Assembly: GCF_000284095.1 (NCBI RefSeq)
Contig: NC_017068.1
Coordinates: 1,302,001-1,366,000, forward strand
Source: Selenomonas ruminantium subsp. lactilytica TAM6421
GTDB taxonomy: Bacteria > Bacillota > Negativicutes > Selenomonadales > Selenomonadaceae
DNA: 64,000 bases
Reading direction: 5' to 3'
The notes under the pieces are model-generated. The model did not search any database. It saw only the letters and a program-made list of their open reading frames with translations, and was not told the origin of the DNA. Position 1 is the first letter of the stretch. The number at the start of each line of letters is the position of its first letter. This document shows, piece by piece, positions 1 through 64,000 of this stretch. A program made the translations under genes and the position numbers.

Positions 1-1118
1 GCGTTATCACGGTGGAAGAATCCAAGTCCATGGCTACGAACCTCTCCGTTGTGGAAGGCATGCAGTTCGACCGTGGCTACATCTCCCCGTACCTCGTAAC
101 GGATACGGACAAGATGGAAGCTGTTCTCGATGATCCGTATATCCTGATCACGGACCGCAAGATCTCCGCTATCGCTGACATCCTGCCGATCCTGGAACAG
201 GTTGTAAAACAGGGCAAGCAGCTGGCTGTCATCGCTGAAGATGTGGACGGCGAAGCTCTGACGACGATCGTGGTTAACAAGCTCCGCGGCACCTTCAAGG
301 CTCTGGCTGTGAAGGCTCCTGGCTTCGGTGACCGCCGCAAGGCAATGCTCGAAGATATCGCTATCCTCACGGGTGGTACGGTTATCAGCGAAGAACTTGG
401 CCGTAAGCTCGACAGCGTGACGCTGGAAGACCTCGGTCGTGCCCGCCAGATCCGTTCCACGAAGGAAGAGACCACGATCGTGGATGGTGTAGGCGATAAG
501 GATGCTATCGCAGCTCGCGTAGCTCAGATCAAGAAGCAGATTGCCGAAACGACTTCTGACTTCGACAAGGAAAAACTCCAGGAACGTCTGGCTAAACTGG
601 CTGGCGGCGTAGCTGTTATTGAAATCGGCGCTGCTACCGAAGTGGAAATGAAGGACAAGAAGTACCGCATCGAAGATGCCCTTAACGCAACCCGCGCTGC
701 TGTTGAAGAAGGTATCGTAGCAGGTGGCGGCACGACCTTCATCGACATCCTGCCAGCTCTGGACAAACTCAACGTGGAAGGCGACGAAAAGGTCGGCGTG
801 AACATCGTTCGCCGTGCCATCGAAGAACCGGTTCGCCAGATTGCCAACAACGCTGGCCTCGAAGGCTCCGTTGTGGTTGAAGAAGTAAAGAAGGCTGGCG
901 AAGGTATCGGCTTCAACGCCCTCAAGAATGAGTACGTTGACATGATCAAAGCTGGTATCGTTGACCCGGCTAAGGTTACCCGTTCTGCCCTGCAGAACGC
1001 TGCTTCCATCGCTTCCATGGTTCTGACCACGGAAACCCTGGTTGCTGATAAGCCGGAAGAAAAACCGGCTATGCCGGCTGGCGGTGCCCCGGGCATGGGC
1101 ATGCCGGGCATGATGTAA
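1..1118 (+). CDS. groEL: chaperonin GroEL, C-terminal two thirds (5' end outside window)
   Basis: Cytosolic ATP-dependent folding chamber subunit (Hsp60). The reading frame is open from base 3, so the start lies upstream of the window; about 370 of the usual ~540 residues are present, beginning within the intermediate/apical region ([10 protein letters not shown]). Visible hallmarks are the apical stretch [10 protein letters not shown], the intermediate/equatorial segment VAAGGG-like [12 protein letters not shown], and the Gly-Met-rich tail ending GMGMPGMM, typical of bacterial GroEL. A rho-independent terminator follows directly, so groEL closes its operon; groES is presumably upstream outside the window. 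Nothing looks degraded. Identification is near certain. Confidence 0.98.
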
Positions 1119-1146
1119 GCAAATAAAACATCTGTTCTGATAGAAA

Positions 1147-1170
1147 AGAGGCTTTCGGGCCTCTTTTTTC
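1147..1170 (+). terminator. rho-independent terminator after groEL
   Basis: Six-base-pair stem AGAGGC/GCCTCT around a TTTCGG loop, followed by a T run, 29 bases after the groEL stop codon. Confidence 0.9.
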
Positions 1171-1290
1171 TTATAATAAAGAATGTTGCAATTCTGAATC
1201 TTTATGCTATACTAAGAATAGGTAGGTGTGTCAGCAGCTGGCGGCTTGCCGAAGAAATGGATTTCGTCATATGTCAAGGGAGGAATTGAC

Positions 1291-2067
1291 ATGATCAACA
1301 ACATCAGGAATCAGCAGCTTTTGTCCTATCAAAAGAGTTTTCTGACGGGAAAAAATGAGGGGGCCAAAAAGCAAAAGGCGCAGGAAGAGAAAGATCCAAT
1401 GGCTCAGTATGGGGCTGATACCAAAGTGGAATTGTCAGCTGATGCCCGGGCTGCTTATGAAATGCAGGTCAAAGCTGTAAAGTCTTTTGTGGAAGAAAAC
1501 AGTGGCGGCAATGAACAGAAATCGCCGGAATTGTCCACCAAAGCTCAGGATCTGTTGGGAAAATTGCAGGATCAGTATGGCGATAAATACGATTTCTTCG
1601 TCGTGGATTCAGAAGAGGATTTAAAGAATTTCAATGGTCAGGGCACAAAGGGATATTCCGTGGTTTTCACCAAGGATGAACTGGAGCGCATGGCCAACGA
1701 TGAAGAATATGCCAAGAAGGTTATGGATACCGTAGATTCCATTGTCGGTATGACCAAGAAGATGGAAGAAAGCGGCGAGCTGGGTGAAGGTGTAAAACTC
1801 AAGAGCGTGATGATCTCCGTCGGGGAAGATGGCAATATGAAGCTTTTTGCCCAGCTGGAGAAGATGAGCGAGGAGCAGGAAGAGCGTCTGGAAAAGGCCA
1901 AGGAGAAGAAGGCGGACGAACAGGCTGAGAAGGAGAAAAAGGCAGAAACGGAAGCATCGCCGCCCAAATGGGCACAGGTGGAGGGCAGTTCTGTAGATGA
2001 GCTGCTGAAAAATATACTGGCGCTGGATTGGGAGAAGATTGCCGAACAGAAACAAAACGAGGAATAA
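1291..2067 (+). CDS. hypothetical charged protein
   Basis: I do not recognise this protein of 258 residues. The ATG at 1291 is preferred over an upstream in-frame start because GGGAGG lies just ahead of it. It begins MINNIRNQQ, is soluble (no signal peptide or membrane segment), has a central globular-looking part with FFVVDSEEDL and GYSVVFTKDEL, and a highly charged Lys/Glu helix or coiled coil near residues 195-235 before a short hydrophobic-acidic C-terminus. The N-terminal layout resembles small flagellar- or export-linked proteins of Firmicutes, but that is only an impression. It is monocistronic, between two terminators. Confidence 0.75.
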   Translation: MINNIRNQQLLSYQKSFLTGKNEGAKKQKAQEEKDPMAQYGADTKVELSADARAAYEMQVKAVKSFVEENSGGNEQKSPELSTKAQDLLGKLQDQYGDKYDFFVVDSEEDLKNFNGQGTKGYSVVFTKDELERMANDEEYAKKVMDTVDSIVGMTKKMEESGELGEGVKLKSVMISVGEDGNMKLFAQLEKMSEEQEERLEKAKEKKADEQAEKEKKAETEASPPKWAQVEGSSVDELLKNILALDWEKIAEQKQNEE

Positions 2068-2073
2068 AACGGG

Positions 2074-2111
2074 AGAGGTTCAGGAGGAGAAATTTTTCTG
2101 AACCTCTTTTT
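2074..2111 (+). terminator. rho-independent terminator
   Basis: Ten-base-pair stem AGAGGTTCAG/CTGAACCTCT with a T run, immediately behind the stop codon at 2067. Confidence 0.9.
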
Positions 2112-2175
2112 GCAGGATTTTTTCTGTTTAGCGCGAATAACTTAAAATATATAGTATCAATAAAGGAAGGATTTT

Positions 2176-2976
2176 ATGACTTTAGATTCCAGTACAGAAG
2201 TTGTAGCAATATTATATGATATTGAAAATGCCCCATTTGAGATGCTGAATTATACCTTGGGCAAAGCACGCCGGTATCAGCCCTGCCGTACGATTGTGGT
2301 GTCGGATTGGGAGGCACGCCCGGAGCAGAAGCGCTGGGAGAAATTGATGCGGCGGCCGGGATTTACCTTCCGCCAGATCAGCCGGACATACCAGGGGAAG
2401 AATTCGCTGGATTCGGCGATTTATGATTCGGCGAAGCTGCTTTATGACGAAGGGGTGAGACGTTTCTTCATCATAACCACGGATTCCGATTTCGTGAAGA
2501 TTGCCGAATACCTGAATTCCGATACGCCGTCCTATATTATCGGTGTGGGCACGAAACAGGCCAGTGAGACGCTGCGCAACGCCTATGACGAGTTCATGGT
2601 TTATCCGCCGGAGGAAAAAAAGACGGTTCGCAAGGCCAAAACTGCCGGCAAGGACGAGAACAAGCCGGAAAGTAAGCCAGCTAAAGCTGCTAAGCCTGTT
2701 AAGGCTGCGAAAGAAAATAAATCGGCTAAGCCCGTGCAGGAAGTGAAAGAAGGCATGACTGCAAAAACGGGAAAGACGACAAAGACGGCAAAAGCAGTTG
2801 GCAAGACAAAGCAGCAGGAACCGGCAGTATCGTTGCCAGAAGGCAATTTGACGGTCAAACTGCCCCGTACCTTGCGGGAATCCCTGCAGGAGCGGCAGAC
2901 GGCAGAGGGCGTCTCCATGGACGAATTGGTAACGTATTTGCTGATGCGGGGCATGGCCCGCTGGGTGGAGGACTAA
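2176..2976 (+). CDS. NYN-domain (PIN-like) putative ribonuclease with lysine-rich linker
   Basis: The first ~140 residues are an NYN domain, a PIN-like metal-dependent RNase fold: LYDIENAP carries the first acidic residue, SLDSAIYDSAKLL the central acid, and ITTDSDF the third acidic cluster. Residues ~147-215 are a low-complexity Lys/Ala/Pro linker. The last ~45 residues (LTVKLPRTLRESLQERQ...MDELVTYLL) look like a ribbon-helix-helix or similar small DNA/RNA-binding module. This is common for bacterial NYN/LabA-like proteins, which pair the nuclease core with a nucleic-acid-binding tail. The substrate is unknown. It is followed four bases later by a small DUF3783-like gene, probably co-transcribed. 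Confidence 0.85.
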   Translation: MTLDSSTEVVAILYDIENAPFEMLNYTLGKARRYQPCRTIVVSDWEARPEQKRWEKLMRRPGFTFRQISRTYQGKNSLDSAIYDSAKLLYDEGVRRFFIITTDSDFVKIAEYLNSDTPSYIIGVGTKQASETLRNAYDEFMVYPPEEKKTVRKAKTAGKDENKPESKPAKAAKPVKAAKENKSAKPVQEVKEGMTAKTGKTTKTAKAVGKTKQQEPAVSLPEGNLTVKLPRTLRESLQERQTAEGVSMDELVTYLLMRGMARWVED

Positions 2977-2980
2977 GGTC

Positions 2981-3367
2981 ATGAAGAAACAGGAACAGGT
3001 TCTTTTTTATCAGTTTCAAGATGAGGAGAAATTGGCCATAGCCTGCAAAACACTGCATAAACTGGGGATCAGCACCAAAATCCTGCCAGCAGAAGCCTGG
3101 CGGGAAAAGGTGGGGTATCTTCTGGGAGCCAAGGGGTTTCAGCCGGCCAAGGTGAAGGCCGAGGATGACTTCGTTTTTCCGCATGAGGTAATGGTTCTGC
3201 AGAATATCCGCAACAAGCGGTTGGATGAGGTACTGCTGGCCCTAAAGGATGCAGGGGTGCCGCATATCCGGTTCAAGGCGGTGGTGACACCTTTCAATAC
3301 GTTGTGGACGTTACGGCGCTTATGCGAGACTATGCAGAAAGAGCATGGTGCCCTGGCCGCGCAATGA
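2981..3367 (+). CDS. DUF3783-like small protein
   Basis: A soluble protein of 128 residues. The C-terminal half, with LDEVLLALKDAG, HIRFKAVVTPFNTLWTLRRL and a trailing acidic/basic helix, matches my memory of the DUF3783 family (conserved K-A-V-x-T-P-x-N-x-x-W-T). The function of that family is unknown to me. It starts four bases after the NYN gene stop, so the two form an operon closed by the terminator at 3380. Confidence 0.75.
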   Translation: MKKQEQVLFYQFQDEEKLAIACKTLHKLGISTKILPAEAWREKVGYLLGAKGFQPAKVKAEDDFVFPHEVMVLQNIRNKRLDEVLLALKDAGVPHIRFKAVVTPFNTLWTLRRLCETMQKEHGALAAQ

Positions 3368-3379
3368 ATGTCTGTTTGT

Positions 3380-3404
3380 GAGCCCTTCAGGGGGCTCCTT
3401 TATT
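3380..3404 (+). terminator. rho-independent terminator
   Basis: Stem GAGCCC/GGGCTC with a T-rich tail just downstream of the stop at 3367. Confidence 0.75.
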
Positions 3405-3487
3405 TTGCCGGCAGGAAGGTTGGACAGGCAGGGGGGAGTCTGCTATAATGCAAATGATGTAATATATGCTATATTGGAGTAAGAACA

Positions 3488-4345
3488 ATGAAACAGGAAG
3501 ATTTGGATAAAACGCAGTTGCTGCGGCCTGTGGCGCAAGAGGATCGCGCAGAGGAAAAAAAGTTTGATACACAGCCCCTGCCGCGTATTGATGAAACGGA
3601 TCTGGAGGAAATTCAGCCCGCTTTTCCTAAACGAGTTGCGGACACGGATAAGGTTTCTAAGGTTCGGGAGCTTCCCGCCGAAAATAGACAGCCGCCACGT
3701 TCCCGGACAAAGAAGGGCTTTTTTACACCAGGGAAGAAACGGGGCTTGCTGCTGGCGGCCGTTTTCGTCATCGCCCTTCTGGGTGGTTTTATGCTGGCAG
3801 GCTACAGTCAGGATCAGTCCGAGGCTAAGCAGAATCAGCATCAGCTGGAACAGCAGAAAATGCAGGCCCGGGAGCAGAAACTTTCCGATCAGGAGGCAGA
3901 TCTGAAGGCCCGCCGGCAGGAACTGGAACGACAGAAAAAAGAACTGCAGGAGAGGGAACGGGAGCTGGAAGATAAGGCCAGCCGGGCCAAGGGACGCAAT
4001 GAGCAATTGGCAGAGAGCGCGCCGGATTCGACTTTGGGAAAATTTATGGACAAGGTCACAGGCAAGGAAGCCAAGCGCAGGGATCAGCAAAAGGAAAATG
4101 CGGCCATCGCGGCACAGGCTGATGGCGATGTAGCCAAACTCAAACAGTCGATTGCGGAAGCGCAGAATATGCTGGACGATGTGGATGCCAAACTGGATAC
4201 CGTGGCCGAAATGCAGCAGGAAGCCCGCAAGATAAAGGCCAAAGCGGAAAGCGCCTATGCGGAAAATAAGGATGTTATCGATCAGGCTGTTTATTATGCT
4301 AAAATCGGCGCCAATCTACTCAGTGACTGGCTGACAACCAAATAG
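3488..4345 (+). CDS. single-pass membrane protein with long coiled coil
   Basis: Not a family I can name. Residues 1-80 are polar and acidic with several proline-rich stretches. Residues ~83-105 (GLLLAAVFVIALLGGFMLAGY) form one transmembrane segment preceded by a basic patch, so the N-terminus should stay in the cytoplasm. Residues ~110-180 are a Gln/Glu/Arg-rich coiled coil (repeating RQELERQKKELQERE pattern), followed by a second helical region around LKQSIAEAQNMLDDVDAKL. The layout suggests a scaffold or spacer in the cell envelope. A promoter-like region precedes it; the ABC importer starts 16 bases downstream and may be co-transcribed. Confidence 0.8.
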   Translation: MKQEDLDKTQLLRPVAQEDRAEEKKFDTQPLPRIDETDLEEIQPAFPKRVADTDKVSKVRELPAENRQPPRSRTKKGFFTPGKKRGLLLAAVFVIALLGGFMLAGYSQDQSEAKQNQHQLEQQKMQAREQKLSDQEADLKARRQELERQKKELQERERELEDKASRAKGRNEQLAESAPDSTLGKFMDKVTGKEAKRRDQQKENAAIAAQADGDVAKLKQSIAEAQNMLDDVDAKLDTVAEMQQEARKIKAKAESAYAENKDVIDQAVYYAKIGANLLSDWLTTK

Positions 4346-4361
4346 GAAAGAAGGATATACG

Positions 4362-5303
4362 TTGAAAAAAATCGCAGTATTGCTTGTCGCACTGCTGACC
4401 TTGGGCTTATTGGCAGGCTGCGGCACGGAAAAAAATGCAGAAAAAAAGCTGCAGCCCCTGACAATCGGCCTGATGCCGGATACGGATTCCCTGCCCTTTA
4501 TCATAGCGCAGGAGAAGGGCTATTTTAAGGAGGAAGGGCTGGAGGTCAATATTCAGCAGTATAAGAGCGCCATGGATCGTGACTCGGCCTTGCAGAGCGG
4601 CAACCTCGATGGTGCTGTTTCGGATATGCTGGCGGTGGCTTTTGCCAAGGATGGCGGCTTTAATGTGAAGGTGACTTCCTTTACGGATGGGAGCTATAAG
4701 CTGATTGCCGGTAAGCAGCAGCATGTTAAAACGGTGGCAGATCTGCAGGGGCAGGATGTGGCTGTTTCCCGCAATACCATCATTGAATACGTCACCGATC
4801 AGATCCTGGCCAAGGAGAAGATGGAGCCGGACAGCATCAACAAGGTGATCATCCCGCAGATTCCCACCCGTCTCGAAATGTTGCAGAATGGCAAGCTGGC
4901 AGCAGCGACGCTGCCGGAGCCTATGGCCAGCATCGCTGTGCATAATGGTTGTCAGTTTGTGACGGGTTCCGATGAACTGGGCATCAATCCTGGTGTGATC
5001 ATGTTCACGGCCAAGACGACCAACGATCGCCGGGCAGAACTGGCGGCCATGTATCGGGCTTACAACAAAGCAGTGGACTATCTGAACAATACGCCGCGGG
5101 AAGAATATATCAACCTTGTGGTGGAAAAGGGCGGTTTCCCGCCTGCGGCGCAGGAGGCCTTGAAGTTGCCGGAATACCATCATGCAGCCCTGCCTAAGGA
5201 AAGCGATGTGGTGGACTGTGTGAAATGGCTGCAGGCCAAGGGCCTCATCAAGAAGAACTATACCTATGCCGATTTTGTGGTTGATGTGTTGAGTCAGAAA
5301 TAA
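4362..5303 (+). CDS. ABC importer substrate-binding lipoprotein (NitT/TauT, NMT1-like family)
   Basis: Lipoprotein of 313 residues using a TTG start behind AGGAAAG AAGG-type ribosome-binding bases. A signal peptide ends in the lipobox LLAGC (Cys ~20). The mature part begins LTIGLMPDTDSLPFIIAQEKGYF and contains the NMT1/SsuA-type elements YKSAMDRDSALQSGNLDGA and LLPEP-like TLPEPMAS, the usual ligand-cleft segments of sulfonate, nitrate or thiamine-precursor binders. The ligand cannot be read from sequence. It is the first of a three-gene importer (binding protein, ATPase, permease) with tight spacing. Confidence 0.9.
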   Translation: MKKIAVLLVALLTLGLLAGCGTEKNAEKKLQPLTIGLMPDTDSLPFIIAQEKGYFKEEGLEVNIQQYKSAMDRDSALQSGNLDGAVSDMLAVAFAKDGGFNVKVTSFTDGSYKLIAGKQQHVKTVADLQGQDVAVSRNTIIEYVTDQILAKEKMEPDSINKVIIPQIPTRLEMLQNGKLAAATLPEPMASIAVHNGCQFVTGSDELGINPGVIMFTAKTTNDRRAELAAMYRAYNKAVDYLNNTPREEYINLVVEKGGFPPAAQEALKLPEYHHAALPKESDVVDCVKWLQAKGLIKKNYTYADFVVDVLSQK

Positions 5304-5306
5304 GTC

Positions 5307-6065
5307 ATGATTGAAATCGAAAACTTAACTGTTGCTTATCTGCGTCAGAAACAAGAGAATATCGCATTGCAAAATGTCAGCCTTACCGTTCCGCAAGGAA
5401 CGGTTTGTGCTGTTATAGGCCCTTCCGGCTGTGGCAAGTCCACCTTGCTCAAGGTGGTGGCAGGGCTCATACAGGATTATTCCGGCAAGGTACGTATAAA
5501 CGGACAAGCGGTCAGTCCAAAGGATCTGAGGATCGGCTTTATGCCGCAGAACTATGGGCTGCTTCCCTGGCAGACGGTAGAGGATAATATCAAGCTGGCC
5601 TGTCGCATCAAGGATGGCTGGTCGGAGGTAAAAGCGGTCAAGATGCAGGAGCTTTGCCGCAAATTGGGGCTGGAGAAGCTGTTGACACGTTATCCGCAGG
5701 AACTCAGCGGCGGACAGCAGCAGCGGGTGAGCCTGGCGCGGGTATTCCTGCTGGAGCCGGATATCCTGCTGATGGATGAGCCCTTTTCCGCTCTGGATGC
5801 CATCACCCGGGAGGAAATGCAAGATGTATTCCGGGACCTCTGGGAAGAAGCGGGCATCACGACCATTTTGGTGACGCATTATGTGGAAGAGGCGCTGTAT
5901 CTGGGCCAGCAGATTGTGCTGATGTCCACAAATCCCGGCACCATAGCTGAAGTCATGGAAAATAAATGGCAGGGCAGCCGGAAGTGGAAGGCCACGACGG
6001 AATTTTTTGCCAAGAGCCGGGAATTGAAGGAAAAAATCAAGGCCATGGGAGAGCGGATACGATGA
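5307..6065 (+). CDS. ABC transporter ATP-binding protein (NitT/TauT family)
   Basis: Cytoplasmic ATPase of 252 residues. Walker [11 protein letters not shown]-loop region [11 protein letters not shown], signature LSGGQQQR, Walker [14 protein letters not shown] and the switch His in VTHYVEEAL are all intact. The sequence resembles SsuB/TauB-type ATPases. It starts three bases after the binding-protein stop and overlaps the permease start by four bases, showing translational coupling. Confidence 0.95.
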
Positions 6066-6814
6066 TGAAAAAGAGCAAGGTCGTTTTGCGGGCGTATCTT
6101 TTGGGCATGGTATTCCTGCTGCTGTTGTGGCAGGCTGCGGCCTCCTGGGTACAGCTACCCATTATTCCGGAACCATGGCTGGTCTTTGAGCGGTTGGGGG
6201 CAATCTTTGCCGCTAAGATTGCCATTCATGCTGCCTATAGCCTGTGGCGCATTGTGGCCGGTATCCTGCTGGCGGTGCTGGTGGGATATCCTTTGGGCAT
6301 TATCATGGGCTATTTTGTCCGGGCCGATCGGTATCTGGCGCCATTGGTGTATCTGACCTATCCGGTGCCGAAAATCGCATTGCTTCCCATCCTGATGTTG
6401 TTGGCAGGGGTGGGAGAACTGTCCAAGATCATCATGATTTTCCTGATTGTGGTCTTTCAGATCGTGGTGGCCCTGCGGGACGGTATCTGGGCAATTCCGG
6501 CGGAAACCTATTATCCCCTGTATTCCTTGGGGGCCGGTTTCCGGCAGGTGTTCCGCTATATTCTTATGCCGGCCACTCTGCCGAATTTCATCACGGCCAT
6601 TCGGGTGGCCATGGCTACGGCCGTTTCGGTGTTGTTTTTTACTGAGACCTTTGGTACGCAGTATGGCATGGGCTATTTCATCATGGATGCCTGGCTGCGG
6701 GTGAATTATCTGGAAATGTATGCCGGTATCGTGATCCTGAGTCTGTTGGGATTGCTGCTTTTTGGTTTGTTGGATATGATGGAGGAACGGCTTTGCCGAT
6801 GGCAGATGAAATGA
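6062..6814 (+). CDS. ABC transporter permease (NitT/TauT family)
   Basis: Integral membrane partner of the preceding ATPase, 250 residues. The start is the ATG at 6062, overlapping the ATPase stop (ATGA), rather than an upstream in-frame start. About six hydrophobic segments are visible. The cytoplasmic coupling loop corresponds to FRYILMPATLPNFITAIRVA, in the position of the EAA motif, and YPVPKIALLPILMLL is the typical BPD_transp_1 segment. The gene is followed eight bases later by a secreted peptidase-like gene in the same operon. Confidence 0.92.
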   Translation: MMKKSKVVLRAYLLGMVFLLLLWQAAASWVQLPIIPEPWLVFERLGAIFAAKIAIHAAYSLWRIVAGILLAVLVGYPLGIIMGYFVRADRYLAPLVYLTYPVPKIALLPILMLLAGVGELSKIIMIFLIVVFQIVVALRDGIWAIPAETYYPLYSLGAGFRQVFRYILMPATLPNFITAIRVAMATAVSVLFFTETFGTQYGMGYFIMDAWLRVNYLEMYAGIVILSLLGLLLFGLLDMMEERLCRWQMK

Positions 6815-6821
6815 GGGTGTT

Positions 6822-8441
6822 ATGAAAAAAATTGCAGCGGGGTTGCTTATATTGGCAACAGTTGTCATGATCCTATGCAGCGCAGGCCTGAGTTTTGAAC
6901 AGGGAGCGTGGCTGGACGGCCGTGAGCCTGGCCATGTGTATGTGGATACTTTAGGGACGCCGGATGAGGAAGTCCTGGCCAATGTGAAGCAGACAGCTGA
7001 GTTTTTTCCGCAGTTTATGGCCGAGAAATTCCAGCTGAAGCTGGAGCGCCCCATCGATATATATGTCGGTGCTGATCGGGGGAAATATGAGGAACTGCTG
7101 CGCGAGCGCATGCATGTTTCACCGGAGACCGTGAAGGAGAAGGCGCAATACACCAGTGGTCAGTCTTCGGGCAGCAAGGCAATGTGCGTCATCAATGGCG
7201 ATAAGAATAACCTGAAACAAAACAACAACCGCTACAGCACCACAGCCCATGAGCTGTTCCACCAGATGCAGCACGAGCTAAGCCAGGGAAAGAGCAGTTA
7301 TGAAAATACACCCTACTGGCTGGAAGAAGGTTCGGCCGATTATGCAGGTGCTGTTGTCAGCGAAGCCATGGGGTCAGGCTCTGTGGAGAAGTGGTATCTG
7401 GATGCCAAGTTTGCTCTGCAGTATGCCAGGAATCCGGCTGCGGTGGATCAGCTGCAGCAGACCACGGAAGACGGGCGGATGCAGCTATTGTCCGGCAGGA
7501 CGAAGTCCTATGATCTATCTGATGTGATGACTTATTATCTGCTGCAACAGTATGGTGCCGGCCAGCCCATGCAAAAGCTGGGGGAATTTTTTCGGAATCT
7601 GGCCGATGACAAGGCGGAGACAGCTTTTGCCAAGACCTTTGGCCTTGAGATGACGGATTTCCTGCAGGAATTCTCGGGTTGGTGGCAGGTGGAATGCAGC
7701 CACCCTGCCCGTTTTCATACGATTATCCGCGATAATGTGGACAAAACTGCAGTCAATCAGTTCATGGGGCAGCTGGAACGGGCGGAATCCTGGCTGAAAC
7801 GCAATAGCGGCAATAGCCTTAAAGGTGAATATCAGCTGGTCTTTGTGGGCACTGCAGAGGATTTTGCCGCTGCGGAGATGGAATATGGCTATATCAGTGC
7901 GGCTGAGGCCAAAAGCATTGCCGCTGGCAGTGTTTGGGCCGAGAATAACAGCACGTTGTTTATCAACGTGCCCCAGGTAACGGATCCTGTTCAGAGCATG
8001 TTTGTCAGTGCGGCCATGTTGAACCGGTTGTATATCGTACAACAGCTAGCCAGTGATGATGGCAATGAGATGGCCTGGCTGATCCGGGGCGCAAGTTATG
8101 TGGCCGGTGTCGCCCGGCTGGCAGAGAGCGATCAGGGGGATATTGCGGCTTATCAGCGCTATTGGCGGAAGAAATTGCGGGAGAGTCAGCCACTGCCGAC
8201 GCTGGACAAGCTGGCCACAGGCAGGGCGCTGCGCGATGCTGGCAAGACATATGATAGTGAACGCATCAGCAATCTCTGCGAATATGCAGCAGCGGAACTT
8301 GTGCAGCGCTATGGCTGGCGGGGCATATACAGCTGGTTGGCCGCCGCCCGCCAAAGCGGCGATGGCAAAAAAGCCTTCAACCAGGTCTTCGGCATAACGG
8401 TAACGGATTTTGCCGCACAGGTGCATATGCTGATCTATTGA
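6822..8441 (+). CDS. secreted gluzincin-like metallopeptidase with degenerate second half
   Basis: Exported protein of 539 residues with an N-terminal signal peptide (KKIAAGLLILATVVMILCSAGLS). The zinc-binding motif HELFH is at about residue 143, with the third ligand in YWLEEGSADYAG about 24 residues later, the HExxH...E arrangement of gluzincin (MA clan) peptidases. From about residue 300 the protein seems to repeat the same fold (segments resembling the first half: VSAAMLNRLYIVQQL, WLIRGASYVAGVARL) but without the zinc ligands, so the second half may be a pseudo-peptidase domain. It sits eight bases behind the ABC permease, suggesting it is co-expressed with that importer; whether it feeds it with ligand is unknown. 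Confidence 0.8.
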   Translation: MKKIAAGLLILATVVMILCSAGLSFEQGAWLDGREPGHVYVDTLGTPDEEVLANVKQTAEFFPQFMAEKFQLKLERPIDIYVGADRGKYEELLRERMHVSPETVKEKAQYTSGQSSGSKAMCVINGDKNNLKQNNNRYSTTAHELFHQMQHELSQGKSSYENTPYWLEEGSADYAGAVVSEAMGSGSVEKWYLDAKFALQYARNPAAVDQLQQTTEDGRMQLLSGRTKSYDLSDVMTYYLLQQYGAGQPMQKLGEFFRNLADDKAETAFAKTFGLEMTDFLQEFSGWWQVECSHPARFHTIIRDNVDKTAVNQFMGQLERAESWLKRNSGNSLKGEYQLVFVGTAEDFAAAEMEYGYISAAEAKSIAAGSVWAENNSTLFINVPQVTDPVQSMFVSAAMLNRLYIVQQLASDDGNEMAWLIRGASYVAGVARLAESDQGDIAAYQRYWRKKLRESQPLPTLDKLATGRALRDAGKTYDSERISNLCEYAAAELVQRYGWRGIYSWLAAARQSGDGKKAFNQVFGITVTDFAAQVHMLIY

Positions 8442-8494
8442 TGGATGCAAAAATAACCGGTGGGACGGATCTGACTCTTCAAATTAAAAATTCC

Positions 8495-8524
8495 TTGAAC
8501 AGCAATAGCCGTTTGTGCTATAAT
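8495..8524 (+). promoter_or_regulatory. sigma-70-type promoter of efp
   Basis: -35 TTGAAC (8495-8500), 18-base spacer with an extended TG just before the -10, and -10 TATAAT (8519-8524); transcription would start about 60 bases before the efp start. Confidence 0.7.
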
Positions 8525-8591
8525 TGTATCGTTATAATGAAATTGAACCGCTTAGAAAAGCATTCAAGTATTTATTGGAGGGCGTAAGTTA

Positions 8592-9149
8592 ATGATTAAT
8601 AGTACTGATTTTCGCACGGGTCTGACCATTGAGATCGATGGCAACGTTTGGCAGATTGTGGACTTCCAGCATGTAAAGCCGGGTAAGGGCGCTGCTTTCG
8701 TGCGCACGAAAATCAAGAATGTTGAGACTGGTGCTGTGGTAGAACGTACGTTCAACCCGAACGAAAAGATGCCGGCTGCTCATCTCGAAACCCGCACGAT
8801 GCAGTATCTCTATGAAGCTGATGGCATGTACACGTTCATGGATACGGAAACCTACGAACAGAGCGAACTCAACACCGAGACGCTTGGCGATGCACTGAAC
8901 TACCTGAAGGAAAACATGGAAGTGAATCTCCAGACCTTCAAGGGCCGCATCATCGGCATCAGCCTGCCGAACTCCGTTAATCTCGAAGTTACGGAATGCG
9001 AACCCAGCGTAAAGGGCAACACGGCTACGGGTGCAACGAAGATGGCTAAGCTCGAAACTGGTTACGAAGTTCGCGTGCCGCTCTTCATCAACGAAGGCGA
9101 TGTACTGCGCATTGATACCCGCACGGGCAACTATATCGAACGTGCATAA
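8592..9149 (+). CDS. efp: elongation factor P
   Basis: Translation factor that relieves ribosome stalling at polyproline. The 185-residue length is standard for the family. Domain I carries the tip loop HVKPGKGAAFVRTKIKN, with the Lys/Gly tip residue; the C-terminal OB domain ends ...LRIDTRTGNYIERA, the normal EF-P terminus. GGAGGGCG lies just before the ATG. It is monocistronic with its own promoter and terminator and is codon-biased like a highly expressed gene. Confidence 0.98.
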   Translation: MINSTDFRTGLTIEIDGNVWQIVDFQHVKPGKGAAFVRTKIKNVETGAVVERTFNPNEKMPAAHLETRTMQYLYEADGMYTFMDTETYEQSELNTETLGDALNYLKENMEVNLQTFKGRIIGISLPNSVNLEVTECEPSVKGNTATGATKMAKLETGYEVRVPLFINEGDVLRIDTRTGNYIERA

Positions 9150-9170
9150 TTAAATTCACGATGTACGGTG

Positions 9171-9204
9171 ACTGCCGCATCATTTTGATGGTGCGGCAGT
9201 TTTT
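9171..9204 (+). terminator. rho-independent terminator of efp
   Basis: Nine-base-pair stem ACTGCCGCA/TGCGGCAGT followed by TTTTT. Confidence 0.92.
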
Positions 9205-9323
9205 ATCTTTGCATAGAATTTCTTACGGACTTGCATAAATTTGCAGGAATTTGTCTATTTATCCGCGAAAATATGATATAATAAAGTTAAGTTTGTGAGT
9301 CAGATGATATGGAGGGATTTGTA

Positions 9324-9725
9324 ATGGATCAGGCAAAAGAAATGGTAAAGAAAGACAATTCTCTAGGTTCAATCCGTATCGCAGATGAAGTGGTCAGCAT
9401 CATTGCCGGCCTCGCTGCCACGGAAGTGGAAGGTATTGCCGGCATGAGCGGCGGTATCGCCGGCGGCATTGCCGAAATGCTGGGGCGTAAGAATTTCGCC
9501 AAGGGCGTGAAGGTTGAAGTCGGTGAAAAAGAAGCTGCCGTTGACCTCTATATCATCGTGAAATACGGTGTTCGCATTCCGGACGTGGCTTTGGCTGCGC
9601 AGGAAAATGTCAAGCAGGCCATTGAGAATATGACGGGACTTTCCGTGGTGGAGGTCAATATCCATGTACAGGGCGTCGGTTTCCCCGATGATGAGGAGAA
9701 CAAGGAAGAGGTTCGCGTCCGCTAA
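9324..9725 (+). CDS. Asp23/Gls24 family envelope stress protein
   Basis: Soluble protein of 133 residues with the Asp23 family pattern: GSIRIADEVVSIIAGLAATEVEGIAGM at the N-terminus, VDLYIIVKYGVRIPDVALAAQENVKQAIENMTGL and VNIHVQGVGF at the C-terminus. Family members are anchored at the membrane by AmaP, which is encoded next door. The start at 9324 is chosen because GGAGGG at 9311-9316 is properly spaced for it. A -10 like TATAAT lies at 9277-9282. First gene of a cassette Asp23-AmaP-DUF2273. Confidence 0.92.
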   Translation: MDQAKEMVKKDNSLGSIRIADEVVSIIAGLAATEVEGIAGMSGGIAGGIAEMLGRKNFAKGVKVEVGEKEAAVDLYIIVKYGVRIPDVALAAQENVKQAIENMTGLSVVEVNIHVQGVGFPDDEENKEEVRVR

Positions 9726-9753
9726 GGCGTAGGCAGCGGAAGAGGCGCAATCT

Positions 9754-10329
9754 ATGAGTATAATCAATCGTTTTTTTGTTCTGTTATTGTCCCTTGCCTG
9801 CATTGGTCTGTCCGGGCTGATTATCGCAGCAGCTGTACAGGTGCTGCCGGAAAATGTCTGGCTCAAGCAGCTGCATTATATCCTGGGCCGGCAGGAGACC
9901 TTTATGGTCTGCATTGTGGTCCTGCTGATGGCGGTGAAACTGCTTTTTGCGGTGTTTTCCCGCAAGCCCGGTGATCCGTCCACCAGCAAAGGCGAATATG
10001 TCATCGATGCCGGGCCTCAGGGTGAGGTGCGCGTGGCGTTGGAGGCCATGCGCAGCCTTGCAGACCGCATGGCTCGGGAAGTGCATGGCGTACGGGATGC
10101 CAATGTGCGCATCAAGGCCAGAAATCCCAAAGAAGGCGCGGCCAGACTGTCGCTGGATGTGGATCTGACCGTAGGCCGCGAGGCGGATGTGTCTGTGGTG
10201 GCCAAGATCTTGACGGAGCGGGTGCAGGAGCATTTTCGCCGCACCATGGCTCTCGAGAGTGTGCCGGTCAATGTGGTGATTTCCGAAGTTTCCGATGCAC
10301 AGCCGGAAAAGAAACATCGTGTGGTCTAA
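9754..10329 (+). CDS. amaP: alkaline shock response membrane anchor protein AmaP
   Basis: Membrane protein of 191 residues with two N-terminal transmembrane segments (residues ~5-28 and ~50-70) and a cytoplasmic Asp23-like domain (EYVIDAGPQGEVRVALEAM...LDVDLTVG...VNVVISEV). In staphylococci AmaP recruits Asp23 to the membrane; the adjacency to the Asp23 gene supports the same role here. Confidence 0.85.
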   Translation: MSIINRFFVLLLSLACIGLSGLIIAAAVQVLPENVWLKQLHYILGRQETFMVCIVVLLMAVKLLFAVFSRKPGDPSTSKGEYVIDAGPQGEVRVALEAMRSLADRMAREVHGVRDANVRIKARNPKEGAARLSLDVDLTVGREADVSVVAKILTERVQEHFRRTMALESVPVNVVISEVSDAQPEKKHRVV

Positions 10330-10339
10330 GGCGGTGAGC

Positions 10340-10588
10340 ATGATGAAGGAAGATTTGCAGAAGATGCTGGCCGATATGTGGCGGGAACACCGTGGCAAGA
10401 GCTGCGGCCTGATCATTGGCATGCTCTTGGGCACGGCGGTGCTCTGCTTTGGCTTTTGGCATACTTTTTTCGTGCTTTGCTGCGGCCTGATCGGCCTGTT
10501 TATCGGTACACAGCTGGATAATGAGGAAGATGCTTTGGGCAGCCTCCGTGAGAAAGCGTGGATGCTTTTTGAGCGTTTTCAGCGGTAA
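10340..10588 (+). CDS. DUF2273 small membrane protein
   Basis: An 82-residue protein with two hydrophobic helices (LIIGMLLGTAVLCFGFW and FFVLCCGLIGLFIGTQLD), the standard DUF2273 layout. DUF2273 is regularly encoded in Asp23/AmaP cassettes, as here. ATGATG starts at 10340 behind GGCGGTGAG; the earlier in-frame start lies inside amaP and lacks a ribosome-binding site. Confidence 0.85.
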   Translation: MMKEDLQKMLADMWREHRGKSCGLIIGMLLGTAVLCFGFWHTFFVLCCGLIGLFIGTQLDNEEDALGSLREKAWMLFERFQR

Positions 10589-10624
10589 AACGCTTGTAAT
10601 AAAGAATGTTAAGGAAGGTAAGTA

Positions 10625-11053
10625 ATGAGTCGTAGACAAGCAAGGGAAGCAGCCCTGCAGGCGCTTTTCCAATTAGATCTGAATCCCGGTGAAGCAGAGC
10701 AGCAGGAGCAGTATGAAACGCTCGCCATCGATACGGTGTTAGGCGAGCTGGAAGCTCCTCTGAGCAAGCGTGACCGCGAGTTCATCAAGACGTTGGTACA
10801 TGGTACCCGGGTGAATCTGTCAGCGATTGACAGCCTGATTGCTGCCAGCTCCAAAGATTGGAAGATTGAGCGCATGGCAACGGTGGACCGCAATATCACG
10901 CGGCTGGCAACATATGAGATCCGTTTTGCTGAGGAGAAACTGGTTCCCAATATTGCCATCAACGAAGCTGTGGAACTGGCGAAGAAATTTGGTACGGATG
11001 ATTCCAGCCGTTATGTCAACGGCATACTCGGAGCGATGATGAAGGCTCAGTGA
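10625..11053 (+). CDS. nusB: transcription antitermination factor NusB
   Basis: An all-helical RNA-binding protein of 142 residues that joins NusE/S10 on boxA of rRNA leaders. Starts MSRRQAREAALQALFQLDL, contains the family core DRNITRLATYEIRF and NEAVELAKKFGTDDSSRYVNGILG. AAGGAAGG precedes the start. Usual length. It heads the long housekeeping run to recN, although a repeat element separates it from xseA. Confidence 0.98.
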   Translation: MSRRQAREAALQALFQLDLNPGEAEQQEQYETLAIDTVLGELEAPLSKRDREFIKTLVHGTRVNLSAIDSLIAASSKDWKIERMATVDRNITRLATYEIRFAEEKLVPNIAINEAVELAKKFGTDDSSRYVNGILGAMMKAQ

Positions 11054-11080
11054 GTGATTGGGACTGGAGCTGTGAAAAAG

Positions 11081-11198
11081 AGCCGCCCCCTATGGGGGAG
11101 GGGGACCGCGCAAGCGGTGGAAGGGGCTTTTGAGGTCGGATGTACCTTATGCCCCTTCCGTCAGCCGGTGGGCTGACACCTTCCCAAGGAGGCAGGCT
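11081..11198. repeat. 118-bp imperfect inverted-repeat element (MITE/REP-like)
   Basis: The whole intergenic gap between nusB and xseA is taken up by a palindromic element. Its left arm (AGCCGCCCCC...GGAAGGGGC) and right arm (GCCCCTTCC...GGCAGGCT) are imperfect reverse complements. Each arm carries its own hairpin (CCGC/GCGG on the left, CAGCC/GGCTG on the right), with a short unpaired centre. It encodes nothing and resembles dispersed non-autonomous palindromic repeats. In RNA it would form a large cruciform-like structure inside the operon. Confidence 0.75.
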
Positions 11199-11236
11199 GT
11201 TCATGGCTCCAGTTTTCGTGCGTGTGGAGGGATTGC

Positions 11237-12442
11237 ATGGGAGTACATTCTGTTAGCGATATCAATCGCTTTCTCAAGAATCTTCTGGCCAGTGAACCTA
11301 TTTTACGGGGAATTGCGGTACGGGGCGAGATTTCCAATTTCAAGAAATATCCTTCCGGTCATTGTTATTTTACGTTAAAGGATGCCAGCTCGGCATTGAA
11401 ATGCGTGATGTTCCGGAGCTATGCTGGGACATTGCGTTTTATGCCCCAGAATGGCATGCAGGTGGTGGCTGCGGGCAGCGTCTCGGTCTATGAGAGGGAT
11501 GGCGTCTATCAGCTCTATGTGGAAAGCATGCTGCCAGAAGGCACGGGGGATCTGGCGCTGGCCTTTGAGCAGCTCAAGGAAAAGCTGGCCGCAGAAGGCC
11601 TGTTTGACCAATCAAGAAAGCGCCCTCTGCCACCATTTCCCAAAAGGATTGGTGTCGTGACCAGTTCGGCTGGTGCGGTGCTGCGGGATATCTATCGGGT
11701 ATCCAAGCGGCGCTGGCCGCAGGTGCAGCTGGTACTTTATCCCGTGCAGGTGCAAGGGGAAGGGGCTGCAGAACAGATTGCCGCCGGCATTGGTTTTTTC
11801 TCCCGCAAGTATCCCGTGGATGTGATCATTGCGGGCCGGGGCGGCGGCTCCATGGAGGACTTGTGGGCCTTCAACGAGGAAGTGGTGGTCAGGGCCATTG
11901 CAGCGGCTAAGGTGCCGTTGATTTCGGCCGTAGGCCATGAGACGGATTTTACCCTGGCGGATTTTGCCGCCGATATGCGGGCCGCTACGCCCTCCCAGGC
12001 AGCGGAACTGGCGGTGCCTGACCAGTCAGAAGTCAGACGTCAGGTGGAGAATCTGACCGGTCAATTGACGCGTCAGATGCAGGGGGCCATTGCCGCCCGC
12101 CGGACAAGACTTGAAAATATTCTGCAGAGCCGTGTACTGCGGGATCCTCAGAGCTTGCTGGCCGAGCGGCGCCAACGGCTGGATTTCCTGTTGGCCGGCC
12201 TGCAGAAGACGGTTCAGGCGGATATGCAGGACAAGCGTCATCGCCTGGGTCTGCTGTTGAACCGGCTGGCGGCCATCAATCCGGCTGCGGTGATGGGCCG
12301 GGGCTACGGCCTGCTGACCAGACAGGATAAGCTGATCACAAGCGTGAATGCTGTGGCGGTAAATGATGAACTGGATGTGACGCTCAGGGATGGAATCATC
12401 TCCGTGCGGGCACTTACGATAAGGGAAAAGGGTGACAGGTAA
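11237..12442 (+). CDS. xseA: exodeoxyribonuclease VII large subunit
   Basis: Catalytic subunit of ExoVII, which degrades single-stranded DNA from both ends. N-terminal OB-fold (SVSDINRFLKNLLASEPIL...VRGEISNFKKYPSGHCYFTLKD), catalytic core with IGVVTSSAGAVLRDI, DVIIAGRGGGSMEDLWAFNEE and SAVGHETDFTLADFAADMRAATPSQAAEL, then a coiled coil. Near-standard length of 401 residues from the ATG at 11237, preceded by TGGAGGG. Overlaps xseB by one base. Confidence 0.98.
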   Translation: MGVHSVSDINRFLKNLLASEPILRGIAVRGEISNFKKYPSGHCYFTLKDASSALKCVMFRSYAGTLRFMPQNGMQVVAAGSVSVYERDGVYQLYVESMLPEGTGDLALAFEQLKEKLAAEGLFDQSRKRPLPPFPKRIGVVTSSAGAVLRDIYRVSKRRWPQVQLVLYPVQVQGEGAAEQIAAGIGFFSRKYPVDVIIAGRGGGSMEDLWAFNEEVVVRAIAAAKVPLISAVGHETDFTLADFAADMRAATPSQAAELAVPDQSEVRRQVENLTGQLTRQMQGAIAARRTRLENILQSRVLRDPQSLLAERRQRLDFLLAGLQKTVQADMQDKRHRLGLLLNRLAAINPAAVMGRGYGLLTRQDKLITSVNAVAVNDELDVTLRDGIISVRALTIREKGDR

Positions 12443-12681
12443 TGCCAAGAAAAAAAGAACTTTCCTTTGAGGAATCCCTGGACAAGCTGGAAGCCATCGT
12501 GGAAGCGATGGAACAGAGCGATACCAGTCTCAAGGATTTGATGGCCAACTACACGGAGGGCATGAAGCTTGGCGAAGCCTGCCTGCAGGAACTGGCCAAG
12601 GCCGAGGCGGCTATGGATCTGGTCATCAAAAAAGACGGCAACAAGATTGCGGAAGCAGAATTAAACATAGAAGGGGAATAA
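12442..12681 (+). CDS. xseB: exodeoxyribonuclease VII small subunit
   Basis: Helical 79-residue accessory subunit of ExoVII: SFEESLDKLEAIVEAMEQSDTSL and GMKLGEACLQELAKAE are the family signatures. Start overlaps the xseA stop (TAATG), which ties its translation to xseA. Confidence 0.97.
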   Translation: MPRKKELSFEESLDKLEAIVEAMEQSDTSLKDLMANYTEGMKLGEACLQELAKAEAAMDLVIKKDGNKIAEAELNIEGE

Positions 12682-12683
12682 CC

Positions 12684-13565
12684 ATGGAACTGAAGAAAAT
12701 CTGGCAGGAACGCAGTGCTTTGGTAGAAGCGCAGCTGGTGAAAGAATTGAATGAAGCAAATCCGTTGGACAAGACGCTCTGCGAGGCGATGAAATACAGC
12801 CTGATGGCTGGCGGCAAACGCCTGCGTCCTGTGCTGTTGATGGCCGCAGCCGATGCTGTCGGGGCTAAGGGCACGGACTATCTGACCACAGGCTGTGCCA
12901 TGGAGATGATTCATACCTATTCCCTGATTCACGATGATCTGCCAGCCATGGATGATGATGATTACCGCCGTGGCAAGCTGACCAACCATAAGGTCTATGG
13001 TGCCGGCATGGCTACCCTGGCCGGGGATGCCCTGCTGACGCTGGCCTTTGAAGTGATCCTGCGCCAGCAGGGTGTCAGCGCGGAAAAACTCGTGCAGGTA
13101 ACCCGGGAAATCAGCCAGGCAGCTGGCCCCGATGGCATGGTGGGCGGTCAGGCTCTCGATATGGAATCCGAAGACAAGCAGATTTCCATGGAGACCATGA
13201 AAAACATCCATCTGGGCAAGACCGGCGCCCTGTTCCGAGCTGCCATCCGCAGCGGCGCTATCCTGGGCGGTGCGGATGAAAAGGCTTTGGCGGCACTGAC
13301 TACCTATGCCGATAATTTCGGGCTGGCCTTCCAGATTACCGACGATATCCTGGATGTCATTGGCGATGAAGCTGTGATTGGCAAGCCAGTGGGCAGTGAC
13401 GAGAAGAACCATAAGTCCACTTATGTGACGCTGACTTCGCTGGAAGAGGCGCAGAAGCTGGCCCAGGAAGCCGTGGATACGGCTGTGGACGCCCTGCAGA
13501 TCTTTGGGGATGAGGCAGATTTCCTGCGGGAACTGGTGGCCTATTTGGTAAAACGCAATAAATAA
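12684..13565 (+). CDS. ispA: farnesyl/geranyl diphosphate synthase (polyprenyl synthetase)
   Basis: Condenses IPP with DMAPP/GPP to farnesyl diphosphate for undecaprenyl and quinone side chains. Sequence shows GGKRLRP (substrate entry), first Asp-rich motif in LIHDDLPAMDDDDYRRG, and second motif FQITDDILD, with GKPVGSDEKNHKSTY after it, all as in bacterial short-chain IspA. Starts two bases after xseB and precedes dxs, the usual Firmicute arrangement linking isoprenoid steps. Confidence 0.97.
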   Translation: MELKKIWQERSALVEAQLVKELNEANPLDKTLCEAMKYSLMAGGKRLRPVLLMAAADAVGAKGTDYLTTGCAMEMIHTYSLIHDDLPAMDDDDYRRGKLTNHKVYGAGMATLAGDALLTLAFEVILRQQGVSAEKLVQVTREISQAAGPDGMVGGQALDMESEDKQISMETMKNIHLGKTGALFRAAIRSGAILGGADEKALAALTTYADNFGLAFQITDDILDVIGDEAVIGKPVGSDEKNHKSTYVTLTSLEEAQKLAQEAVDTAVDALQIFGDEADFLRELVAYLVKRNK

Positions 13566-13578
13566 TGGGGAAGTGCGG

Positions 13579-15456
13579 ATGATCATGTATCCACTTTTAG
13601 AAAAAATCAAGGAAGCAGCTGATGTCAAGCATTACAGCGTCAGCGAATTGGAGCGGCTCGCCAAGGAATTGCGGGAATTCATTGTGGAGACGGTGGCAGA
13701 GAATGGGGGACATCTGGCACCGAGTCTGGGAACAGTGGAGCTGACACTGGCTCTTTACAGTGTCTTCAACTTTCCCAAGGACAAGCTGATCTGGGATGTG
13801 GGGCATCAGGCCTACAGCCATAAGATACTCACAGGCCGGCGGGAAAGATTCCATACCCTGCGCCAGAAGGGCGGGATCACCGGTTTTCCCAACCGCTTTG
13901 AATCGGATTACGATGCCTTCGGTGTCGGCCATGCCAGCACCTCGATTTCGGCGGCTCTGGGGATGGCCATATCCCGGGATCTGAGTGGCCGTAAAAATGA
14001 GGTGATCGCCGTAATCGGTGATGGTGCCCTGACCGGTGGCGAAGCCTTTGAGGCCCTTAATCATGCAGGGGATTTAGGAAAAAAAATCATCGTTATCCTG
14101 AACGATAACGAAATGTCCATTGATAAGAATGTGGGCGGTCTCAGCGAATATCTGTCCCGGATCCGCATCACGCCGCAGTACAATAAGGCCAAAAAGGACA
14201 TGGGCAGCCTGCTTATGAGCATTCCCCATATCGGGGACAAGGCTTTCCGCACGGCACAGGTGGTCAAGGACAGCGTCCGGGCTGCATTGGTGCCCGGCGG
14301 CATCTTTGAGGAGCTGGGCTTTCACTACATCGGTCCGGTGGATGGTCACAATATCAGCCTGCTGCAGGAAATCCTGGAAAGTGCCCGGGAGATGAGCGGC
14401 CCGGTGCTGATCCATATCCATACCACCAAGGGCAAGGGCTATGCTCCGGCGGAAATGGAACCGGATAAGTTTCATGGCATCGGCAAATTCAATAAGGAAA
14501 CGGGAAAATGCCTGCCGAAAGAAGGCGCGCCTTCCTATACCTCAGTGTTCAGCAAGGCGCTGATTGAACTGGCGGATAAGGACAGCAACATCACGGCCAT
14601 CACGGCGGCCATGCCCAGTGGCACGGGGCTCAAGGCCTTTGGTCAGGAGTATCCCGCCCGCTTCTTCGATGTGGGCATTGCCGAGGAGCATGCGGTGACC
14701 TTGGCGGCCGGCATGGCAGCTGATGGCAAGCATCCGGTGGTAGCCCTCTATTCCACCTTCGCCCAGCGGGCCTACGATCAGCTTATGCACGATGTGTGCT
14801 TGCAGAATCTGCCCGTAACCCTGTGTCTTGACCGGGCCGGGCTGGTGGGGGCAGATGGGCCCACCCATCATGGCGCCTTTGACCTGTCCTACCTGCGGCA
14901 TATGCCCAATATGACGGTCTTCGTGCCCAAGGATGAAGCGGAGCTACGGGATATGCTGGCAACGGCTGTCAAAATGGAAAGCCCCACGGCTGTCCGTTAC
15001 CCCCGTGGCAATGGACAGGGTGTAGAACTGCAGGCAGGATTCAATGATATTCCGGCAGGCAAAGCAGAGCTTCTGCGGGATGGCAGTGATGTGGCAATCC
15101 TCGCATTGGGACCAATCACTTATAAGGCATTGGCAGCCGCAAAGCTTCTGCAGCAGCAGGGAATTTCCGCTGCCGTGGTGAATATGCGCTTTGCCAAGCC
15201 CCTGGATACGGAGATGATCCAGCGTCTGCGCCATGTGCAATTGCTGGTGACGGTGGAGGAGAACTCCCTGGTGGGCGGTTTCGGTTCCGGCATGGCAGAA
15301 TACCTAACGGATAGTGGCCTGGCGCGCAGCGTGGATCTATTGCGTTTAGGCCTGCCGGATCGGTTCGTGGAGCAGGGAACGCAGGAAGAATTACTGACAC
15401 TCTGCAGCCTACAGCCGGAACAGATGGCAGAACGAATAAAGGAAAGATTGAAGTAA
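13579..15456 (+). CDS. dxs: 1-deoxy-D-xylulose-5-phosphate synthase
   Basis: Thiamine-diphosphate enzyme for the first step of the MEP isoprenoid pathway (pyruvate + glyceraldehyde 3-phosphate). N-terminal TPP-binding motif IGDGALTGGEAFEALNHAG...LNDNEMSID, HVG-like VGHQAYSHKILTGR, central Glu in FDVGIAEEHAVTLAAGMA, and transketolase C domain. About 625 residues, full length. Start taken at ATG 13579, spaced correctly behind GGGGAAG. Overlaps the next gene by one base. Confidence 0.98.
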   Translation: MIMYPLLEKIKEAADVKHYSVSELERLAKELREFIVETVAENGGHLAPSLGTVELTLALYSVFNFPKDKLIWDVGHQAYSHKILTGRRERFHTLRQKGGITGFPNRFESDYDAFGVGHASTSISAALGMAISRDLSGRKNEVIAVIGDGALTGGEAFEALNHAGDLGKKIIVILNDNEMSIDKNVGGLSEYLSRIRITPQYNKAKKDMGSLLMSIPHIGDKAFRTAQVVKDSVRAALVPGGIFEELGFHYIGPVDGHNISLLQEILESAREMSGPVLIHIHTTKGKGYAPAEMEPDKFHGIGKFNKETGKCLPKEGAPSYTSVFSKALIELADKDSNITAITAAMPSGTGLKAFGQEYPARFFDVGIAEEHAVTLAAGMAADGKHPVVALYSTFAQRAYDQLMHDVCLQNLPVTLCLDRAGLVGADGPTHHGAFDLSYLRHMPNMTVFVPKDEAELRDMLATAVKMESPTAVRYPRGNGQGVELQAGFNDIPAGKAELLRDGSDVAILALGPITYKALAAAKLLQQQGISAAVVNMRFAKPLDTEMIQRLRHVQLLVTVEENSLVGGFGSGMAEYLTDSGLARSVDLLRLGLPDRFVEQGTQEELLTLCSLQPEQMAERIKERLK

Positions 15457-16265
15457 TGGCAAAACAACGTTTAGATATACTTTTGGTGGAACGTGGCCTG
15501 GCTGGCAGCCGGGAACGGGCCAAGCGCATGATTATGGCGGGCGAGGTCCTCGTGGATAATCAGAAGGTGGATAAGGCCGGTGCTACGGTAAAGGCCGAGG
15601 CCGAAATCCGCCTATTGGGCAATGACATTCCCTATGTGAGCCGGGGCGGCCTGAAATTGGCCAAGGCCATGGCCGAATTTGGTGTGGAGATTGAAGGCAA
15701 GCGCTGTGCCGATATCGGCGCATCCACCGGTGGCTTTACCGACTGCATGTTGCAGAACGGTGCTGTGCAGGTCTTTGCCATCGATGTGGGCTATGGTCAG
15801 CTGGCCTGGAAATTGCGCACCGATGAACGGGTGGTCAATATGGAACGCACCAATATCCGCAATGTGACGCCGGAAGATATCGGCACTTTGCTGGATTTTG
15901 CCTCCATCGACGTGGCCTTTATCTCCCTGACCAAAGTATTGCCTGTCACCCATACCCTGCTGAATGATAACGGTGAAGTGGTGGCGCTGATCAAGCCCCA
16001 GTTCGAAGCCGGTCGGGAGAATGTAGGCAAGAAGGGCGTCGTCCGCGATCCCAAGGTCCATGAAGAAGTGATCCGCAAGGTCACGGCCTTTGCCCGGGAA
16101 ACCGGTTTTTGCACGATGGCCCTGACCTTCTCACCGGTCAAGGGGCCGGAGGGCAATATTGAATATCTCGTCCGCCTGTCCAAAGATCTGACAAAAGAGG
16201 ACACGGTCACCGAAGAACGCATTCTGCAGGTGGTGGCTGAGGCCCACGGCGAACTGGACAAATAA
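15456..16265 (+). CDS. TlyA family rRNA (cytidine-2'-O)-methyltransferase
   Basis: Residues ~1-60 form an S4 RNA-binding domain (RLDILLVERGLAGSRERAKRMIMAGEVLVDNQ). The remainder is an FtsJ-type Rossmann methyltransferase with SAM motif DIGASTGGFTDCML and a catalytic-region segment DVAFISLTKVLPVTHTLL. TlyA proteins methylate 16S/23S rRNA cytidines; the exact target here is unknown. The dxs-tlyA-nadK-argR-recN order is common in Firmicutes. Confidence 0.92.
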   Translation: MAKQRLDILLVERGLAGSRERAKRMIMAGEVLVDNQKVDKAGATVKAEAEIRLLGNDIPYVSRGGLKLAKAMAEFGVEIEGKRCADIGASTGGFTDCMLQNGAVQVFAIDVGYGQLAWKLRTDERVVNMERTNIRNVTPEDIGTLLDFASIDVAFISLTKVLPVTHTLLNDNGEVVALIKPQFEAGRENVGKKGVVRDPKVHEEVIRKVTAFARETGFCTMALTFSPVKGPEGNIEYLVRLSKDLTKEDTVTEERILQVVAEAHGELDK

Positions 16266-16295
16266 GGAAAAGGGTCAATTAAGGAGCGGTGCAAT

Positions 16296-17150
16296 ATGCC
16301 AATCAAGACCATTGCCATATTTCCCAATGTGAGCAAGCCGCAGTCTCCGGAAGTGCTGCGGCGGATCCTGCAGTTTTATCAGGATAAAGATGTGCAGCTG
16401 ATGCTGCCGGTGGACGAGTCGCGTTACTTTGATCTGGAACATTTGGGCGTGCCGGATATCGAAAAACAGCAGGCGGATATCGCCTTGTCCATTGGCGGTG
16501 ATGGCACACTGCTGGGGGTCTGCCGCCGCTATGGCGCCAGCGCTGTGCCCGTCTGCGGCATCAATATCGGCACATTGGGTTTTATGGCCGATATCGAGCT
16601 CAGTGAGCTGGAAATGAAATTGCAGAAGCTGTTGGCTGGGGATTATCGCATTGAACATCGCCTGCTTCTGGCTGGCTTTGCCAAGTCCGATGGGGAGGAG
16701 CGCTTCTTAGGTCACGCCATCAATGATGTGGTGGTGACCAAGGGCGGCGTGGCGCGCATGCTGCATCTGGGCCTGTCCATCAACGATTCCCATCTGATGG
16801 ATTACAAGGCAGACGGCGTGATCGTGTCCTCGCCTACGGGCTCCACGGCCTATTCTCTGTCGGCAGGCGGCCCTATCATGAGCCCGTCCATTCAGGCCCT
16901 GCTGGTGACGCCAATCTGTGCCCATACCTTCAACATGCGCCCCTTGGTGGTGGGACAGGATGATGTGGTGCATATCAAGATTGCCGCCATCCATCAGGAT
17001 ATCATCGTGACCTTTGACGGTCAGGAGAGTTTCCGCCTGTTGCCGGGGGATGAAGTGACCGTGATGAAATCCACGGCCCAGGCCGGCATCATCAAATTTG
17101 AAGACAAGGACTATTATCAGATTTTACGCACCAAACTTTGGAAAGGATAA
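16296..17150 (+). CDS. nadK: NAD kinase
   Basis: Phosphorylates NAD to NADP. The diagnostic GGDGT is present in LSIGGDGTLLGVCR, followed by NIGTLGFMADIE, the NE/D-type HAINDVVVTKGG and DGVIVSSPTGSTAYSLSAGGP. 284 residues, normal. Start at ATG 16296 behind AAGGAGCGG. Confidence 0.97.
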   Translation: MPIKTIAIFPNVSKPQSPEVLRRILQFYQDKDVQLMLPVDESRYFDLEHLGVPDIEKQQADIALSIGGDGTLLGVCRRYGASAVPVCGINIGTLGFMADIELSELEMKLQKLLAGDYRIEHRLLLAGFAKSDGEERFLGHAINDVVVTKGGVARMLHLGLSINDSHLMDYKADGVIVSSPTGSTAYSLSAGGPIMSPSIQALLVTPICAHTFNMRPLVVGQDDVVHIKIAAIHQDIIVTFDGQESFRLLPGDEVTVMKSTAQAGIIKFEDKDYYQILRTKLWKG

Positions 17151-17162
17151 TGGGGTGGAATC

Positions 17163-17654
17163 ATGAGCCAAAAAGAAACAACCAAGCGGGAAGGTGAAAA
17201 GGTGAAGAGTGTACGTCAGGCTGTAATCAAAAGTATTATCGGCAGCCAGATTATCGAAACCCAGGAGGATTTAGCGGATGCCCTGCGCGCACAGCGCATC
17301 AAGGTCACCCAGGCAACTGTGTCCCGGGATATCAAGGAAATGATGCTGATCAAGGTTCCCACCGGGGATGGTCGTTATCGTTATGCCTATCCCATGCAGA
17401 ATGCCGTGATCTTTACGGAGGAGCGCATGCAGCGACTGTTCCGGGATACGGTGGTGAACTGTGATTTCAGCGAGAACATCGTCGTGGTCAAGACCTTGCC
17501 CGGCGGCGCCAATACCGTAGCATCAGCCCTCGATCATGCCAACTGGCCGGAAGTGTTGGGAACCGTTGCCGGCGATGACAACATCTTCATCATCGTGAAG
17601 CCCAAGGCAGCCGCAGAAATTGTCACCAAGAGACTTATGTCATTTCTGGAGTAA
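17163..17654 (+). CDS. argR: arginine repressor
   Basis: Hexameric arginine-responsive regulator. Winged-helix domain with IKSIIGSQIIETQEDLADALRAQ...VTQATVSRDIKEMMLIKV; the C-terminal oligomerisation/arginine domain carries LGTVAGDDNIFIIVK, including the GDD co-repressor contact. There is an extra charged N-terminus (about 13 residues) compared with typical ArgR; an internal GTG at 17202 would give the conventional length. Located before recN as in many Firmicutes. Confidence 0.95.
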   Translation: MSQKETTKREGEKVKSVRQAVIKSIIGSQIIETQEDLADALRAQRIKVTQATVSRDIKEMMLIKVPTGDGRYRYAYPMQNAVIFTEERMQRLFRDTVVNCDFSENIVVVKTLPGGANTVASALDHANWPEVLGTVAGDDNIFIIVKPKAAAEIVTKRLMSFLE

Positions 17655-17669
17655 AGGGGAATCACGGCG

Positions 17670-19391
17670 ATGCTGAAAACACTTACGGTCTGGAATTTTG
17701 CCCTGCTGGAGCATGTGCAGGTGGAGTTCGGTGAGGGACTCAATATCCTTACCGGTGAGACTGGCGCGGGCAAGTCCATCCTGATTGATGCCCTGGGTGC
17801 CATACTGGGACAACGGGTATCTGCTGATGCCATCCGTACCGGCTGCGACTGGCTGCGGGTGGAAGCCGTCTTCACCCTAGAGGATGAATCCCTGGGACTC
17901 CATGAACTTTTGTCCGGACAGGCCATTGACGACTCGGAGGGCATGCTGATCATTACCCGTCAGGTCACCAAGGCCGGGCGCAGTATGGTATTGGTCAACG
18001 GCTGTCATGTGACGCTGACCATCCTCAAACAGATCGGTGCCTTCCTCGTGGATATTCATGGACAGAATGAAAATCTGGCTCTGCTGAAGGAAGAAAGTCA
18101 GTTTGCTTTGCTTGACCAGTTTGATCCGGATCTGACAGAGGCGCTGGCGGGCTATAAGCAGATCTATACCGCCTGGCGGGACAAACAGCAGGAACACAAG
18201 GAAAAGGAACAGGCCGCCCGGGAATATGCTCAGCGCCTCGATATGCTGCGCTGGCAGGACAAGGAAATCAGTGAGGCGGAACTCAAGGAAAATGAGGATG
18301 AGGAGCTGGATGCTGAGATCCGCAAGCTTTCCCATGCCGAAAAGATTGCCGGTTTCGTGGAAGAATCCTATAATCTGCTGGTTGTGGGAGCAGGCGGCGG
18401 GCAGGCCGTTCTGGCGGCGGTAGCCAAGGTGAAGAAGAACCTCGAGGACATGAGCCGCTATGATGATTCCCTGGAGAATACCTATACCATGGTGGAAGAG
18501 GCTTATATCTCCTTGCAGGAAGCGGCTTCGGATTTGCGTGATTATGGCGAGTCACTGGAATTCCAGCCAGCCAGGCTCGACCGCCTCCAGAGCCGTATGG
18601 ATGTGATTGACCGGCTCTGCCGGAAATATGGTGCTACGATAGCTGATGTGTTGGAACATCAGCAGAAGGTGCAGCAGGAACTTCTCGATATCGAAAATTA
18701 CGATGACGATATGGCCCAGCTTGAAAAAGAGATCGCGGCGTTGGAAGAAAAACTGCGGGCCAAGGCGGACAATCTGACCAGGCTGCGCCAGCGGGCGGCA
18801 GAAGAATTGTCAGCAGCTATTGGCAGTCAGTTGACTGCTCTGGGGATGCTTCAGGCGGCGTTCCATATCCGTGTGACACCTGCGGAAAAATTCCTGGCTA
18901 ACGGTACCGATAATGTGGCCATGTATTTCTCAGCCAATCCGGGTGAAGAAGAAAAACTCCTGTCCAAAGTGGCTTCCGGTGGTGAACTTTCCCGTATTGC
19001 TCTGGCCATCAAGACAGTGGCGGCCTCGCGGGATTCCTCTGTGCCCAGCATGGTATTCGATGAAATCGACACCGGTATTGGCGGACGCACTGCTCAGATG
19101 GTGGCCGAACGCATTGCGCTTGTGGCTCAGTACAAGCAGGTGCTCTGTATCACCCATCTGCCCCAGATTGCCTGCATGGCCGATGTCCATCTCTATATCG
19201 CCAAGACCAGTGCCGGCGATTCCACGGTTACCCAGGTGCGGCCTTTGACCGAGCGCGAACGCATCAGCGAAATCGCCCGTATGGCCTCCGGCGTCGATGT
19301 GACGACAGCTTCTCTGGACAACGCCAAGGAAATGGTCAGCCATGCTAAACTGACCAAAAAGAACTTTGCTGTAAAAGCTAAAGACGAATAA
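17670..19391 (+). CDS. recN: DNA repair protein RecN
   Basis: SMC-like ATPase acting on double-strand breaks. N-terminal Walker A GETGAGKSI, long central coiled coils (about residues 150-370), C-terminal signature region LLSKVASGGELSRIALAIK and Walker B MVFDEIDTGIGG followed by ITHLPQIA. 573 residues, full length. Terminates the housekeeping operon. Confidence 0.97.
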   Translation: MLKTLTVWNFALLEHVQVEFGEGLNILTGETGAGKSILIDALGAILGQRVSADAIRTGCDWLRVEAVFTLEDESLGLHELLSGQAIDDSEGMLIITRQVTKAGRSMVLVNGCHVTLTILKQIGAFLVDIHGQNENLALLKEESQFALLDQFDPDLTEALAGYKQIYTAWRDKQQEHKEKEQAAREYAQRLDMLRWQDKEISEAELKENEDEELDAEIRKLSHAEKIAGFVEESYNLLVVGAGGGQAVLAAVAKVKKNLEDMSRYDDSLENTYTMVEEAYISLQEAASDLRDYGESLEFQPARLDRLQSRMDVIDRLCRKYGATIADVLEHQQKVQQELLDIENYDDDMAQLEKEIAALEEKLRAKADNLTRLRQRAAEELSAAIGSQLTALGMLQAAFHIRVTPAEKFLANGTDNVAMYFSANPGEEEKLLSKVASGGELSRIALAIKTVAASRDSSVPSMVFDEIDTGIGGRTAQMVAERIALVAQYKQVLCITHLPQIACMADVHLYIAKTSAGDSTVTQVRPLTERERISEIARMASGVDVTTASLDNAKEMVSHAKLTKKNFAVKAKDE

Positions 19392-19395
19392 AGAA

Positions 19396-19436
19396 ATTGC
19401 CTTACAGAATCCGTAGTAGTTCTGTAAGGCAATTTT
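19396..19436. terminator. bidirectional terminator between recN and a convergent small gene
   Basis: Fourteen-base-pair perfect stem ATTGCCTTACAGAA/TTCTGTAAGGCAAT with T tract; A-rich bases on the left allow use from both strands. Confidence 0.92.
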
Positions 19437-19444
19437 GCTCTATG

Positions 19445-19708
19445 TCAGTCCGGTTCGTTCAGACCTTCAACTTCGATGGCTTCATCATAATTGTGGCTTA
19501 TCAGGCAGCAACAGAAGGAAATGAAGTTGCAGTCCACCAGTAGTTCTTCGATTTTTTGCTGGTATTTACCGGCCTGGTGCAGGGCTAATAGCTCGCGCAG
19601 ATCCGCTTTGCTGAAGCCGTAGCCGATGGCACTGCTCAGCATGGCGCCATCATTTACCGATTCCAGGGCAGCACCCCAGTTGCTTTGAATTTCATCTTTG
19701 TTGATCAT
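19445..19708 (-). CDS. hypothetical protein, Nif11-like leader length
   Basis: Small acidic protein of 87 residues that I cannot assign. It starts at the ATG at 19708 behind AGGAGG (minus strand). Features are GAMLSSAIGYGFSKADLRELLAL in the middle, a C-terminal part rich in Cys (DCNFISFCCCLISH) and an acidic end. The short helical segment with a GYGFSKADL motif recalls Nif11-type leader peptides, but without a neighbouring modification enzyme this is only a resemblance. Convergent with recN, sharing its terminator. Confidence 0.6.
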   Translation of the reverse strand: MINKDEIQSNWGAALESVNDGAMLSSAIGYGFSKADLRELLALHQAGKYQQKIEELLVDCNFISFCCCLISHNYDEAIEVEGLNEPD

Positions 19709-19834
19709 CAAACCATCCTCCTGTTTTTCGCATAATAGATTTACCCATCCGCCATAATAGCATGGTCAGGTTAGAAAATCATGAGAATGGGGAAAATAAG
19801 AGGGAATCTTTCCATCTCGGATAATGGAAATTTA

Positions 19835-19863
19835 TTGACAGGAGTTTTTCTATATGTTATACT
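19835..19863 (+). promoter_or_regulatory. promoter of the eat-eut-cob operon
   Basis: -35 TTGACA (19835-19840), 17-base spacer, -10 TATACT (19858-19863), leaving a leader of about 170 bases before the permease start. Confidence 0.75.
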
Positions 19864-19887
19864 CGTTTCATCATTCAGATAGCAATG

Positions 19888-20020
19888 GCGCTTGTGAAGA
19901 GGCTGGGCCCGGTCTCTTGCAAGCGCTTTTCTTGTTGATGGATGAATCGCAATAATCGATACTTCAGGCAATGGAGCCAGTTTGTTTGGTGGGGAAAACC
20001 GCCAGGCAGGCTGGCTTTTT
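19888..20020 (+). promoter_or_regulatory. structured leader with two terminator-like hairpins ahead of the ethanolamine operon
   Basis: First hairpin GCGCTTG...CAAGCGC (19888-19926, extended by inner AGAG/CTCT) is followed by TTTT. The second, GCCAG/CTGGC (20001-20015), is followed by TTTTT and lies just upstream of the ribosome-binding site GGAGGAA. A competing pairing GGTGG/CCGCC overlaps the second hairpin. This is the layout of a termination/antitermination switch. Firmicute eut genes are known to be controlled by EutV (ANTAR) antitermination or a cobalamin riboswitch. I could not match either consensus, and no eutVW gene is in the window. Confidence 0.55.
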
Positions 20021-20038
20021 GCGATAGGAGGAATTTGT

Positions 20039-21427
20039 ATGAGCATGAATCATGGAACAATGGCTGTTTCACAGCCGGTTGAAGCAAAGCGGGAGGAGAA
20101 TCTGACCCGGGTGCTGAAGCCCATCCACTTATGGGCCTTGGCGGTGGGGCTGGTGATTTCCGGCAACTATTTCGGCTGGAGCTATGGCTTTGCCGCCGGC
20201 GGTGTTATGGGCCTGGCCTTGGCCCTGATTCCCGTGACGATCTTCTATGTGACCTTTATCCTTTCCTATTCGGAGCTGGCTACGGCCATTCCCCATGCCG
20301 GCGGGCCCTCTGCTTATGCCCGCCGGGCCATGGGCAAGTTCGGCGGCTATCTGAACGGCATCAGCTGCCTGATTGAATTCGTCTTTGCCCCGCCGGCCAT
20401 TGCTTTGGCGGTAGGCGGTTATGTCCATGCCCTGCTGCCGGCCATTGATCCCATGGTGGCCACGGTGGCGGCCTTCTTCTTCTTCATTTTCCTGAACTAT
20501 CTGGGCATGAAGACCTCGGCCACTTTTGAACTGGCGGTGACGGTTATCGCCCTGCTGGGCCTCGTGATTTACTGGGGGCTGGCAGCACCTCATTTCGATG
20601 CGGCCCGCATCATGTCCACGCCGCTTCTGCCCCATGGCTTTGATGGCCTGATGGCGGCCGTGCCCTTTGCCATCTGGTTCTTCCTGGCCATTGAAGGCGG
20701 CGCCATGAGTGCCGAGGAAATGGTGGATCCTCAGCGGGATATTCCCAAGGGCTTCCTGAGTGGCATGGCCACCTTGCTGGTCATGGCGGTCTTGACCCTG
20801 TTTTTGACGGCTGGTATTGCCGATATTGACGCGGTTTCGTCTGTGGACTTTCCTTTGCCCCTGGCCCTGAGTGCTGCCTATGGTGACGGTTCCCTGCCGG
20901 CGCTCCTGATGAGCGGTATCGGCCTCTTCGGTCTGGTGGCATCGCTGCATGGCATTATCGTGGGCTATTCCCGTCAGACCTATGCCATGGCCCGCACGGG
21001 CTATCTGCCCAAGTTCCTGGCCCGTCTGGATGAAAAGCATCATACGCCGGTCTGGGCTTTGGTACTGCCTGGTATCGTCTGCCTGTTCACGGCCTTGACC
21101 GGTCTTACGGACCTGGTCATCACCATTGCCTGCTATGGTTCCGTGGTCATGTATCTGACCAGCCTGGTTTCCTTCCTGATCCTGCGTCATAAGGAACCGG
21201 CACTGAAGCGTCCCTTCCGTGTACCCAGCATGATCATTCCGGTCATCAGCGTGCTCATGGCCATCTTCTGTCTGGTAAGCCTGTTGATGGCTTCCAGTGA
21301 AGTGCTGCCCTATGTAGCTGGCATCTACGCCCTTTCCATTGCGTACTATTTCATCCATGGCAACAAGCATATCCGTCCCTTTGAGGAAGAATTCGGCGTG
21401 CTGGATGAACTGGATGAGGAAGCCTGA
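20039..21427 (+). CDS. eat: ethanolamine permease
   Basis: APC-superfamily transporter of 462 residues with about 12 hydrophobic segments. LKPIHLWALAVGLVISGNYFGWSYGFAAGGVMG at the N-terminus and FFLAIEGGAMSAEEMVDPQRDIPKG in the middle are characteristic of Eat. Start at ATG 20039 behind AGGAGGA. First gene of an operon continuing into eutA, two bases downstream, so the substrate is very probably ethanolamine. Confidence 0.93.
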   Translation: MSMNHGTMAVSQPVEAKREENLTRVLKPIHLWALAVGLVISGNYFGWSYGFAAGGVMGLALALIPVTIFYVTFILSYSELATAIPHAGGPSAYARRAMGKFGGYLNGISCLIEFVFAPPAIALAVGGYVHALLPAIDPMVATVAAFFFFIFLNYLGMKTSATFELAVTVIALLGLVIYWGLAAPHFDAARIMSTPLLPHGFDGLMAAVPFAIWFFLAIEGGAMSAEEMVDPQRDIPKGFLSGMATLLVMAVLTLFLTAGIADIDAVSSVDFPLPLALSAAYGDGSLPALLMSGIGLFGLVASLHGIIVGYSRQTYAMARTGYLPKFLARLDEKHHTPVWALVLPGIVCLFTALTGLTDLVITIACYGSVVMYLTSLVSFLILRHKEPALKRPFRVPSMIIPVISVLMAIFCLVSLLMASSEVLPYVAGIYALSIAYYFIHGNKHIRPFEEEFGVLDELDEEA

Positions 21428-21429
21428 TC

Positions 21430-22836
21430 ATGGCGGAGGAAATCATCAGTGCCGGCATCGATATCGGCACCACCACGTCGCAGGTGATCTTCAGCCGATT
21501 GCAGCTGGAAAACAATTCCTACACGGCGGTGCCCAATGTGCGCATCGCCAAGAAGGAAGTCATCTATAAAAGTCCCATCCATTTCACGCCTTTGTGTGGG
21601 GATGGCAATATCGATGAGGAGGCACTGGACCATATCCTGCTGGCGGAGTATGAGAAGGCTCATCTCCGCCGGGAAGATATTGCCACCGGCGCCGTCATCA
21701 TCACCGGGGAGAGTTCCCGCAAGGAAAATGCCCGGCTGGCAGTGGAAAGACTATCCGCTGCCGCCGGGGATTTTGTGGTGGCCACCGCCGGCCCGGATCT
21801 GGAATCGGTGCTGGCCGGTTACGGCGCCGGGGCAGCGGCCTTGTCTGAACGCTGTCCCTATCCTGTGGCCAATTTCGATATTGGCGGCGGCACCACCAAT
21901 GTGGCGGTTTTCCTGGGAGGAGAACTGCAGGATGCCTTTGCTCTGGATATCGGGGGCAGGCTGGTGAGGTTGTCAGAAAATCATCAAGTCCTGTATATGT
22001 CCCCGCGAATCCAGCCACTGGCAGAGGAGCTGGGTTTATCCCTGTGCGAAGGGAAAATCGCTGACTTGGCTGAACTGGAAAAGCTGGCCCGGCGGTTTGC
22101 GGAAATCTGCCTGCGTATCTGTCTGGATCAGTCACTGACAATTGGAGAAGAGGGGTTGTTCCTGGGGCACGGCAAGCGTTTGGGGAAACTGCCTGCCGTG
22201 ATGTTCTCCGGTGGGGTGGCGGAATACATTTATGGGGACTCAGTGGCAGAAGGCCGCTGGGAGGATATACTGCGTCATGGGGATATTGGCCCCTTGGTGG
22301 GGGCTGCGTTCCGGCGCGTTTTTGCGGACAATCTGGAGGTTCAGTTCCTGACACCTCAGGAGCGTATCCGGGCCACGGTTATCGGGGCGGGCAGCTATGT
22401 CGTGCATCTGAGCGGCAGCACCGTGCTGATGGCAGAGGAATTGTCGCCCTTGCAGAATATTCCCGTAATCCGGCTGGACCATCCGGAGCAGACGGAAAAG
22501 CTGGCCGCTGAGTACCGGCTGAAACGGGATATCTATCCGGCAGGACAGCAGACAGCTATTGCCATGGCCGGCCCGGGCATGGGTGGCTATGCAGAGCTCA
22601 AAGCATTGGCCCGTTGTCTGGTGGAGATGACGGCTGACGAGGATAATATCCTGCTGGTCATTATGGAGCAGGATCTGGCCAAGGCCTTGGGGCTGCTGAT
22701 GCAGAGCTTGGGCAAGGGGCGGCGGATCATCTGCTTGGATCGCATCCGGGCCCTGCCCGGGGATTATATCGACGTGGGCAAGCCGGTGGCCGGAACGGTG
22801 CCGGTGGTGGTGAAAACCCTGATTTTCAAGAGTTGA
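21430..22836 (+). CDS. eutA: ethanolamine ammonia-lyase reactivating factor EutA
   Basis: Chaperone-like ATPase that swaps inactive cobalamin out of EutBC. Actin/Hsp70-type phosphate-binding motif GIDIGTTTSQVIFSRL at the N-terminus and a second, NFDIGGGTTNVAVF, in the middle; SGGVAEYIYGD near residue 258. 468 residues, normal. Placed directly upstream of its clients eutB and eutC. Confidence 0.96.
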   Translation: MAEEIISAGIDIGTTTSQVIFSRLQLENNSYTAVPNVRIAKKEVIYKSPIHFTPLCGDGNIDEEALDHILLAEYEKAHLRREDIATGAVIITGESSRKENARLAVERLSAAAGDFVVATAGPDLESVLAGYGAGAAALSERCPYPVANFDIGGGTTNVAVFLGGELQDAFALDIGGRLVRLSENHQVLYMSPRIQPLAEELGLSLCEGKIADLAELEKLARRFAEICLRICLDQSLTIGEEGLFLGHGKRLGKLPAVMFSGGVAEYIYGDSVAEGRWEDILRHGDIGPLVGAAFRRVFADNLEVQFLTPQERIRATVIGAGSYVVHLSGSTVLMAEELSPLQNIPVIRLDHPEQTEKLAAEYRLKRDIYPAGQQTAIAMAGPGMGGYAELKALARCLVEMTADEDNILLVIMEQDLAKALGLLMQSLGKGRRIICLDRIRALPGDYIDVGKPVAGTVPVVVKTLIFKS

Positions 22837-22851
22837 AGGTAGGAAAGCAAA

Positions 22852-24249
22852 ATGAAATTGAAGACGAATCTCTTTGGCCGGACCTATTCCTTCCGTGATG
22901 TGAAGGATGTGCTGGCCAAAGCCAATGAAGAAAAATCCGGCGATATGCTAGCCGGCATTGCCGCCAGTGGCAATGTGGAGCGGGTGGCCGCTAAAGTTGT
23001 GCTGGCAGAAATGACCATGGCGGACCTGCGGGAAAATCCCGTGGTCCCCTATGAGGAAGACGATATCACCAGAGCCGACCAGGATGCTCTGGAAGATCTT
23101 GCCTATCAGAAGATCAAGGGATTTACGGTGGGGGATTTTCGGGAATTCCTGCTGAGTGCCACGGAAGAAGAGATTGCTGCTATCCGGCCCGGGCTTACAG
23201 CGGAAATGGTGGCCGGGGTTACCAAGCTCATGTCCAATATGGATCTGGTCTATGCGGCGAAAAAGATGCATGTGGAAGCCACCTGCAACACCACCATCGG
23301 CCGGCTGGGCACCCTGTCCTCCCGGCTGCAGCCCAATCATGCCACGGATAATCCTGCCGGCATCATGGCTTCGGTACTGGAAGGCATCAGCTACGGCGTG
23401 GGGGACGCCGTTATCGGCCTGAATCCGGCGGTGGACACCATCGACAGCGTGGCCGATATCCTGAAGGAGTTCAAGACCTTTATAGAAAAATGGCAGCTGC
23501 CCACTCAGAATTGCGTATTAGCCCATGTGACCACCCAGATGAAGGTGCTGGAAAAGGATCTGGCGCCCATGGATCTGATGTTCCAGAGTCTGGCAGGTTC
23601 GGAAGTGGCCAGCCGGGCCTTTGGCATCAATGTGGCCCTGATGGATGAGGCCTATGAACTGATGCGGGAGAAAAAGAGCTCTGCGGGGCCCAACTTCATG
23701 TATTTCGAGACGGGGCAGGGCTCGGAACTGTCCTCCGACGGCCATCATGGTGCCGACCAATTGGTGATGGAGGCCCGCTGCTATGCCTTTGCTAAGCGAT
23801 ATCATCCCTTCCTGGTCAATACGGTAGTGGGCTTTATCGGCCCCGAATACCTCTATGATGGCCGCCAGATGATAAGGGCGGGCCTGGAGGATCACTTCAT
23901 GGGGAAATTGACGGGGATTCCCATGGGCTGCGATGTCTGCTATACCAATCACATGCGGGCTGACCAGAACGATTTGGAGAATCTGGCCATGATGCTGGCC
24001 ATGGCGGACTGCAACTACATCATGGGCATTCCCGGCGGGGATGATGTGATGCTGATGTATCAGACCACCAGCTATCATGATGTGGCTTCCCTGCGGCGCA
24101 TTACGGGCAAACAGCCCATTGCAGAATTTGCCCGGCGTATGCAGGAACTGGGAATTTTTGACGAGCAGGGGCATCTGACGGAGATTGCCGGAGATCCGTC
24201 CCTGTTCTATGGTTTGGATAAAAAATTGGCAGGAGGTATCGCCGTATGA
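22852..24249 (+). CDS. eutB: ethanolamine ammonia-lyase, large subunit
   Basis: Adenosylcobalamin-dependent lyase converting ethanolamine to acetaldehyde and ammonia; EutB forms the TIM barrel with the substrate site. The 465-residue sequence has the expected segments CNTTIGRLGTLSSRLQPNHATDNP, FETGQGSELSSDGHHGADQ and NTVVGFIGPEYLYDGRQ. Overlaps eutC by four bases (ATGA). Confidence 0.98.
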   Translation: MKLKTNLFGRTYSFRDVKDVLAKANEEKSGDMLAGIAASGNVERVAAKVVLAEMTMADLRENPVVPYEEDDITRADQDALEDLAYQKIKGFTVGDFREFLLSATEEEIAAIRPGLTAEMVAGVTKLMSNMDLVYAAKKMHVEATCNTTIGRLGTLSSRLQPNHATDNPAGIMASVLEGISYGVGDAVIGLNPAVDTIDSVADILKEFKTFIEKWQLPTQNCVLAHVTTQMKVLEKDLAPMDLMFQSLAGSEVASRAFGINVALMDEAYELMREKKSSAGPNFMYFETGQGSELSSDGHHGADQLVMEARCYAFAKRYHPFLVNTVVGFIGPEYLYDGRQMIRAGLEDHFMGKLTGIPMGCDVCYTNHMRADQNDLENLAMMLAMADCNYIMGIPGGDDVMLMYQTTSYHDVASLRRITGKQPIAEFARRMQELGIFDEQGHLTEIAGDPSLFYGLDKKLAGGIAV

Positions 24250-25028
24250 GGGAGAAGGAAGAAGCAGGATTTGTCCGGGATATTTCCCAGCCGGAGATCA
24301 AGGATAAAGTACTCATTGCAAAGCCCCAAAGCCTGGAGATGGTGAAGCGGCTGAAGAAAAGCACCAATGCCCGTTTGGGCGTTGGTCGTGCCGGGGACCG
24401 CTATAGGACGGAAACGCTGCTGAAATTCCGGGCAGACCATGCCATTGCCCAGGATGCCGTCTGGACAGATATCGACGAGACCCTGATTGATGAAATGGGC
24501 TTCTACAAGGTTCAGACCCTGGTGCAGGACAAGGAGGAATACGTGCGGCGGCCGGATAGGGGGCGCATCTTCTCCACGGAAACCATGGAAGCCATGAAAC
24601 GGGACTGCATCCATGATCCCGATGTGCAGATTGTGGTGGCGGATGGCCTCAGCGGTTTTGCCATCAATGCCAATCTCAAGGATATCTACGCCATCATGAT
24701 GGATGGCTTTGCCGAAAAGAGCTATAGCGTGGGGACCCCCATATTTGTGCGTTACAGCCGGGTAGCCACCATGGACAAGATCAGCGAGGCTTTGGGGGCC
24801 ACGGTTACCATTCAGCTCATTGGGGAGCGGCCGGGGTTGGCTACAGGCGAGAGCATGAGCGTCTATATGGCCTACAAGGCCAGCAGCCAAAAGCCGGAAT
24901 CCCAGCGCACGGTGGTATCCAATATCTATCAGCAGGGCATACCGCCCTTGGAGGCCGGCGCTCAGGTGGTGCATCTGACGGAAGTGCTCATGCGGGAAAA
25001 GAAAAGCGGGGTGGAATTGAAGATATGA
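24246..25028 (+). CDS. eutC: ethanolamine ammonia-lyase, small subunit
   Basis: B12-binding small subunit of the lyase: KSTNARLGVGRAGDRYRTETLLKFRADHAIAQDAV is the classical EutC signature, with VADGLSGFAINAN and IGERPGLATGESMSVYMAY further on. 260 residues, slightly shorter than enterobacterial EutC. Overlaps eutB upstream and cobT downstream, so the enzyme and cofactor genes are translationally coupled. Confidence 0.98.
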   Translation: MREKEEAGFVRDISQPEIKDKVLIAKPQSLEMVKRLKKSTNARLGVGRAGDRYRTETLLKFRADHAIAQDAVWTDIDETLIDEMGFYKVQTLVQDKEEYVRRPDRGRIFSTETMEAMKRDCIHDPDVQIVVADGLSGFAINANLKDIYAIMMDGFAEKSYSVGTPIFVRYSRVATMDKISEALGATVTIQLIGERPGLATGESMSVYMAYKASSQKPESQRTVVSNIYQQGIPPLEAGAQVVHLTEVLMREKKSGVELKI

Positions 25029-26041
25029 TGCAGGGAGAAGCAGAGCGCATCACAGCCAGCATGGCCATCCCGCCGGGAAGCCTGGGACTGTTGGAACAGC
25101 AGGTGCAGAAATTATTTATGGCCTGGCCGGAATTTTATCCGGAAATCAGGCCCCATCATTTTATCTTTGCCGCCGATAATGGCATTGTGACGGCAGGGGT
25201 GGTGCGGCAGGAGCAGGAGATCACCTATCTGCAGGCCAGCAATATGGTGGCCGGGGGTGCGGCCATCAGCTGTTTCTGCAAGTGCCAGCATGTGCCCTAT
25301 ACCGTGGTGGATGTGGGCATCAACAGCGAGGACGCCGTGGGCCTTGACCGCAAAGTGGCCCGGGGCACGAAGAACTTCCTGCACCAGCCCGCCATGACGG
25401 AGCGGGAATTCTGGCAGGCTTATGATGCTGGCGCCGAAATGGTGCAGCGGGCGGCAATAGCTGGCTGCAACCTGCTGTCCTTCGGGGAGATGGGCATTGG
25501 CAATACCACCACCTCCACGGCGGTGCTCCATGCCCTGACCGGGGCAAATCTCGTGGAAATCACTGGCTGCGGTGCCAATCCCGGCCATCCTGAGGTTATT
25601 CTGCGCAAGCGGGAGGTCATTGCGGCGGCCTGCAAGCTTTACGCTCCGTTGATGAAGGCTCCCCAGGGCATTATCCGCTGTGTGGGCGGCTTTGATATTG
25701 CCGCTCTCTGCGGCGCCATGATGGCCTGCCATGAAAAGAAGATCCCTTTCATGTTGGATGGTTTTATTACCGCCGTGGCCCTGGCCTGTGCTGCTACGAT
25801 CCAGCCGGAGGTTTCCCAAATGGCCATTCCCACCCATATGTCCAAGGAACCGGGGATGATTTATGCCCTGAAAAAAGGCGGTATAGCTCCTGAGGAAGTG
25901 CCTATTCAGGCGGGGCTGCGTCTGGGGGAGGGTACAGGCGCCATCCTGGGCTTGTCCATGCTGCGCACCATGGTATATACTGTATATAACATGAAAACCA
26001 TGGATGAACTGATGATGGAAGGTTGTGGTGCCGCGAAATGA
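25025..26041 (+). CDS. cobT: nicotinate-nucleotide:dimethylbenzimidazole phosphoribosyltransferase
   Basis: Activates the lower-ligand base of cobalamin by making the alpha-riboside phosphate. Signatures: PPGSLGLLEQ at the N-terminus, FAADNGIVTAGV, FGEMGIGNTTTSTAV, and the C-terminal LGEGTGA with its catalytic Glu. 338 residues. Coupled to eutC (ATGA overlap) and cobS. The presence in a eut operon suggests that lower-ligand attachment is expressed together with the B12-using enzyme. Confidence 0.96.
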   Translation: MMQGEAERITASMAIPPGSLGLLEQQVQKLFMAWPEFYPEIRPHHFIFAADNGIVTAGVVRQEQEITYLQASNMVAGGAAISCFCKCQHVPYTVVDVGINSEDAVGLDRKVARGTKNFLHQPAMTEREFWQAYDAGAEMVQRAAIAGCNLLSFGEMGIGNTTTSTAVLHALTGANLVEITGCGANPGHPEVILRKREVIAAACKLYAPLMKAPQGIIRCVGGFDIAALCGAMMACHEKKIPFMLDGFITAVALACAATIQPEVSQMAIPTHMSKEPGMIYALKKGGIAPEEVPIQAGLRLGEGTGAILGLSMLRTMVYTVYNMKTMDELMMEGCGAAK

Positions 26042-26793
26042 AGTGTTTCCATTCACTTGTCTTGATGTTGCAATTCTTTACCCGTTTGCCGCTGCCCTGG
26101 CAGATCCCCTTTGAGGAGGGGATGCTGGCCAGGGTTGTTGTCTGGCTGCCAGTGGTGGGGTTGGTTATCGGCAGTATCAACGCCCTGGCCTATGAGGCGG
26201 GCAACCTGCTGGCAGGGCCAATGGCCGGGATTTTAGTGGCCATGGGGGCCAACCTTTTCCTGACTGGGGGCTTTCATCTGGATGGTCTGGCCGATACCTG
26301 CGATGGCATCTATTCCAGCCGCAAGCGGGAGCGAATGCTGGAAATCATGAAGGACAGCCGTTTGGGCACAAATGGGGCCTGCGCCTTACTGATGGTGTTT
26401 TTGGCCCGCTATAGCGGCCTTAACATGTTGCCCGAGGATTTTATCCCTTGGGCTGTTTTGCTGATGCCTGTGGCCGCCAGAGCCTGCAATCCCCTGCTGA
26501 TGTTGTCCAACTATGCCCGCAAGGAGGGATTAGGCAATCTCTTTATAGGCAAGGTTTCCAAGAGGCGTGTGGCCTTATCGGTGTTTTTGGGGGGGCTATT
26601 GGTCTTTGGCCTGACGGGACAGGTCTGGCTGCTTATCGCCTATGCCCTGACGGCGGCCTTCCAGCCCCTGTTTTGCCGCTATATCACGGGCATCCTTGGA
26701 GGCATGACCGGCGATACTTTGGGGGCTGGTGACGAGCTCAGCGAGATGGTCTTTCTGGGGCTTTGCTGCATAGGTGCTTATCATGGCTGGTGA
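26038..26793 (+). CDS. cobS: adenosylcobinamide-GDP ribazoletransferase (cobalamin synthase)
   Basis: Integral membrane enzyme that joins AdoCbi-GDP with alpha-ribazole(-phosphate). FFTRLPLPW near the N-terminus, GGFHLDGLADTCDGIYSSRKRERMLEIMKDSRLGTNG (the family's active-site signature; only the pattern is quoted here) and several transmembrane segments. Starts at the ATG overlapping the cobT stop. 251 residues. Confidence 0.95.
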   Translation: MKCFHSLVLMLQFFTRLPLPWQIPFEEGMLARVVVWLPVVGLVIGSINALAYEAGNLLAGPMAGILVAMGANLFLTGGFHLDGLADTCDGIYSSRKRERMLEIMKDSRLGTNGACALLMVFLARYSGLNMLPEDFIPWAVLLMPVAARACNPLLMLSNYARKEGLGNLFIGKVSKRRVALSVFLGGLLVFGLTGQVWLLIAYALTAAFQPLFCRYITGILGGMTGDTLGAGDELSEMVFLGLCCIGAYHGW

Positions 26794-27394
26794 AGATAGA
26801 ATCAAGGCCTATCTGCTGCGTCATGGGGAGGCTTCAGGCAATGTGCGGGGCGGCTACTATGGGCGCACGGAATGCCCCCTGACCGTTGCCGGCCGGCTGG
26901 CAGCCATGCAGGCTGGGGAAGAGCTGCATATGGCCCTGCAGGAAGATCCGGCACAAGAGATATTGTTGCTTTCCAGCCCCTTGCAGCGGGCCCGGGACAC
27001 CGCTGTGATCGTGCAGCGCATGGCGGGGATTTCGGGGCAGATTATCCTGGAGCCTGCCTGGGAGGAAATCGATTTTGGCACTTGGGAGGGCCGCAACTTT
27101 GCCGATATTCAGCGGGAAGATCCGGATACCTGCCAGCAGCTCTGCGATGACTGGCAGAATTTCCGTTACCCAGAAGGGGAGAGTTTCCGCCAGTTTACGG
27201 AACGTGTCATCGCCGCCTGGCAGAAGTGGCGGGCATATGCCGCCAAGCGGCAGGCCCATCTGGTTGTGGTCAGCCATGGCGGCGTGCTGAAAGTCATCCG
27301 CCTCTGGGAAGAGGGCCGCTCCTGGGAAGATTTTTGGCGCATCCGGATTGCTTTAGGAGAAATACAGCCGCTGTTACTGGCCGTAAAGAAGTAA
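26783..27394 (+). CDS. cobC: alpha-ribazole phosphatase / histidine phosphatase family
   Basis: Phosphohistidine-type phosphatase of 203 residues: catalytic LLRHGEASGN at the N-terminus, second Arg in SSPLQRARDTA, and the second His in VVSHGGVLK. With cobT and cobS next to it, the substrate is most likely alpha-ribazole 5'-phosphate or adenosylcobalamin 5'-phosphate. Start at ATG 26783, overlapping the cobS stop. Last gene of the operon; convergent with the DUF819 gene. Confidence 0.9.
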   Translation: MAGEDRIKAYLLRHGEASGNVRGGYYGRTECPLTVAGRLAAMQAGEELHMALQEDPAQEILLLSSPLQRARDTAVIVQRMAGISGQIILEPAWEEIDFGTWEGRNFADIQREDPDTCQQLCDDWQNFRYPEGESFRQFTERVIAAWQKWRAYAAKRQAHLVVVSHGGVLKVIRLWEEGRSWEDFWRIRIALGEIQPLLLAVKK

Positions 27395-27411
27395 CAGCGG
27401 CTGATTATTTT

Positions 27412-28572
27412 TTAAAGCATTTCCATGATATGAGCGGTAAGGATGCCGAAGGGTGTGCCAATCACATAGCCCAGCAGTGCCATCAGGATGCCTACAGGAA
27501 CCAGAGAGCCGGAATAGGAGCCGGCCAGCACCGGGGCGGAAGCTGTGCCGCCGATATTGGCAAGGGAGGCCACGCAGGCGGTGAACATGTCCAGCTTGAG
27601 CACCTTGGCGATGATGAACATCAGGGTGAAGTGGATGCCCAGAACGATGAAGCCGGTGAGTATCCAGTAGGGAGCATCGGCCAGCTCCAACAGGGAGGCA
27701 CGGGAGGCCAATAGGGCGATGACACTGTACAGGAGCATATTGGAAAGCTCCGCGGAACCTGCGGTGCGTCCCAGCGGGGAAATGGCACCGATAAGACCCA
27801 TGACCGTAATGAAGAGGATGGTCCAGGTGGCCTTGTCCAGGAAGGGCACCATGCTGTTGAGAGTTACGCCCACATTGGTGCCGATGGCTGCTGTCAGCAG
27901 GGCCGAGCCCAAAAGGAGCAGCAGGCTCTGCATGGTGATGGGGGCCTTGTTGGCGGCGGCGTCTTCTTCCAGCCCCCGGGAAACTTCGTCCAGCGTTCTG
28001 GTGTCTGCTTTGTTCCAGGCATTGAATTTTGGAGCCAGCTGAATCAGCCAGAGCAGGAACATAACCCAGATGGAATAGTCGATGGAGTCTATGACCAGAG
28101 CATAGCCCATGTCGGCCTCGGAAATATTGAGGGCTGCCTGCACGGCGACCATGTTGCCGGATCCACCCAGCCATGAGCCGCAGAGGGCGCCCAGTCCCAT
28201 CCAGGCGTTATCGCCGATGACGCCCTTCATGATGGTGAAGGCCCCAATAAAGCCAACCATGATGGTCAGGGATGCGGAAAAGAAGCCCAAGAGCATTCTG
28301 GGGCCAAGCTTCAATACCTTGCGAATATCGCAGCGCAGCAGCATCATGAAGACCATGGTGTAGGTCAGGGAGTTCTTGAGGGCCGTGTAAGCCGGCTTGG
28401 TTTCCTTCATATCCCAGGTGCCGGCGGTGCAAAGGAGCATGGCCAGCAAGTAGATGAGTACCACTGGCGGCAGGAACTCAAATAGTTTCCAGCCTGTTTT
28501 TTTCTCCAGCGTGATGAGTGCAGCTGCCAGACAGATCAGTACAGCCACATAGGTAAAACCGTTTGTGATCAT
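27412..28572 (-). CDS. DUF819 family membrane transporter (YjcL-like)
   Basis: Integral membrane protein of 386 residues with about 10-11 hydrophobic helices. CGSWLGGSGNMVAVQAAL, GTASAPVLAGSY and VIGTPFGILTA are the Gly-rich segments typical of DUF819 (YjcL). The family's substrate is not established. Divergently transcribed from a dipeptide-epimerase gene, and such pairs are frequent, which hints at a peptide or muropeptide-derived substrate; that is an inference. Confidence 0.88.
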   Translation of the reverse strand: MITNGFTYVAVLICLAAALITLEKKTGWKLFEFLPPVVLIYLLAMLLCTAGTWDMKETKPAYTALKNSLTYTMVFMMLLRCDIRKVLKLGPRMLLGFFSASLTIMVGFIGAFTIMKGVIGDNAWMGLGALCGSWLGGSGNMVAVQAALNISEADMGYALVIDSIDYSIWVMFLLWLIQLAPKFNAWNKADTRTLDEVSRGLEEDAAANKAPITMQSLLLLLGSALLTAAIGTNVGVTLNSMVPFLDKATWTILFITVMGLIGAISPLGRTAGSAELSNMLLYSVIALLASRASLLELADAPYWILTGFIVLGIHFTLMFIIAKVLKLDMFTACVASLANIGGTASAPVLAGSYSGSLVPVGILMALLGYVIGTPFGILTAHIMEML

Positions 28573-28759
28573 GAATAAGACCTCTTTTCTCTAGTGCGTA
28601 TAGAATAGGTATACATATTGAATTGCTATGACGCATATTATATAATAAATATGTCAATTTTTCCATAGAAAATATTGTATACAAGGACATACATCTGCTT
28701 TGGTAAATAAAGTTGAAAATGGATGTATGTTCCCGGTGTGAACCAGGTTGGAGGTACTT

Positions 28760-29851
28760 ATGAAAATCACGAAAATTTGTTTGGGGCGTATCTCTGTTCC
28801 CTTACGTGTGCCGTTCAAGACCGCATTGCGCAGGGTGGATAGTGTGGAGGATATCATTGTGGAAATCCATACCGCTGAAGGAGCTGTGGGGTATGGGGAG
28901 GCACCTCCCACTGGTGTCATCACCGGGGACACGGCGGAAGGGATCATCGGCGCCATACGCGGGCACATTGCACCGGCTCTGCTGGGGCGTGATGTGGATG
29001 ATTTTGAGGATGTCATCAAGCTGGTGCAGTCCGCCGTCGTACATAATACCTCGGCCAAGGCCGCTGTGGATATGGCCCTTTACGATCTCTATGGCCAGAG
29101 CTGCAAGCTGCCGGTTCATCGTCTGCTGGGCAGTGCCCGTCGGACCATAACCACGGATATCACGGTCAGTGTCAATTCGCCGGAGGAGATGGCCAGAGAT
29201 GCCCTGGATGCTGTCCAGCGGGGCTATGATACCATCAAAGTGAAGGTAGGCATCAATCCGTCATTGGATGTGGAACGGCTGGCTGCCATCCGTCAGGCCA
29301 TCGGCCCGGATCTGCGTCTCCGCATCGATGCCAATCAGGCCTGGTCCCCCAAGGAAGCCATACGCATCCTGAATCGCATGGAGGAAAAAGATCTTTCCAT
29401 CGAACTGGTGGAGCAGCCTGTCAAGGCGCTGGATATCGAGGGCCTGCGGTCTGTCACGGCAGAAAGTCCCATCCCTGTGCTGGCCGATGAGTCTGTTTTC
29501 AGCCCCGCAGACGCCCTGCGCATCATGCAGCTTCATGCTGCGGATATGATCAACATCAAGCTGATGAAGTGCGGCGGCCTGTATCCGGCCCAGCAGATCA
29601 TTGCGGCAGCAGAAGTCTATGGCGTGGAATGCATGCTGGGCTGTATGTTGGAGGCCAAGGTGTCGGTGAATGCTGCCGTGGAACTGGCCTGTGCCAAAAA
29701 GGCCATCACCCGCATCGACCTGGATGGCCCGGTGCTCTGTCGTGAAGATCCTGTCATCGGCGGCGCGGTATTTGCGGAAAAGGATATCACCGTTTCTAAT
29801 GAACCAGGCATGGGCATCAAGGGAATTGAGGGAATCCGTTATCTTGATTAA
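28760..29851 (+). CDS. dipeptide epimerase (L-Ala-D/L-Glu epimerase-like, enolase superfamily)
   Basis: Muconate-lactonizing subgroup of the enolase superfamily, 363 residues. Catalytic layout is complete: KVKVG (first Lys pair), metal ligands in RIDANQAW, ELVEQP and ADESVF, and the second-side base in INIKLMKCGG. The N-terminal capping domain has VGYGEAPPTGVITGDT. This pattern matches YkfB/YcjG-type epimerases that act on L-Ala-D-Glu from peptidoglycan turnover; the precise dipeptide cannot be told. Start at ATG 28760, behind TGGAGG. Confidence 0.88.
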   Translation: MKITKICLGRISVPLRVPFKTALRRVDSVEDIIVEIHTAEGAVGYGEAPPTGVITGDTAEGIIGAIRGHIAPALLGRDVDDFEDVIKLVQSAVVHNTSAKAAVDMALYDLYGQSCKLPVHRLLGSARRTITTDITVSVNSPEEMARDALDAVQRGYDTIKVKVGINPSLDVERLAAIRQAIGPDLRLRIDANQAWSPKEAIRILNRMEEKDLSIELVEQPVKALDIEGLRSVTAESPIPVLADESVFSPADALRIMQLHAADMINIKLMKCGGLYPAQQIIAAAEVYGVECMLGCMLEAKVSVNAAVELACAKKAITRIDLDGPVLCREDPVIGGAVFAEKDITVSNEPGMGIKGIEGIRYLD

Positions 29852-29863
29852 AGGGGAGGAAAT

Positions 29864-30514
29864 ATGCGGTTTTATCTGGATGTATGGTTGTTTATTTTCA
29901 TGACAACTATTTTCAAGCGTCATGTCATTTCTGCAGACTACCATGTTTGGGGCGGCCTGGTGCTGTTTGGCTTTACCCTTTGGCATCTGTGGCTGAACCG
30001 GCAATGGTTGGCAGGCTTTTGGCGACGGCAGAGGCAGTGGCAGGATTGGATCACGGTTATGTTGCTGCTGGTCTGGCTGGCCCTGGCTGTTACCGGTGTG
30101 CTGGCTGCCAAACAATTTGGCTTGGAGCTGCATTTTTTGAAGCCCTGGCATAAATTCTTAGGGGCGCTGTCCTTGCTGCTGGCATCCATGCACATTGGTT
30201 TCCATTGGCAATATCTCAAGGAAAATATCCTGCGGCGCTGTCCCTGCCTGAATAAGGTGCCCAAAATATTGACATCCCTGCTGATGGCTGGGATCTTGTG
30301 TCTGGGTGCGTACGGTTTCGTGGATTCGGGCTTTGGCAAATGGACCTCTGCCCCCTTTGTCACTTCGTCCCAGCAAAAGCCGCCCCAGGATGGCAGCAAC
30401 AGGAAAAAACATCAGCCCCGGCCCTTTGATCCCCTGCGGCTGGGCAAAGCCATGGCAGAGCTTTCCGCCATGTTATATCTGGGGGCATATGTGGTGCGGA
30501 AAAGAAATAAATGA
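29864..30514 (+). CDS. DUF4405-like heme-type membrane protein
   Basis: Membrane protein of 216 residues with about four to five helices. Conserved-looking histidines lie within helices (FTLWHLWLN, LKPWHKFLGAL, ASMHIGFHW), as in cytochrome b561/ferric-reductase-like DUF4405 proteins, suggesting di-heme binding. A polar loop (residues ~165-190) precedes the final hydrophobic segment. Starts 12 bases after the epimerase and is probably in its operon; functional link unclear. Confidence 0.75.
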   Translation: MRFYLDVWLFIFMTTIFKRHVISADYHVWGGLVLFGFTLWHLWLNRQWLAGFWRRQRQWQDWITVMLLLVWLALAVTGVLAAKQFGLELHFLKPWHKFLGALSLLLASMHIGFHWQYLKENILRRCPCLNKVPKILTSLLMAGILCLGAYGFVDSGFGKWTSAPFVTSSQQKPPQDGSNRKKHQPRPFDPLRLGKAMAELSAMLYLGAYVVRKRNK

Positions 30515-30532
30515 TTTTGACCTGTCTACCAT

Positions 30533-30621
30533 TTGACTTTATTGGTGGTCTGTGCTATCGTAAAAATCAATAGAAGCAGCGAAGCTCAAACGGATCTTGA
30601 TGGATTCGTTTGGGCTTTTTT
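30533..30621 (+). promoter_or_regulatory. promoter followed at once by a terminator hairpin (possible attenuator) before the symporter gene
   Basis: -35 TTGACT (30533-30538), 17-base spacer, -10 TATCGT (30556-30561). Starting about 20 bases after the expected transcription start is a ten-base-pair hairpin (AGCTCAAACG/CGTTTGGGCT, 30583-30616) with six Ts. It could simply end the upstream operon, but its position behind a promoter and before the symporter start makes leader attenuation plausible. Confidence 0.5.
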
Positions 30622-30666
30622 GCCTGATGGTGATAGAAAGCAGAGATTTAGGGAGCAGGTGCGGAT

Positions 30667-32073
30667 TTGGAGTATTCATTGGCTCATTTGGCGGTGATGG
30701 CCGTTACGATTTGTGTGGTATTGGCTGGGGGACTGTATGCGGCGCGGTCGGTGCACTCGGCTGAGGGCTTCAGCCTTGGCGGCCGCTCCGCAGGCATTCC
30801 CATGATTGTGGGCAGCATTGCGGGAACTTGTGTCGGCGGCGGGGCGACGGTGGGCACGGCCCAGCTGGCTGGTTCTGTGGGGCTGTCTGCCGTATGGTTC
30901 ACGATTGGTATCGGCCTTTCTTTATTGGTGATGGGGCTGATCTATGCCCGTCCTTTGCGGTATACAGGGCTGGAGACGATCTCCCAGTATCTCGTGGCCA
31001 ATTATGGTGCCGGCGCAGGACGGTTCACCAGCTTTGCCACCTCTTTGGGGATCTTGTTCAGCGCCGTGGCCAGCACCCTGCCGGGCATTGCTTTGCTGGC
31101 GGCTCTGACAGGCTGCTCCTATGGAGTGTCGGCAGTCATGCTGCTGTTGCTGGTAATTCTCTATGCGTTCTTTGGCGGCATGAAAACGGCCTCTGTTGGT
31201 GGCATGCTGAAGATGGTCATCCTCTTTGTCACCCTGTTTGCGTTAGGCTTTTCTGCCTGGCAGGGGCTTATGGCTGCGCCTGCGCTGTTAGCGGATAAGC
31301 CGGCAGGATTTTTGAGCATCTGGGGCATCCAGACCAGTTCCATCCTGAATAATGTAGCCTCTGTTCTCGTGGGCATGATCTGCACCCAAACCTATATCCA
31401 GGCCATCTTTTCGGCCGCTAATCCTCGGACGGCAGCTGTTGGTTTGATCTTTGCCTCGTTTGTGGCGATTCCCGTGGGGGTGCCCTGTGCCATGATGGGC
31501 ATCTATATGCAGGCGGCCCATCCGGAACTGCCTGCCATGCTGGCTCTGCCTGCGTACCTGCTCCATTATGCTTCTCCCCTGATGGGAGGAGCGGCCCTGG
31601 GCGGCATCGTGCTGGGCATCGTGGGTTCCATCGCCGGCTTGTCCCTGGGGGTGGGAACCATGGTGGCCCGGGATATGTTAGAACCGCTGCTGGACATTAA
31701 AACGGGTAGGGGGAAACTCAGCCTGATGCGTCTGTCTGTGGTGGGGGCCATCCTTGTGGCCATGACGATTGCCATCGCCAATAAGGATTCCCAGATCCTG
31801 TTTTGGAATTATCTGTCCATGGCTCTGCGGGGCTGCGGCATATTCATTCCCCTGACGCTGGCTATTTTCAAGCCCAAAGCGCTGGCGCCTCGGTGGGCGC
31901 TGGCATCCATGGTACTGTCCTTAGGTGCTGCCATAATAGCAGGTCTTATGCAGTCAGAGGTATCGCCAATCTTCGTTGGCTTGGGCGTAAGCCTGACAGT
32001 GGTTTTGCTGGGAATGGCTGTCTGTCAGCGACAGGGAGAACAGGCATTCGTGCAGGTGCGGGGCAAACCGTGA
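30667..32073 (+). CDS. sodium:solute symporter family protein
   Basis: Integral membrane protein of 468 residues, about 13 hydrophobic helices. The SSF hallmarks GGRSAGIPMIVGSIAGTCVGGG at the N-terminus (sodium site) and YFFGGMK-like AFFGGMKTAS are visible. Resembles proline/pantothenate-type symporters; substrate not determinable. TTG start at 30667. Upstream is a hairpin that may regulate it. Confidence 0.9.
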   Translation: MEYSLAHLAVMAVTICVVLAGGLYAARSVHSAEGFSLGGRSAGIPMIVGSIAGTCVGGGATVGTAQLAGSVGLSAVWFTIGIGLSLLVMGLIYARPLRYTGLETISQYLVANYGAGAGRFTSFATSLGILFSAVASTLPGIALLAALTGCSYGVSAVMLLLLVILYAFFGGMKTASVGGMLKMVILFVTLFALGFSAWQGLMAAPALLADKPAGFLSIWGIQTSSILNNVASVLVGMICTQTYIQAIFSAANPRTAAVGLIFASFVAIPVGVPCAMMGIYMQAAHPELPAMLALPAYLLHYASPLMGGAALGGIVLGIVGSIAGLSLGVGTMVARDMLEPLLDIKTGRGKLSLMRLSVVGAILVAMTIAIANKDSQILFWNYLSMALRGCGIFIPLTLAIFKPKALAPRWALASMVLSLGAAIIAGLMQSEVSPIFVGLGVSLTVVLLGMAVCQRQGEQAFVQVRGKP

Positions 32074-32100
32074 TGTTGTTTACAAAGTTACAATTACATA

Positions 32101-32234
32101 TTGACATACCTTATCATTTACTGTATTATATTAAAATATCATAGCAAGTATATAAAATGCTATATAGTAAATGTACAAAGGGGTACATCATGCGCAAGGG
32201 AACAGGCGTTCCCCGGCATGGTGTACCCTTTTTT
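32101..32234 (+). promoter_or_regulatory. promoter and leader terminator of the truncated DASS gene
   Basis: -35 TTGACA (32101-32106), 17-base spacer, -10 TATTAT (32124-32129). Then a 13-base-pair hairpin (GGGTACATCATGC/GCATGGTGTACCC, 32181-32228, one G-T pair) with TTTTTT, ending 20 bases before the start codon and just ahead of AAGGAGG. This is a classical attenuator position, left intact although the gene behind it is cut. Confidence 0.7.
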
Positions 32235-32253
32235 CAGTTGAAGGAGGATGTAA

Positions 32254-32496
32254 ATGCGGAAGAAGATTGGTTTGCCTTTAGGACTGTTGACCTTGCTGGT
32301 GATCCTGTTATTGCCTACGCCACCAGACTTGTCTACGGCAGGGCACAGGATGTTGGCTGTCTTGGTATTCTCGGTGGTTATCTGGATGTTTGAGACGGTT
32401 TCCTATCCGGTGTCGGCGGCTATCATCATCTCCCTGATGGCTTTCCTGCTGGGGACGGCGCCTAATATGATGAATCCGCTTTACACTATGAAATGA
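32254..32496 (+). pseudogene. 5' fragment of a DASS-family (divalent anion:sodium) symporter gene
   Basis: Only ~80 codons of a gene normally about 450-500 codons long. The product starts MRKKIGLPLGLLTLLVILLLP and continues AGHRMLAVLVFSVVIWMFETVSYPVSAAIIISLMAFLLGTAPNM, the first two helices of a DASS/SLC13-type transporter. Homology stops at about base 32,480 and a stop codon follows at 32,494-32,496. The rest of the gene is not in the window. The break coincides with the start of plasmid-like DNA, so it marks a recombination or insertion junction. Confidence 0.8.
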
Positions 32497-32679
32497 CAAT
32501 GTTAGATTCATATGTGTGTATGCTTGAATTTGACATGAATCAGCGGTTTTACCGTTATTGTGATGAATATTACGATAGGCAACGGGCAAAAGTTATGGAT
32601 CATCTTCATGTGATGGTATTTATCCCCTTTAGATAAGCCAGACCAAGGTTGATTGGATGGCAACGATATATTGTGAATG

Positions 32680-32715
32680 AGCAGATGCTGAAAAGAAAGT
32701 CAGCATCTGCTTTTT
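32680..32715 (+). terminator. rho-independent terminator
   Basis: Perfect 12-base-pair stem AGCAGATGCTGA/TCAGCATCTGCT with an A/G loop and TTTTT behind it. No gene upstream of it is recognisable, so it may belong to the lost part of an earlier gene. Confidence 0.85.
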
Positions 32716-32805
32716 CTATGTCTAAAAATAAAAGATATCAGAAATAAGACTTTATCATGGAGGTTGATTGGATGGCTACGAGTCAATATATGGATACATT
32801 TCCAT

Positions 32806-32843
32806 AAAAAAAGACCGGTCACAGATGGAGGTCTGTTACCGGT
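32806..32843 (-). terminator. minus-strand terminator-like hairpin in the rep upstream region
   Basis: Stem ACCGGTCACAGA/TCTGTTACCGGT (one mismatch), with seven As on its left, so a T run on the minus strand. It could end a short antisense RNA starting in the rep leader; no such gene is seen. Confidence 0.55.
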
Positions 32844-32966
32844 TCTCACAGGAATTTTTTGCAAAATCAAAATAGTATAAATATATTTTAGCAAAAAATC
32901 CCTCGAAATGCACGAAAAATTTTAATCCAATTTTAATGCTTAAGATTGGTGAAAGTAGAGGGAAAA

Positions 32967-34022
32967 ATGGATAAGGAAAAACGAGATAAGCTAAAGGCCT
33001 ACGAAGGCAGCGTGCTTGACCAGGGATATGGTGTGGTCGGTAAGCGTGTGATGAGAGATAGGTCGATAAAAATAGGTGCTAAAGGCCTATATTGTTACCT
33101 GTGTGTATACGGGCATGAGGTATTCCCAAAACGGGATACAATCTGCTATGACTTGGGAATTAGCCGGGATACATATAACAGTTATCTAAAAGAATTGGTT
33201 TCGCATGGCTACGTAAGTGTCAGGCAACGCCGTGGGGAAGGTAATAAATTCGCAGGTAATGTTTATACCATCAACATAAAGTTGTCGGAAGTGGCGGATG
33301 GAAGCGTAGAAAAGCCGCAGCGGAAAAATCCTGCCACGGCAGATGAAGCCCAGATTGTGCCGTGCAGTAAAATTCCGGCCACGGAAAAGTCGTGCACGGA
33401 AGGGCCGGGGACGGAAATTTCCGCCACGGGTAAAACGGCGGAATCCCATACAGCGCAAGTGGTTTCAGCCAATGAAAATGGCGCTAATAATACAAGCTCC
33501 AACAACACCATTAACAATCAATATCATAAAACAACAACACCAACAGAAGATAATGGAGATGTTGCTGTTGTAAAATCTGATTTTAGTTCTGTTGGAGATT
33601 TGCTCCCACATGCCTTGAAGAATGTTCAAGAGAAAAGTAAGCATGCAGCGATTGTAGTGGATGATGAAGTAAGAGCATTAATGGATTTGGGGGCAAAGCA
33701 GGATATAGATAAAAAGTCTATGCTCTTGTTTATAAGTAAATTTGGTAAGGAAGCCGTTAAAGTTCAACTTGCGAATCTCGAATTTGCAGAAAAAAGAAGT
33801 AGCATTGGCAATCCGGGAGGCTGGCTGAATTGTGCTCTGCAAAATGGGTATTCAAATCTTGCGGCTGAAAAAGCTATGACAAAACATGAGGAGGCTGTAC
33901 GGAAACAGGAAGCTATTAAGCGAATGCTGGAGGAAGATGCAAATCGGGAGGTTCCACCGCCAGATGAAAATAATGTGTTTTATCAGATGTATAAGAATCG
34001 TAGGACTAAGGCGGAGGGATGA
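32967..34022 (+). CDS. plasmid replication initiator-like protein
   Basis: A protein of 351 residues from the ATG at 32967 (behind AGAGGGAA; an upstream GTG is possible). Residues ~15-95 form a winged helix of the type found in plasmid and phage replication initiators: YGVVGKRVMRDRSIKIGAKGLYCYLCVYG, then DLGISRDTYNSYLKELVSHGYV. Residues ~115-200 are a low-complexity Thr/Glu/Asn linker. The C-terminal ~150 residues are helical with NPGGWLNCALQNGYS, resembling DnaD/phage-replisome C domains. It heads a five-gene set rep-orf-HTH-parA-parB, the standard partition/replication backbone of low-copy plasmids. Initiation activity is inferred. Confidence 0.7.
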   Translation: MDKEKRDKLKAYEGSVLDQGYGVVGKRVMRDRSIKIGAKGLYCYLCVYGHEVFPKRDTICYDLGISRDTYNSYLKELVSHGYVSVRQRRGEGNKFAGNVYTINIKLSEVADGSVEKPQRKNPATADEAQIVPCSKIPATEKSCTEGPGTEISATGKTAESHTAQVVSANENGANNTSSNNTINNQYHKTTTPTEDNGDVAVVKSDFSSVGDLLPHALKNVQEKSKHAAIVVDDEVRALMDLGAKQDIDKKSMLLFISKFGKEAVKVQLANLEFAEKRSSIGNPGGWLNCALQNGYSNLAAEKAMTKHEEAVRKQEAIKRMLEEDANREVPPPDENNVFYQMYKNRRTKAEG

Positions 34023-34025
34023 ATC

Positions 34026-34394
34026 ATGCGGTCAGTAAAACGTAAAAGCATTGCATCAGCACCTCAAGTAATCAAAGTGCAGGAAATACCGTCAGCCGAA
34101 ATCTATGCAATTAAGAAGCGGTATAAGGAGAATGCCCAAAAAATGGAAGAACTGGAAGAAAAGTGCAAGATGCTGGAGGAAGCTTTGAAGTACGGGGAAG
34201 TGACATCGCTATCCCGTATGATTATGGAATATCAGGCTATGTCTGTCAGCTATTTGGAGCATATATCCAAGGAAATGCAAATATACCGTTACAGTTATGA
34301 AGAACGGCAACGAGGCATGGAATTTATTGAGTACCTGCGTCAGGTGGCCGGAGAGCTGGAAGGCCTGTTATGGCCGGGAGGCACAAATGCCTGA
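34026..34394 (+). CDS. coiled-coil protein in the rep-par operon
   Basis: Unassigned protein of 122 residues with a Lys-rich start, a coiled coil at ~35-65 (ENAQKMEELEEKCKMLEEALK) and a helical C-terminus. Starts three bases after rep and overlaps the following HTH gene by eight bases, so it is part of the replication/partition operon. Confidence 0.75.
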   Translation: MRSVKRKSIASAPQVIKVQEIPSAEIYAIKKRYKENAQKMEELEEKCKMLEEALKYGEVTSLSRMIMEYQAMSVSYLEHISKEMQIYRYSYEERQRGMEFIEYLRQVAGELEGLLWPGGTNA

Positions 34395-34686
34395 CTTCGG
34401 GGAACGCATAAGGCATCTCCGCAAAAAGCGGGGACTAACGATAATGGACGTGGAAAAGGCCACTGGGATTGGACATAGTACCATATCCCGGTGGGAGCGT
34501 GGCGAAAGCGTCCCTAACTCATCAGAGATTTATCAGATCTTGATGGATTACTTCAAGGTGGACATGTCCTATCTGATGGGCGTATCAGATGGAGTGTTGC
34601 GAGAGTCGGAGGTAATAAAGGATATCGTCACGAGATTAGAGGTTTTGGAAGAGCGTGTGGGTTATGAGGTACGCAAGGAGGAGTAA
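34387..34686 (+). CDS. XRE-family HTH regulator
   Basis: Protein of 99 residues. The start codon at 34387 (MPDFGERIRHLRKKRGL) overlaps the preceding stop. Residues 5-60 are a Cro/cI-type HTH: LTIMDVEKATGIGHSTISRWERGESVPNSSEIYQILMDYFKV. The C-terminal tail is a short helix. Two bases before parA; likely regulates the rep-par operon, by analogy with plasmid copy-control repressors. Confidence 0.88.
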   Translation: MPDFGERIRHLRKKRGLTIMDVEKATGIGHSTISRWERGESVPNSSEIYQILMDYFKVDMSYLMGVSDGVLRESEVIKDIVTRLEVLEERVGYEVRKEE

Positions 34687-34688
34687 AA

Positions 34689-35441
34689 ATGCGGATAATT
34701 TCTTTTATCAACAAAAAGGGTGGCGTGGGCAAGACCACCATTGTGGTAAATCTTGCCTATGCACTTAAAGAGCGCTATGACGCGAGAGTTCTGGTGGTGG
34801 ATAATGATGAACAGGGGAATGTTTCCCAGTTTTTCGACGGGAAAGGCAAGTACTCTCTGGCAGATGTGCTTCTTGAGCGTGTAGAGATTGAGAAGGTCGT
34901 TGAGCAAACGCGATATGAAGGGATTGACCTCGTAAGGGCAGATTTTAGTCTGGCAGATGCCAATGTGGAACTGCGGGAAATGGATAAGTCAGGCAAGGAG
35001 TGGCAACTAAAAAATGCATTGGATTGTCTGGCTGGCAATTATGATGTCTGCCTGATCGATAATCCGCCACAGATTAATGCCTCCATGGTAAATAGTTTGG
35101 TGGCTTCGGATGAAGTGGTTGTAGTAAGTACAACGGATAAATTCAGCATATATGGTGTGCAACAGATGTTATCCTGCATAAAGGATGCACAGCAGCTTAA
35201 TCCGCATATGAGTTACAGAGGGACGGTCGTAAATATGTTTGCGGGAGATGGTGATTCACTGGCTGCTATAGCGCAATTACGGCAGGAAACGGAAGTCCTG
35301 CCGGTAATGCTTCACAAAACAGATGGTGGCATTCGGGTAAAAACGGCCACTAACAGAATGGAAACAATATTTGAGTATTCACCAAGATGCCGATTCGCCC
35401 GGGATATGGTTGAATTCATGGATTATCTGTTGGGGGCGTGA
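34689..35441 (+). CDS. parA: ParA-family partition ATPase
   Basis: Deviant Walker A KKGGVGKTT at residues ~9-17, Walker A' DNDEQGNVS, and the switch region CLIDNPPQINASMVNSLVAS identify a ParA/Soj-type ATPase. 250 residues, no N-terminal HTH (so type Ib-like or chromosomal-type rather than P1-type). Overlaps parB by four bases (ATGA). Expected to move ParB-parS complexes over the nucleoid. Confidence 0.95.
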   Translation: MRIISFINKKGGVGKTTIVVNLAYALKERYDARVLVVDNDEQGNVSQFFDGKGKYSLADVLLERVEIEKVVEQTRYEGIDLVRADFSLADANVELREMDKSGKEWQLKNALDCLAGNYDVCLIDNPPQINASMVNSLVASDEVVVVSTTDKFSIYGVQQMLSCIKDAQQLNPHMSYRGTVVNMFAGDGDSLAAIAQLRQETEVLPVMLHKTDGGIRVKTATNRMETIFEYSPRCRFARDMVEFMDYLLGA

Positions 35442-36553
35442 TGACAATGAAGAAACAACCAGCAGGGCTTCTGGAAAAGCTCTTAAAGAACAGGGAGCAG
35501 GAAGGCGTATCCATAGAGCGTCATATGGATATAGATGTGCATGATTTGGTTCCGAATCCCCAAAACTTTTATTCTATGCGCAATATAGACCGGCTGAAGA
35601 ACCTTATCAAGACCACGGGGAAAGTTGAGGAACTAACGGTCAAATCTGTAGGTAAAGGAAAATATATGGTGGTGGCCGGCCATAGGCGGCGTAAAGCTGT
35701 GCTGGAACTGGTGGAGGAAGGTGCGGCGATTTCATCAAAAGTACCATGCTCTGTGGTAAGTTTTAAGCCAGTGGGGAATAGAAGTGCCGAAGATATGGAG
35801 TTACTGTGGCTGAGCTCCTCCAATATGGGGCAAAGAGAGTATCGTACCATGTCCGAGAAGATACAGGAGGTTGAGCTGATAAGCAGGCTACTGCGCAAGG
35901 ACTATGATGAGGATTATGCTGGCGGCTTTGTAACAGGGGCATTTCGCAGTTACCTGGCACAATTCCTATGTATGACGGATAGCAGGTTGCAGCGGCTGTT
36001 GGCGATGCGAAACGTTGTGCCTGACTATCTGGAAATGATAGATAGCGGGGAACTGAAAGAAACGGCTGCCTATGAACTTACGAATCTTAGTGAAGAAGAG
36101 CAGCATATCCTGATGGATGCCATGGAAGGTCAGGAAATAACTGTGAAGGGGATAAAGCAGAAAAAAGATGAACTCTTTGCCAAAGGACAGACCACAGAAG
36201 CTGATGTGAATTCGGAGGGAGATGGTGATGGGCAGTTGGAGAAAGGTGTTGCAGATTATGGAGCCGCTGATGAAAGCGTAGCAGGTGCGGCAGAAGAAAC
36301 CGTTAACAATGTTGTTCCGGATCCTTTGGCTGATGCTGGCGGGGACGTAGCTGCTCATAGAACTGCAGATAAAAGCCGGCTGATGACGAGCGTGGATATG
36401 CTGATGAGTTATTGCGAGGGCCGCCATGATACTAGTACTAATCCATGCCCGGGCTGTGACTTCGAAGATGGCCAGGGTGGCTGCCGTATGGGGACAAAAC
36501 CATGCGTGTGGCATATAGAGAGTGCGGCTAGAAAGACTTTGCTTGCGTGTTAA
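35438..36553 (+). CDS. parB: ParB-family partition protein with cysteine-rich tail
   Basis: Residues ~30-110 are the ParB/Srx-like CTPase domain: DLVPNPQNFYSM, LIKTTGKVEELTVKS, and the phosphate-binding VVAGHRRRKAV. An HTH/KorB-like helical region follows (~140-240: YLAQFLCMTDSRLQRLLAM...AAYELTNLSEEEQ). Residues ~255-320 are an acidic linker. The last ~45 residues hold six cysteines (CEGRHD..., CPGCDFEDGQGGC, KPCVW, LLAC), which could form a zinc module where canonical ParB has a dimerisation domain. 371 residues. A 33-bp palindrome lies 13 bases behind the stop. Confidence 0.92.
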   Translation: MMTMKKQPAGLLEKLLKNREQEGVSIERHMDIDVHDLVPNPQNFYSMRNIDRLKNLIKTTGKVEELTVKSVGKGKYMVVAGHRRRKAVLELVEEGAAISSKVPCSVVSFKPVGNRSAEDMELLWLSSSNMGQREYRTMSEKIQEVELISRLLRKDYDEDYAGGFVTGAFRSYLAQFLCMTDSRLQRLLAMRNVVPDYLEMIDSGELKETAAYELTNLSEEEQHILMDAMEGQEITVKGIKQKKDELFAKGQTTEADVNSEGDGDGQLEKGVADYGAADESVAGAAEETVNNVVPDPLADAGGDVAAHRTADKSRLMTSVDMLMSYCEGRHDTSTNPCPGCDFEDGQGGCRMGTKPCVWHIESAARKTLLAC

Positions 36554-36566
36554 TTGGGGATAAGGT

Positions 36567-36599
36567 AGCCGAGGATGTTAATTATTAACATCCTCGGCT
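36567..36599. repeat. palindrome 1 (candidate parS), longest copy
   Basis: Core ATGTTAATTATTAACAT with matching flanks; the perfect inverted repeat spans 33 bases around a central T at 36583. It sits between parB and the next gene, as parS sites commonly do. It lacks a T run, so it is not a standard terminator. Five further copies of the core occur to base 53368. Confidence 0.8.
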
Positions 36600-36615
36600 G
36601 GAAAGGAACGGCACT

Positions 36616-37329
36616 ATGAGGAAAGCAACACCAAAGGTTAGGCTATATCTGGCACAGCAGGTGTTGGAGCAATATTATAAGGGAACTGACGAACCGAGTG
36701 AAGCGCAGAAGGCTTGGATGAATAAATTGTATGGGAACAACCCGGACAGTAGGGGAATAAGGAAATTGCGTATGCGCCTGCTGGATAGGGAATGCAGTGA
36801 GATTATCGTAAGTGCAGTCATTGCGGATGCCACGCAGGAGGAAAAGATATTCCTGCGGGATAAGTACAAACTACGCCGTAATTTCACGGCCATAAGCTGC
36901 AGGCTCCATGTGCATGTCAATGGACTGCAGCGTTGGCGGGATAGATTCCTCAATGAGATTGCGCAGATGCTGAATTATGAACTGCCAGAACGGGATGTAT
37001 GGTCATATCGTAAGGTAGGGGCACTCATTAAGGTACTGGAGCGCAATATAGAGTTCCTGGAACAAAATGATGAGGAAACGGATAAGGATTCGTTAAAGCG
37101 GCTTTGCGCATTAAGAGATCGATATCGCATTCTACATGCTGGTATGGAGAAATATCTGTTTTCTGAGTCTGATTCCACGAGGATAAGGGTTGTCAGGGAA
37201 CGTTTGCTCCATGTTGATCTGGGCTCAGCAGAACTTGCTGATTTTGTGGGGTTCTCCCATACGACAGTGGATTTGTGCCTGGCAGATTTTCTGAAGAAAT
37301 ACTATTATCTTGGTGCTGGGGGGGCCTGA
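36616..37329 (+). CDS. hypothetical protein with putative sigma-region-4-like HTH
   Basis: Basic helical protein of 237 residues that I cannot name. The segment ~70-125 (IVSAVIADATQEEKIFLRDKYKL...LHVHVNGLQRWRDRFLNEI) resembles HTH elements of phage late-gene regulators/ArpU or sigma region 4. A second possible HTH is near the C-terminus (VDLGSAELADFVGFSHTTVDLCLADFL). Start ATG 36616 behind AAAGGAA. It lies between the parB/palindrome and AbiE genes. Confidence 0.7.
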   Translation: MRKATPKVRLYLAQQVLEQYYKGTDEPSEAQKAWMNKLYGNNPDSRGIRKLRMRLLDRECSEIIVSAVIADATQEEKIFLRDKYKLRRNFTAISCRLHVHVNGLQRWRDRFLNEIAQMLNYELPERDVWSYRKVGALIKVLERNIEFLEQNDEETDKDSLKRLCALRDRYRILHAGMEKYLFSESDSTRIRVVRERLLHVDLGSAELADFVGFSHTTVDLCLADFLKKYYYLGAGGA

Positions 37330-37363
37330 ATACAAAATGGGTGTTTCTGGATATGTCATTGAA

Positions 37364-37460
37364 GTAATAACTCACATATAATTATATAATGTGAGTTATT
37401 ACATAAATGTTGACAGTGAGATAAAGAAATCGATATAATAATTTCAGTAAAAACTCACAT
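37364..37460 (+). promoter_or_regulatory. operator-promoter of the AbiE operon
   Basis: Perfect 14-bp inverted repeat GTAATAACTCACAT / ATGTGAGTTATTAC (37364-37377 and 37389-37402, 11-base spacer), then -35 TTGACA (37410-37415), 18-base spacer, -10 TATAAT (37434-37439). A further half-site ACTCACAT at 37453-37460 lies just downstream of the -10. Known AbiEi antitoxins repress their own promoter by binding inverted repeats around it, so this arrangement fits autoregulation. Confidence 0.8.
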
Positions 37461-37504
37461 TGTATAACGAAGTGTGTGCTGACAGTAAAATGGAGGTCTT
37501 AAAC

Positions 37505-38047
37505 ATGCTTATGCCATATGCAGAGGCCGTAAAAGAATATGGTTCAGGATACAAGCTGAAAAAGGCTGTGAATTTGGGAGAAATATATAAACTTTCGCCT
37601 GGGGTTTATGCCCGGCGGTCTACGGCCACAGAGATGGAAAAGCTGCAAGTAAGGTATAAGACGGCCATATTTACCATGGATAGTGCCTTTTATTTTCTCG
37701 GACTGACGGATGTAGTGCCGGAGAAGTGGCATATGGCTACAGCCCGTAATTCAACTCGCATACCCAGCGAAAAGGTACATCAGTACTTTGAAACTGCCAA
37801 CTATTATGGAATTGGCAAATCTATGGTAGATTTCAATGGCGCTGAACTCCGCTGCTATGATCAGGAGCGTATGCTCTTGGAGCTGGTGCGACATAGAAAA
37901 ACGATGCCGTTCGATTTTTACAAGGAAATTGTACAAAGCTATCGCAGGCGCTATGAGAGCATAGATTACGGCAAATTGGATGATTATATTGATGCTATGC
38001 AAAGCCGTACTGATTTTTACGATGTTATACAACGGGAGATTTTCTGA
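37505..38047 (+). CDS. abiEi: AbiEi family antitoxin / transcriptional autoregulator
   Basis: Protein of 180 residues. The start is ATG 37505 behind GGAGG (37492-37496); an earlier in-frame TTG lies in the operator and is unlikely. The N-terminus (YAEAVKEYGSGYKLKKAVNLGEIYKLSPGVYAR) is the short winged helix of AbiEi proteins. The C-terminal part includes LTDVVPEKWHMAT and YDQERMLLELVRHRKTMPFDFYKEIVQSYRR (pattern only), typical of the family. AbiE is a type IV toxin-antitoxin/abortive infection system. The stop codon overlaps the toxin gene. Confidence 0.9.
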   Translation: MLMPYAEAVKEYGSGYKLKKAVNLGEIYKLSPGVYARRSTATEMEKLQVRYKTAIFTMDSAFYFLGLTDVVPEKWHMATARNSTRIPSEKVHQYFETANYYGIGKSMVDFNGAELRCYDQERMLLELVRHRKTMPFDFYKEIVQSYRRRYESIDYGKLDDYIDAMQSRTDFYDVIQREIF

Positions 38048-38859
38048 TGAAACTGAAAGATATGATAAAGGCCTACGAAGATGAAGGCTATGATAATGTG
38101 CAGGCGCAGGCTCGTGTGAGCCAGGACGTAGTGGTAATGAATATTGCTGCCAGCTCTTTGAAACGGAATGTTACGATCAAAGGCGGCGTGGTCATGCATA
38201 ATATGTCGCATGACAGCCGCCGAGCAACGCAGGATATCGATTTTGACTTTATACATTACTCTCTGTCGGATGAATCCATACGATTGTTTCTGGATAAGAT
38301 AAGCAATGCAGAGTTCAAGTTGGAGCCGACAGGTGAGATAGAAGAACTGCGGCAGCAGGACTATCACGGCAAACGAGTTCATATTGTGATAACGGATGTG
38401 GATGGTACCACGATAAAGACAAAAATGGATATTGGGGTGCATAAGAATCTGTCCATAGAGCAGGATGAATACTGTTTTGATATTGCCTATCTCGATGACG
38501 GCCCTACTGTATTAATCAACTCCAAGGAGCAGATGTTCACGGAGAAGCTGCGGTCAATCCTTAAATTTGGCCCCACGTCCACCCGCTACAAGGATATCTT
38601 CGACATGTACTATTTGGCGCAGTTATCTGGTATGAGCTGGGAGAAGCTGCGGGCATGCATTAAGCTGTTGATTTTTGATGATGAGGGTATGAGAGAAAAT
38701 ACGCCGGAGGAAATGCTGCGGCGTATACAGCGGACACTTAGCAATCGCATCTATCGGCAAAAACTTAGCCGTGCCCGCAAGAATTGGCTGGATGTAGATA
38801 GTGATACGGTTTTGGAGCAGCTGCTGACCTTCCTGGAAAACGTGCTCAAAAAGCCATAA
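38047..38859 (+). CDS. abiEii: AbiEii family nucleotidyltransferase toxin
   Basis: Nucleotidyltransferase-fold toxin of 270 residues. Motif I/II is visible around residues 45-67: a Gly-Gly (IKGGVVMHN), then RRATQDIDFDF carrying the DxD metal ligands. A third carboxylate lies in TKMDIGVHK, and MFTEKLRSILKFGPTSTRYKDIFDMYYL is the conserved helical part with the family's K...D motif. AbiEii/MenT proteins transfer nucleotides (to tRNA in MenT). All catalytic residues seem present, so the toxin is probably active. Confidence 0.92.
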   Translation: MKLKDMIKAYEDEGYDNVQAQARVSQDVVVMNIAASSLKRNVTIKGGVVMHNMSHDSRRATQDIDFDFIHYSLSDESIRLFLDKISNAEFKLEPTGEIEELRQQDYHGKRVHIVITDVDGTTIKTKMDIGVHKNLSIEQDEYCFDIAYLDDGPTVLINSKEQMFTEKLRSILKFGPTSTRYKDIFDMYYLAQLSGMSWEKLRACIKLLIFDDEGMRENTPEEMLRRIQRTLSNRIYRQKLSRARKNWLDVDSDTVLEQLLTFLENVLKKP

Positions 38860-38931
38860 GAAAAGGTATACTTTTCGTAGGTTGGATGCATCCTCAACTC
38901 AGTATATGATATTGGGCGAGGAGTGATGAAC

Positions 38932-39534
38932 ATGGATCAATATGTAACTGGCAGTATTATCAAACGGCTTCGCGAAAGCAGAAAGATGACGCAATTGCAG
39001 CTGGCAGAAGCGCTCAATGTAAGTGACAAGACGATATCCAAATGGGAAAACGGGCGCGGTTATCCTGATATCGCTTTATTGGAACCACTGGCCAAGACTC
39101 TGAGATTGTCTGTCTCAGAACTCCTGGCTGGCGAAAGTATCAGCAATACCAATCGTTGTTTCAACATGAAGAAGATAAAGTTTTATGTATGCCCTATCTG
39201 TGGCAATGTTATAATAACCACAGGACGGGCTGCTATCAGCTGCTGCGGCATAATGCTTCCGGATTTGGAGCCGGAGACGGCTGATTCAACTCATACGGTT
39301 CATGTTGAACAGGTAGAAGACGAATATTACGTTGCCATAGATCATGAGATGGGTAAGAAGCATTACATATCGTTTGTGGTTGCTGTCAAAGAAGACGGAT
39401 ATGATTTGAAGAAGTTTTATCCAGAAGGTGCGGCAGAGGCGCGGTTTAAGCGGAGCAATGTTCGAAATTTGTATTATTACTGCAATCAGCATGGCTTGTT
39501 TCAGATACCGTTAGGTTCTGTTAAAAGCAGGTGA
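38932..39534 (+). CDS. HTH regulator fused to a desulfoferrodoxin-like domain
   Basis: Protein of 200 residues starting at ATG 38932 (GAGGAG nine bases upstream). Residues ~5-65 are an XRE HTH (LRESRKMTQLQLAEALNVSDKTISKWENGRGYPD). Residues ~80-115 carry a desulforedoxin-like metal knuckle (FYVCPICGNVI...ISCCGIML, CxxC plus CC). The C-terminal part HTVHVEQVEDEYYVAIDHEMGKKHYISFVV recalls the superoxide-reductase iron centre. Probably an iron-containing redox-responsive regulator; the two genes that follow are flavodoxin-like and GNAT proteins. Confidence 0.85.
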   Translation: MDQYVTGSIIKRLRESRKMTQLQLAEALNVSDKTISKWENGRGYPDIALLEPLAKTLRLSVSELLAGESISNTNRCFNMKKIKFYVCPICGNVIITTGRAAISCCGIMLPDLEPETADSTHTVHVEQVEDEYYVAIDHEMGKKHYISFVVAVKEDGYDLKKFYPEGAAEARFKRSNVRNLYYYCNQHGLFQIPLGSVKSR

Positions 39535-39576
39535 GCATAAGCTGAGAGCAGGCGGTATTGGTTTGCAGGAGGGCTG

Positions 39577-40119
39577 ATGATGAGCAGGATTGTTGTATTG
39601 GTAGGCAGTAATCGAAAAGGTGGCAATACGGATTTGTTGGCAAAGGCGTTTGCTGATGGTGCCCGTGAGCATCATGAGGTGGAGCTGATATCCGTAACAG
39701 ATTACAAGGTGGGGCCTTGTCTTGGATGTAACAGCTGTTTTCAGAAGGAAGGTCATCCCTGCTTTCAGCAGGATGATATGCAGCTGATATATGACAAGCT
39801 AAAAGAGGCCGATATACTGGTCGTTGCCTCACCGGTATATTTTTACGGACTCAGTGCCCAGTTGAAGGCTGTTATCGACCGCCTGCATAATCCTATCCGG
39901 GATACATTTAAGATTCGGAAATTAGCTATGCTGCTGGTAGGTGCGGCAACACTGCCTGAACTTTTCGATGCAATACTTGCGCAGTACAAGCTGGTATTGA
40001 ATTTCTTCAAGTTGGAGGATGGAGGGACAGTGCTGGTGCGCGGTGCTAAGGAAAAAGGGGATGTTCGGCAGGGGAACAGCCTGCAGCAGGCATTTCAGTT
40101 GGGAAAGACCATTTCTTGA
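39577..40119 (+). CDS. flavodoxin-family NAD(P)H-dependent oxidoreductase
   Basis: FMN-binding fold of 180 residues: VLVGSNRKGGNTDLLAKAF is the phosphate-binding loop, and CLGCNSCFQKEGHPCFQQDDM is the Cys-rich insert seen in iron-sulfur flavoproteins and NADPH-FMN reductases, followed by ILVVASPVYFYGLSAQLKAVIDRL. Located 42 bases behind the HTH-desulfoferrodoxin regulator and likely its target. Confidence 0.88.
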   Translation: MMSRIVVLVGSNRKGGNTDLLAKAFADGAREHHEVELISVTDYKVGPCLGCNSCFQKEGHPCFQQDDMQLIYDKLKEADILVVASPVYFYGLSAQLKAVIDRLHNPIRDTFKIRKLAMLLVGAATLPELFDAILAQYKLVLNFFKLEDGGTVLVRGAKEKGDVRQGNSLQQAFQLGKTIS

Positions 40120-40129
40120 TAGATTGACT

Positions 40130-40585
40130 ATGGAGACAGCATTGGTGCGAATATATAAAGAGCTGGATAAATGGAAGCACAGGCATTTGCTGTTACTGGC
40201 AGATGAGCAGGAAAGTATGGTTGAGAAGTATTTGGCTTCTGGTACGATGTATGTGCTGGAGGATTCCGGGGTAAAGGCTGAATGCGTGGTTACCGATGAG
40301 GGAAATCATGTGCTGGAAATAAAGAATATCGCCGTTATGCCAAAATCACAGGGCTATGGTTATGGGAAAAAGCTCATTGGCTTTTTGGTAAAACAGTATG
40401 CGGGCAATTATGATTATATTCAGGGTGGCACCGGAGATAGTCCCCTTACTATACCCTTTTACGAACATTGTGGCTTTACCCGTTATGATGTACGGAAAAA
40501 TTTCTTTCTGGATAATTACGACCATGTTATCGTTGAAGGAGGGAAACAGTTGGTTGATATGGTGTTGTTGCACAGGAAGATTTGA
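40130..40585 (+). CDS. GNAT family N-acetyltransferase
   Basis: Acetyl-CoA-dependent acetyltransferase of 151 residues. The acetyl-CoA loop is in IAVMPKSQGYGYGKKLIGFLV; the C-terminal GGTGDSPLTIPFYEHCGFTRY is the usual beta5-alpha4 part. Start taken at ATG 40130 after the flavodoxin stop. Substrate unknown. Third gene of the redox mini-cluster. Confidence 0.85.
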   Translation: METALVRIYKELDKWKHRHLLLLADEQESMVEKYLASGTMYVLEDSGVKAECVVTDEGNHVLEIKNIAVMPKSQGYGYGKKLIGFLVKQYAGNYDYIQGGTGDSPLTIPFYEHCGFTRYDVRKNFFLDNYDHVIVEGGKQLVDMVLLHRKI

Positions 40586-40667
40586 CGGATGGTTTTTTGA
40601 GCCTTTACGATTAACTTGGAAATATACGAAAAATGAGGATGTGGACAAATGCTGTTCACATCCTCTT

Positions 40668-40690
40668 AGGATGTTAATTATTAACATCCT
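40668..40690. repeat. palindrome 2 (candidate parS)
   Basis: AGG-ATGTTAATTATTAACAT-CCT, 23 bases perfect around 40679. It overlaps the final codons and stop of the AP2-like frame on the minus strand, so the site is embedded in coding sequence. Confidence 0.8.
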
Positions 40691-40965
40691 GAGTTATCCA
40701 GTTGTTGGATGAGGGGCGCAAAGTATTGCTCCTCAGCGTCAAGGCGGGCACGTATGACATCTTCAAGTGTCGGGAAATGACCAATGTAGTGATATATGCC
40801 CTGACTGGTAATCGCTACTTCATAGGCGTTGTGATTTAAGCGTTTTTGCATGTGGATGTCCCTTATACCAGTGTTGCTGTTGGACTTGTGGTAACGGATA
40901 GAATCGTTGGTTTTTAGCTTTTGGGCTGCTGGCTCCCGTGGAGCGGCCATTTTTTGAGGTTGCAT
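40681..40965 (-). CDS. AP2-like DNA-binding domain, -1 frame continuation of the nine-module protein
   Basis: Open frame of about 94 codons whose central part, KLKTNDSIRYHKSNSNTG then YEVAITSQGIYHYIGHFPTLEDVIRARLDAEE, has the AP2/integrase-type DNA-binding fold pattern (N-T-G-I-R, three strands with Y-x-x-I-x-x-x-G-x-x-x-Y-x-G-x-F, then the helix). It has no ribosome-binding site. It overlaps the end of the nine-module frame by 52 bases and the two frames meet at an A6 run. The decayed paralogue at 45,470-46,445 carries the same domain joined to the modules. Best read as the C-terminal domain of one longer protein reached by frameshift, slippage or broken by a mutation. Confidence 0.75.
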   Translation of the reverse strand: MQPQKMAAPREPAAQKLKTNDSIRYHKSNSNTGIRDIHMQKRLNHNAYEVAITSQGIYHYIGHFPTLEDVIRARLDAEEQYFAPLIQQLDNSGC

Positions 40966-42614
40966 CCGCAGCTCCGTTTAATTCCCTGAGTGAGCTGGGA
41001 TGTGGTAGCAAGTGTGTATTCACCGCAGTCACAGAGGCAAAGAAGCCTGAAATCATGGGGACTGATTTCGAGAATTCGTTTAACCGTTAGGTGATGAAAG
41101 CGTTTTCCGATAAGAGTTTCCTTATTTTGCAGGCGAAGATATTTGCAATTACGGCCACAGGTGGCTTTCTGATTGTTAATGAGTTGGCTGGTAGAGAGAT
41201 ATACGTCGTTACCGCAATCACAGAAACAATGCCACTTGGACTTATAGTCGGTGTCGCTACTGCGGGCGATAACAGTAAGGTGGCCAAAGCGTTTTCCTGT
41301 TAAATCTATGGATGCTTTATCCCTGATAGACTTAAGGCATCCGCATGAGGAATAAGCACCTCTGAGAAATGCAGAGGTAGTTACTTCGAAAGTGTTGCCA
41401 CAGTCACATCGGCAAATCCAGCTTGATTTGCGGAGTGGGTTGTTACTGTGGGAGATAACCGTTAGATGCTTGATGTGTTTCCCGATGAGATCGGGGATAT
41501 GGAATTTTCGGTTGCGTGATCTGCTGCAGCCACAACTGATATCATGGCCATTAAGCAGGCGACTGGTGGTAAGCGAGACTTCATTGCCACATTCGCAGCG
41601 GCAAATCCAGGTTCTTGTTCGCTTAGGGTTGCGATGTCGGGAAATGACGGTTAATCTGCCAAATTTTTGTCCTATAAGGTCAATGATCTCTAGTTCCGAG
41701 GTTCCTGTGTGGCACCCACAGCTTCGAAGACCTTTTAGGAGAAGACTGGTTCTTAGATAGACTTCGTTGCCGCAGTCACAACGGCAAAGCCAGTTTGATC
41801 TATAAAGCGGATTTTTGTTGCGGGCGATAACGGTTAAATGTCCAAAGCGTTCACCGACAAGATTCAGCGTGTTTAAATAATTGGTTCCAGTGACACATCC
41901 ACAGCTGCGTCGCCTGCCTGTGATCAGGCTTGTGGCAGAAAAATACCCTTCATTGCCGCAATCACAACGACAGAGCCATTGGGATTTATGAAGCGGATCG
42001 GGATGGCGTGCGATGACTTTTAGGTGTCCGAATTGCCTGCCGGTAAGGTCAAATAGCGTATATTTCCTTACACGTTGGCTGCAGCCGCAACTCTTTACTC
42101 CGCCTCGCAGATCGCTGGTGAGAAGATAGATTTCCTTACCGCAGTCACAGCGACAAAGCCAACTAGATGTACGGCGTGGGCGGGAATCCCTGACAATAAC
42201 TGTGAGATAGCCAAAACGCTGGCCAACAAGGTCAAGATTTTGTATTTCTTTGGTGCCCGTTTTACATCCACAACTGCGTCGCTTACCTTTGATTAAAGGA
42301 CCGGTGTAGAAATAAACATCATTGCCGCAATCGCAATGGCAGAGCCACTTGGTGTTGTTGCGAGCGGAATTATCGCGAGAAATAACAGTCAGGTGGCCAA
42401 ATCTTTGTCCGGTAAGGTCAATCGATGAATATTTATCACTAAAGTGACTGCAGCCACAGCTTTTTATTCCTCGCACCAAGTCACTGGTGATGACATAGAT
42501 TTCCTTGCCACAGTCACAGCGACACAACCAGCTGCCCCTGTGCAGGGAACGTGGATCTTTAGCTATGACGGTCAGATGTCCAAAGCGGTCGCCGATGTTG
42601 ATCGTGGTGTTCAT
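40914..42614 (-). CDS. protein of nine tandem CDCG/CGC cysteine modules
   Basis: A 566-residue protein consisting entirely of nine consecutive modules of about 62 residues. Each begins D-L-x-G-x-R-F-G-H-L-T-V-I, continues to W-L-C-R-C-D-C-G-N-E, then a Ser/Thr-rich strand and ends R-S-C-G-C: five Cys per module, suggesting metal binding. Module 8 has an altered end (TCGRNCKYL) and module 9 a variant start (IGKRFHHLTV). Similar single modules occur in phage proteins, often beside HNH or AP2 domains; no HNH nuclease is seen here. ATG at 42614 behind AGAAGGA. DNA-binding is inferred from the attached AP2-like frame. Confidence 0.9.
   Translation of the reverse strand: MNTTINIGDRFGHLTVIAKDPRSLHRGSWLCRCDCGKEIYVITSDLVRGIKSCGCSHFSDKYSSIDLTGQRFGHLTVISRDNSARNNTKWLCHCDCGNDVYFYTGPLIKGKRRSCGCKTGTKEIQNLDLVGQRFGYLTVIVRDSRPRRTSSWLCRCDCGKEIYLLTSDLRGGVKSCGCSQRVRKYTLFDLTGRQFGHLKVIARHPDPLHKSQWLCRCDCGNEGYFSATSLITGRRRSCGCVTGTNYLNTLNLVGERFGHLTVIARNKNPLYRSNWLCRCDCGNEVYLRTSLLLKGLRSCGCHTGTSELEIIDLIGQKFGRLTVISRHRNPKRTRTWICRCECGNEVSLTTSRLLNGHDISCGCSRSRNRKFHIPDLIGKHIKHLTVISHSNNPLRKSSWICRCDCGNTFEVTTSAFLRGAYSSCGCLKSIRDKASIDLTGKRFGHLTVIARSSDTDYKSKWHCFCDCGNDVYLSTSQLINNQKATCGRNCKYLRLQNKETLIGKRFHHLTVKRILEISPHDFRLLCLCDCGEYTLATTSQLTQGIKRSCGCNLKKWPLHGSQQPKS
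40950..40955 (-). other. A6 run at the frame transition (slippage candidate)
   Basis: On the minus strand the nine-module frame reads CTC AAA AAA TGG here. A -1 slip, or one extra A in the mRNA or DNA, continues as ATG GCC into the AP2-like frame. Could be programmed slippage, phase variation, a fixed mutation, or a homopolymer sequencing error. Confidence 0.6.
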
Positions 42615-42735
42615 GATATTTTCCTTCTAACAATAGTCATAGGCGTAATGGCGAAGAAAATTTTATTGAGTGTTGATAATATAATGTTGATGATTACGCG
42701 AAGACCTTGGACAGGCTTATAATAGGAAATGTTAT

Positions 42736-44271
42736 TTAATGAATGTCTTTTTCTAGACTACAAAGATTTTTAATTGGATAATCACAGGAGTTTGGTTTAA
42801 AAAACTCTACGCTAGGCGATCTTTTAAAGGCCATACAATTAATAGGAAATACGTATTTTGAACGTCCAACAGTGGTAATGATTTGATAACCTTTTTTCGA
42901 AATCTCTGTCATTTTTGATCCATTAGGGTGACCATGGGTGTTGCATATTCCATAACTAACAATCGCTATTGGATGTTTGTTGTTGTTTGGGGAAAAAGGA
43001 AATTTACCCATCTTTGATCCGTGATGTGAAACGATAACGTAGTCATAGTTAGAACTTTTCAATTGTTCGGGTATAATCTCATAATCACAATCACCGCATA
43101 GTATTGTGCGATGGGCGGAACTCTTAACAACCATTATTAATCCGAAATTGTTAGCACGAGTGATACCATTGGAAGATTTTCGCTGTCCTGTCCATATTTC
43201 TATACCGCAAAAGTTATTATCTTCTTTATTAAGGATGCGTGTTTGTATTAGTTCTTCATTGATAATGTGAACATTTTTATGTTCGGGTTTAATGAGTTCT
43301 AGGAATATTCGAAATGCATATGAAGATACTCTGTTTGCCTTTCGTTCAATTGTATTATCTTTTTTAAACCAAAGCGAATGTAAATCTGGAATAATCCATC
43401 TCTTAGTGTATACATTATCGTCCCATAATGATAATCCTAATATATGATCTGTATCCCAATGGGATAGAATAATAATATCGGGGAAATGATGCTCTAGTTC
43501 ATCTATAGCATTTTTAATTTCTTTTTGATTCTTTTCTGCTTTATATCTAGTTAATCCAACATCAAAATAGATTTTTTTATTATTAGATCCATTGAGTTTT
43601 ATACAATTTCCTTGTCCGATATTATAACAATATATACAATTTACAGATGCTGGTATTTTTTCATCTATAATTGTGTTGTTAAGCTTGTTTAAATATTCGC
43701 TTTTGTGCTTAAGAAAATAATTGGTCAAATCATCTTCTTCGTTAACATGTTCAGTCGTATCTTGGATATGGAATGTAACATCATTTTCCAAAACTGGACT
43801 GGCAGCAAACATTAAATGACCGTTTATTTCTAAACTATCGTCGCTGGATTTTTTATTGTCAATTTTTGGATTAATTATTCCGGTTAACCAGTGACTAGGT
43901 TTTGGATTCTTAAAATATATACGTAGTATTTCTATGATTAGATATAAAGGAACGCCATCACTGTAAAAACCGAGATAATATGGATGGTCGGATTCTATTT
44001 TATATTCCAAGCGTAGATCGAATTCTAAACTTAATTTTTTTTGATAAAATGGAAGATTCTTGGTCTTGTTGGTTATGTTATAATTATCAGTTAAAAATTT
44101 TTCAAGGCCGTCTATATCATCGTTTTCAATGAGCTCATCAAACTTCTGGTATTTATCTTTACCTAATAACTCACTTAAATTGCCCATAAGTTCATCATTG
44201 AAAATTGGACGTGCATAAAATCGTTCGTTGTTTAATTGTGTAAAATGTTCTCGAAATTCTTCTGGATTCAT
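42736..44271 (-). CDS. metallo-beta-lactamase-fold protein (ComEC/Rec2-like hydrolase domain)
   Basis: Protein of 511 residues. The N-terminal ~210 residues are an unrecognised, polar domain. The C-terminal ~300 residues form an MBL domain: IGQGNCIKLNG then IYFDVG, IIILSHWDTDHILGL (HxxxDH ligands), CGDCDYEII and VIVSHHGSKMG, as in the extracellular-type hydrolase domain of ComEC and in orphan MBL proteins in defence islands. No signal peptide or membrane helix, so it should act in the cytoplasm. Codons are AT-rich compared with neighbours, pointing to separate acquisition. It lies between the two CDCG-module genes. Confidence 0.82.
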   Translation of the reverse strand: MNPEEFREHFTQLNNERFYARPIFNDELMGNLSELLGKDKYQKFDELIENDDIDGLEKFLTDNYNITNKTKNLPFYQKKLSLEFDLRLEYKIESDHPYYLGFYSDGVPLYLIIEILRIYFKNPKPSHWLTGIINPKIDNKKSSDDSLEINGHLMFAASPVLENDVTFHIQDTTEHVNEEDDLTNYFLKHKSEYLNKLNNTIIDEKIPASVNCIYCYNIGQGNCIKLNGSNNKKIYFDVGLTRYKAEKNQKEIKNAIDELEHHFPDIIILSHWDTDHILGLSLWDDNVYTKRWIIPDLHSLWFKKDNTIERKANRVSSYAFRIFLELIKPEHKNVHIINEELIQTRILNKEDNNFCGIEIWTGQRKSSNGITRANNFGLIMVVKSSAHRTILCGDCDYEIIPEQLKSSNYDYVIVSHHGSKMGKFPFSPNNNKHPIAIVSYGICNTHGHPNGSKMTEISKKGYQIITTVGRSKYVFPINCMAFKRSPSVEFFKPNSCDYPIKNLCSLEKDIH

Positions 44272-44654
44272 TAGTAACCTCCAGTAAATTATAATGTTAT
44301 ATCATTTAAATGATAGCATAAATGTGTTCATATTTCTACGGTGGTGATGCAATATATTACAAAATTATAAGGGCTATATTTACAATTTAACGTTAAAAGT
44401 GTACAATATAAGTTAAAGGAAAATAATTTTGGATAAAGTATTTAGTTGAATTTAATGGAAAATAAAGGCTAGTCTAGGCTAGATTCAATAGCGCCAATGA
44501 TAGTGAGACAAGTAAGAGAGGTCGGTGATTAATGACTGGCAGATTGCGGGGGAATTGTTCTTTTTGATATATAAAATATTGCTGAGTTGATTGAAAATTT
44601 GGATAAAAATGGTTGTTGGATTATATGTTAAATAAAAAGAGGATTACATAATTT
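44272..44654. other. AT-rich intergenic region
   Basis: 383 bases between divergent genes. I see promoter-like AT-rich stretches but no gene, repeat of the local families, or RNA that I can support. Confidence 0.5.
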
Positions 44655-45398
44655 ATGAAAAACGAAAAGGAAATAACTATCGAATATTGTATCGATAAAA
44701 AGAAAATGTGCTGCATAACATCTATTGTTGTTTTATTATTGGTCAGCTCCTTGTATCAAGCAGAAATTATAGTGGGGGGATATGCTTATATACCGTTTTT
44801 GCTTTATGTGATATTTAAGTGTATTATAGCTCGTGGTCATTGGAGTAAATGGCATGAGAAATTACACAAAGAAGGGTTTTATTTTAAGAATAACAATGGA
44901 GATGTTATTATACATGCCGGTAAAATCTACACGAAATGCAAGGACGTCATATCTTTTATAAAATGTCTAAAGGGATTGCTGATTGATAAAAGGTGCTACA
45001 CGAAACGAAAAAGCTCCATCTCCATAAAAAATTATATGATGAGATTGCTGGCTGGTAAACGTTATTACACGAAATGTAAGGATGTACCTGTAAATAACTA
45101 TATAATTGGTTTATTGGCACCACTTGCAATGTATATGAGTTTATATTTATTATGGGGGGGGATAATGATAGTATTTCGTGATAACTTTAATATAAGTATA
45201 TATTTATATTATTTTTTAATATTTACTATATTAAACCCAGCTGTTTTTGGCTTTACGGAATTTATGTTTGATATTTGGGTGGCAGGAAAGTTGTTTCTCG
45301 CTACTATGAATAATAAAAAATTTAATGTTAGAACACCTAAACACTATAGATATGGCTATATACTTACCCCTCGCTTGTCAACAGAAGAAAATTTGTGA
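44655..45398 (+). CDS. hypothetical multi-pass membrane protein
   Basis: Protein of 247 residues, very AT-rich. Hydrophobic helices at about 18-37, 43-58, 150-175 and 185-210; between them a basic loop holds three similar Lys/Tyr/Cys-rich segments (YTKCKDV, CYTKRKSS, YYTKCKDV), a small internal repetition. No family recognised. Divergent from the MBL-fold gene; with that gene it forms the AT-rich island between the two CDCG-module genes. Confidence 0.65.
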   Translation: MKNEKEITIEYCIDKKKMCCITSIVVLLLVSSLYQAEIIVGGYAYIPFLLYVIFKCIIARGHWSKWHEKLHKEGFYFKNNNGDVIIHAGKIYTKCKDVISFIKCLKGLLIDKRCYTKRKSSISIKNYMMRLLAGKRYYTKCKDVPVNNYIIGLLAPLAMYMSLYLLWGGIMIVFRDNFNISIYLYYFLIFTILNPAVFGFTEFMFDIWVAGKLFLATMNNKKFNVRTPKHYRYGYILTPRLSTEENL

Positions 45399-45469
45399 AT
45401 CTGAATAAAACAATGTAATAATCATTTTTTATATGCGGACGAAGTGATGTTCTACTATTCAGTCGTTTG

Positions 45470-46445
45470 ATGAGTGGAGCAAAGTATTGCTCTTCGGCGG
45501 CAAGACGTGCATTTTAATAATCTTCAAGCGTTTGGAAGTGTCCAATGTAGTGGTACTTACCTTGGCTGGTAATCACTATTTCATTGTCATTTAAGCGTTT
45601 TCGATTGTGAATGCTTTTTATTCCTGTGTTGCTGTTGGCCTTATAATAACGGATAGAATCGTTAGTGTTTAATTTCTGAGCACGAGTAAGTATGTGGTGT
45701 ATAACCTTGGGGCGGGGCCGTATCCGCAAGTCGCAGCCACAGCTTCGCGTAAGCTCCATGGTATCGGCTAAGGTATCTCACCGCAATCGCAGCGGCATAG
45801 TAGCCTGAATGTATCTGGCTCTGTTTCTACGATTTTGGTAATGGTCAGATGGTGGAAACGTTTGCCAATCATGTTTTCCTTGGTACGAAGCAGGTGGTAT
45901 TGGCAGTTGCCGCAACTGGTGTATTTTCCTTTTAGAAGCGCAGAGGAATAAAAATACGCTTCATTACCGCAGTCACAGAGGCATTGCCAAAGAGATTTAT
46001 ATTTGGGATCGTTGCTGCGGGCAATAACGGTTAGATGGCCAAATCTTCTGCCGGTTAAATCTTCATGGGGATGCTTGGCGGCGTGATGAACACACCCGCA
46101 ACTGGTCTTTTTTCCTGCAAGTATGGTAGAGGCGTGTAACTCAATAGTATTGCCGCATTCACAGTGGCAGAGCCAGCTAGATTTTCTACGGGGATTAGGG
46201 CTTCTGGCAATGACAGTGAGGCGGCCAGTTTTTTTCCCTATAAGGTTTGTCTGTTCATTTCGATTTGTGCGATCAGTGCAGCCACAGCTCCTGTGGCTGC
46301 CTTTTAGCAATCTACAGGAGTAGGTATATATTTCATTACCACAATCACACCGGCAGAGCCAGCCGGCACTGTGATTGGGACGAGTATCTTTAGCTATGAC
46401 GGTAAGATGCCCGAAACGGTCACCGATATGGATGGTAGTAATCAT
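45470..46445 (-). pseudogene. decayed four-module CDCG + AP2-like paralogue
   Basis: Starts at 46445 behind GGAG and encodes four modules of the same kind as the nine-module protein. The first (GDRFGHLTVIAKD) and the last two (CGNCQYHL variant, then IGKRFHHLT) correspond closely to modules 1, 8 and 9 there. In the last module the frame is broken near 45770 (CDCGEIP then TAG); dropping to the adjacent frame restores TLADTMELTRSCGC and continues through KLNTNDSIRYYKANSNTG into the AP2-like domain. That domain is itself cut by an in-frame TAA at 45512-45514, after which homology goes on (ARLAAEEQYFAPLI). Two lesions make it a pseudogene. Confidence 0.8.
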
Positions 46446-46545
46446 GGCATACTCCTATAGTTATGCGGATATAACAGACGGCTAAGACGTTATTATAGCT
46501 TGATTATACCATGTTTTCAGGGGATTGCGCATGAATGGATGACAC

Positions 46546-46573
46546 AAAAAGCCCGCCAGTTGCTAGTGGCGGG
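46546..46573 (-). terminator. minus-strand rho-independent terminator
   Basis: Stem CCCGCCA/TGGCGGG with eight-base loop and five Ts on the minus strand, 28 bases behind the stop of the 54-residue gene. Confidence 0.88.
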
Positions 46574-46600
46574 TTTGGTAGGAATATAGAACTGGGGGTA

Positions 46601-46765
46601 TTAGCGATTCAAGTCAAAGTCTGCTACATGACAATCCATGAGCGTTGCGGGATCAACATTAGAGTAGACACCAGGACGAACTTCGAACATATTGAGGTTG
46701 TCGGAGTTTTCCTCCATAATTACACGGTTGTAATCTGCCACGAGGTTAAAAAGCATATTCATCAT
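46601..46765 (-). CDS. small acidic protein, 54 residues
   Basis: A short gene missed by length cut-offs. It reads MMNMLFNLVADYNRVI then continues to ...CHVADFDLNR, with AAGGAGCGG well placed before ATG 46765 and a terminator right behind its stop. Net acidic, with a hydrophobic N-terminal helix. No family recognised. The good ribosome-binding site and private terminator argue that it is real. Confidence 0.65.
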   Translation of the reverse strand: MMNMLFNLVADYNRVIMEENSDNLNMFEVRPGVYSNVDPATLMDCHVADFDLNR

Positions 46766-46941
46766 GATAATCCGCTCCTTCTTTGCTCATAAACTATATA
46801 TATGAACTACCATACTTTATATTTACTTATATTATGACACAGCAGGGGAATGATGTATAATATTGTTTTTTGATAGATATATAGGGGGATCCTATTGAAA
46901 ATATTAATGGAATAAGCTGTGACTGTTGGTTGAATGATACT

Positions 46942-46962
46942 CGATGTTAATAATTAACATCG
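46942..46962. repeat. palindrome 3 (candidate parS)
   Basis: CG-ATGTTAATAATTAACAT-CG, 21 bases perfect around 46952, just downstream of radC copy 1 (minus strand). Confidence 0.8.
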
Positions 46963-47001
46963 GTAATGACGGAAAATGTACGGAAGAGTCAGGGTGGCCT
47001 T

Positions 47002-47586
47002 TTAGGAAATAATGCCTCGCTCTTTCATACTGTAATATCTCTTGCGCCCGATGATGACATGATCTAAGACAGGGATGTCCATGATTTTACCTGCTTCGAC
47101 CAGCTGATTGGTAACGGAATAATCTTCGCCGCTTGGCGTGGGATCACCGCTGGGATGATTATGGACAAGGACGATGGAGGCACATGGATATTTTAATGTT
47201 TCAGAGAATACTTCTCTGGGATGAACGATTGAAGAGGTTAGTGAGCCGATGGATATGGTGGGGGTGGCCAGTACCTGCATATGTGTATTCAGCAGGGCAA
47301 TCATGAAATGTTCCTTCGTTTCATGGAGCAGTCTGGGAATAAAGAGATTTGCAACATCATTGGCGGTGTGAATAAATGGTTTTTCATCGGGAGATTCATT
47401 CAAAATGCGGCGGACAATCTCTTTTAAGGCATAGATCTTGGCAGCTTTTTTCATACCGATTCCCTTGATTGACAATGGCGCTGTCAAGATGTCCGAGATA
47501 TTATTGCAGGCAAGATTTTTGGCAGGTACGTTCAGCAGCGAAGCAAGCAGAGATTCATTTGATTCAAAGTACAAGTTTTTGTCCAT
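47002..47586 (-). CDS. radC: RadC-family JAB/MPN-domain protein, copy 1
   Basis: 194-residue protein from the ATG at 47586, behind GGAGGAA (the in-frame ATG 15 bases earlier overlaps that site). Helix-hairpin-helix region (LSIKGIGMKKAAKIYALKEIVRR) and then the JAMM metal site: VHPREVF, VLVHNHPSGDPTPSGED (HxH...D). RadC proteins of mobile elements are common; a DNA-repair role is no longer generally accepted and the activity is uncertain. About 60% of residues agree with copy 2 at 50,383. Confidence 0.93.
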   Translation of the reverse strand: MDKNLYFESNESLLASLLNVPAKNLACNNISDILTAPLSIKGIGMKKAAKIYALKEIVRRILNESPDEKPFIHTANDVANLFIPRLLHETKEHFMIALLNTHMQVLATPTISIGSLTSSIVHPREVFSETLKYPCASIVLVHNHPSGDPTPSGEDYSVTNQLVEAGKIMDIPVLDHVIIGRKRYYSMKERGIIS

Positions 47587-47779
47587 AGCGAATTCCTCCA
47601 TAGTGTGCAGGGAAAAGCTGTCTGTGATCAGCTTTTCCTTCAGCGTGTTGTCATTAAGCAGATTGATATCCGAAAGTGAACATTTGACGCGCTGGTTGGC
47701 TCACTCCTGCTGCATGGCGGTGGTTTGACTTTCCTTTGTGTCAGCTCTATACTATCTAACGTAGGAGGAGATGGAGTAG

Positions 47780-48493
47780 ATGTCTATGGTGTTACGTTAT
47801 TTTTTGTTCGTTGTTGCAGTTATCGTATAGGCGTCTGGGATAGCACTGGTGGTTAAGAGTATGCTGGGAACTTCACCTATTTCCAGCCTGCCATATGTCA
47901 TTAGTCTGGCATCGCCATTTACATTGGGGCAGATGACCTTTTCAATTAACATGTTGCTGGTGCTGGGTCAGTACTTGTTGCTCCGTAGAGCTTTTGATAA
48001 TATCCAGTTCCTGCAGATCCCGGTAACATTGATATTCTCCTGGTTTATTGATTTTTTCATGGATGCATGGGCGTGGATCGTTCCTACAAATTACGTATTC
48101 CAGCTGCTGCCTTTGCTTATTGGCACCACTTTGATAGCCTTTGGCGTAGCTGTCCAGGGAATTGCCAATGTACTGATGCTTCCCGGCGAAGGAATAGTAT
48201 ATGCTGTATCCCGGCATTTCCGCATTGAATTCGGCAAGGTGAAAACAGCCAATGATGTCAGCCTTGTGTCACTAGCCGCTGTGATTTCGTTGATATATCT
48301 TGATGGAATTGAAGGCATACGGGAAGGCACACTGATATCGGCCTTGATTACGGGAACTATAGCGAGACATTTCCTTAAACATCTGAGCAGGGTGGATGAG
48401 AATGGTAAATTGATATTCCATCCGCACTTACGGGAGAAAAATAAGGATATGCAGGATTGTCCAGAGCAGAAGATAAGCCTGGAAAATGGATGA
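47780..48493 (+). pseudogene. YczE/YitT-like membrane protein interrupted by an in-frame TAG
   Basis: The natural start is ATG 47780, behind GGAGGAG. The frame reads MSMVLRYFLFVVAVIV, then TAG (47828-47830), then ASGIALVVKSMLGTSPISSLPYVIS and on to 48493, with about five to six hydrophobic helices. The stop lies in the first membrane helix. The residual frame could start at GTG 47849, but that lacks a ribosome-binding site and would lose the first helix. A single nonsense mutation is the simplest reading; the remainder is undamaged, so it is recent. Confidence 0.75.
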
Positions 48494-48512
48494 AGTCCTG
48501 AATCTTGGCATC

Positions 48513-48557
48513 AAAAAAGCCCATCCTGAGGGTGATTGAATCACTCCAGGATGGGCT
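48513..48557. terminator. bidirectional terminator
   Basis: Stem AGCCCATCCTG/CAGGATGGGCT with an inner GTGATT/AATCAC pairing; A6 on the left and TTT on the right serve the convergent genes on both sides. Confidence 0.88.
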
Positions 48558-48570
48558 TTGCTATTGTATA

Positions 48571-48774
48571 TCAGGCCTTGATGAACTCCAAAACATCATT
48601 GGCTGACAGGTTGTTGGCAGTCATGTACTCAGTGAGGGCCTTGTAGTCATCAGCAGCTTTCTTTTCTTTCAGGGTGCTGAGCTGGGCCTTTAACGTTTTG
48701 ATCTCGCTCTGCTTCTTTGCAATCTTAGCCTCGATAGTGGTAATTTTTTCAGCGTAATTGGTTTGTCTTGCCAT
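48571..48774 (-). CDS. small coiled-coil protein, 67 residues
   Basis: Starts MARQTNYAEKITTIEAKIAK, a coiled coil over residues ~8-45 (KKQSEIKTLKAQLSTLKEKK), then a short helix-turn (TANNLSANDVLEFIKA). Similar short coiled-coil proteins (DUF4315-type) are frequent in plasmids and conjugative elements; that assignment is tentative. Ribosome-binding site AGGAGGTTC precedes ATG 48774. Confidence 0.75.
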   Translation of the reverse strand: MARQTNYAEKITTIEAKIAKKQSEIKTLKAQLSTLKEKKAADDYKALTEYMTANNLSANDVLEFIKA

Positions 48775-48926
48775 TTATGAATGAACCTCCTAAAAATAAT
48801 ACTCAACTATTTTACATAAAATCAGTTGTTTTCGCAAGTTTTACGATATCGCTGCATTACTACAGCAGCATCATTTTTGACATCTGTTGTCTGTTTATCT
48901 ATACTGAAGGAAAAGGGGGAATTTTG

Positions 48927-49487
48927 ATGAGCAAACTTACATTGGATAGAGCCAAGGAGATCCTGGCAAAACATACTACTGAGGAACATCTGTTCCATCA
49001 TGCTGCTGCTGTCAGCGCGGCCATGGGAGCCATGGCTGAAGCCTATGGGGAAGATAAGGATTATTGGGCTGCTATTGGCTGGCTTCATGATGTGGATTAT
49101 GAAAAGTTCCCGGATGAGCATTGCCATCATGTACGGGAATTGTTAGCGCCGGAAGGTGTGGATGAGGAAGACATCAAAGCTATCATTACTCACGGATACG
49201 AAATTACGACAGATGAGGCAGAGCCGATAAGCAATCTGGAAAAAAGTCTCTTTGCCGTGGATGAACTTACTGGTATCATACAGGCATACGCACTCATGCG
49301 CCCGGAAAAGATGGAGAGCATGGCTGTTAAATCGCTGAAAAAGAAGTATAAAGACAAGCGGTTCGCTGCCAAGTGTAACCGGGAAATCATTGATAAGGGC
49401 GTCGAAAAACTGGGAATGGAACTTAGTGAGGTTATGGGCCACTGCATTAAGGGCATGACTGAGCATAGCGATGAGATAGGACTGTAG
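48927..49487 (+). CDS. HD-domain phosphohydrolase
   Basis: 186 residues from ATG 48927 (AAGGGGGA upstream; a longer in-frame extension lacks coding character). HD motif: LFHHAAAVSAAMGAMAE, then WAAIGWLHDVDYEKFPDEHCHHV. Family members hydrolyse nucleotides or phospho-compounds; the substrate is unknown. Confidence 0.88.
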   Translation: MSKLTLDRAKEILAKHTTEEHLFHHAAAVSAAMGAMAEAYGEDKDYWAAIGWLHDVDYEKFPDEHCHHVRELLAPEGVDEEDIKAIITHGYEITTDEAEPISNLEKSLFAVDELTGIIQAYALMRPEKMESMAVKSLKKKYKDKRFAAKCNREIIDKGVEKLGMELSEVMGHCIKGMTEHSDEIGL

Positions 49488-49505
49488 TAGCAGGGGGAAG
49501 AGATA

Positions 49506-50258
49506 ATGCGAAGTGTGAAACTGGGTTATGTCGGGGTATTACTCGGATTGCTGTTGCTTTGCTTCAGTACGGTGGCGATGGCGGCCTATGATCCTACAGA
49601 AAAGATTTTGTCCAGACTGCAGGGGGCGTGGTATGATTCTGCGGGCAATGTTGTCCTGAACTTTACAGGAGATACTGTTAATGGCTGCAAAATAGTAGGT
49701 GCTTACAATCCGGCAGGTGGAAGCTCTGATTTTAGCTGTCTTATCCGGATAATCGAAAACGGGGAATACCGTGATCTGCCGATTGTAGCTGAAAACTTAG
49801 GGCCTGATAATTATCATGCCCATGTTATCCTTAATGGAGATAACCGTGACGAAAATAAGGGTACGCTGCTTATGCGCACCACAACTGCTCAGTATCAGGA
49901 AACCGTTGGTGGCATAGGGATAGATATGCCGGAAAAAGAAGTCCTTGCCAAATACGGGCAGCCGGATGTTATTGGCATTGAGCGAGGCGTTCCTATTTGG
50001 AAATATCAAAGTTTGGGACTGGAACTATCCATGAGACATCAGCGGGTTTGGATTATCAAGATTCTTAGGAATGGCAATCGTCACTTCGACAGGACGGGGT
50101 TCAACTGCGCTAATGCGCCCTATGAATTTCGGGAGGCCTATAGCTTTAATCGTGTTCCGGCGGCTGGTACATTCGGAGCTTTTTGTGTAGGGCACGGCGA
50201 ATATATGTGGTTTGATAATTATCCCAACAGCATAACGCTGTCTACATTCTGGAATTGA
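49506..50258 (+). CDS. secreted protein of unknown function
   Basis: 250 residues with a cleavable signal peptide (LGYVGVLLGLLLLCFSTVAMA). The mature part begins with a beta-rich domain (LQGAWYDSAGNVVLNFTGDTVNGCKIVGAY) resembling small lipocalin-like folds. The second half has GIGIDMPEKEVLAKYGQPDVIG, a pattern of SmpA/OmlA-like or SLAP repeats. No family assigned. Two other secreted proteins of similar style lie at 61,757-63,019. Confidence 0.75.
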   Translation: MRSVKLGYVGVLLGLLLLCFSTVAMAAYDPTEKILSRLQGAWYDSAGNVVLNFTGDTVNGCKIVGAYNPAGGSSDFSCLIRIIENGEYRDLPIVAENLGPDNYHAHVILNGDNRDENKGTLLMRTTTAQYQETVGGIGIDMPEKEVLAKYGQPDVIGIERGVPIWKYQSLGLELSMRHQRVWIIKILRNGNRHFDRTGFNCANAPYEFREAYSFNRVPAAGTFGAFCVGHGEYMWFDNYPNSITLSTFWN

Positions 50259-50266
50259 CGAGTGGA

Positions 50267-50283
50267 ATGTTAATAATTAACAT
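50267..50283. repeat. palindrome 4 (candidate parS)
   Basis: ATGTTAATAATTAACAT, 17 bases perfect around 50275, between the secreted-protein gene and a GTAATG repeat cluster. Confidence 0.8.
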
Positions 50284-50286
50284 CCT

Positions 50287-50339
50287 GCAATGGTTTGTAA
50301 TGTCTTTTACTAGTAATGAATTGGTAATGATTTGTAATG
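50287..50339. repeat. GTAATG repeat cluster, five units
   Basis: Units GCAATG/GTAATG start at 50287, 50297, 50313, 50324 and 50334 (steps of 10, 16, 11 and 10), about one helical turn apart. Same motif clusters lie at 51690, 63141 and 63881. Confidence 0.7.
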
Positions 50340-50382
50340 CTCGGAGCGATTTTGGGGGCAGGCGTATAGCCTGTCCCCTTAG

Positions 50383-50967
50383 TTATGCCATGTTGCCCCT
50401 TTCTTTCATACTGCAATAATTTTTGTTGCCAATGATGATATGGTCTAAAATGGGGACGCTCATAATTTTGCCAGCTTTGCGCAGCCTTTCGGTAACGGCG
50501 ATGTCTTCCCTGCTGGGGGTGGGGTCGCCGCTGGGGTGGTTATGGACAAGGATTATGGAAGCGCAGGGATATTTTATCGCCTCTGCAAAAACTTCTCTTG
50601 GATGTACGACTGAAGCGGAAAGGGAACCAATGGAAATGGTGGGGGTAGCTATTATCTTGTTCTTGGTGTCCAGCAAGGCAAGCATAAACTGTTCCTTGGT
50701 CTTGTGGAGCATGATGGGCATAAAGAAATCGGCAACATCTTCGGGGCCGTGAATAGTGGGGGTATCATTGGGGGATTCCTCCATAATACGGCGCACGACT
50801 TCCTTGATGACATAGATTTTAGATGCCTTCTTCGTGCCAACCCCCGTTATTGACAAGGGCGCGGTCAAGATATCCGAGATGTTTTTGCAGGCAAGATTTT
50901 CAGCGGGGATATTCAGCAGAGTAGAAAGCAGGGTGGCATTGGATTCGTGGGTTAAATCTCGATTCAT
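50383..50967 (-). CDS. radC: RadC-family JAB/MPN-domain protein, copy 2
   Basis: 194 residues from ATG 50967, behind GGAGGAATTG. Same architecture as copy 1: helix-hairpin-helix (LSITGVGTKKASKIYVIKEVVRR) and JAMM residues in VLVHNHPSGDPTPSRED-type motif. Lies downstream of ssb on the same strand, with a hairpin in the 60-base gap, so the two are probably co-transcribed. Confidence 0.93.
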   Translation of the reverse strand: MNRDLTHESNATLLSTLLNIPAENLACKNISDILTAPLSITGVGTKKASKIYVIKEVVRRIMEESPNDTPTIHGPEDVADFFMPIMLHKTKEQFMLALLDTKNKIIATPTISIGSLSASVVHPREVFAEAIKYPCASIILVHNHPSGDPTPSREDIAVTERLRKAGKIMSVPILDHIIIGNKNYCSMKERGNMA

Positions 50968-51030
50968 GGTCAATTCCTCCATAATGGTACAGGGGGAGGC
51001 TGGTGGCCAGCCTCTTTCCCTGAATGATGG

Positions 51031-51408
51031 TCAGGCAGATTTCTTGGCTTTGGATTTTTTACTGCCCTTGTCGTCACTGGCTTCTTCCTTGCGAGCAGGC
51101 TTGGACAGGAAATGTACTTTTTCGGCGATGGCGTCTGTTACATAACAACGCTCGCCATCCTTTTCATAGCTTCGCCGTTGCAGTCTGCCTTCAATTTCGA
51201 TGAGCTGACCTTTTACAAGGTGTGCGGCACAGTTTTCGGCCAGTTTTCCCCATACCGTGACAGGGATAAATTCGGTCTTGGGTTCCTCGCCTTCCTTGAA
51301 ATAATCAGATTTTACGGCCAGATTGATGGTAATGACGTGATTGTCGTTGCTGGTTTTATAGAGTTTGATTTCCTGTGCTACGCGTCCGCTGAGTGATACA
51401 ACGTTCAT
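51031..51408 (-). CDS. ssb: single-stranded DNA-binding protein lacking the acidic tip
   Basis: OB-fold SSB of 125 residues: MNVVSLSGRVAQEIKLYKTSN, VWGKLAENCAAHLVKGQLIEIEGRLQRRSYEKDG and CYVTDAIAEKVHFL are the expected strands. The C-terminus is Lys/Ser-rich (KGSKKSKAKKSA) and has no acidic DDDIPF-like tip, which normally recruits partner proteins, so this element-borne SSB may be specialised. AGGAGGAATTC precedes the ATG. The upstream region contains a large structured element and GTAATG repeats. Confidence 0.92.
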   Translation of the reverse strand: MNVVSLSGRVAQEIKLYKTSNDNHVITINLAVKSDYFKEGEEPKTEFIPVTVWGKLAENCAAHLVKGQLIEIEGRLQRRSYEKDGERCYVTDAIAEKVHFLSKPARKEEASDDKGSKKSKAKKSA

Positions 51409-51481
51409 TTTGAATTCCTCCTAACAGATGTCAGTTGATAACGTTGCAGGCCTTTGATTACCTCCCTTTGCCGCCTGCCAG

Positions 51482-51612
51482 CTGGATTTTTTTGTTTTTG
51501 ACGCCCATTATAAACGGGCGGAGCCGAGAAAGCGCAAGGGCGCGAAGCGGCAGAGCGAACCCTTGCACTTTTCTGGCGCAGCCCGTATAATGCGGCAGAC
51601 AAAAACAAAATC
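51482..51612 (-). ncRNA. structured leader element of ssb (candidate RNA or DNA cruciform)
   Basis: Outer arms TTTTGTTTTTGACGCCCATTATA and its near reverse complement ending ACAAAAACAAAA enclose a second stem AGAAAGCGCAAGGG/CCCTTGCACTTTTCT, whose loop holds CGAAGCGGCAGAG. A similarly built element with shared TTTTTTGACGC, GAAGCGGCA and an A-rich right arm lies at 63,712. Both sit just upstream of minus-strand genes. Confidence 0.5.
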
Positions 51613-51689
51613 TGTAATGATAAAGAAAAAGATGGCTGCCGCCATCTGATAATGTTTGTTATCCTGTTGCGGCAGGAATCTGCCGCAGT

Positions 51690-51705
51690 GTAATGGTTTG
51701 TAATG
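51690..51705. repeat. GTAATG repeat pair
   Basis: GTAATGGTTTGTAATG: two units ten bases apart, on the promoter side of the ssb leader element; one more isolated GTAATG occurs at 51614. Confidence 0.65.
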
Positions 51706-51762
51706 ATTTGCAGAGGAATATCTGGAGGCTGTGTAGAAAATATGCAAAAAGCTGATGGGGCG

Positions 51763-51779
51763 ATGTTAATTATTAACAT
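51763..51779. repeat. palindrome 5 (candidate parS)
   Basis: ATGTTAATTATTAACAT, 17 bases perfect around 51771, just upstream of the zinc-ribbon gene's ribosome-binding site. Confidence 0.8.
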
Positions 51780-51794
51780 GGGGAGGATGCTACT

Positions 51795-52019
51795 ATGGCT
51801 AAGTACTACGATGGCTGCCCTCGGTGTGGCAGAAGAGACTTTGGTGAGATCCTGCACTGCAAGCGGTGCAATACGGATTTCTGTACGAAATGCCAGGGAA
51901 AGCGGAAGCTGACAGATGGCACGGAATATGCGTGCTGTCCACGGTGTGGCGCAGAAATTGACGATGACGATACGGTGGTCGTTGTTACCACAGAGAAGGA
52001 AAACGCCAAGAATAGGTAA
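51795..52019 (+). CDS. small zinc-ribbon protein
   Basis: 74 residues with four Cys pairs: CPRCGRRDFG, CKRCNTDFCTKCQGK and CCPRCGAEIDDDD, so probably two zinc sites, followed by a Val-rich strand and a charged tail. ATG 51795 lies behind GGGGAGGATG. Function unknown; similar small ribbons are common on plasmids. Confidence 0.8.
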   Translation: MAKYYDGCPRCGRRDFGEILHCKRCNTDFCTKCQGKRKLTDGTEYACCPRCGAEIDDDDTVVVVTTEKENAKNR

Positions 52020-52094
52020 AATGTAACTTTGTATCCTGTGTGTGCATAAACGATACTGAAACAGAGATAATTAAGCTGTTTTTGACAATAAGTG

Positions 52095-52123
52095 TTGACT
52101 TTATCTGCATAATGTATTATATT
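52095..52123 (+). promoter_or_regulatory. promoter of the cyclase-family gene
   Basis: TTGACT (52095-52100), 17-base spacer, TATATT (52118-52123); about 40 bases before the start codon. Confidence 0.5.
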
Positions 52124-52165
52124 ACCTATCAAATAAATATGTAATAAGCTATGGAGGTGCATCCT

Positions 52166-52933
52166 ATGGGTCATCAGTTATGGAATCTTATCAATGAGCT
52201 GCAGTCAGAGAAATATGAGTGGGTGGATTTAAGCCATTCATTGAACAATGACAGTCCTTACTGGGCAGGGATACCTGAGGGGTCAGTAGAGCTGTCCAAG
52301 ACCGTATTTGACTGGGGAAATCCTATGCTTGAATGTCTGATCCAGACATTCAAGTTTCCGGGGCAGTTTGGTACGCATATTGATTTTCCCGGTCACTTCG
52401 TCAAGGATGCGCCTCTATCGGAAAAATTCGGTGTTAAGCATATGCTTTACCCATTGGTCGTAATAGATATCAGAGATAAGGTGCACGAGGATGTGCATTA
52501 CGCTGTTACGGTGGAGGATATCAAGGCATTTGAGGCAAAATATGGAGACATACCTGATGGGGCCTTTGTGGCGCTGAATGCCGGCTGGGCAAAGAACTGG
52601 CCTGACATGGATAAATTGTCAGGGATTGATGAGGATGGTAATGAAAATGCTCCCGGCTGGTCGCTGGAAGCACTGAAGTATATTTACGAGGTGCGCAATG
52701 CGGCGGCCAATGGCCATGAAACTTTGGATACGGATGCCAGCGCAGTAGCTGCCGCTGCTGGTGATTTGGTATGCGAACGTTATGTGCTCAGTAAGGGGAA
52801 GCTGCAGATTGAAGTATTGAATAATCTGGATAAGGTAGCACCAGTGGGAGCGTTGCTGTTTGCTGCCTGGCCTAATATTGAACAGGCTACGGGATTGCCT
52901 GTCCGTGTGCTGGCAATCACACCGAAAAAATGA
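52166..52933 (+). CDS. cyclase family protein (kynurenine formamidase-like)
   Basis: 255 residues from ATG 52166, behind GGAGGTG. Metal-binding motif FGTHIDFPGHF (HxGTHxDxPxH variant with F for x) and WVDLSHSLNNDSPYWAG at the N-terminus define the cyclase/formamidase superfamily. The middle contains GAFVALNAGWAKNWPD. Manganese- or zinc-dependent hydrolase; substrate unknown (family includes arylformamidase and isatin hydrolase). Confidence 0.88.
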   Translation: MGHQLWNLINELQSEKYEWVDLSHSLNNDSPYWAGIPEGSVELSKTVFDWGNPMLECLIQTFKFPGQFGTHIDFPGHFVKDAPLSEKFGVKHMLYPLVVIDIRDKVHEDVHYAVTVEDIKAFEAKYGDIPDGAFVALNAGWAKNWPDMDKLSGIDEDGNENAPGWSLEALKYIYEVRNAAANGHETLDTDASAVAAAAGDLVCERYVLSKGKLQIEVLNNLDKVAPVGALLFAAWPNIEQATGLPVRVLAITPKK

Positions 52934-53095
52934 TTGGATAAACGAGAAAAAGAGTCTTGCTGGGCTAAACTGGCAAGGCTTTTTCATTGCACAAAAAAGA
53001 CATAGATGCTTGAAGTGTCCTTGCTTGTGTGGTATGCTGTTGGAACTGTCGCTAAAATGCGGTACAATAACTAAGAAGATGTGGAGGAAAAGGGC

Positions 53096-53338
53096 TTGTT
53101 GAAATTTGACGGCAAGGAATATCCCACGAGATTGATTGCCTTGGATATACCTGATTACCGTGGAGAACAATTGCTAAGTGTAAATCAGCTGGATGTTGCC
53201 CTTATGACAAGGGGCGGCTGCTATGTATCGGAGGAAGCCCGGGCTATTGATGAAGAAGTGTTCTTCTATGTTCCGGACAAGATGATTGATGCTGAGGAGA
53301 ATATTCTCATACAGTATGTGAAGGATATGGTTGCATAA
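53096..53338 (+). CDS. hypothetical 80-residue protein
   Basis: Probable start TTG 53096 (or 53099), spaced behind GGAGG (53083-53087); an upstream GTG overlaps that site. Reads LLKFDGKEYPTRLIALDIPDYRGEQLLSV and ends EENILIQYVKDMVA. Soluble, acidic, no family recognised; size and composition are like small element-borne proteins. Confidence 0.65.
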   Translation: MLKFDGKEYPTRLIALDIPDYRGEQLLSVNQLDVALMTRGGCYVSEEARAIDEEVFFYVPDKMIDAEENILIQYVKDMVA

Positions 53339-53349
53339 GGCACTGCGTC

Positions 53350-53368
53350 GATGTTAATTATTAACATC
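53350..53368. repeat. palindrome 6 (candidate parS)
   Basis: G-ATGTTAATTATTAACAT-C, 19 bases perfect around 53359, 12 bases behind the preceding stop. Confidence 0.8.
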
Positions 53369-53449
53369 CAGTAAAGGGATGGAAGGCCGGTAATCTGGTA
53401 TTTCATCCGCACTGGTAAGTGGATATCGTTATATATAGAAAAAAACCGA

Positions 53450-53482
53450 CACTCCGAGGGATGAAACCTTCGGAGTGTTTGC
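53450..53482 (+). terminator. terminator-like hairpin
   Basis: CACTCCGAGG / CCTTCGGAGTG (one bulged T) followed by TTT; A-rich on the left. Confidence 0.7.
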
Positions 53483-53598
53483 TGTATATATGACAAAAAT
53501 GGTTGAAGGTCTAATGAATTCTTAAGAAAGAACTAAACAGATTCTAAGAAACAGGTGATAAAATTTATCAGTATTTATATGAAACTTAGAAAATAGCA

Positions 53599-54339
53599 TT
53601 GCATATGCCGTGCAGCCAAGAATTATGGAGAAATGGAGTCAGATTAGTGGAAGCAGAATTAAATGAGGTACAGGAAGCGAAAAAAGAGCCAGTAGACAAG
53701 GGCTGGTACAGTTATTTTTTATGGGTGAATTGGTTGGTTACATACGCAACTCTTCGGCAAGATTCAATACAAATGCTTATTGCTAGTGTTGCCTACGCGT
53801 TGATAACCTTTTATGTGGCCTGTCGGAGCAAAAGCTTACAGTTTTGTCTGAAGATGCTCCCGGGAGTATTACTGAGCATGTTCCTAGCTTTAAAAGGTTT
53901 CGAGCTGATTGGGGGAGCGGCCTTTGGAATAGCACTCATTGCAGCATTGTACTCAAATAGGAAGCGGTTCAAGATGTATGGGAAATACAAGTCATTTATG
54001 GCATTTTATGGCGCTCTTGTGCTTATGTGGATTGGGTTCGTTGGAATTCCCTTCATCGCGCTGATGCTGGGCAACCTCGGTCAAAATGTAACTTATACAA
54101 CACCACGCTGGGTGGATATAACCTGGAGTATACTGACATGCTTGGCTTTGTGGTGGCTGTTTCATAGGGAACAAACAAATGGCCGCAGATTTTGGGAAAC
54201 AATGCGAATCTTGTATCTTTTTCCTATAGTATTTGCGATACTCCTAATCGATTGGGCTACACTGATACCAATAAAATTCATCTCCGGCAAGAGTGCTTTG
54301 GGGGATGATGAACATGATTATTTTGCATGGGAGAGCTAG
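53599..54339 (+). CDS. hypothetical multi-pass membrane protein
   Basis: About 230-246 residues; the GTG at 53647 is an equally possible start. Six or so hydrophobic helices (WVNWLVTYATL, QMLIASVAYALITFYVA, FGIALIAALYS, FMAFYGALVLMWIGFVGIPF, SILTCLALWWLF, LFPIVFAILLIDWATLIPI). Polar N- and C-termini. No family recognised. First gene of the low-GC immunity-like cluster. Confidence 0.7.
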   Translation: MHMPCSQELWRNGVRLVEAELNEVQEAKKEPVDKGWYSYFLWVNWLVTYATLRQDSIQMLIASVAYALITFYVACRSKSLQFCLKMLPGVLLSMFLALKGFELIGGAAFGIALIAALYSNRKRFKMYGKYKSFMAFYGALVLMWIGFVGIPFIALMLGNLGQNVTYTTPRWVDITWSILTCLALWWLFHREQTNGRRFWETMRILYLFPIVFAILLIDWATLIPIKFISGKSALGDDEHDYFAWES

Positions 54340-54429
54340 AATATGAGTGAAAATAGCTAAAGCAGAAATAATATATATAGTCTCCTAAAAATACAATAAT
54401 CATGACAACACTAAATAGAAGGATTTCAA

Positions 54430-54849
54430 ATGGATGATAGAAACGAGAGCCCCTGGGGCGTTTTGATATTTTTTATTATTTTGCTTGTGGTGTTAGGGCG
54501 AGGGTACTTTGTGGAAGATGAGGTTTGCGAGAGGGATCTCAGGGAGATGTATTCCATTTACGATTCCTTAGCTGTTCCTGAACAGACTGTTGAAGTTAAA
54601 CTGCATGATAGGAAAAAGTGGGGGAGTTCTGTTTCATTGGATGCAGAATTAGCAACTACCTTATCAGATGATGAAATTAAAGCCTTTTACATGCAGTATT
54701 TATCTAAAAATGGATGGGTTTATCATGAGAAAGATAATAGATATATGAAAGATGGATTGAGGCTTGTTGTCAGGAAAAAGAAAGAAGGAAAGTACTCTGT
54801 AGGAATAGTTAAGTTTTATAACTATAGACTTGCCAATGTAAAAGAGTAA
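54430..54849 (+). CDS. membrane-anchored protein, family A copy 1
   Basis: 139 residues: one N-terminal membrane helix (GVLIFFIILLVVLGRGYF), then an extracytoplasmic or cytoplasmic domain with MYSIYDSLAVPEQTVEV, VSLDAELATTLSDDEIKAFYMQYLSKNGW and GLRLVVRKKK. The same order of motifs is found in the proteins at 57,277 and 57,732, so the three are paralogues. The domain recalls small lipoprotein-like immunity proteins; function unknown. Confidence 0.75.
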   Translation: MDDRNESPWGVLIFFIILLVVLGRGYFVEDEVCERDLREMYSIYDSLAVPEQTVEVKLHDRKKWGSSVSLDAELATTLSDDEIKAFYMQYLSKNGWVYHEKDNRYMKDGLRLVVRKKKEGKYSVGIVKFYNYRLANVKE

Positions 54850-54871
54850 AGTATTAGAAATGGTGGAATAT

Positions 54872-55387
54872 ATGAAAAAGGTTAATTTCAAGTATTTTCC
54901 AAACTTATATGAAGATGATGCCTTGATTCATGCAGAGGGAGTATGCCAGTGCTGTGGCAAGAATGTAAATGAATATATCGAAACAATGTATTCCAAAGAG
55001 GATGTTGACTGCATATGTCTCCAGTGTGTCAGTAATGGAAGTGCCGCAGCAAAATTTCAAGGCGAATTTATTGATGATGCAGATCCGGTAAGTGATCCAG
55101 CTAAGCGGGACGAATTATTTCATAGGACACCAGGGTACCTTTCCTGGCAGGGAGAATACTGGCTTGCATGCTGCGATGATTATTGTAAGTATATTGGATA
55201 TGCAGGAATCGAAGAACTCGAAAAATTAGGATGTAAAGAGGAAGCTCTAAATGAATATGTGCAGCGTGATCCATTAATCCCTATAGAAGATTTGGAAGAA
55301 TGCTTAAATAAAGATGGCTATATGCGTGGCTATTTGTTTCAATGCCTGCATTGTGGGAAATATCATTTATGGGTTGATATGGATTGA
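54872..55387 (+). CDS. CbrC family (UPF0167) protein
   Basis: 171 residues from ATG 54872, behind GGTGGAA. FKYFPNLYEDDALIHAEGVCQCCGKNVNEYIETMYSKEDVDCICLQCVSNGSAAAKF: zinc-type Cys pairs, then TPGYLSWQGEYWLACCDDYCKYIGYAG and a final CLHCGKYHLWVD, which together are the CbrC pattern. CbrC confers colicin E2 tolerance in E. coli and relatives occur as immunity-type genes in polymorphic toxin clusters. Confidence 0.9.
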   Translation: MKKVNFKYFPNLYEDDALIHAEGVCQCCGKNVNEYIETMYSKEDVDCICLQCVSNGSAAAKFQGEFIDDADPVSDPAKRDELFHRTPGYLSWQGEYWLACCDDYCKYIGYAGIEELEKLGCKEEALNEYVQRDPLIPIEDLEECLNKDGYMRGYLFQCLHCGKYHLWVDMD

Positions 55388-55400
55388 AGATAAACTATTG

Positions 55401-55976
55401 ATGGATATGGATGATACGATGAGCAGCAACGAAGTAAAGAAGAAGTTTTATGAAGATATGCAATCGTTTTATGAGAAGCAGGATAAATATAATTTTCTGT
55501 ATGCAATATCTAAAGGAGAAGTTAAAGAATATTTGCGAGGAGATGGGGAATATCGAAAATATTCAGCATCAGATTTTTACATTGCCTATGAGCCTACGGA
55601 GACAGGCAGGGTTATAAAAGATGTCTTTTTTACTGAAGTTACTAAAGCAGGGGCCGTGGATATGTTTTTTGATTATCTGGGACAGATGGCTGGAGAATCC
55701 GCATTGGGCGCGTATTTAACCTTTGACTATGTTGGGGCGTTGAAATATGAGGATAAGGAACATACGATAAACATAGAACCATATAAAAATAGGGTGAAAG
55801 ACTTAGAAGAAACAGTGACAAATAGTCTGCTGAAGTATCGTGAGGAGCTGCAGGATGAGATCCGATTTCCAAACGGGTGGAATACTGTTAATCCCTGGGA
55901 TGAGATAGCGAGACGCTGGAATGATGTATTAGATACTTCGAAAGGGTTAAGAAGGGTAACAGGAGATGCGGGATGA
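55401..55976 (+). CDS. hypothetical protein in immunity-like cluster
   Basis: 191 residues from the ATG at 55401, 14 bases after the CbrC stop. Alpha/beta composition, FYIAYEPTETGRVIKDVFFTEVTKAGAVDMFFDYLGQMAG in the middle, Trp-rich C-terminus (NGWNTVNPWDEIARRWND). Not recognised. Overlaps the SUKH gene by four bases, so it belongs to the same transcript. Confidence 0.75.
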   Translation: MDMDDTMSSNEVKKKFYEDMQSFYEKQDKYNFLYAISKGEVKEYLRGDGEYRKYSASDFYIAYEPTETGRVIKDVFFTEVTKAGAVDMFFDYLGQMAGESALGAYLTFDYVGALKYEDKEHTINIEPYKNRVKDLEETVTNSLLKYREELQDEIRFPNGWNTVNPWDEIARRWNDVLDTSKGLRRVTGDAG

Positions 55977-56422
55977 ACAATAAGATCAACTCATCGTATC
56001 CGAAAATCGGAGATGCAGATATTCGAAGAGCAGAAGAACTTTTGGGAGTCAGACTGCCGGAGAGTATGAAAAAGTTCTATTTGGAAAATAATGGCGGCAT
56101 GCCGGAGTGTGATGTTTATATTAGCGATGGCTATGAGTATATGGTGAATTATTTTATGCCGCTAATTCTTCCCGATGGGCTGGATGACACAGTGATAGCC
56201 ACCAAAAGACTTATTGATGACGTGTCACCAAGCTGGTTTATTCCTATTGCCGATGATGGAGGAGAGCTGCTTTATGGTTTCAGTACAGCTGACGAAGAGC
56301 CAGGAGCCATTTACTGCTGGATAACAGATTATGATTACGGTGAAAATCCGGAGGAATATATGGTTCATCTATGTGGCAACATACAGGACTTCATCGAGGG
56401 TATGATAAAGGTTGAAGATTAA
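55973..56422 (+). CDS. SMI1/KNR4 (SUKH) family immunity-type protein
   Basis: 149 residues with the SUKH signature: IRRAEELLGVRLPESMKKFYLENNGGMPE near the start, then VSPSWFIPIADDGGELLYGFST and GAIYCWITDYD. SUKH proteins are the commonest immunity proteins of polymorphic toxins; no toxin gene is adjacent. Overlaps the upstream gene (ATGA). Confidence 0.92.
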   Translation: MNNKINSSYPKIGDADIRRAEELLGVRLPESMKKFYLENNGGMPECDVYISDGYEYMVNYFMPLILPDGLDDTVIATKRLIDDVSPSWFIPIADDGGELLYGFSTADEEPGAIYCWITDYDYGENPEEYMVHLCGNIQDFIEGMIKVED

Positions 56423-56440
56423 TCGGACAGAGGCGGGAGC

Positions 56441-57226
56441 ATGAATATAGCGGAGACAAGGGCAAAACTGGAAGAAAACCATGTGCCTAAGGATATGTAT
56501 AGCTTTGGATGGACAACTTCGGAAATGATGTGCATCGAGTATAAGAAGAAACAGTGGGAGGTTTATTACAGCGAAAGAGGCTCCAAGTGTGGTGTCAAGA
56601 TATTCAAGAAAGAAAATGAAGCATGTAAGTATTTCTATGATATGGTAATGCAAAATTTTAAGCAGCATCAGGAATATCTCCTGCATGATAGAATAAACAA
56701 ATTAAGACCACTCTTGGAAAGACCTTACCGGGAGGATGATTTGTTTTACCGTGATGATATGACTGTTCCGCACAGCAAGGAGGAATGGGACGGGCTTCAA
56801 AAGGAACATAATATAAAATTCCCGCTTGATTACATGGATTATATCAATGCGTATGGGCTGGGAGCGGTTGATAGCGTCTTATGGATATATAGTCCGTGGT
56901 GTGAGATTGATGGCTTTAATTTATTTAAAGCTGGCAAAAAAGTCCTGGAGGCATACAGAGCTTCACTAAAAGATTTTCCTGAAGGATTGCTCCCCTTGGG
57001 AAGAACTAATAATGGAGTAGATATTTTTTGGCAAAATACGGATGAAGACCCGGATAAGTGGCCTCTGATTGTATGTGAAGAAAGTTCAGCTGACTTTCAC
57101 GAATATGCGTTGTCCATTACAGAGTTTCTAGTGGGGGTAATAAAAGGGACAGTACAGTGTGATGCCTTACCGGAAAATTGGAGTGGTGCAGGACATTTGA
57201 ATTTTATTCCCTATAAGGAACAATGA
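56441..57226 (+). CDS. SUKH-domain protein with N-terminal extension
   Basis: 261 residues. Residues ~1-75 are a small domain of unknown type (WEVYYSERGSKCGVKIFKKENEACKYFYDMV resembles an immunity-style WGR-like sheet). Residues ~105-245 are SUKH: WDGLQKEHNIKFPLDYMDYINAYGLGAVD...FPEGLLPLGRTNNGVDIFWQNTDEDPDKWPLIV. The last codons (NWSGAGHLNFIPYKEQ) recur as a decayed fragment 1.1 kb downstream. Confidence 0.88.
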   Translation: MNIAETRAKLEENHVPKDMYSFGWTTSEMMCIEYKKKQWEVYYSERGSKCGVKIFKKENEACKYFYDMVMQNFKQHQEYLLHDRINKLRPLLERPYREDDLFYRDDMTVPHSKEEWDGLQKEHNIKFPLDYMDYINAYGLGAVDSVLWIYSPWCEIDGFNLFKAGKKVLEAYRASLKDFPEGLLPLGRTNNGVDIFWQNTDEDPDKWPLIVCEESSADFHEYALSITEFLVGVIKGTVQCDALPENWSGAGHLNFIPYKEQ

Positions 57227-57276
57227 GGATATAAGAACTGTTTCGATTAAATTTAAAAATTGCAGAGTATAATTAT

Positions 57277-57684
57277 ATGAAAAAAATAGCTATGTATATC
57301 GTTGGTATGTTTGCTGTGCTGTCGTTATTGCATACAATCGTGAATTATAGTATAAATGGTGATGATTTTCAAAAAGACCCTAAAGTGATGGTGGAAATTT
57401 ACGATAGCTTGCCAATCCCAGAATATACTAAGGAAGTTGATAAGAAGGATATATCGAGACCGAGAACGTCTGCCTTTTTGGATATTTACTATCATACGGA
57501 TTTACCAAACGATAAAATAATGAATTATTATATCGATAAATTAACGAAAGATGGCTGGAAACAAATAGAATATAGAGGTGGCAAGGGGATTCTGTTTCAA
57601 AAAGGCAAATGGAAAATTGCCGTAAATGAGGGGGAGTCGGAATATAATCTAGAAATTTTTAAGTTTTATGGAATATCTGATTGA
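57277..57684 (+). CDS. membrane-anchored protein, family A copy 2
   Basis: 135 residues: N-terminal helix (KIAMYIVGMFAVLSLLHTIVNYS), then DFQKDPKVMVEIYDSLPIPEYT, SAFLDIYYHTDLPNDKIMNYYIDKLTKDGWKQIE and FQKGKWKIAVNE. Closest to copy 3, 47 bases downstream; copy 1 at 54,430 is more distant. No ribosome-binding site stronger than an A/G-rich stretch. Function unknown. Confidence 0.78.
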   Translation: MKKIAMYIVGMFAVLSLLHTIVNYSINGDDFQKDPKVMVEIYDSLPIPEYTKEVDKKDISRPRTSAFLDIYYHTDLPNDKIMNYYIDKLTKDGWKQIEYRGGKGILFQKGKWKIAVNEGESEYNLEIFKFYGISD

Positions 57685-57731
57685 TAGATTGATGATATGA
57701 GTTTTGGATATAATGATTAGGTAATGATGCT

Positions 57732-58142
57732 ATGAAACAAGCACGAAAATTAGTACTTTTATTTATGGCGGTTTGTATCCTGTTATCCTTATATGGGTCT
57801 GTTATGAATTATATTGAAAATGGTAATGATTTTGAGCGGGATCCTAAAGTTGTATACGAGATATATGATGATTTGCCAATACCTGATAAAACGCAGGAGA
57901 TTGAAAAGAAAGAATCTATAAGAGAAAGGTCATCTGTATCATTGGATGTTTATTATCATACGAATTTATCTAATGAGCAGATAAGACAATTTTATATTAG
58001 AAATCTTCCTGATAAGGGATGGATACAGATTGAAGACCAAGGCAGTGATGGCATTGCATTTAAAAAGGGAAAATGGAAAATAGCAGTGCATGATGATAAA
58101 GATAAATATCGAGTAGACATTTATAAGATATATAGATATTAA
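57732..58142 (+). CDS. membrane-anchored protein, family A copy 3
   Basis: 136 residues; same layout as copy 2: membrane helix (LVLLFMAVCILLSLYGSVMNYI), DFERDPKVVYEIYDDLPIPD, VSLDVYYHTNLSNEQIRQFYIRNLPDKGWIQIE and FKKGKWKIAVHDD. The pair is a recent tandem duplication. Function unknown. Confidence 0.78.
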   Translation: MKQARKLVLLFMAVCILLSLYGSVMNYIENGNDFERDPKVVYEIYDDLPIPDKTQEIEKKESIRERSSVSLDVYYHTNLSNEQIRQFYIRNLPDKGWIQIEDQGSDGIAFKKGKWKIAVHDDKDKYRVDIYKIYRY

Positions 58143-58153
58143 GGGATAGGAAA

Positions 58154-58318
58154 ATGAAATTTGTATATTTATTATACTTGGTTATTCTAAAGTCGATAGT
58201 TGAGATTATTAGCACACCGGACGATGTTTTCCCTTGGGGGACTTTAGTGTTTGCAAGTTGTGTAGCATGGTGGATACGAAAAAGAGAATCGGAATATAAT
58301 GATCGACATTATAAATAG
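58154..58318 (+). CDS. small membrane protein, 54 residues
   Basis: Short gene starting at ATG 58154, 11 bases after the previous stop, with GGGATAGG ahead. Two hydrophobic segments (FVYLLYLVILKSIVEII and WGTLVFASCVAWWI) and a charged end (RKRESEYNDRHYK). Likely part of the same transcript; no family known. Confidence 0.6.
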   Translation: MKFVYLLYLVILKSIVEIISTPDDVFPWGTLVFASCVAWWIRKRESEYNDRHYK

Positions 58319-58329
58319 AATGGGCTGTA

Positions 58330-58401
58330 TAGTGCTACGCTTTGTCGGAAAACTAGGCTGGTGCAGGGCAGTGGGATTTTACTCCTTATAAGAAACAATG
58401 A
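58330..58401 (+). pseudogene. remnant of a SUKH gene 3' end
   Basis: The bases match the last ~70 bases of the SUKH gene at 56,441-57,226 (there ENWSGAGHLNFIPYKEQ stop), but read EN-stop-AGAGQWDFTPYKKQ-stop, so it is a decayed copy. Only the tail remains, evidence that immunity genes have been duplicated and lost here. Confidence 0.75.
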
Positions 58402-58446
58402 GAATACAAGAGACATCAGGAATAATGGCTGTTAGGATGTGGTCGG

Positions 58447-58887
58447 ATGAAGTTGGATATAGCTAAATTGCGAGAGCCGATGCGAATTGTTTACGATATA
58501 CAAGGCAAGGGAATCCTTCGTAGCCCGAAATATGTTGAGATAAGCAATCCCTCACTAGAACGGTTGCTTGCAATAATCGAACTATTGGATGGAGAAAATA
58601 CAACGGAAGTATCCCTGGAGTGTGAAGAAGCTGGTAAGTGCATGATTATAGGTGGTGGTAATCAAGGGCTGTATAATGTGATGTACATCGAAGAGTTTGG
58701 TGAGAGAAACTATACATTGCTGAAGGAAGGATACGAAGAAGGAAAAGTGCATAAGCTTGTATGTGGCGGTCAGCTGGCAGAATTTGAGGATGAAATCTGT
58801 GTGGATATAGACATGGTAAAAGAAACTGTAGAGTACTATTATCGGGAGCAGGGATTGCATAATGAAAAATACTGGAAATTAGAGTAG
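58447..58887 (+). CDS. Imm1-like immunity protein (tentative)
   Basis: 146 residues, soluble. MIIGGGNQGLYNVMYIEEFGERNYTLL and the end ICVDIDMVKETVEYYYREQGLHNEKYWKLE resemble Imm1-type immunity proteins (G-G-G strand, then a V-D-x-x-x-V-x-x-x-V-x-Y-F helix and a W near the end). Assignment from memory; context of CbrC and SUKH genes supports it. Confidence 0.65.
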   Translation: MKLDIAKLREPMRIVYDIQGKGILRSPKYVEISNPSLERLLAIIELLDGENTTEVSLECEEAGKCMIIGGGNQGLYNVMYIEEFGERNYTLLKEGYEEGKVHKLVCGGQLAEFEDEICVDIDMVKETVEYYYREQGLHNEKYWKLE

Positions 58888-58982
58888 TATTTTATAATGC
58901 CGGAATGCAAATCGAAAATATTTAGGAGTGGCTTATTCTGTGATAGATGTACCCGTTATTTATGGATGGAGGTAAAGGTGTT

Positions 58983-59441
58983 ATGCATGATTATGATTGG
59001 TATTATAACTTGAAAAAAGGTGAAGAACCGGATGAACTGTCAGAAGTAAATGATGTAAGTAAAATGTATGAAAAACTGGCCGAAAAAATTGCTACAGGGT
59101 TGTATATACGATTGTTTGATGAGATATATTCATTTTCACGTGAAGAGAAAAGCGTTTTCTATGGAAATTATCCGACGATTTGGGAGCAGTTAAAATATGA
59201 TGTAGAACATGGAGATTTTTTGAATAAAGACCAGTTGGTGGCAAAATGTAGTGAACTGTTGGATAGAAATACATTGACAGAGATATGGTTGATATGGATT
59301 TATGCATGTAGTCATTCAATGAATCATTCGGTTTATGATGAGCTGCCAGATTTTATGGGGTGTATAGATGATGTAACGGATGTATTATTGGCAGACTTGT
59401 ATAGATCTGCTGAGGATGAAGTTCGAAAAGATGAAGATTGA
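58983..59441 (+). CDS. hypothetical acidic protein in immunity-like cluster
   Basis: 152 residues from ATG 58983 (GGAGG at 58968-58972). Helical, acidic, with HDYDWYYNLKKGEEPDE at the start and LIWIYACSHSMNHSVYDELPDFMG in the second half. Not recognised; its size, charge and place at the end of the cluster are those of an immunity protein. Confidence 0.7.
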   Translation: MHDYDWYYNLKKGEEPDELSEVNDVSKMYEKLAEKIATGLYIRLFDEIYSFSREEKSVFYGNYPTIWEQLKYDVEHGDFLNKDQLVAKCSELLDRNTLTEIWLIWIYACSHSMNHSVYDELPDFMGCIDDVTDVLLADLYRSAEDEVRKDED

Positions 59442-59504
59442 ATCTGAAATTAGATCGTCTAGTCACAGAATATATCTATGCAGAGAGGAAATAAATTATG
59501 ATAT

Positions 59505-59545
59505 GAAAAAAGCTCCGAGATGTGTAGATAACTCAGAGCTTTTAT
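59505..59545. terminator. bidirectional terminator
   Basis: AGCTCCGAG/CTCAGAGCT hairpin with A6 on the left and TTTT on the right, between convergent genes. Confidence 0.85.
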
Positions 59546-59548
59546 ATG

Positions 59549-60049
59549 TTATGGGCGGGATAATATAAGGATAATTGCACTTAGGATCATGAGAACAAGA
59601 CTGGCATTATTAGAATGATTCAACAGTCGATGCTTACTGTAAAATTTTTTGTTCCATTCAGCAATATGGGCATTAAAATAGCTAAGCGACAGTTTGGCGA
59701 CATATACTGGCATCAGGCCGCGCTGGCGGGCATAGGAGATATCGGAGTGGATCCTTTGTTCATCCTCGGAGAGATTGTCAGGGACGGTATGAAGAATGCG
59801 GTTTATGTTATCAACGCATTCCTGGCGGACAGCTGTGTAATACTGAATAGTGTTACGGTAGTTGCGCAGACAGGCCAGGGAAAGAAGCAGAGCAACTATG
59901 CTGTTGAAGGGCATAATCCAGGTTACATTAAATTCGATATAGACAAATAGTGTTGTGGCGATGACGAAGAGGAAGGACAGTCCGATGGTGCTGTCAAATA
60001 AAACCTTCCGGGCAAGGTAGAATATGGGCGTATTGTTAATGAAAATCAA
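59549..60049 (-). CDS. hypothetical membrane protein
   Basis: 166 residues; TTG start at 60049, eight bases behind GGAGG. Two N-terminal helices (TIGLSFLFVIATTLFVYI, IMPFNSIVALLLSLACL), a helical cytoplasmic middle (IQYYTAVRQECVDNINRILHTVPDNLSEDEQRIHSDI), and a C-terminal helix (LVLMILSAIILILS). Resembles SLATT/DUF4231-type proteins of bacterial nucleotide-second-messenger conflict systems in layout only. Confidence 0.65.
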   Translation of the reverse strand: MIFINNTPIFYLARKVLFDSTIGLSFLFVIATTLFVYIEFNVTWIMPFNSIVALLLSLACLRNYRNTIQYYTAVRQECVDNINRILHTVPDNLSEDEQRIHSDISYARQRGLMPVYVAKLSLSYFNAHIAEWNKKFYSKHRLLNHSNNASLVLMILSAIILILSRP

Positions 60050-60233
60050 AATGTAACCTCCTGAGACCGATAGCTATGATAACATAGTCATAAGTATGAG
60101 TAACACTATATCATACAAATGTCAAAAAGTCAAAAATATAATCTATAACATTGCCTTTGTAGTTATAGAAAAAAATCCTTGGTAGCGGTATAATTGTCAT
60201 TAACGAAGAACGGAAGTGCGAAGGAGGATGACT

Positions 60234-61679
60234 GTGGTTGATTTGCATGTGCATACAAATGCCTCTGATGGGACGGACAGCACGGAAAAACTTTTGAAGA
60301 AGCTGAGATCTGCCGGTATCAAGACTTTTGCGGTTACTGATCATGATACTATCGATGGCATTTGCAGTATGGAATATTGGGTTCCGGATGACATGGCTTT
60401 TATACGGGGCATTGAAGTAAGTTGCATCACTGAGGTCAGGAATTGCCACATTTTGGGATATGGCTTCAATAAAGATGTGCGGCAGTTCGGAAACATGGTA
60501 CATGAGGCCATAGAAAAAAGGCAGGATGTAGTAAAGCGCCACTTGGAGTATATTGCAAAGGAGCATCAAATTGAGATAGATGAAGATGCACGCATAGATT
60601 TGCTGGATCGTGCCAATGGTGATTGGAAGGCTCTCTTAGGGAAAATGCTGGTTTCCATGGGGAAGGCAGCTGATGAAAAGCAGGCCGTCGATATGTATAT
60701 CAAGCCCTGCAACACGAATGACATTCGTATAGATGCCAGAGAGGCAATAAAGGCGATCCTGGCTGCTGGCGGTATTCCTGTATGGGCGCATCCCTATGGC
60801 GGCTACACCAAGCGGGACATGAATGATGCAGATTTTGATAAGCAGCTGCATATACTGCTGGAGGCAGGTCTGCAGGGAATAGAATGCTATTATTCGGATT
60901 TTGATGAAGCGCAGATTGAATCGCTTCTGGCCGTTGCGAAGAAACATAACCTCTACATTAGCGGTGGCAGTGATTATCACGGCGAGAATAAGAATATCGC
61001 TTTGGGGACACTAAATCGGTATGGGAAGGAGGTTAGGGAAGAAGACCTTACTATCCTTGCGGAGCTAAACAGACGCCAAAAAGAAAAGCCGTTCCCGCTT
61101 ATCGAAATTGAAGAGTGGCATAATCCGGGAGCGTGCTTCTGGTTTGAGCCGGTAAAAATTAAGGACTTATCGCAAAATACATATGCCTTGGACAATCTGG
61201 ATTTCATGAAGGAAGCGGAGATATCAATATCAGAGGAGTCTTTTGCAGATTTCCTGTACCCCGTATTCAAAAAGCACTTTGATGAAAATATGCCGGAGAA
61301 TAAGGGAAGATACGAGCAATATCCTGAGGGCAGGAGATACATTACCGAATTTGAATGGTATTTGACGGAGAATTTTTATAGCTATACAAGCATAGAGACC
61401 ATATTAAAGGAAATCGAGGAGGTGGCGCATCTCCTAGCCGTTGATTACGATAATGCCAAATTGGATTTCATGAGGGAGGGCTTTGAGCATCTTCCAAATT
61501 ATCTGCCCAGATATTGGCGTATGTCTGAGAAACTGTCGAGGGATGAGGTTGATGAAATCGTCCGGGAAAATATTGGCCATGTGGTCGATTTCTATGACCG
61601 ATTCGTGAAATCTCTGCGGTCAATGATGGAGACTGGTCAAAAAGCGGGGTATAAGCTGATTTCAGTATGTGGCCCCTGA
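60234..61679 (+). CDS. PHP-domain phosphoesterase with C-terminal extension
   Basis: 481 residues from GTG 60234, six bases behind AAGGAGG. N-terminal ~285 residues are a PHP domain: VDLHVHTNASDGTDS (HxH), FAVTDHDTIDG, GIEVSCI, WAHPYGG and SGGSDYHGE carry the expected metal ligands. The remaining ~195 residues (IEEWHNPGACFWFEPVKIKDL...HVVDFYDRFVKSLRSMMETG) form a helical domain that I do not know in this combination. PHP proteins of this type hydrolyse phosphoesters (for instance 3',5'-nucleoside bisphosphates); substrate unknown. Confidence 0.88.
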   Translation: MVDLHVHTNASDGTDSTEKLLKKLRSAGIKTFAVTDHDTIDGICSMEYWVPDDMAFIRGIEVSCITEVRNCHILGYGFNKDVRQFGNMVHEAIEKRQDVVKRHLEYIAKEHQIEIDEDARIDLLDRANGDWKALLGKMLVSMGKAADEKQAVDMYIKPCNTNDIRIDAREAIKAILAAGGIPVWAHPYGGYTKRDMNDADFDKQLHILLEAGLQGIECYYSDFDEAQIESLLAVAKKHNLYISGGSDYHGENKNIALGTLNRYGKEVREEDLTILAELNRRQKEKPFPLIEIEEWHNPGACFWFEPVKIKDLSQNTYALDNLDFMKEAEISISEESFADFLYPVFKKHFDENMPENKGRYEQYPEGRRYITEFEWYLTENFYSYTSIETILKEIEEVAHLLAVDYDNAKLDFMREGFEHLPNYLPRYWRMSEKLSRDEVDEIVRENIGHVVDFYDRFVKSLRSMMETGQKAGYKLISVCGP

Positions 61680-61711
61680 TATGGTCAGGTTGCAATGGTG
61701 TATATAGAAAT

Positions 61712-61749
61712 AGGGACCTAACCTCGAAAATTCAGGAGGTTAGGTCCCT
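61712..61749. terminator. bidirectional terminator
   Basis: Perfect 14-base-pair stem AGGGACCTAACCTC/GAGGTTAGGTCCCT between the PHP gene and the convergent secreted-protein gene. Confidence 0.88.
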
Positions 61750-61756
61750 TGTGGTA

Positions 61757-62371
61757 CTATTTCCAGTATTGGCTGAAGGTTCCTTTGGGATAGTCTGTTG
61801 GATGAGCCCATCCAACAGTACCATCTGACTTTCTGAGGCACATCCAAAAATCAATGCCTAAATCGGCAGTGGTTGCCTCGCCAATATAAGTGCCCCATGG
61901 GGCATTGGTGTTAGCAGTGGTGAAGCCTGAAATATTGTACCCCTGCAGCCACCAAAGCAGCTGTCCGTTCCATAATCCAAGATATGTTCCTTCGCCAGTA
62001 TACTGGAGCAGATGAATGATTGTGCCCGGATACAGTGTGATGAACTGAGGATTGGAAGAATGTTGATATTTATAAGCCCTTGTGGTCTTTAATACTTTAA
62101 CAGCATGACGATTGGGGTGAGTATAGACCACACAAGAAATGCGGTCAACTATCTCATTGACAGAAATTGTACCGCTTATATTGCTGCTCTTGGGGGCTGC
62201 ATAGAGAGTTACGGGAGCTTGAATTTTTAATTTTACGTTGACTGCAGCTTCAGCTGGCATTCTATCCCATACCGTATAGTTTTCAGGAGCCTCTGCAGCC
62301 AATACATATGCTGCAGTTGAAAACAGGAAAGCCATGAGAAAGACAGGGATTTTCATAAGTGTTCGACTCAT
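61757..62371 (-). CDS. secreted SH3-like protein, hypothetical
   Basis: 204 residues with signal peptide (IPVFLMAFLFSTAAYVLAAEA). Mature part beta-rich: VTLYAAPKSSNISGTISVNEIVDRISCVVY looks like a bacterial SH3-type strand set, then LGLWNGQLLWWLQGYNISGF, GIDFWMCLRKSDGTVGWAHP. Possibly cell-wall binding. Lies 15 bases behind the second secreted-protein gene, probably one operon. Confidence 0.75.
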   Translation of the reverse strand: MSRTLMKIPVFLMAFLFSTAAYVLAAEAPENYTVWDRMPAEAAVNVKLKIQAPVTLYAAPKSSNISGTISVNEIVDRISCVVYTHPNRHAVKVLKTTRAYKYQHSSNPQFITLYPGTIIHLLQYTGEGTYLGLWNGQLLWWLQGYNISGFTTANTNAPWGTYIGEATTADLGIDFWMCLRKSDGTVGWAHPTDYPKGTFSQYWK

Positions 62372-62386
62372 ATAATCACATCCTTA

Positions 62387-63019
62387 TCAGAGCCTGCGGA
62401 TACCAAACCATTGTGCATTTTGATCCCAGAAAAGCTGGAGCTGAAGGTCAATAGCGAATCGGCGCTGGTAACCATATTGAGCACCTGGGGGCATATATTC
62501 GTGCCTGCTGGTGAGAATGAAGCGGCCAGTTGCATCGTTATTTAGTGCCGTGTTGATTTGATGCCATTCGCCAGGCGTATAACCCATGGCCGCTAGACTA
62601 TCAATGGAGACGTAAGTAACCCATTGACCATCTTTCTTGCCGATAATCCAATAGCCACAGTTTTTGGCATGAGCACCTCTGTCAGCAATTATCTCAAAAA
62701 ACTGCATACTGGGGAACATTGTGTAAATCTTTCGGATTTTATAGCCGATACCGGCATTGGTGTCGTCGTATCCAGTAAAGGAGAGGTAGTCATGGGCTCC
62801 GTTACGGCTCATGAGTCGTAGCACGCCATCCCGCTGGAGGACAAACTTGATTGCCTCATTATCATAGGTTTCATTAAGAACACGGGTGTCCATATAGAGA
62901 AATGTGGATTCACCAGGTGTCAGAAAGCCGGTTTCCTGAGCTGATGAGGTAGATGGAATGGCAAATATACATGCCATTAACAGAAAACAGACGGTTAGTA
63001 ATTTCTTCACATTGAACAA
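62387..63019 (-). CDS. secreted protein, hypothetical
   Basis: 210 residues with a signal peptide (LLTVCFLLMACIFAIPSTSSA). Contains DTRVLNETYDNEAIKFVLQRDG, IYTMFPSMQFFEIIADRGAH and a C-terminal YGYQRRFAIDLQLQLFWDQNAQWFG. No family recognised. AGGAGGTT precedes the ATG. The GTAATG repeats at 63,141-63,166 lie in its upstream region. Confidence 0.75.
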   Translation of the reverse strand: MFNVKKLLTVCFLLMACIFAIPSTSSAQETGFLTPGESTFLYMDTRVLNETYDNEAIKFVLQRDGVLRLMSRNGAHDYLSFTGYDDTNAGIGYKIRKIYTMFPSMQFFEIIADRGAHAKNCGYWIIGKKDGQWVTYVSIDSLAAMGYTPGEWHQINTALNNDATGRFILTSRHEYMPPGAQYGYQRRFAIDLQLQLFWDQNAQWFGIRRL

Positions 63020-63140
63020 CCTCCTAACATTGGAAACAATAAAATCTAATGAGAATTTCGACTTAAAGGTCTATATTCCTGCATATGTTTCAAGATTGTT
63101 CAAAAGTATGTTGTATGTAATCCGTCCGACAATGGTATTG

Positions 63141-63166
63141 GTAATGTATTGTAATGGTTTGTAATG
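63141..63166. repeat. GTAATG repeat cluster, three units at exact 10-bp steps
   Basis: GTAATG begins at 63141, 63151 and 63161. The exact helical phasing suggests binding of a protein on one DNA face, about 120 bases upstream of the secreted-protein start. Confidence 0.7.
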
Positions 63167-63229
63167 ATGATGGCGGCAAAAGATGCCGGACAGCAGTCCG
63201 GGCATCTTGGCAGTGATTATGAATTATAG

Positions 63230-63670
63230 TCAGGCCGATTTTTTGCCTCCAAACAGACCTTTAGCATTGGCCTGTAATAGCTTTTGGGTGTTTTCCCGCA
63301 GGAAAGCGGCCAGGTCGTCGGCTTCTTCCTTGGTGATGCCAATGGTTTTGCCTTCCTCGTCGGATTTTGTGATGATAAAGTTATCACAGATGAGGTCGAA
63401 GGCATCTGGCTCAAGGTCGCCGAGAATAAGAGTGGGGTAAATAGTCTCGCCTTTAAGCAAAAATTCATCGTCGAACCATACATCATATTTGGTGCCTTTG
63501 TATTCAAAGCATCGGCAGTCTACAAACCTGCATTTGATGATGTCATAGGCCTCGTGTAAAAAATCATCCTTGGATACATGGCATATGCCTGATGTACGGA
63601 TGGCACCGCTTTCGCCCTTGATAAGTTCAACGGTATAAACCATCATTTTGTTGTTGTTTTCCTCAGTCAT
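63230..63670 (-). CDS. DUF3846-like protein
   Basis: 146 residues from ATG 63670, behind AGGAGAATG. VYTVELIKGESGAIRT, then CFEYKGTKYDVWFDDEFLLKG, PDAFDLICDNFIITKSDEEGKTIGITKEEADDL, the order of motifs that I associate with DUF3846, a family common in plasmids and conjugative elements. Function unknown. Upstream is a structured element like that of ssb. Confidence 0.72.
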   Translation of the reverse strand: MTEENNNKMMVYTVELIKGESGAIRTSGICHVSKDDFLHEAYDIIKCRFVDCRCFEYKGTKYDVWFDDEFLLKGETIYPTLILGDLEPDAFDLICDNFIITKSDEEGKTIGITKEEADDLAAFLRENTQKLLQANAKGLFGGKKSA

Positions 63671-63711
63671 TTGACATTCTCCTTTCGTGGGAGCCTCATG
63701 CCCCCGCAGCA

Positions 63712-63838
63712 ATTTATTTTTTTGACGCGAAGGCTAAACTGCAGACAGCGGTTGCAGGCAAGAGCGCTTCGTAGAAGCGGCATCAGCTTCTCTTGCCGAA
63801 GGCCACTGGATGCAGTAGACTGAGGCGGCCAAAAAAAT
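63712..63838 (-). ncRNA. structured leader element of the DUF3846-like gene (candidate RNA or DNA cruciform)
   Basis: T-rich left arm with TTTTTTTGACGC and A-rich right arm (GGCCAAAAAAATAAA) enclose GGCAAGAG/CTCTTGCC pairing whose loop holds AGAAGCGGCATCAG. Shares TTTTTTGACGC and GAAGCGGCA in the same order with the element upstream of ssb. Confidence 0.5.
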
Positions 63839-64000
63839 AAAAATGTAATAGAGAAGAATGAAGTGGAGTTAATTGATTCTGCAATGGTTTGTAATGCCAT
63901 GAGGCAAGGCGGGATGATATAAAAATAGCATGACCAAATCTATGGCCATGCTAAGTGGAAGTTATATGTAATTTTCAGATATAGCTAACAAGGCATCTAT
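63839..64000. other. window end, no gene assigned
   Basis: Contains the GTAATG pair at 63,881 and a small hairpin ATAGCATGACC...GGCCATGCTA (63927-63953). No coding sequence can be supported. Confidence 0.5.
63881..63896. repeat. GTAATG repeat pair
   Basis: GCAATGGTTTGTAATG: two units ten bases apart, identical in layout to 50287-50302 and, apart from one base, to 51690-51705. Confidence 0.65.

Follow-up and report, generated by a model that had tools for sequence, protein, structure and literature searches.

A nine-module cysteine-rich array with an adjacent AP2-like frame in Selenomonas ruminantium, related to the probable targeting arrays of phage homing endonucleases

In PMC10448857, T5orf172 homing endonucleases are described as using repeated CapR/DUF723/DUF4397 zinc fingers as 'beads on a string' for DNA targeting, and CapR as a phage-satellite repressor that is built of DNA-binding domains of homing endonucleases and has no nuclease. 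The same paper places AP2 at the C terminus of HNH-AP2 homing endonucleases such as IPA-HNH of ICP1, and reads the gp115/gp116 pair as a frameshifted homing endonuclease gene with AP2 in its second ORF. I-Bth0305I is given as an example of the EDxHD homing endonucleases in PMC3943268. Here we analysed a 64-kb window of the S. ruminantium subsp. lactilytica TAM6421 genome containing a gene, array A, that is composed like the T5orf172 enzymes of repeated small cysteine domains and for which CapR sets a precedent of nuclease-free re-use. Differences from the systems described in PMC10448857 lie in the cysteines (CxxC...CxC in T5orf172/CapR-type fingers versus CxCxCG...CGC in array A) and in repeat number (six in the phage Helene homing endonuclease genes, according to the Figure 6 legend, versus nine in the array A ORF), while the likeness to IPA-HNH is a C-terminal AP2, array A having nine modules and no nuclease. 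Neither DUF723 nor DUF4397 was found in array A by a Pfam scan up to E 1. A search by title and start of abstract, with most subscription journals outside its reach, found no paper on the CxCxCG/CGC module or its arrays, and we know of no assay of such a module.

Table 1. Features of the array locus, in window coordinates
Feature	Position	Strand	Basis
AbiEi/AbiEii pair	37460-38859	+	PADLOC E 5.3e-72 and 5.3e-119
AP2-like domain, 94 aa from own ATG, -1 frame relative to array A	40681..40965	-	ORF + profile
Six-A run where array A and AP2 frames meet	40950..40955	-	sequence
Array A, nine modules	40914..42614	-	ORF, 566 aa
Module 9, residues 501-551	40962..41114	-	sequence
Module 8, residues 438-490, CGRNC variant	41145..41303	-	sequence
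Module 7, residues 376-426	41337..41489	-	sequence
Module 6, residues 313-363	41526..41678	-	sequence
Module 5, residues 252-301	41712..41861	-	sequence
Module 4, residues 190-240	41895..42047	-	sequence
Module 3, residues 129-178	42081..42230	-	sequence
Module 2, residues 67-117	42264..42416	-	sequence
Module 1, residues 6-55	42450..42599	-	sequence
MBL-fold protein, upstream of array A by 121 bp, same strand	42736-44271	-	profile
Gene read as membrane protein, beside MBL gene in the A-B interval	44655-45398	+	
Array B AP2-like remnant, other frame, ended by internal stop	45514..45759	-	sequence
Array B, broken four-module paralogue losing its frame in module 4	45768..46445	-	ORF + profile

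Array A is a single ORF built of nine modules of about 62 residues of the CxCDCG/CGC type. Repeat starts (G..F..L(T/K)V-type, G.....L.V) fall at residues 8, 69, 131, 192, 254, 315, 378, 440 and 503, a spacing of 61-63 residues, and only five N-terminal residues, linkers of 10-12 residues and a 15-residue tail lie outside the modules. An HMM made from the modules of arrays A and B gave nine matches in array A, each with an i-E of at most 1.5e-25, and the PHROGs family phrog_374 ('HNH endonuclease') was matched in nine stretches (E 6.5e-132), the best of which, the sole one placed by the output, covers positions 194-256 of the 617-position profile. With the phrog_374 result independent of the HMM, the repeat is far beyond chance, which bears out the nine consecutive modules reported in the preliminary description of this DNA. 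That description also gave every module five cysteines, which holds, in a pattern of CxCxCG followed by CGC, which holds for eight of nine: C.C(D/E)CG occurs in all, but in module 8 C-G-R-N-C replaces CGC, leaving the cysteine count at five. Pairwise identity among the modules is 35-60%, each carries a positive net charge (+2 to +9), and the nine are read over 1.7 kb with no internal stop.

No nuclease domain was detected in array A or the 94-residue AP2 frame by Pfam, NCBIfam or inspection of the layout of the 566 residues, in keeping with the earlier view of a nine-fold array lacking a nuclease; because modules and linkers fill the protein there is no room for one, which is also where array A departs from the phrog_374 family whose module match it shares. 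The 'HNH endonuclease' labels returned by PHROGs are family names carried in by the modules. NCBIfam and PDB sequence searches with array A yielded nothing credible, weak PDB matches to HisF and TIM9 chains being rejected. PF08882 (acetone carboxylase gamma) scored above its cut-off (E 3e-7, 31.1 bits versus 21), yet none of its stretches passes individually, the best covering 16 residues at the cysteines; we have taken the score as a sum of short cysteine matches across repeats, with a remote link of the cysteine sites possible. Weak PF08882 matches recur around module cysteines in loci L025, L038, L148 and L127. Zero Rfam families passed threshold in the window, so that no group I intron was detected around array A; free-standing homing genes are also found without introns. 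We found no near-identical strain with an empty site, no common second flank in a comparison anchored on a GNAT gene (surroundings differ among the relatives examined), and no plasmid or phage record near-identical to positions 36600-47700.

The module itself is widespread, is common to several unrelated classes of homing endonuclease and has no Pfam model of its own. At E 1e-5 the array A protein was matched in 6 of 189 family genomes (an alternative genome set gave the same result), 16 of 380 class genomes and 16 of 398 phylum genomes, its own genome counted in each, as well as in 106 of 50,697 phage and 73 of 72,556 plasmid records. Our module census comprised 172 non-redundant ORFs at 173 loci, gathered by similarity (in one gathering the best 80 of 548 were kept) and therefore not a random sample; L003, L010 and L057 had been dropped as duplicates and L059-L061 as longer views of retained loci, and rows of eight and six modules in a companion count, which are cut copies of the window itself, were left out. 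One module was present in 112 ORFs, two in 36, three in 19, four in 3, five in 1 and nine in array A, the longest of those counted. Arrays of two to five modules occur in phages, plasmids and genomes. Partners, called by purpose-built HMMs or, for the other HNH type, by sequence pattern, were a DRID-type HNH alone in 71 ORFs, AP2 in 36 (5 also with DRID-type HNH), an EDxHD-like domain in 14 and another HNH type in 7; the 44 with none detected include array A (its AP2 being out of frame), array B, L004, L067 and ORFs cut by locus ends. L067, on a viral contig (2351-3886), joins three modules to LAGLIDADG_2 (E 4.6e-30). These array lengths, with EDxHD-like and LAGLIDADG partners besides HNH and AP2, overturn the statement in the preliminary description that such modules occur only singly, near HNH or AP2, as 60 of the 172 ORFs hold at least two. 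Nor do all homologues carry a nuclease, 31 of 172 having AP2 and no nuclease detected by our models; nuclease-free ORFs with three modules and AP2 are found at L011, L038, L039, L042 and L148.

Individual relatives illustrate this range. L037 has five modules followed by a domain matching a phrog 'homing endonuclease' (E 4.2e-23; a phrog 'intron encoded nuclease' also matched), which from its sequence type we take to be EDxHD-like, a domain that array A is without. The DRID-type partner in L006 is phrog_3377 'HNH endonuclease' (E 4.2e-50), and among the other HNH type L023 matches phrog 'endonuclease VII' (E 2.1e-13) and L024 matches Pfam HNH below the cut-off (E 0.005). Like array A, L004, L006, L011, L025, L026, L029, L037, L023, L067, L177 and L178 match phrog_374. 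Fusion to HNH, EDxHD-like, LAGLIDADG and AP2 domains together with variable repetition suggests that the module is a portable DNA-targeting unit of homing endonucleases. As to genomic setting, the five-module gene of L037/L060 (744-2018, bacterial contig), with its homing-endonuclease-like domain, lies near genes read as rimP-nusA-infB, and L061 has two module-nuclease genes among genes read as phage tail. Viral locus L178 (2441-5153) parallels the nine-fold array at the level of genes: three module matches are found in each of three adjoining ORFs, of which the third also has nuclease parts.

Structure prediction is consistent with small separate domains. AlphaFold2 modelled a module pair from 35 aligned sequences with a mean pLDDT of 89.7 (at least 90 at 80 of 116 residues) and a pTM of 0.52, so that the modules appear as confidently predicted small beta domains of uncertain mutual orientation, as expected of tethered beads. 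Compared with solved folds, the leading rows are Tudor/KOW/SH3-like (best Z 5.1, rmsd 2.5 A over 49 residues), which is a lead only; a second fold search gave no match at E 0.001 or better. Zinc-finger classes are absent from the 50 solved-fold rows listed, an absence that excludes nothing. In a viral fold search module-type phage proteins lead, with 86 matches at E 0.001 or better and several annotated as HNH, AP2 or restriction enzyme, but as sequence relatives they are not independent evidence. A sequence search found no solved structure of the CxCxCG/CGC module.

The 94-residue frame encodes an AP2-like domain, as had been proposed for the frame adjacent to the array. Pfam AP2 gave no match to this frame alone, but a profile of 22 aligned sequences (the window frame and 21 others) finds AP2/ERF structures of plants, with WRI1 as the top match (E 2e-12), and in PHROGs the frame matches phage families read as AP2-bearing from the searches with relatives. 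Its predicted model, of moderate confidence (mean pLDDT 70.5), has three strands and a helix in the AP2 order (beta-beta-beta-alpha). AP2 chains rank 1, 2 and 5 with VIA-align (7et4_J, Z 7.0, 2.5 A over 54 residues) and 2-5 with Foldseek at E 0.17-0.42, where no match reached E 0.001. The frame's ATG sits inside the last-module codons of array A with GGAG 6 nt ahead of it, and the junction offers a possible shift site, C AAA AAA T. As relatives keep array and AP2 in one frame, the separation seen here is not conserved; the break at the six-A run may reflect an error in sequencing, a mutation of recent date or a split that serves a function.

No array copies beyond A and B were found in the 3.63-Mb genome at E 0.01. 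In array B, module 4 contains a TAG and the AP2 part a TAA; a Pfam match of array B to PurK_C (E 0.22) was rejected as weak. Module 9 of array A (A9) is the clear counterpart of B4 (65% identity) and of the last module of L004 (74%), with tree support of 0.989. Elsewhere correspondence is looser: B1 is equally near A1 and A5 (54%), B2 is nearest A7 (50%, with A6 and A3 at 48%), for B3 A4 and A5 (52%) are slightly ahead of A8 (50%), and the first and second L004 modules are nearest A6, not A7, and A8 (56%), respectively. This indicates that the outer parts correspond and that the extra inner modules of array A were gained there or lost elsewhere. Likeness within array A (A1 and A3 60%, A2 and A4 53%, A4 and A5 57%) hints at internal duplication, which was not recent because dS is at least 1.8 or saturated in the 12 of 36 array A pairs listed (identity > 49%). 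Two ungapped DNA pairs at the outer ends of A and B show 76-79% identity (40695-40926 with 45456-45681 and 42495-42625 with 46326-46456); these alike ends, together with the lowest dS being that of A1/B1, perhaps reflect gene conversion or common outer parts.

Comparison of A with B and L004 gives uncorrected nonsynonymous change of 0.2-0.35 per site, with synonymous change near or past saturation everywhere except A1/B1 (dN 0.31, dS 1.07, the lowest dS of the A/B comparisons). The values are pN 0.31 and pS 0.79 for A7A8/B2B3, and dN 0.23 and dS 3.1 for the AP2 parts. Across 73 modules, cysteine columns 30, 32 and 55 never vary, and columns 28 and 61 are kept in 62 and 66 of the 73. Retention of the protein while silent sites changed heavily, with invariant cysteines, indicates that array and AP2 were long under selection.

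We regard it as probable that array A is a DNA-binding protein derived from the targeting arrays of phage homing endonucleases, with more modules and no nuclease, and likely acts by occupying DNA sites. The sequences show how the modules are built, what relatives fuse them to, prolonged purifying selection and the break in frame; DNA binding, zinc, base reading, the absence of cutting in the cell and a present function of array A are what we infer. Each core of about 51 residues would form a small beta domain, which a single zinc ion bound by the conserved cysteines probably holds together, and nine such beads with a C-terminal AP2 could cover an extended tract of duplex DNA, binding without cutting. 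In its mobile-element or defence region the protein would probably occupy a DNA site so as to repress or mask it, CapR being a comparable case. The earlier proposal of a modular nucleic-acid-binding protein also remains the best reading in our analysis, as suggested by fusions to several unrelated nucleases and AP2 and by the small separate predicted domains. Protein binding is an alternative that counts against DNA binding, the nearest folds of Tudor/KOW/SH3 type including peptide binders. It is improbable, in our estimate, that each of the nine domains reads its own few bp, the order of the modules thereby defining a target of roughly 30-60 bp, in the manner of TALE or zinc-finger proteins. 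Columns 17 and 36 behave as base-reading residues might, which is a hint only: they are 7% identical between modules and 60% the same across modules of A, B and L004 that are assumed to correspond in position, a comparison of few sequences that is partly driven by module 9 and in which the other counterparts are weakly supported. As it stands, array A belongs with the phage targeting arrays as a variant of unusual length that lacks a nuclease, and is not a new kind of system. Only if modules did read DNA singly would its novelty rise sharply, since phage homing endonucleases would then have given rise to an array like those of TALE or zinc-finger proteins, retained here in nuclease-free form. 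Either way it is a test case for the re-use of homing-endonuclease parts as plain DNA-binding proteins and, as the longest of the 172 ORFs and without a nuclease, a clean test object for sequence-specific DNA binding module by module.

The state of the gene bears on this reading. Array and AP2 probably used to form a single polypeptide and the gene may recently have split, in which case the present products would be the 566-residue array protein and possibly a separate 94-residue AP2 protein made by coupled re-initiation. An unlikely alternative is that array A serves no present function and is what remains of a mobile gene, related to homing endonucleases, whose frame was lost only just now. 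Such decay would account for the out-of-frame AP2, for array B with its lost frame and TAA, for the patchy presence in the family and genus (of the 22 same-genus genomes listed only 2 have it, its own being one of them), and for L004, a three-module fragment from the same genus that lacks AP2 and has no ATG ahead of its second module; it fits less well with nine stop-free modules that each keep five cysteines, with low nonsynonymous against high synonymous change, and with the single lesion found in A, which might itself be a sequencing error at a homopolymer. Decay and domestication agree equally well with the frame break in A, the broken B and the fragment L004, and our best reading is that array A is domesticated or starting to decay. 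It is also doubtful, although frames meeting at a homopolymer, single-frame relatives and constraint on the AP2 parts of both A and B all speak for it, that the assembly gives a wrong length for the A run and that the living cell makes one array-AP2 protein of about 640 residues, as the breaks in the neighbouring array B do not lie at six-A runs. Programmed frameshifting or coupled re-initiation, yielding a short array protein plus an array-AP2 or free AP2 protein, seems quite improbable: the position of the AP2 ATG behind GGAG and the shift site would allow it, but RNA folding downstream of the A run is no better than in shuffled sequences (z -0.62; 53 of 200 shuffles as good) and neither array B nor L004 keeps the shift site. 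Canonical slippery heptamers have the form X XXY YYZ, and the C AAA AAA T site, not being of that type, also counts against frameshifting.

We consider it very improbable that the preferred nuclease-free array instead guides a nuclease in trans, for instance the neighbouring MBL-fold protein. The closeness and shared strand of the two genes and resemblance of the MBL protein to ComEC/Rec2 (E 4.4e-9, below cut-off) and the PADLOC model LmuA (E 1.6e-10) favour such a two-part system, but the MBL protein was found in its own genome only (a single match among 60 relatives at E 1e-10 and again among 398 phylum genomes at E 1e-12), so its pairing with an array is without a second occurrence. The MBL protein also resembles the 6A-MBL and Avs1a models below cut-off, and one plasmid carries a weak relative of it. 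The nearby AbiEi/AbiEii pair places the arrays in a defence-type neighbourhood. Two RadC-like genes of 199 residues each (47002-47601 and 50383-50982, both on the minus strand) lie 3.4 kb apart.
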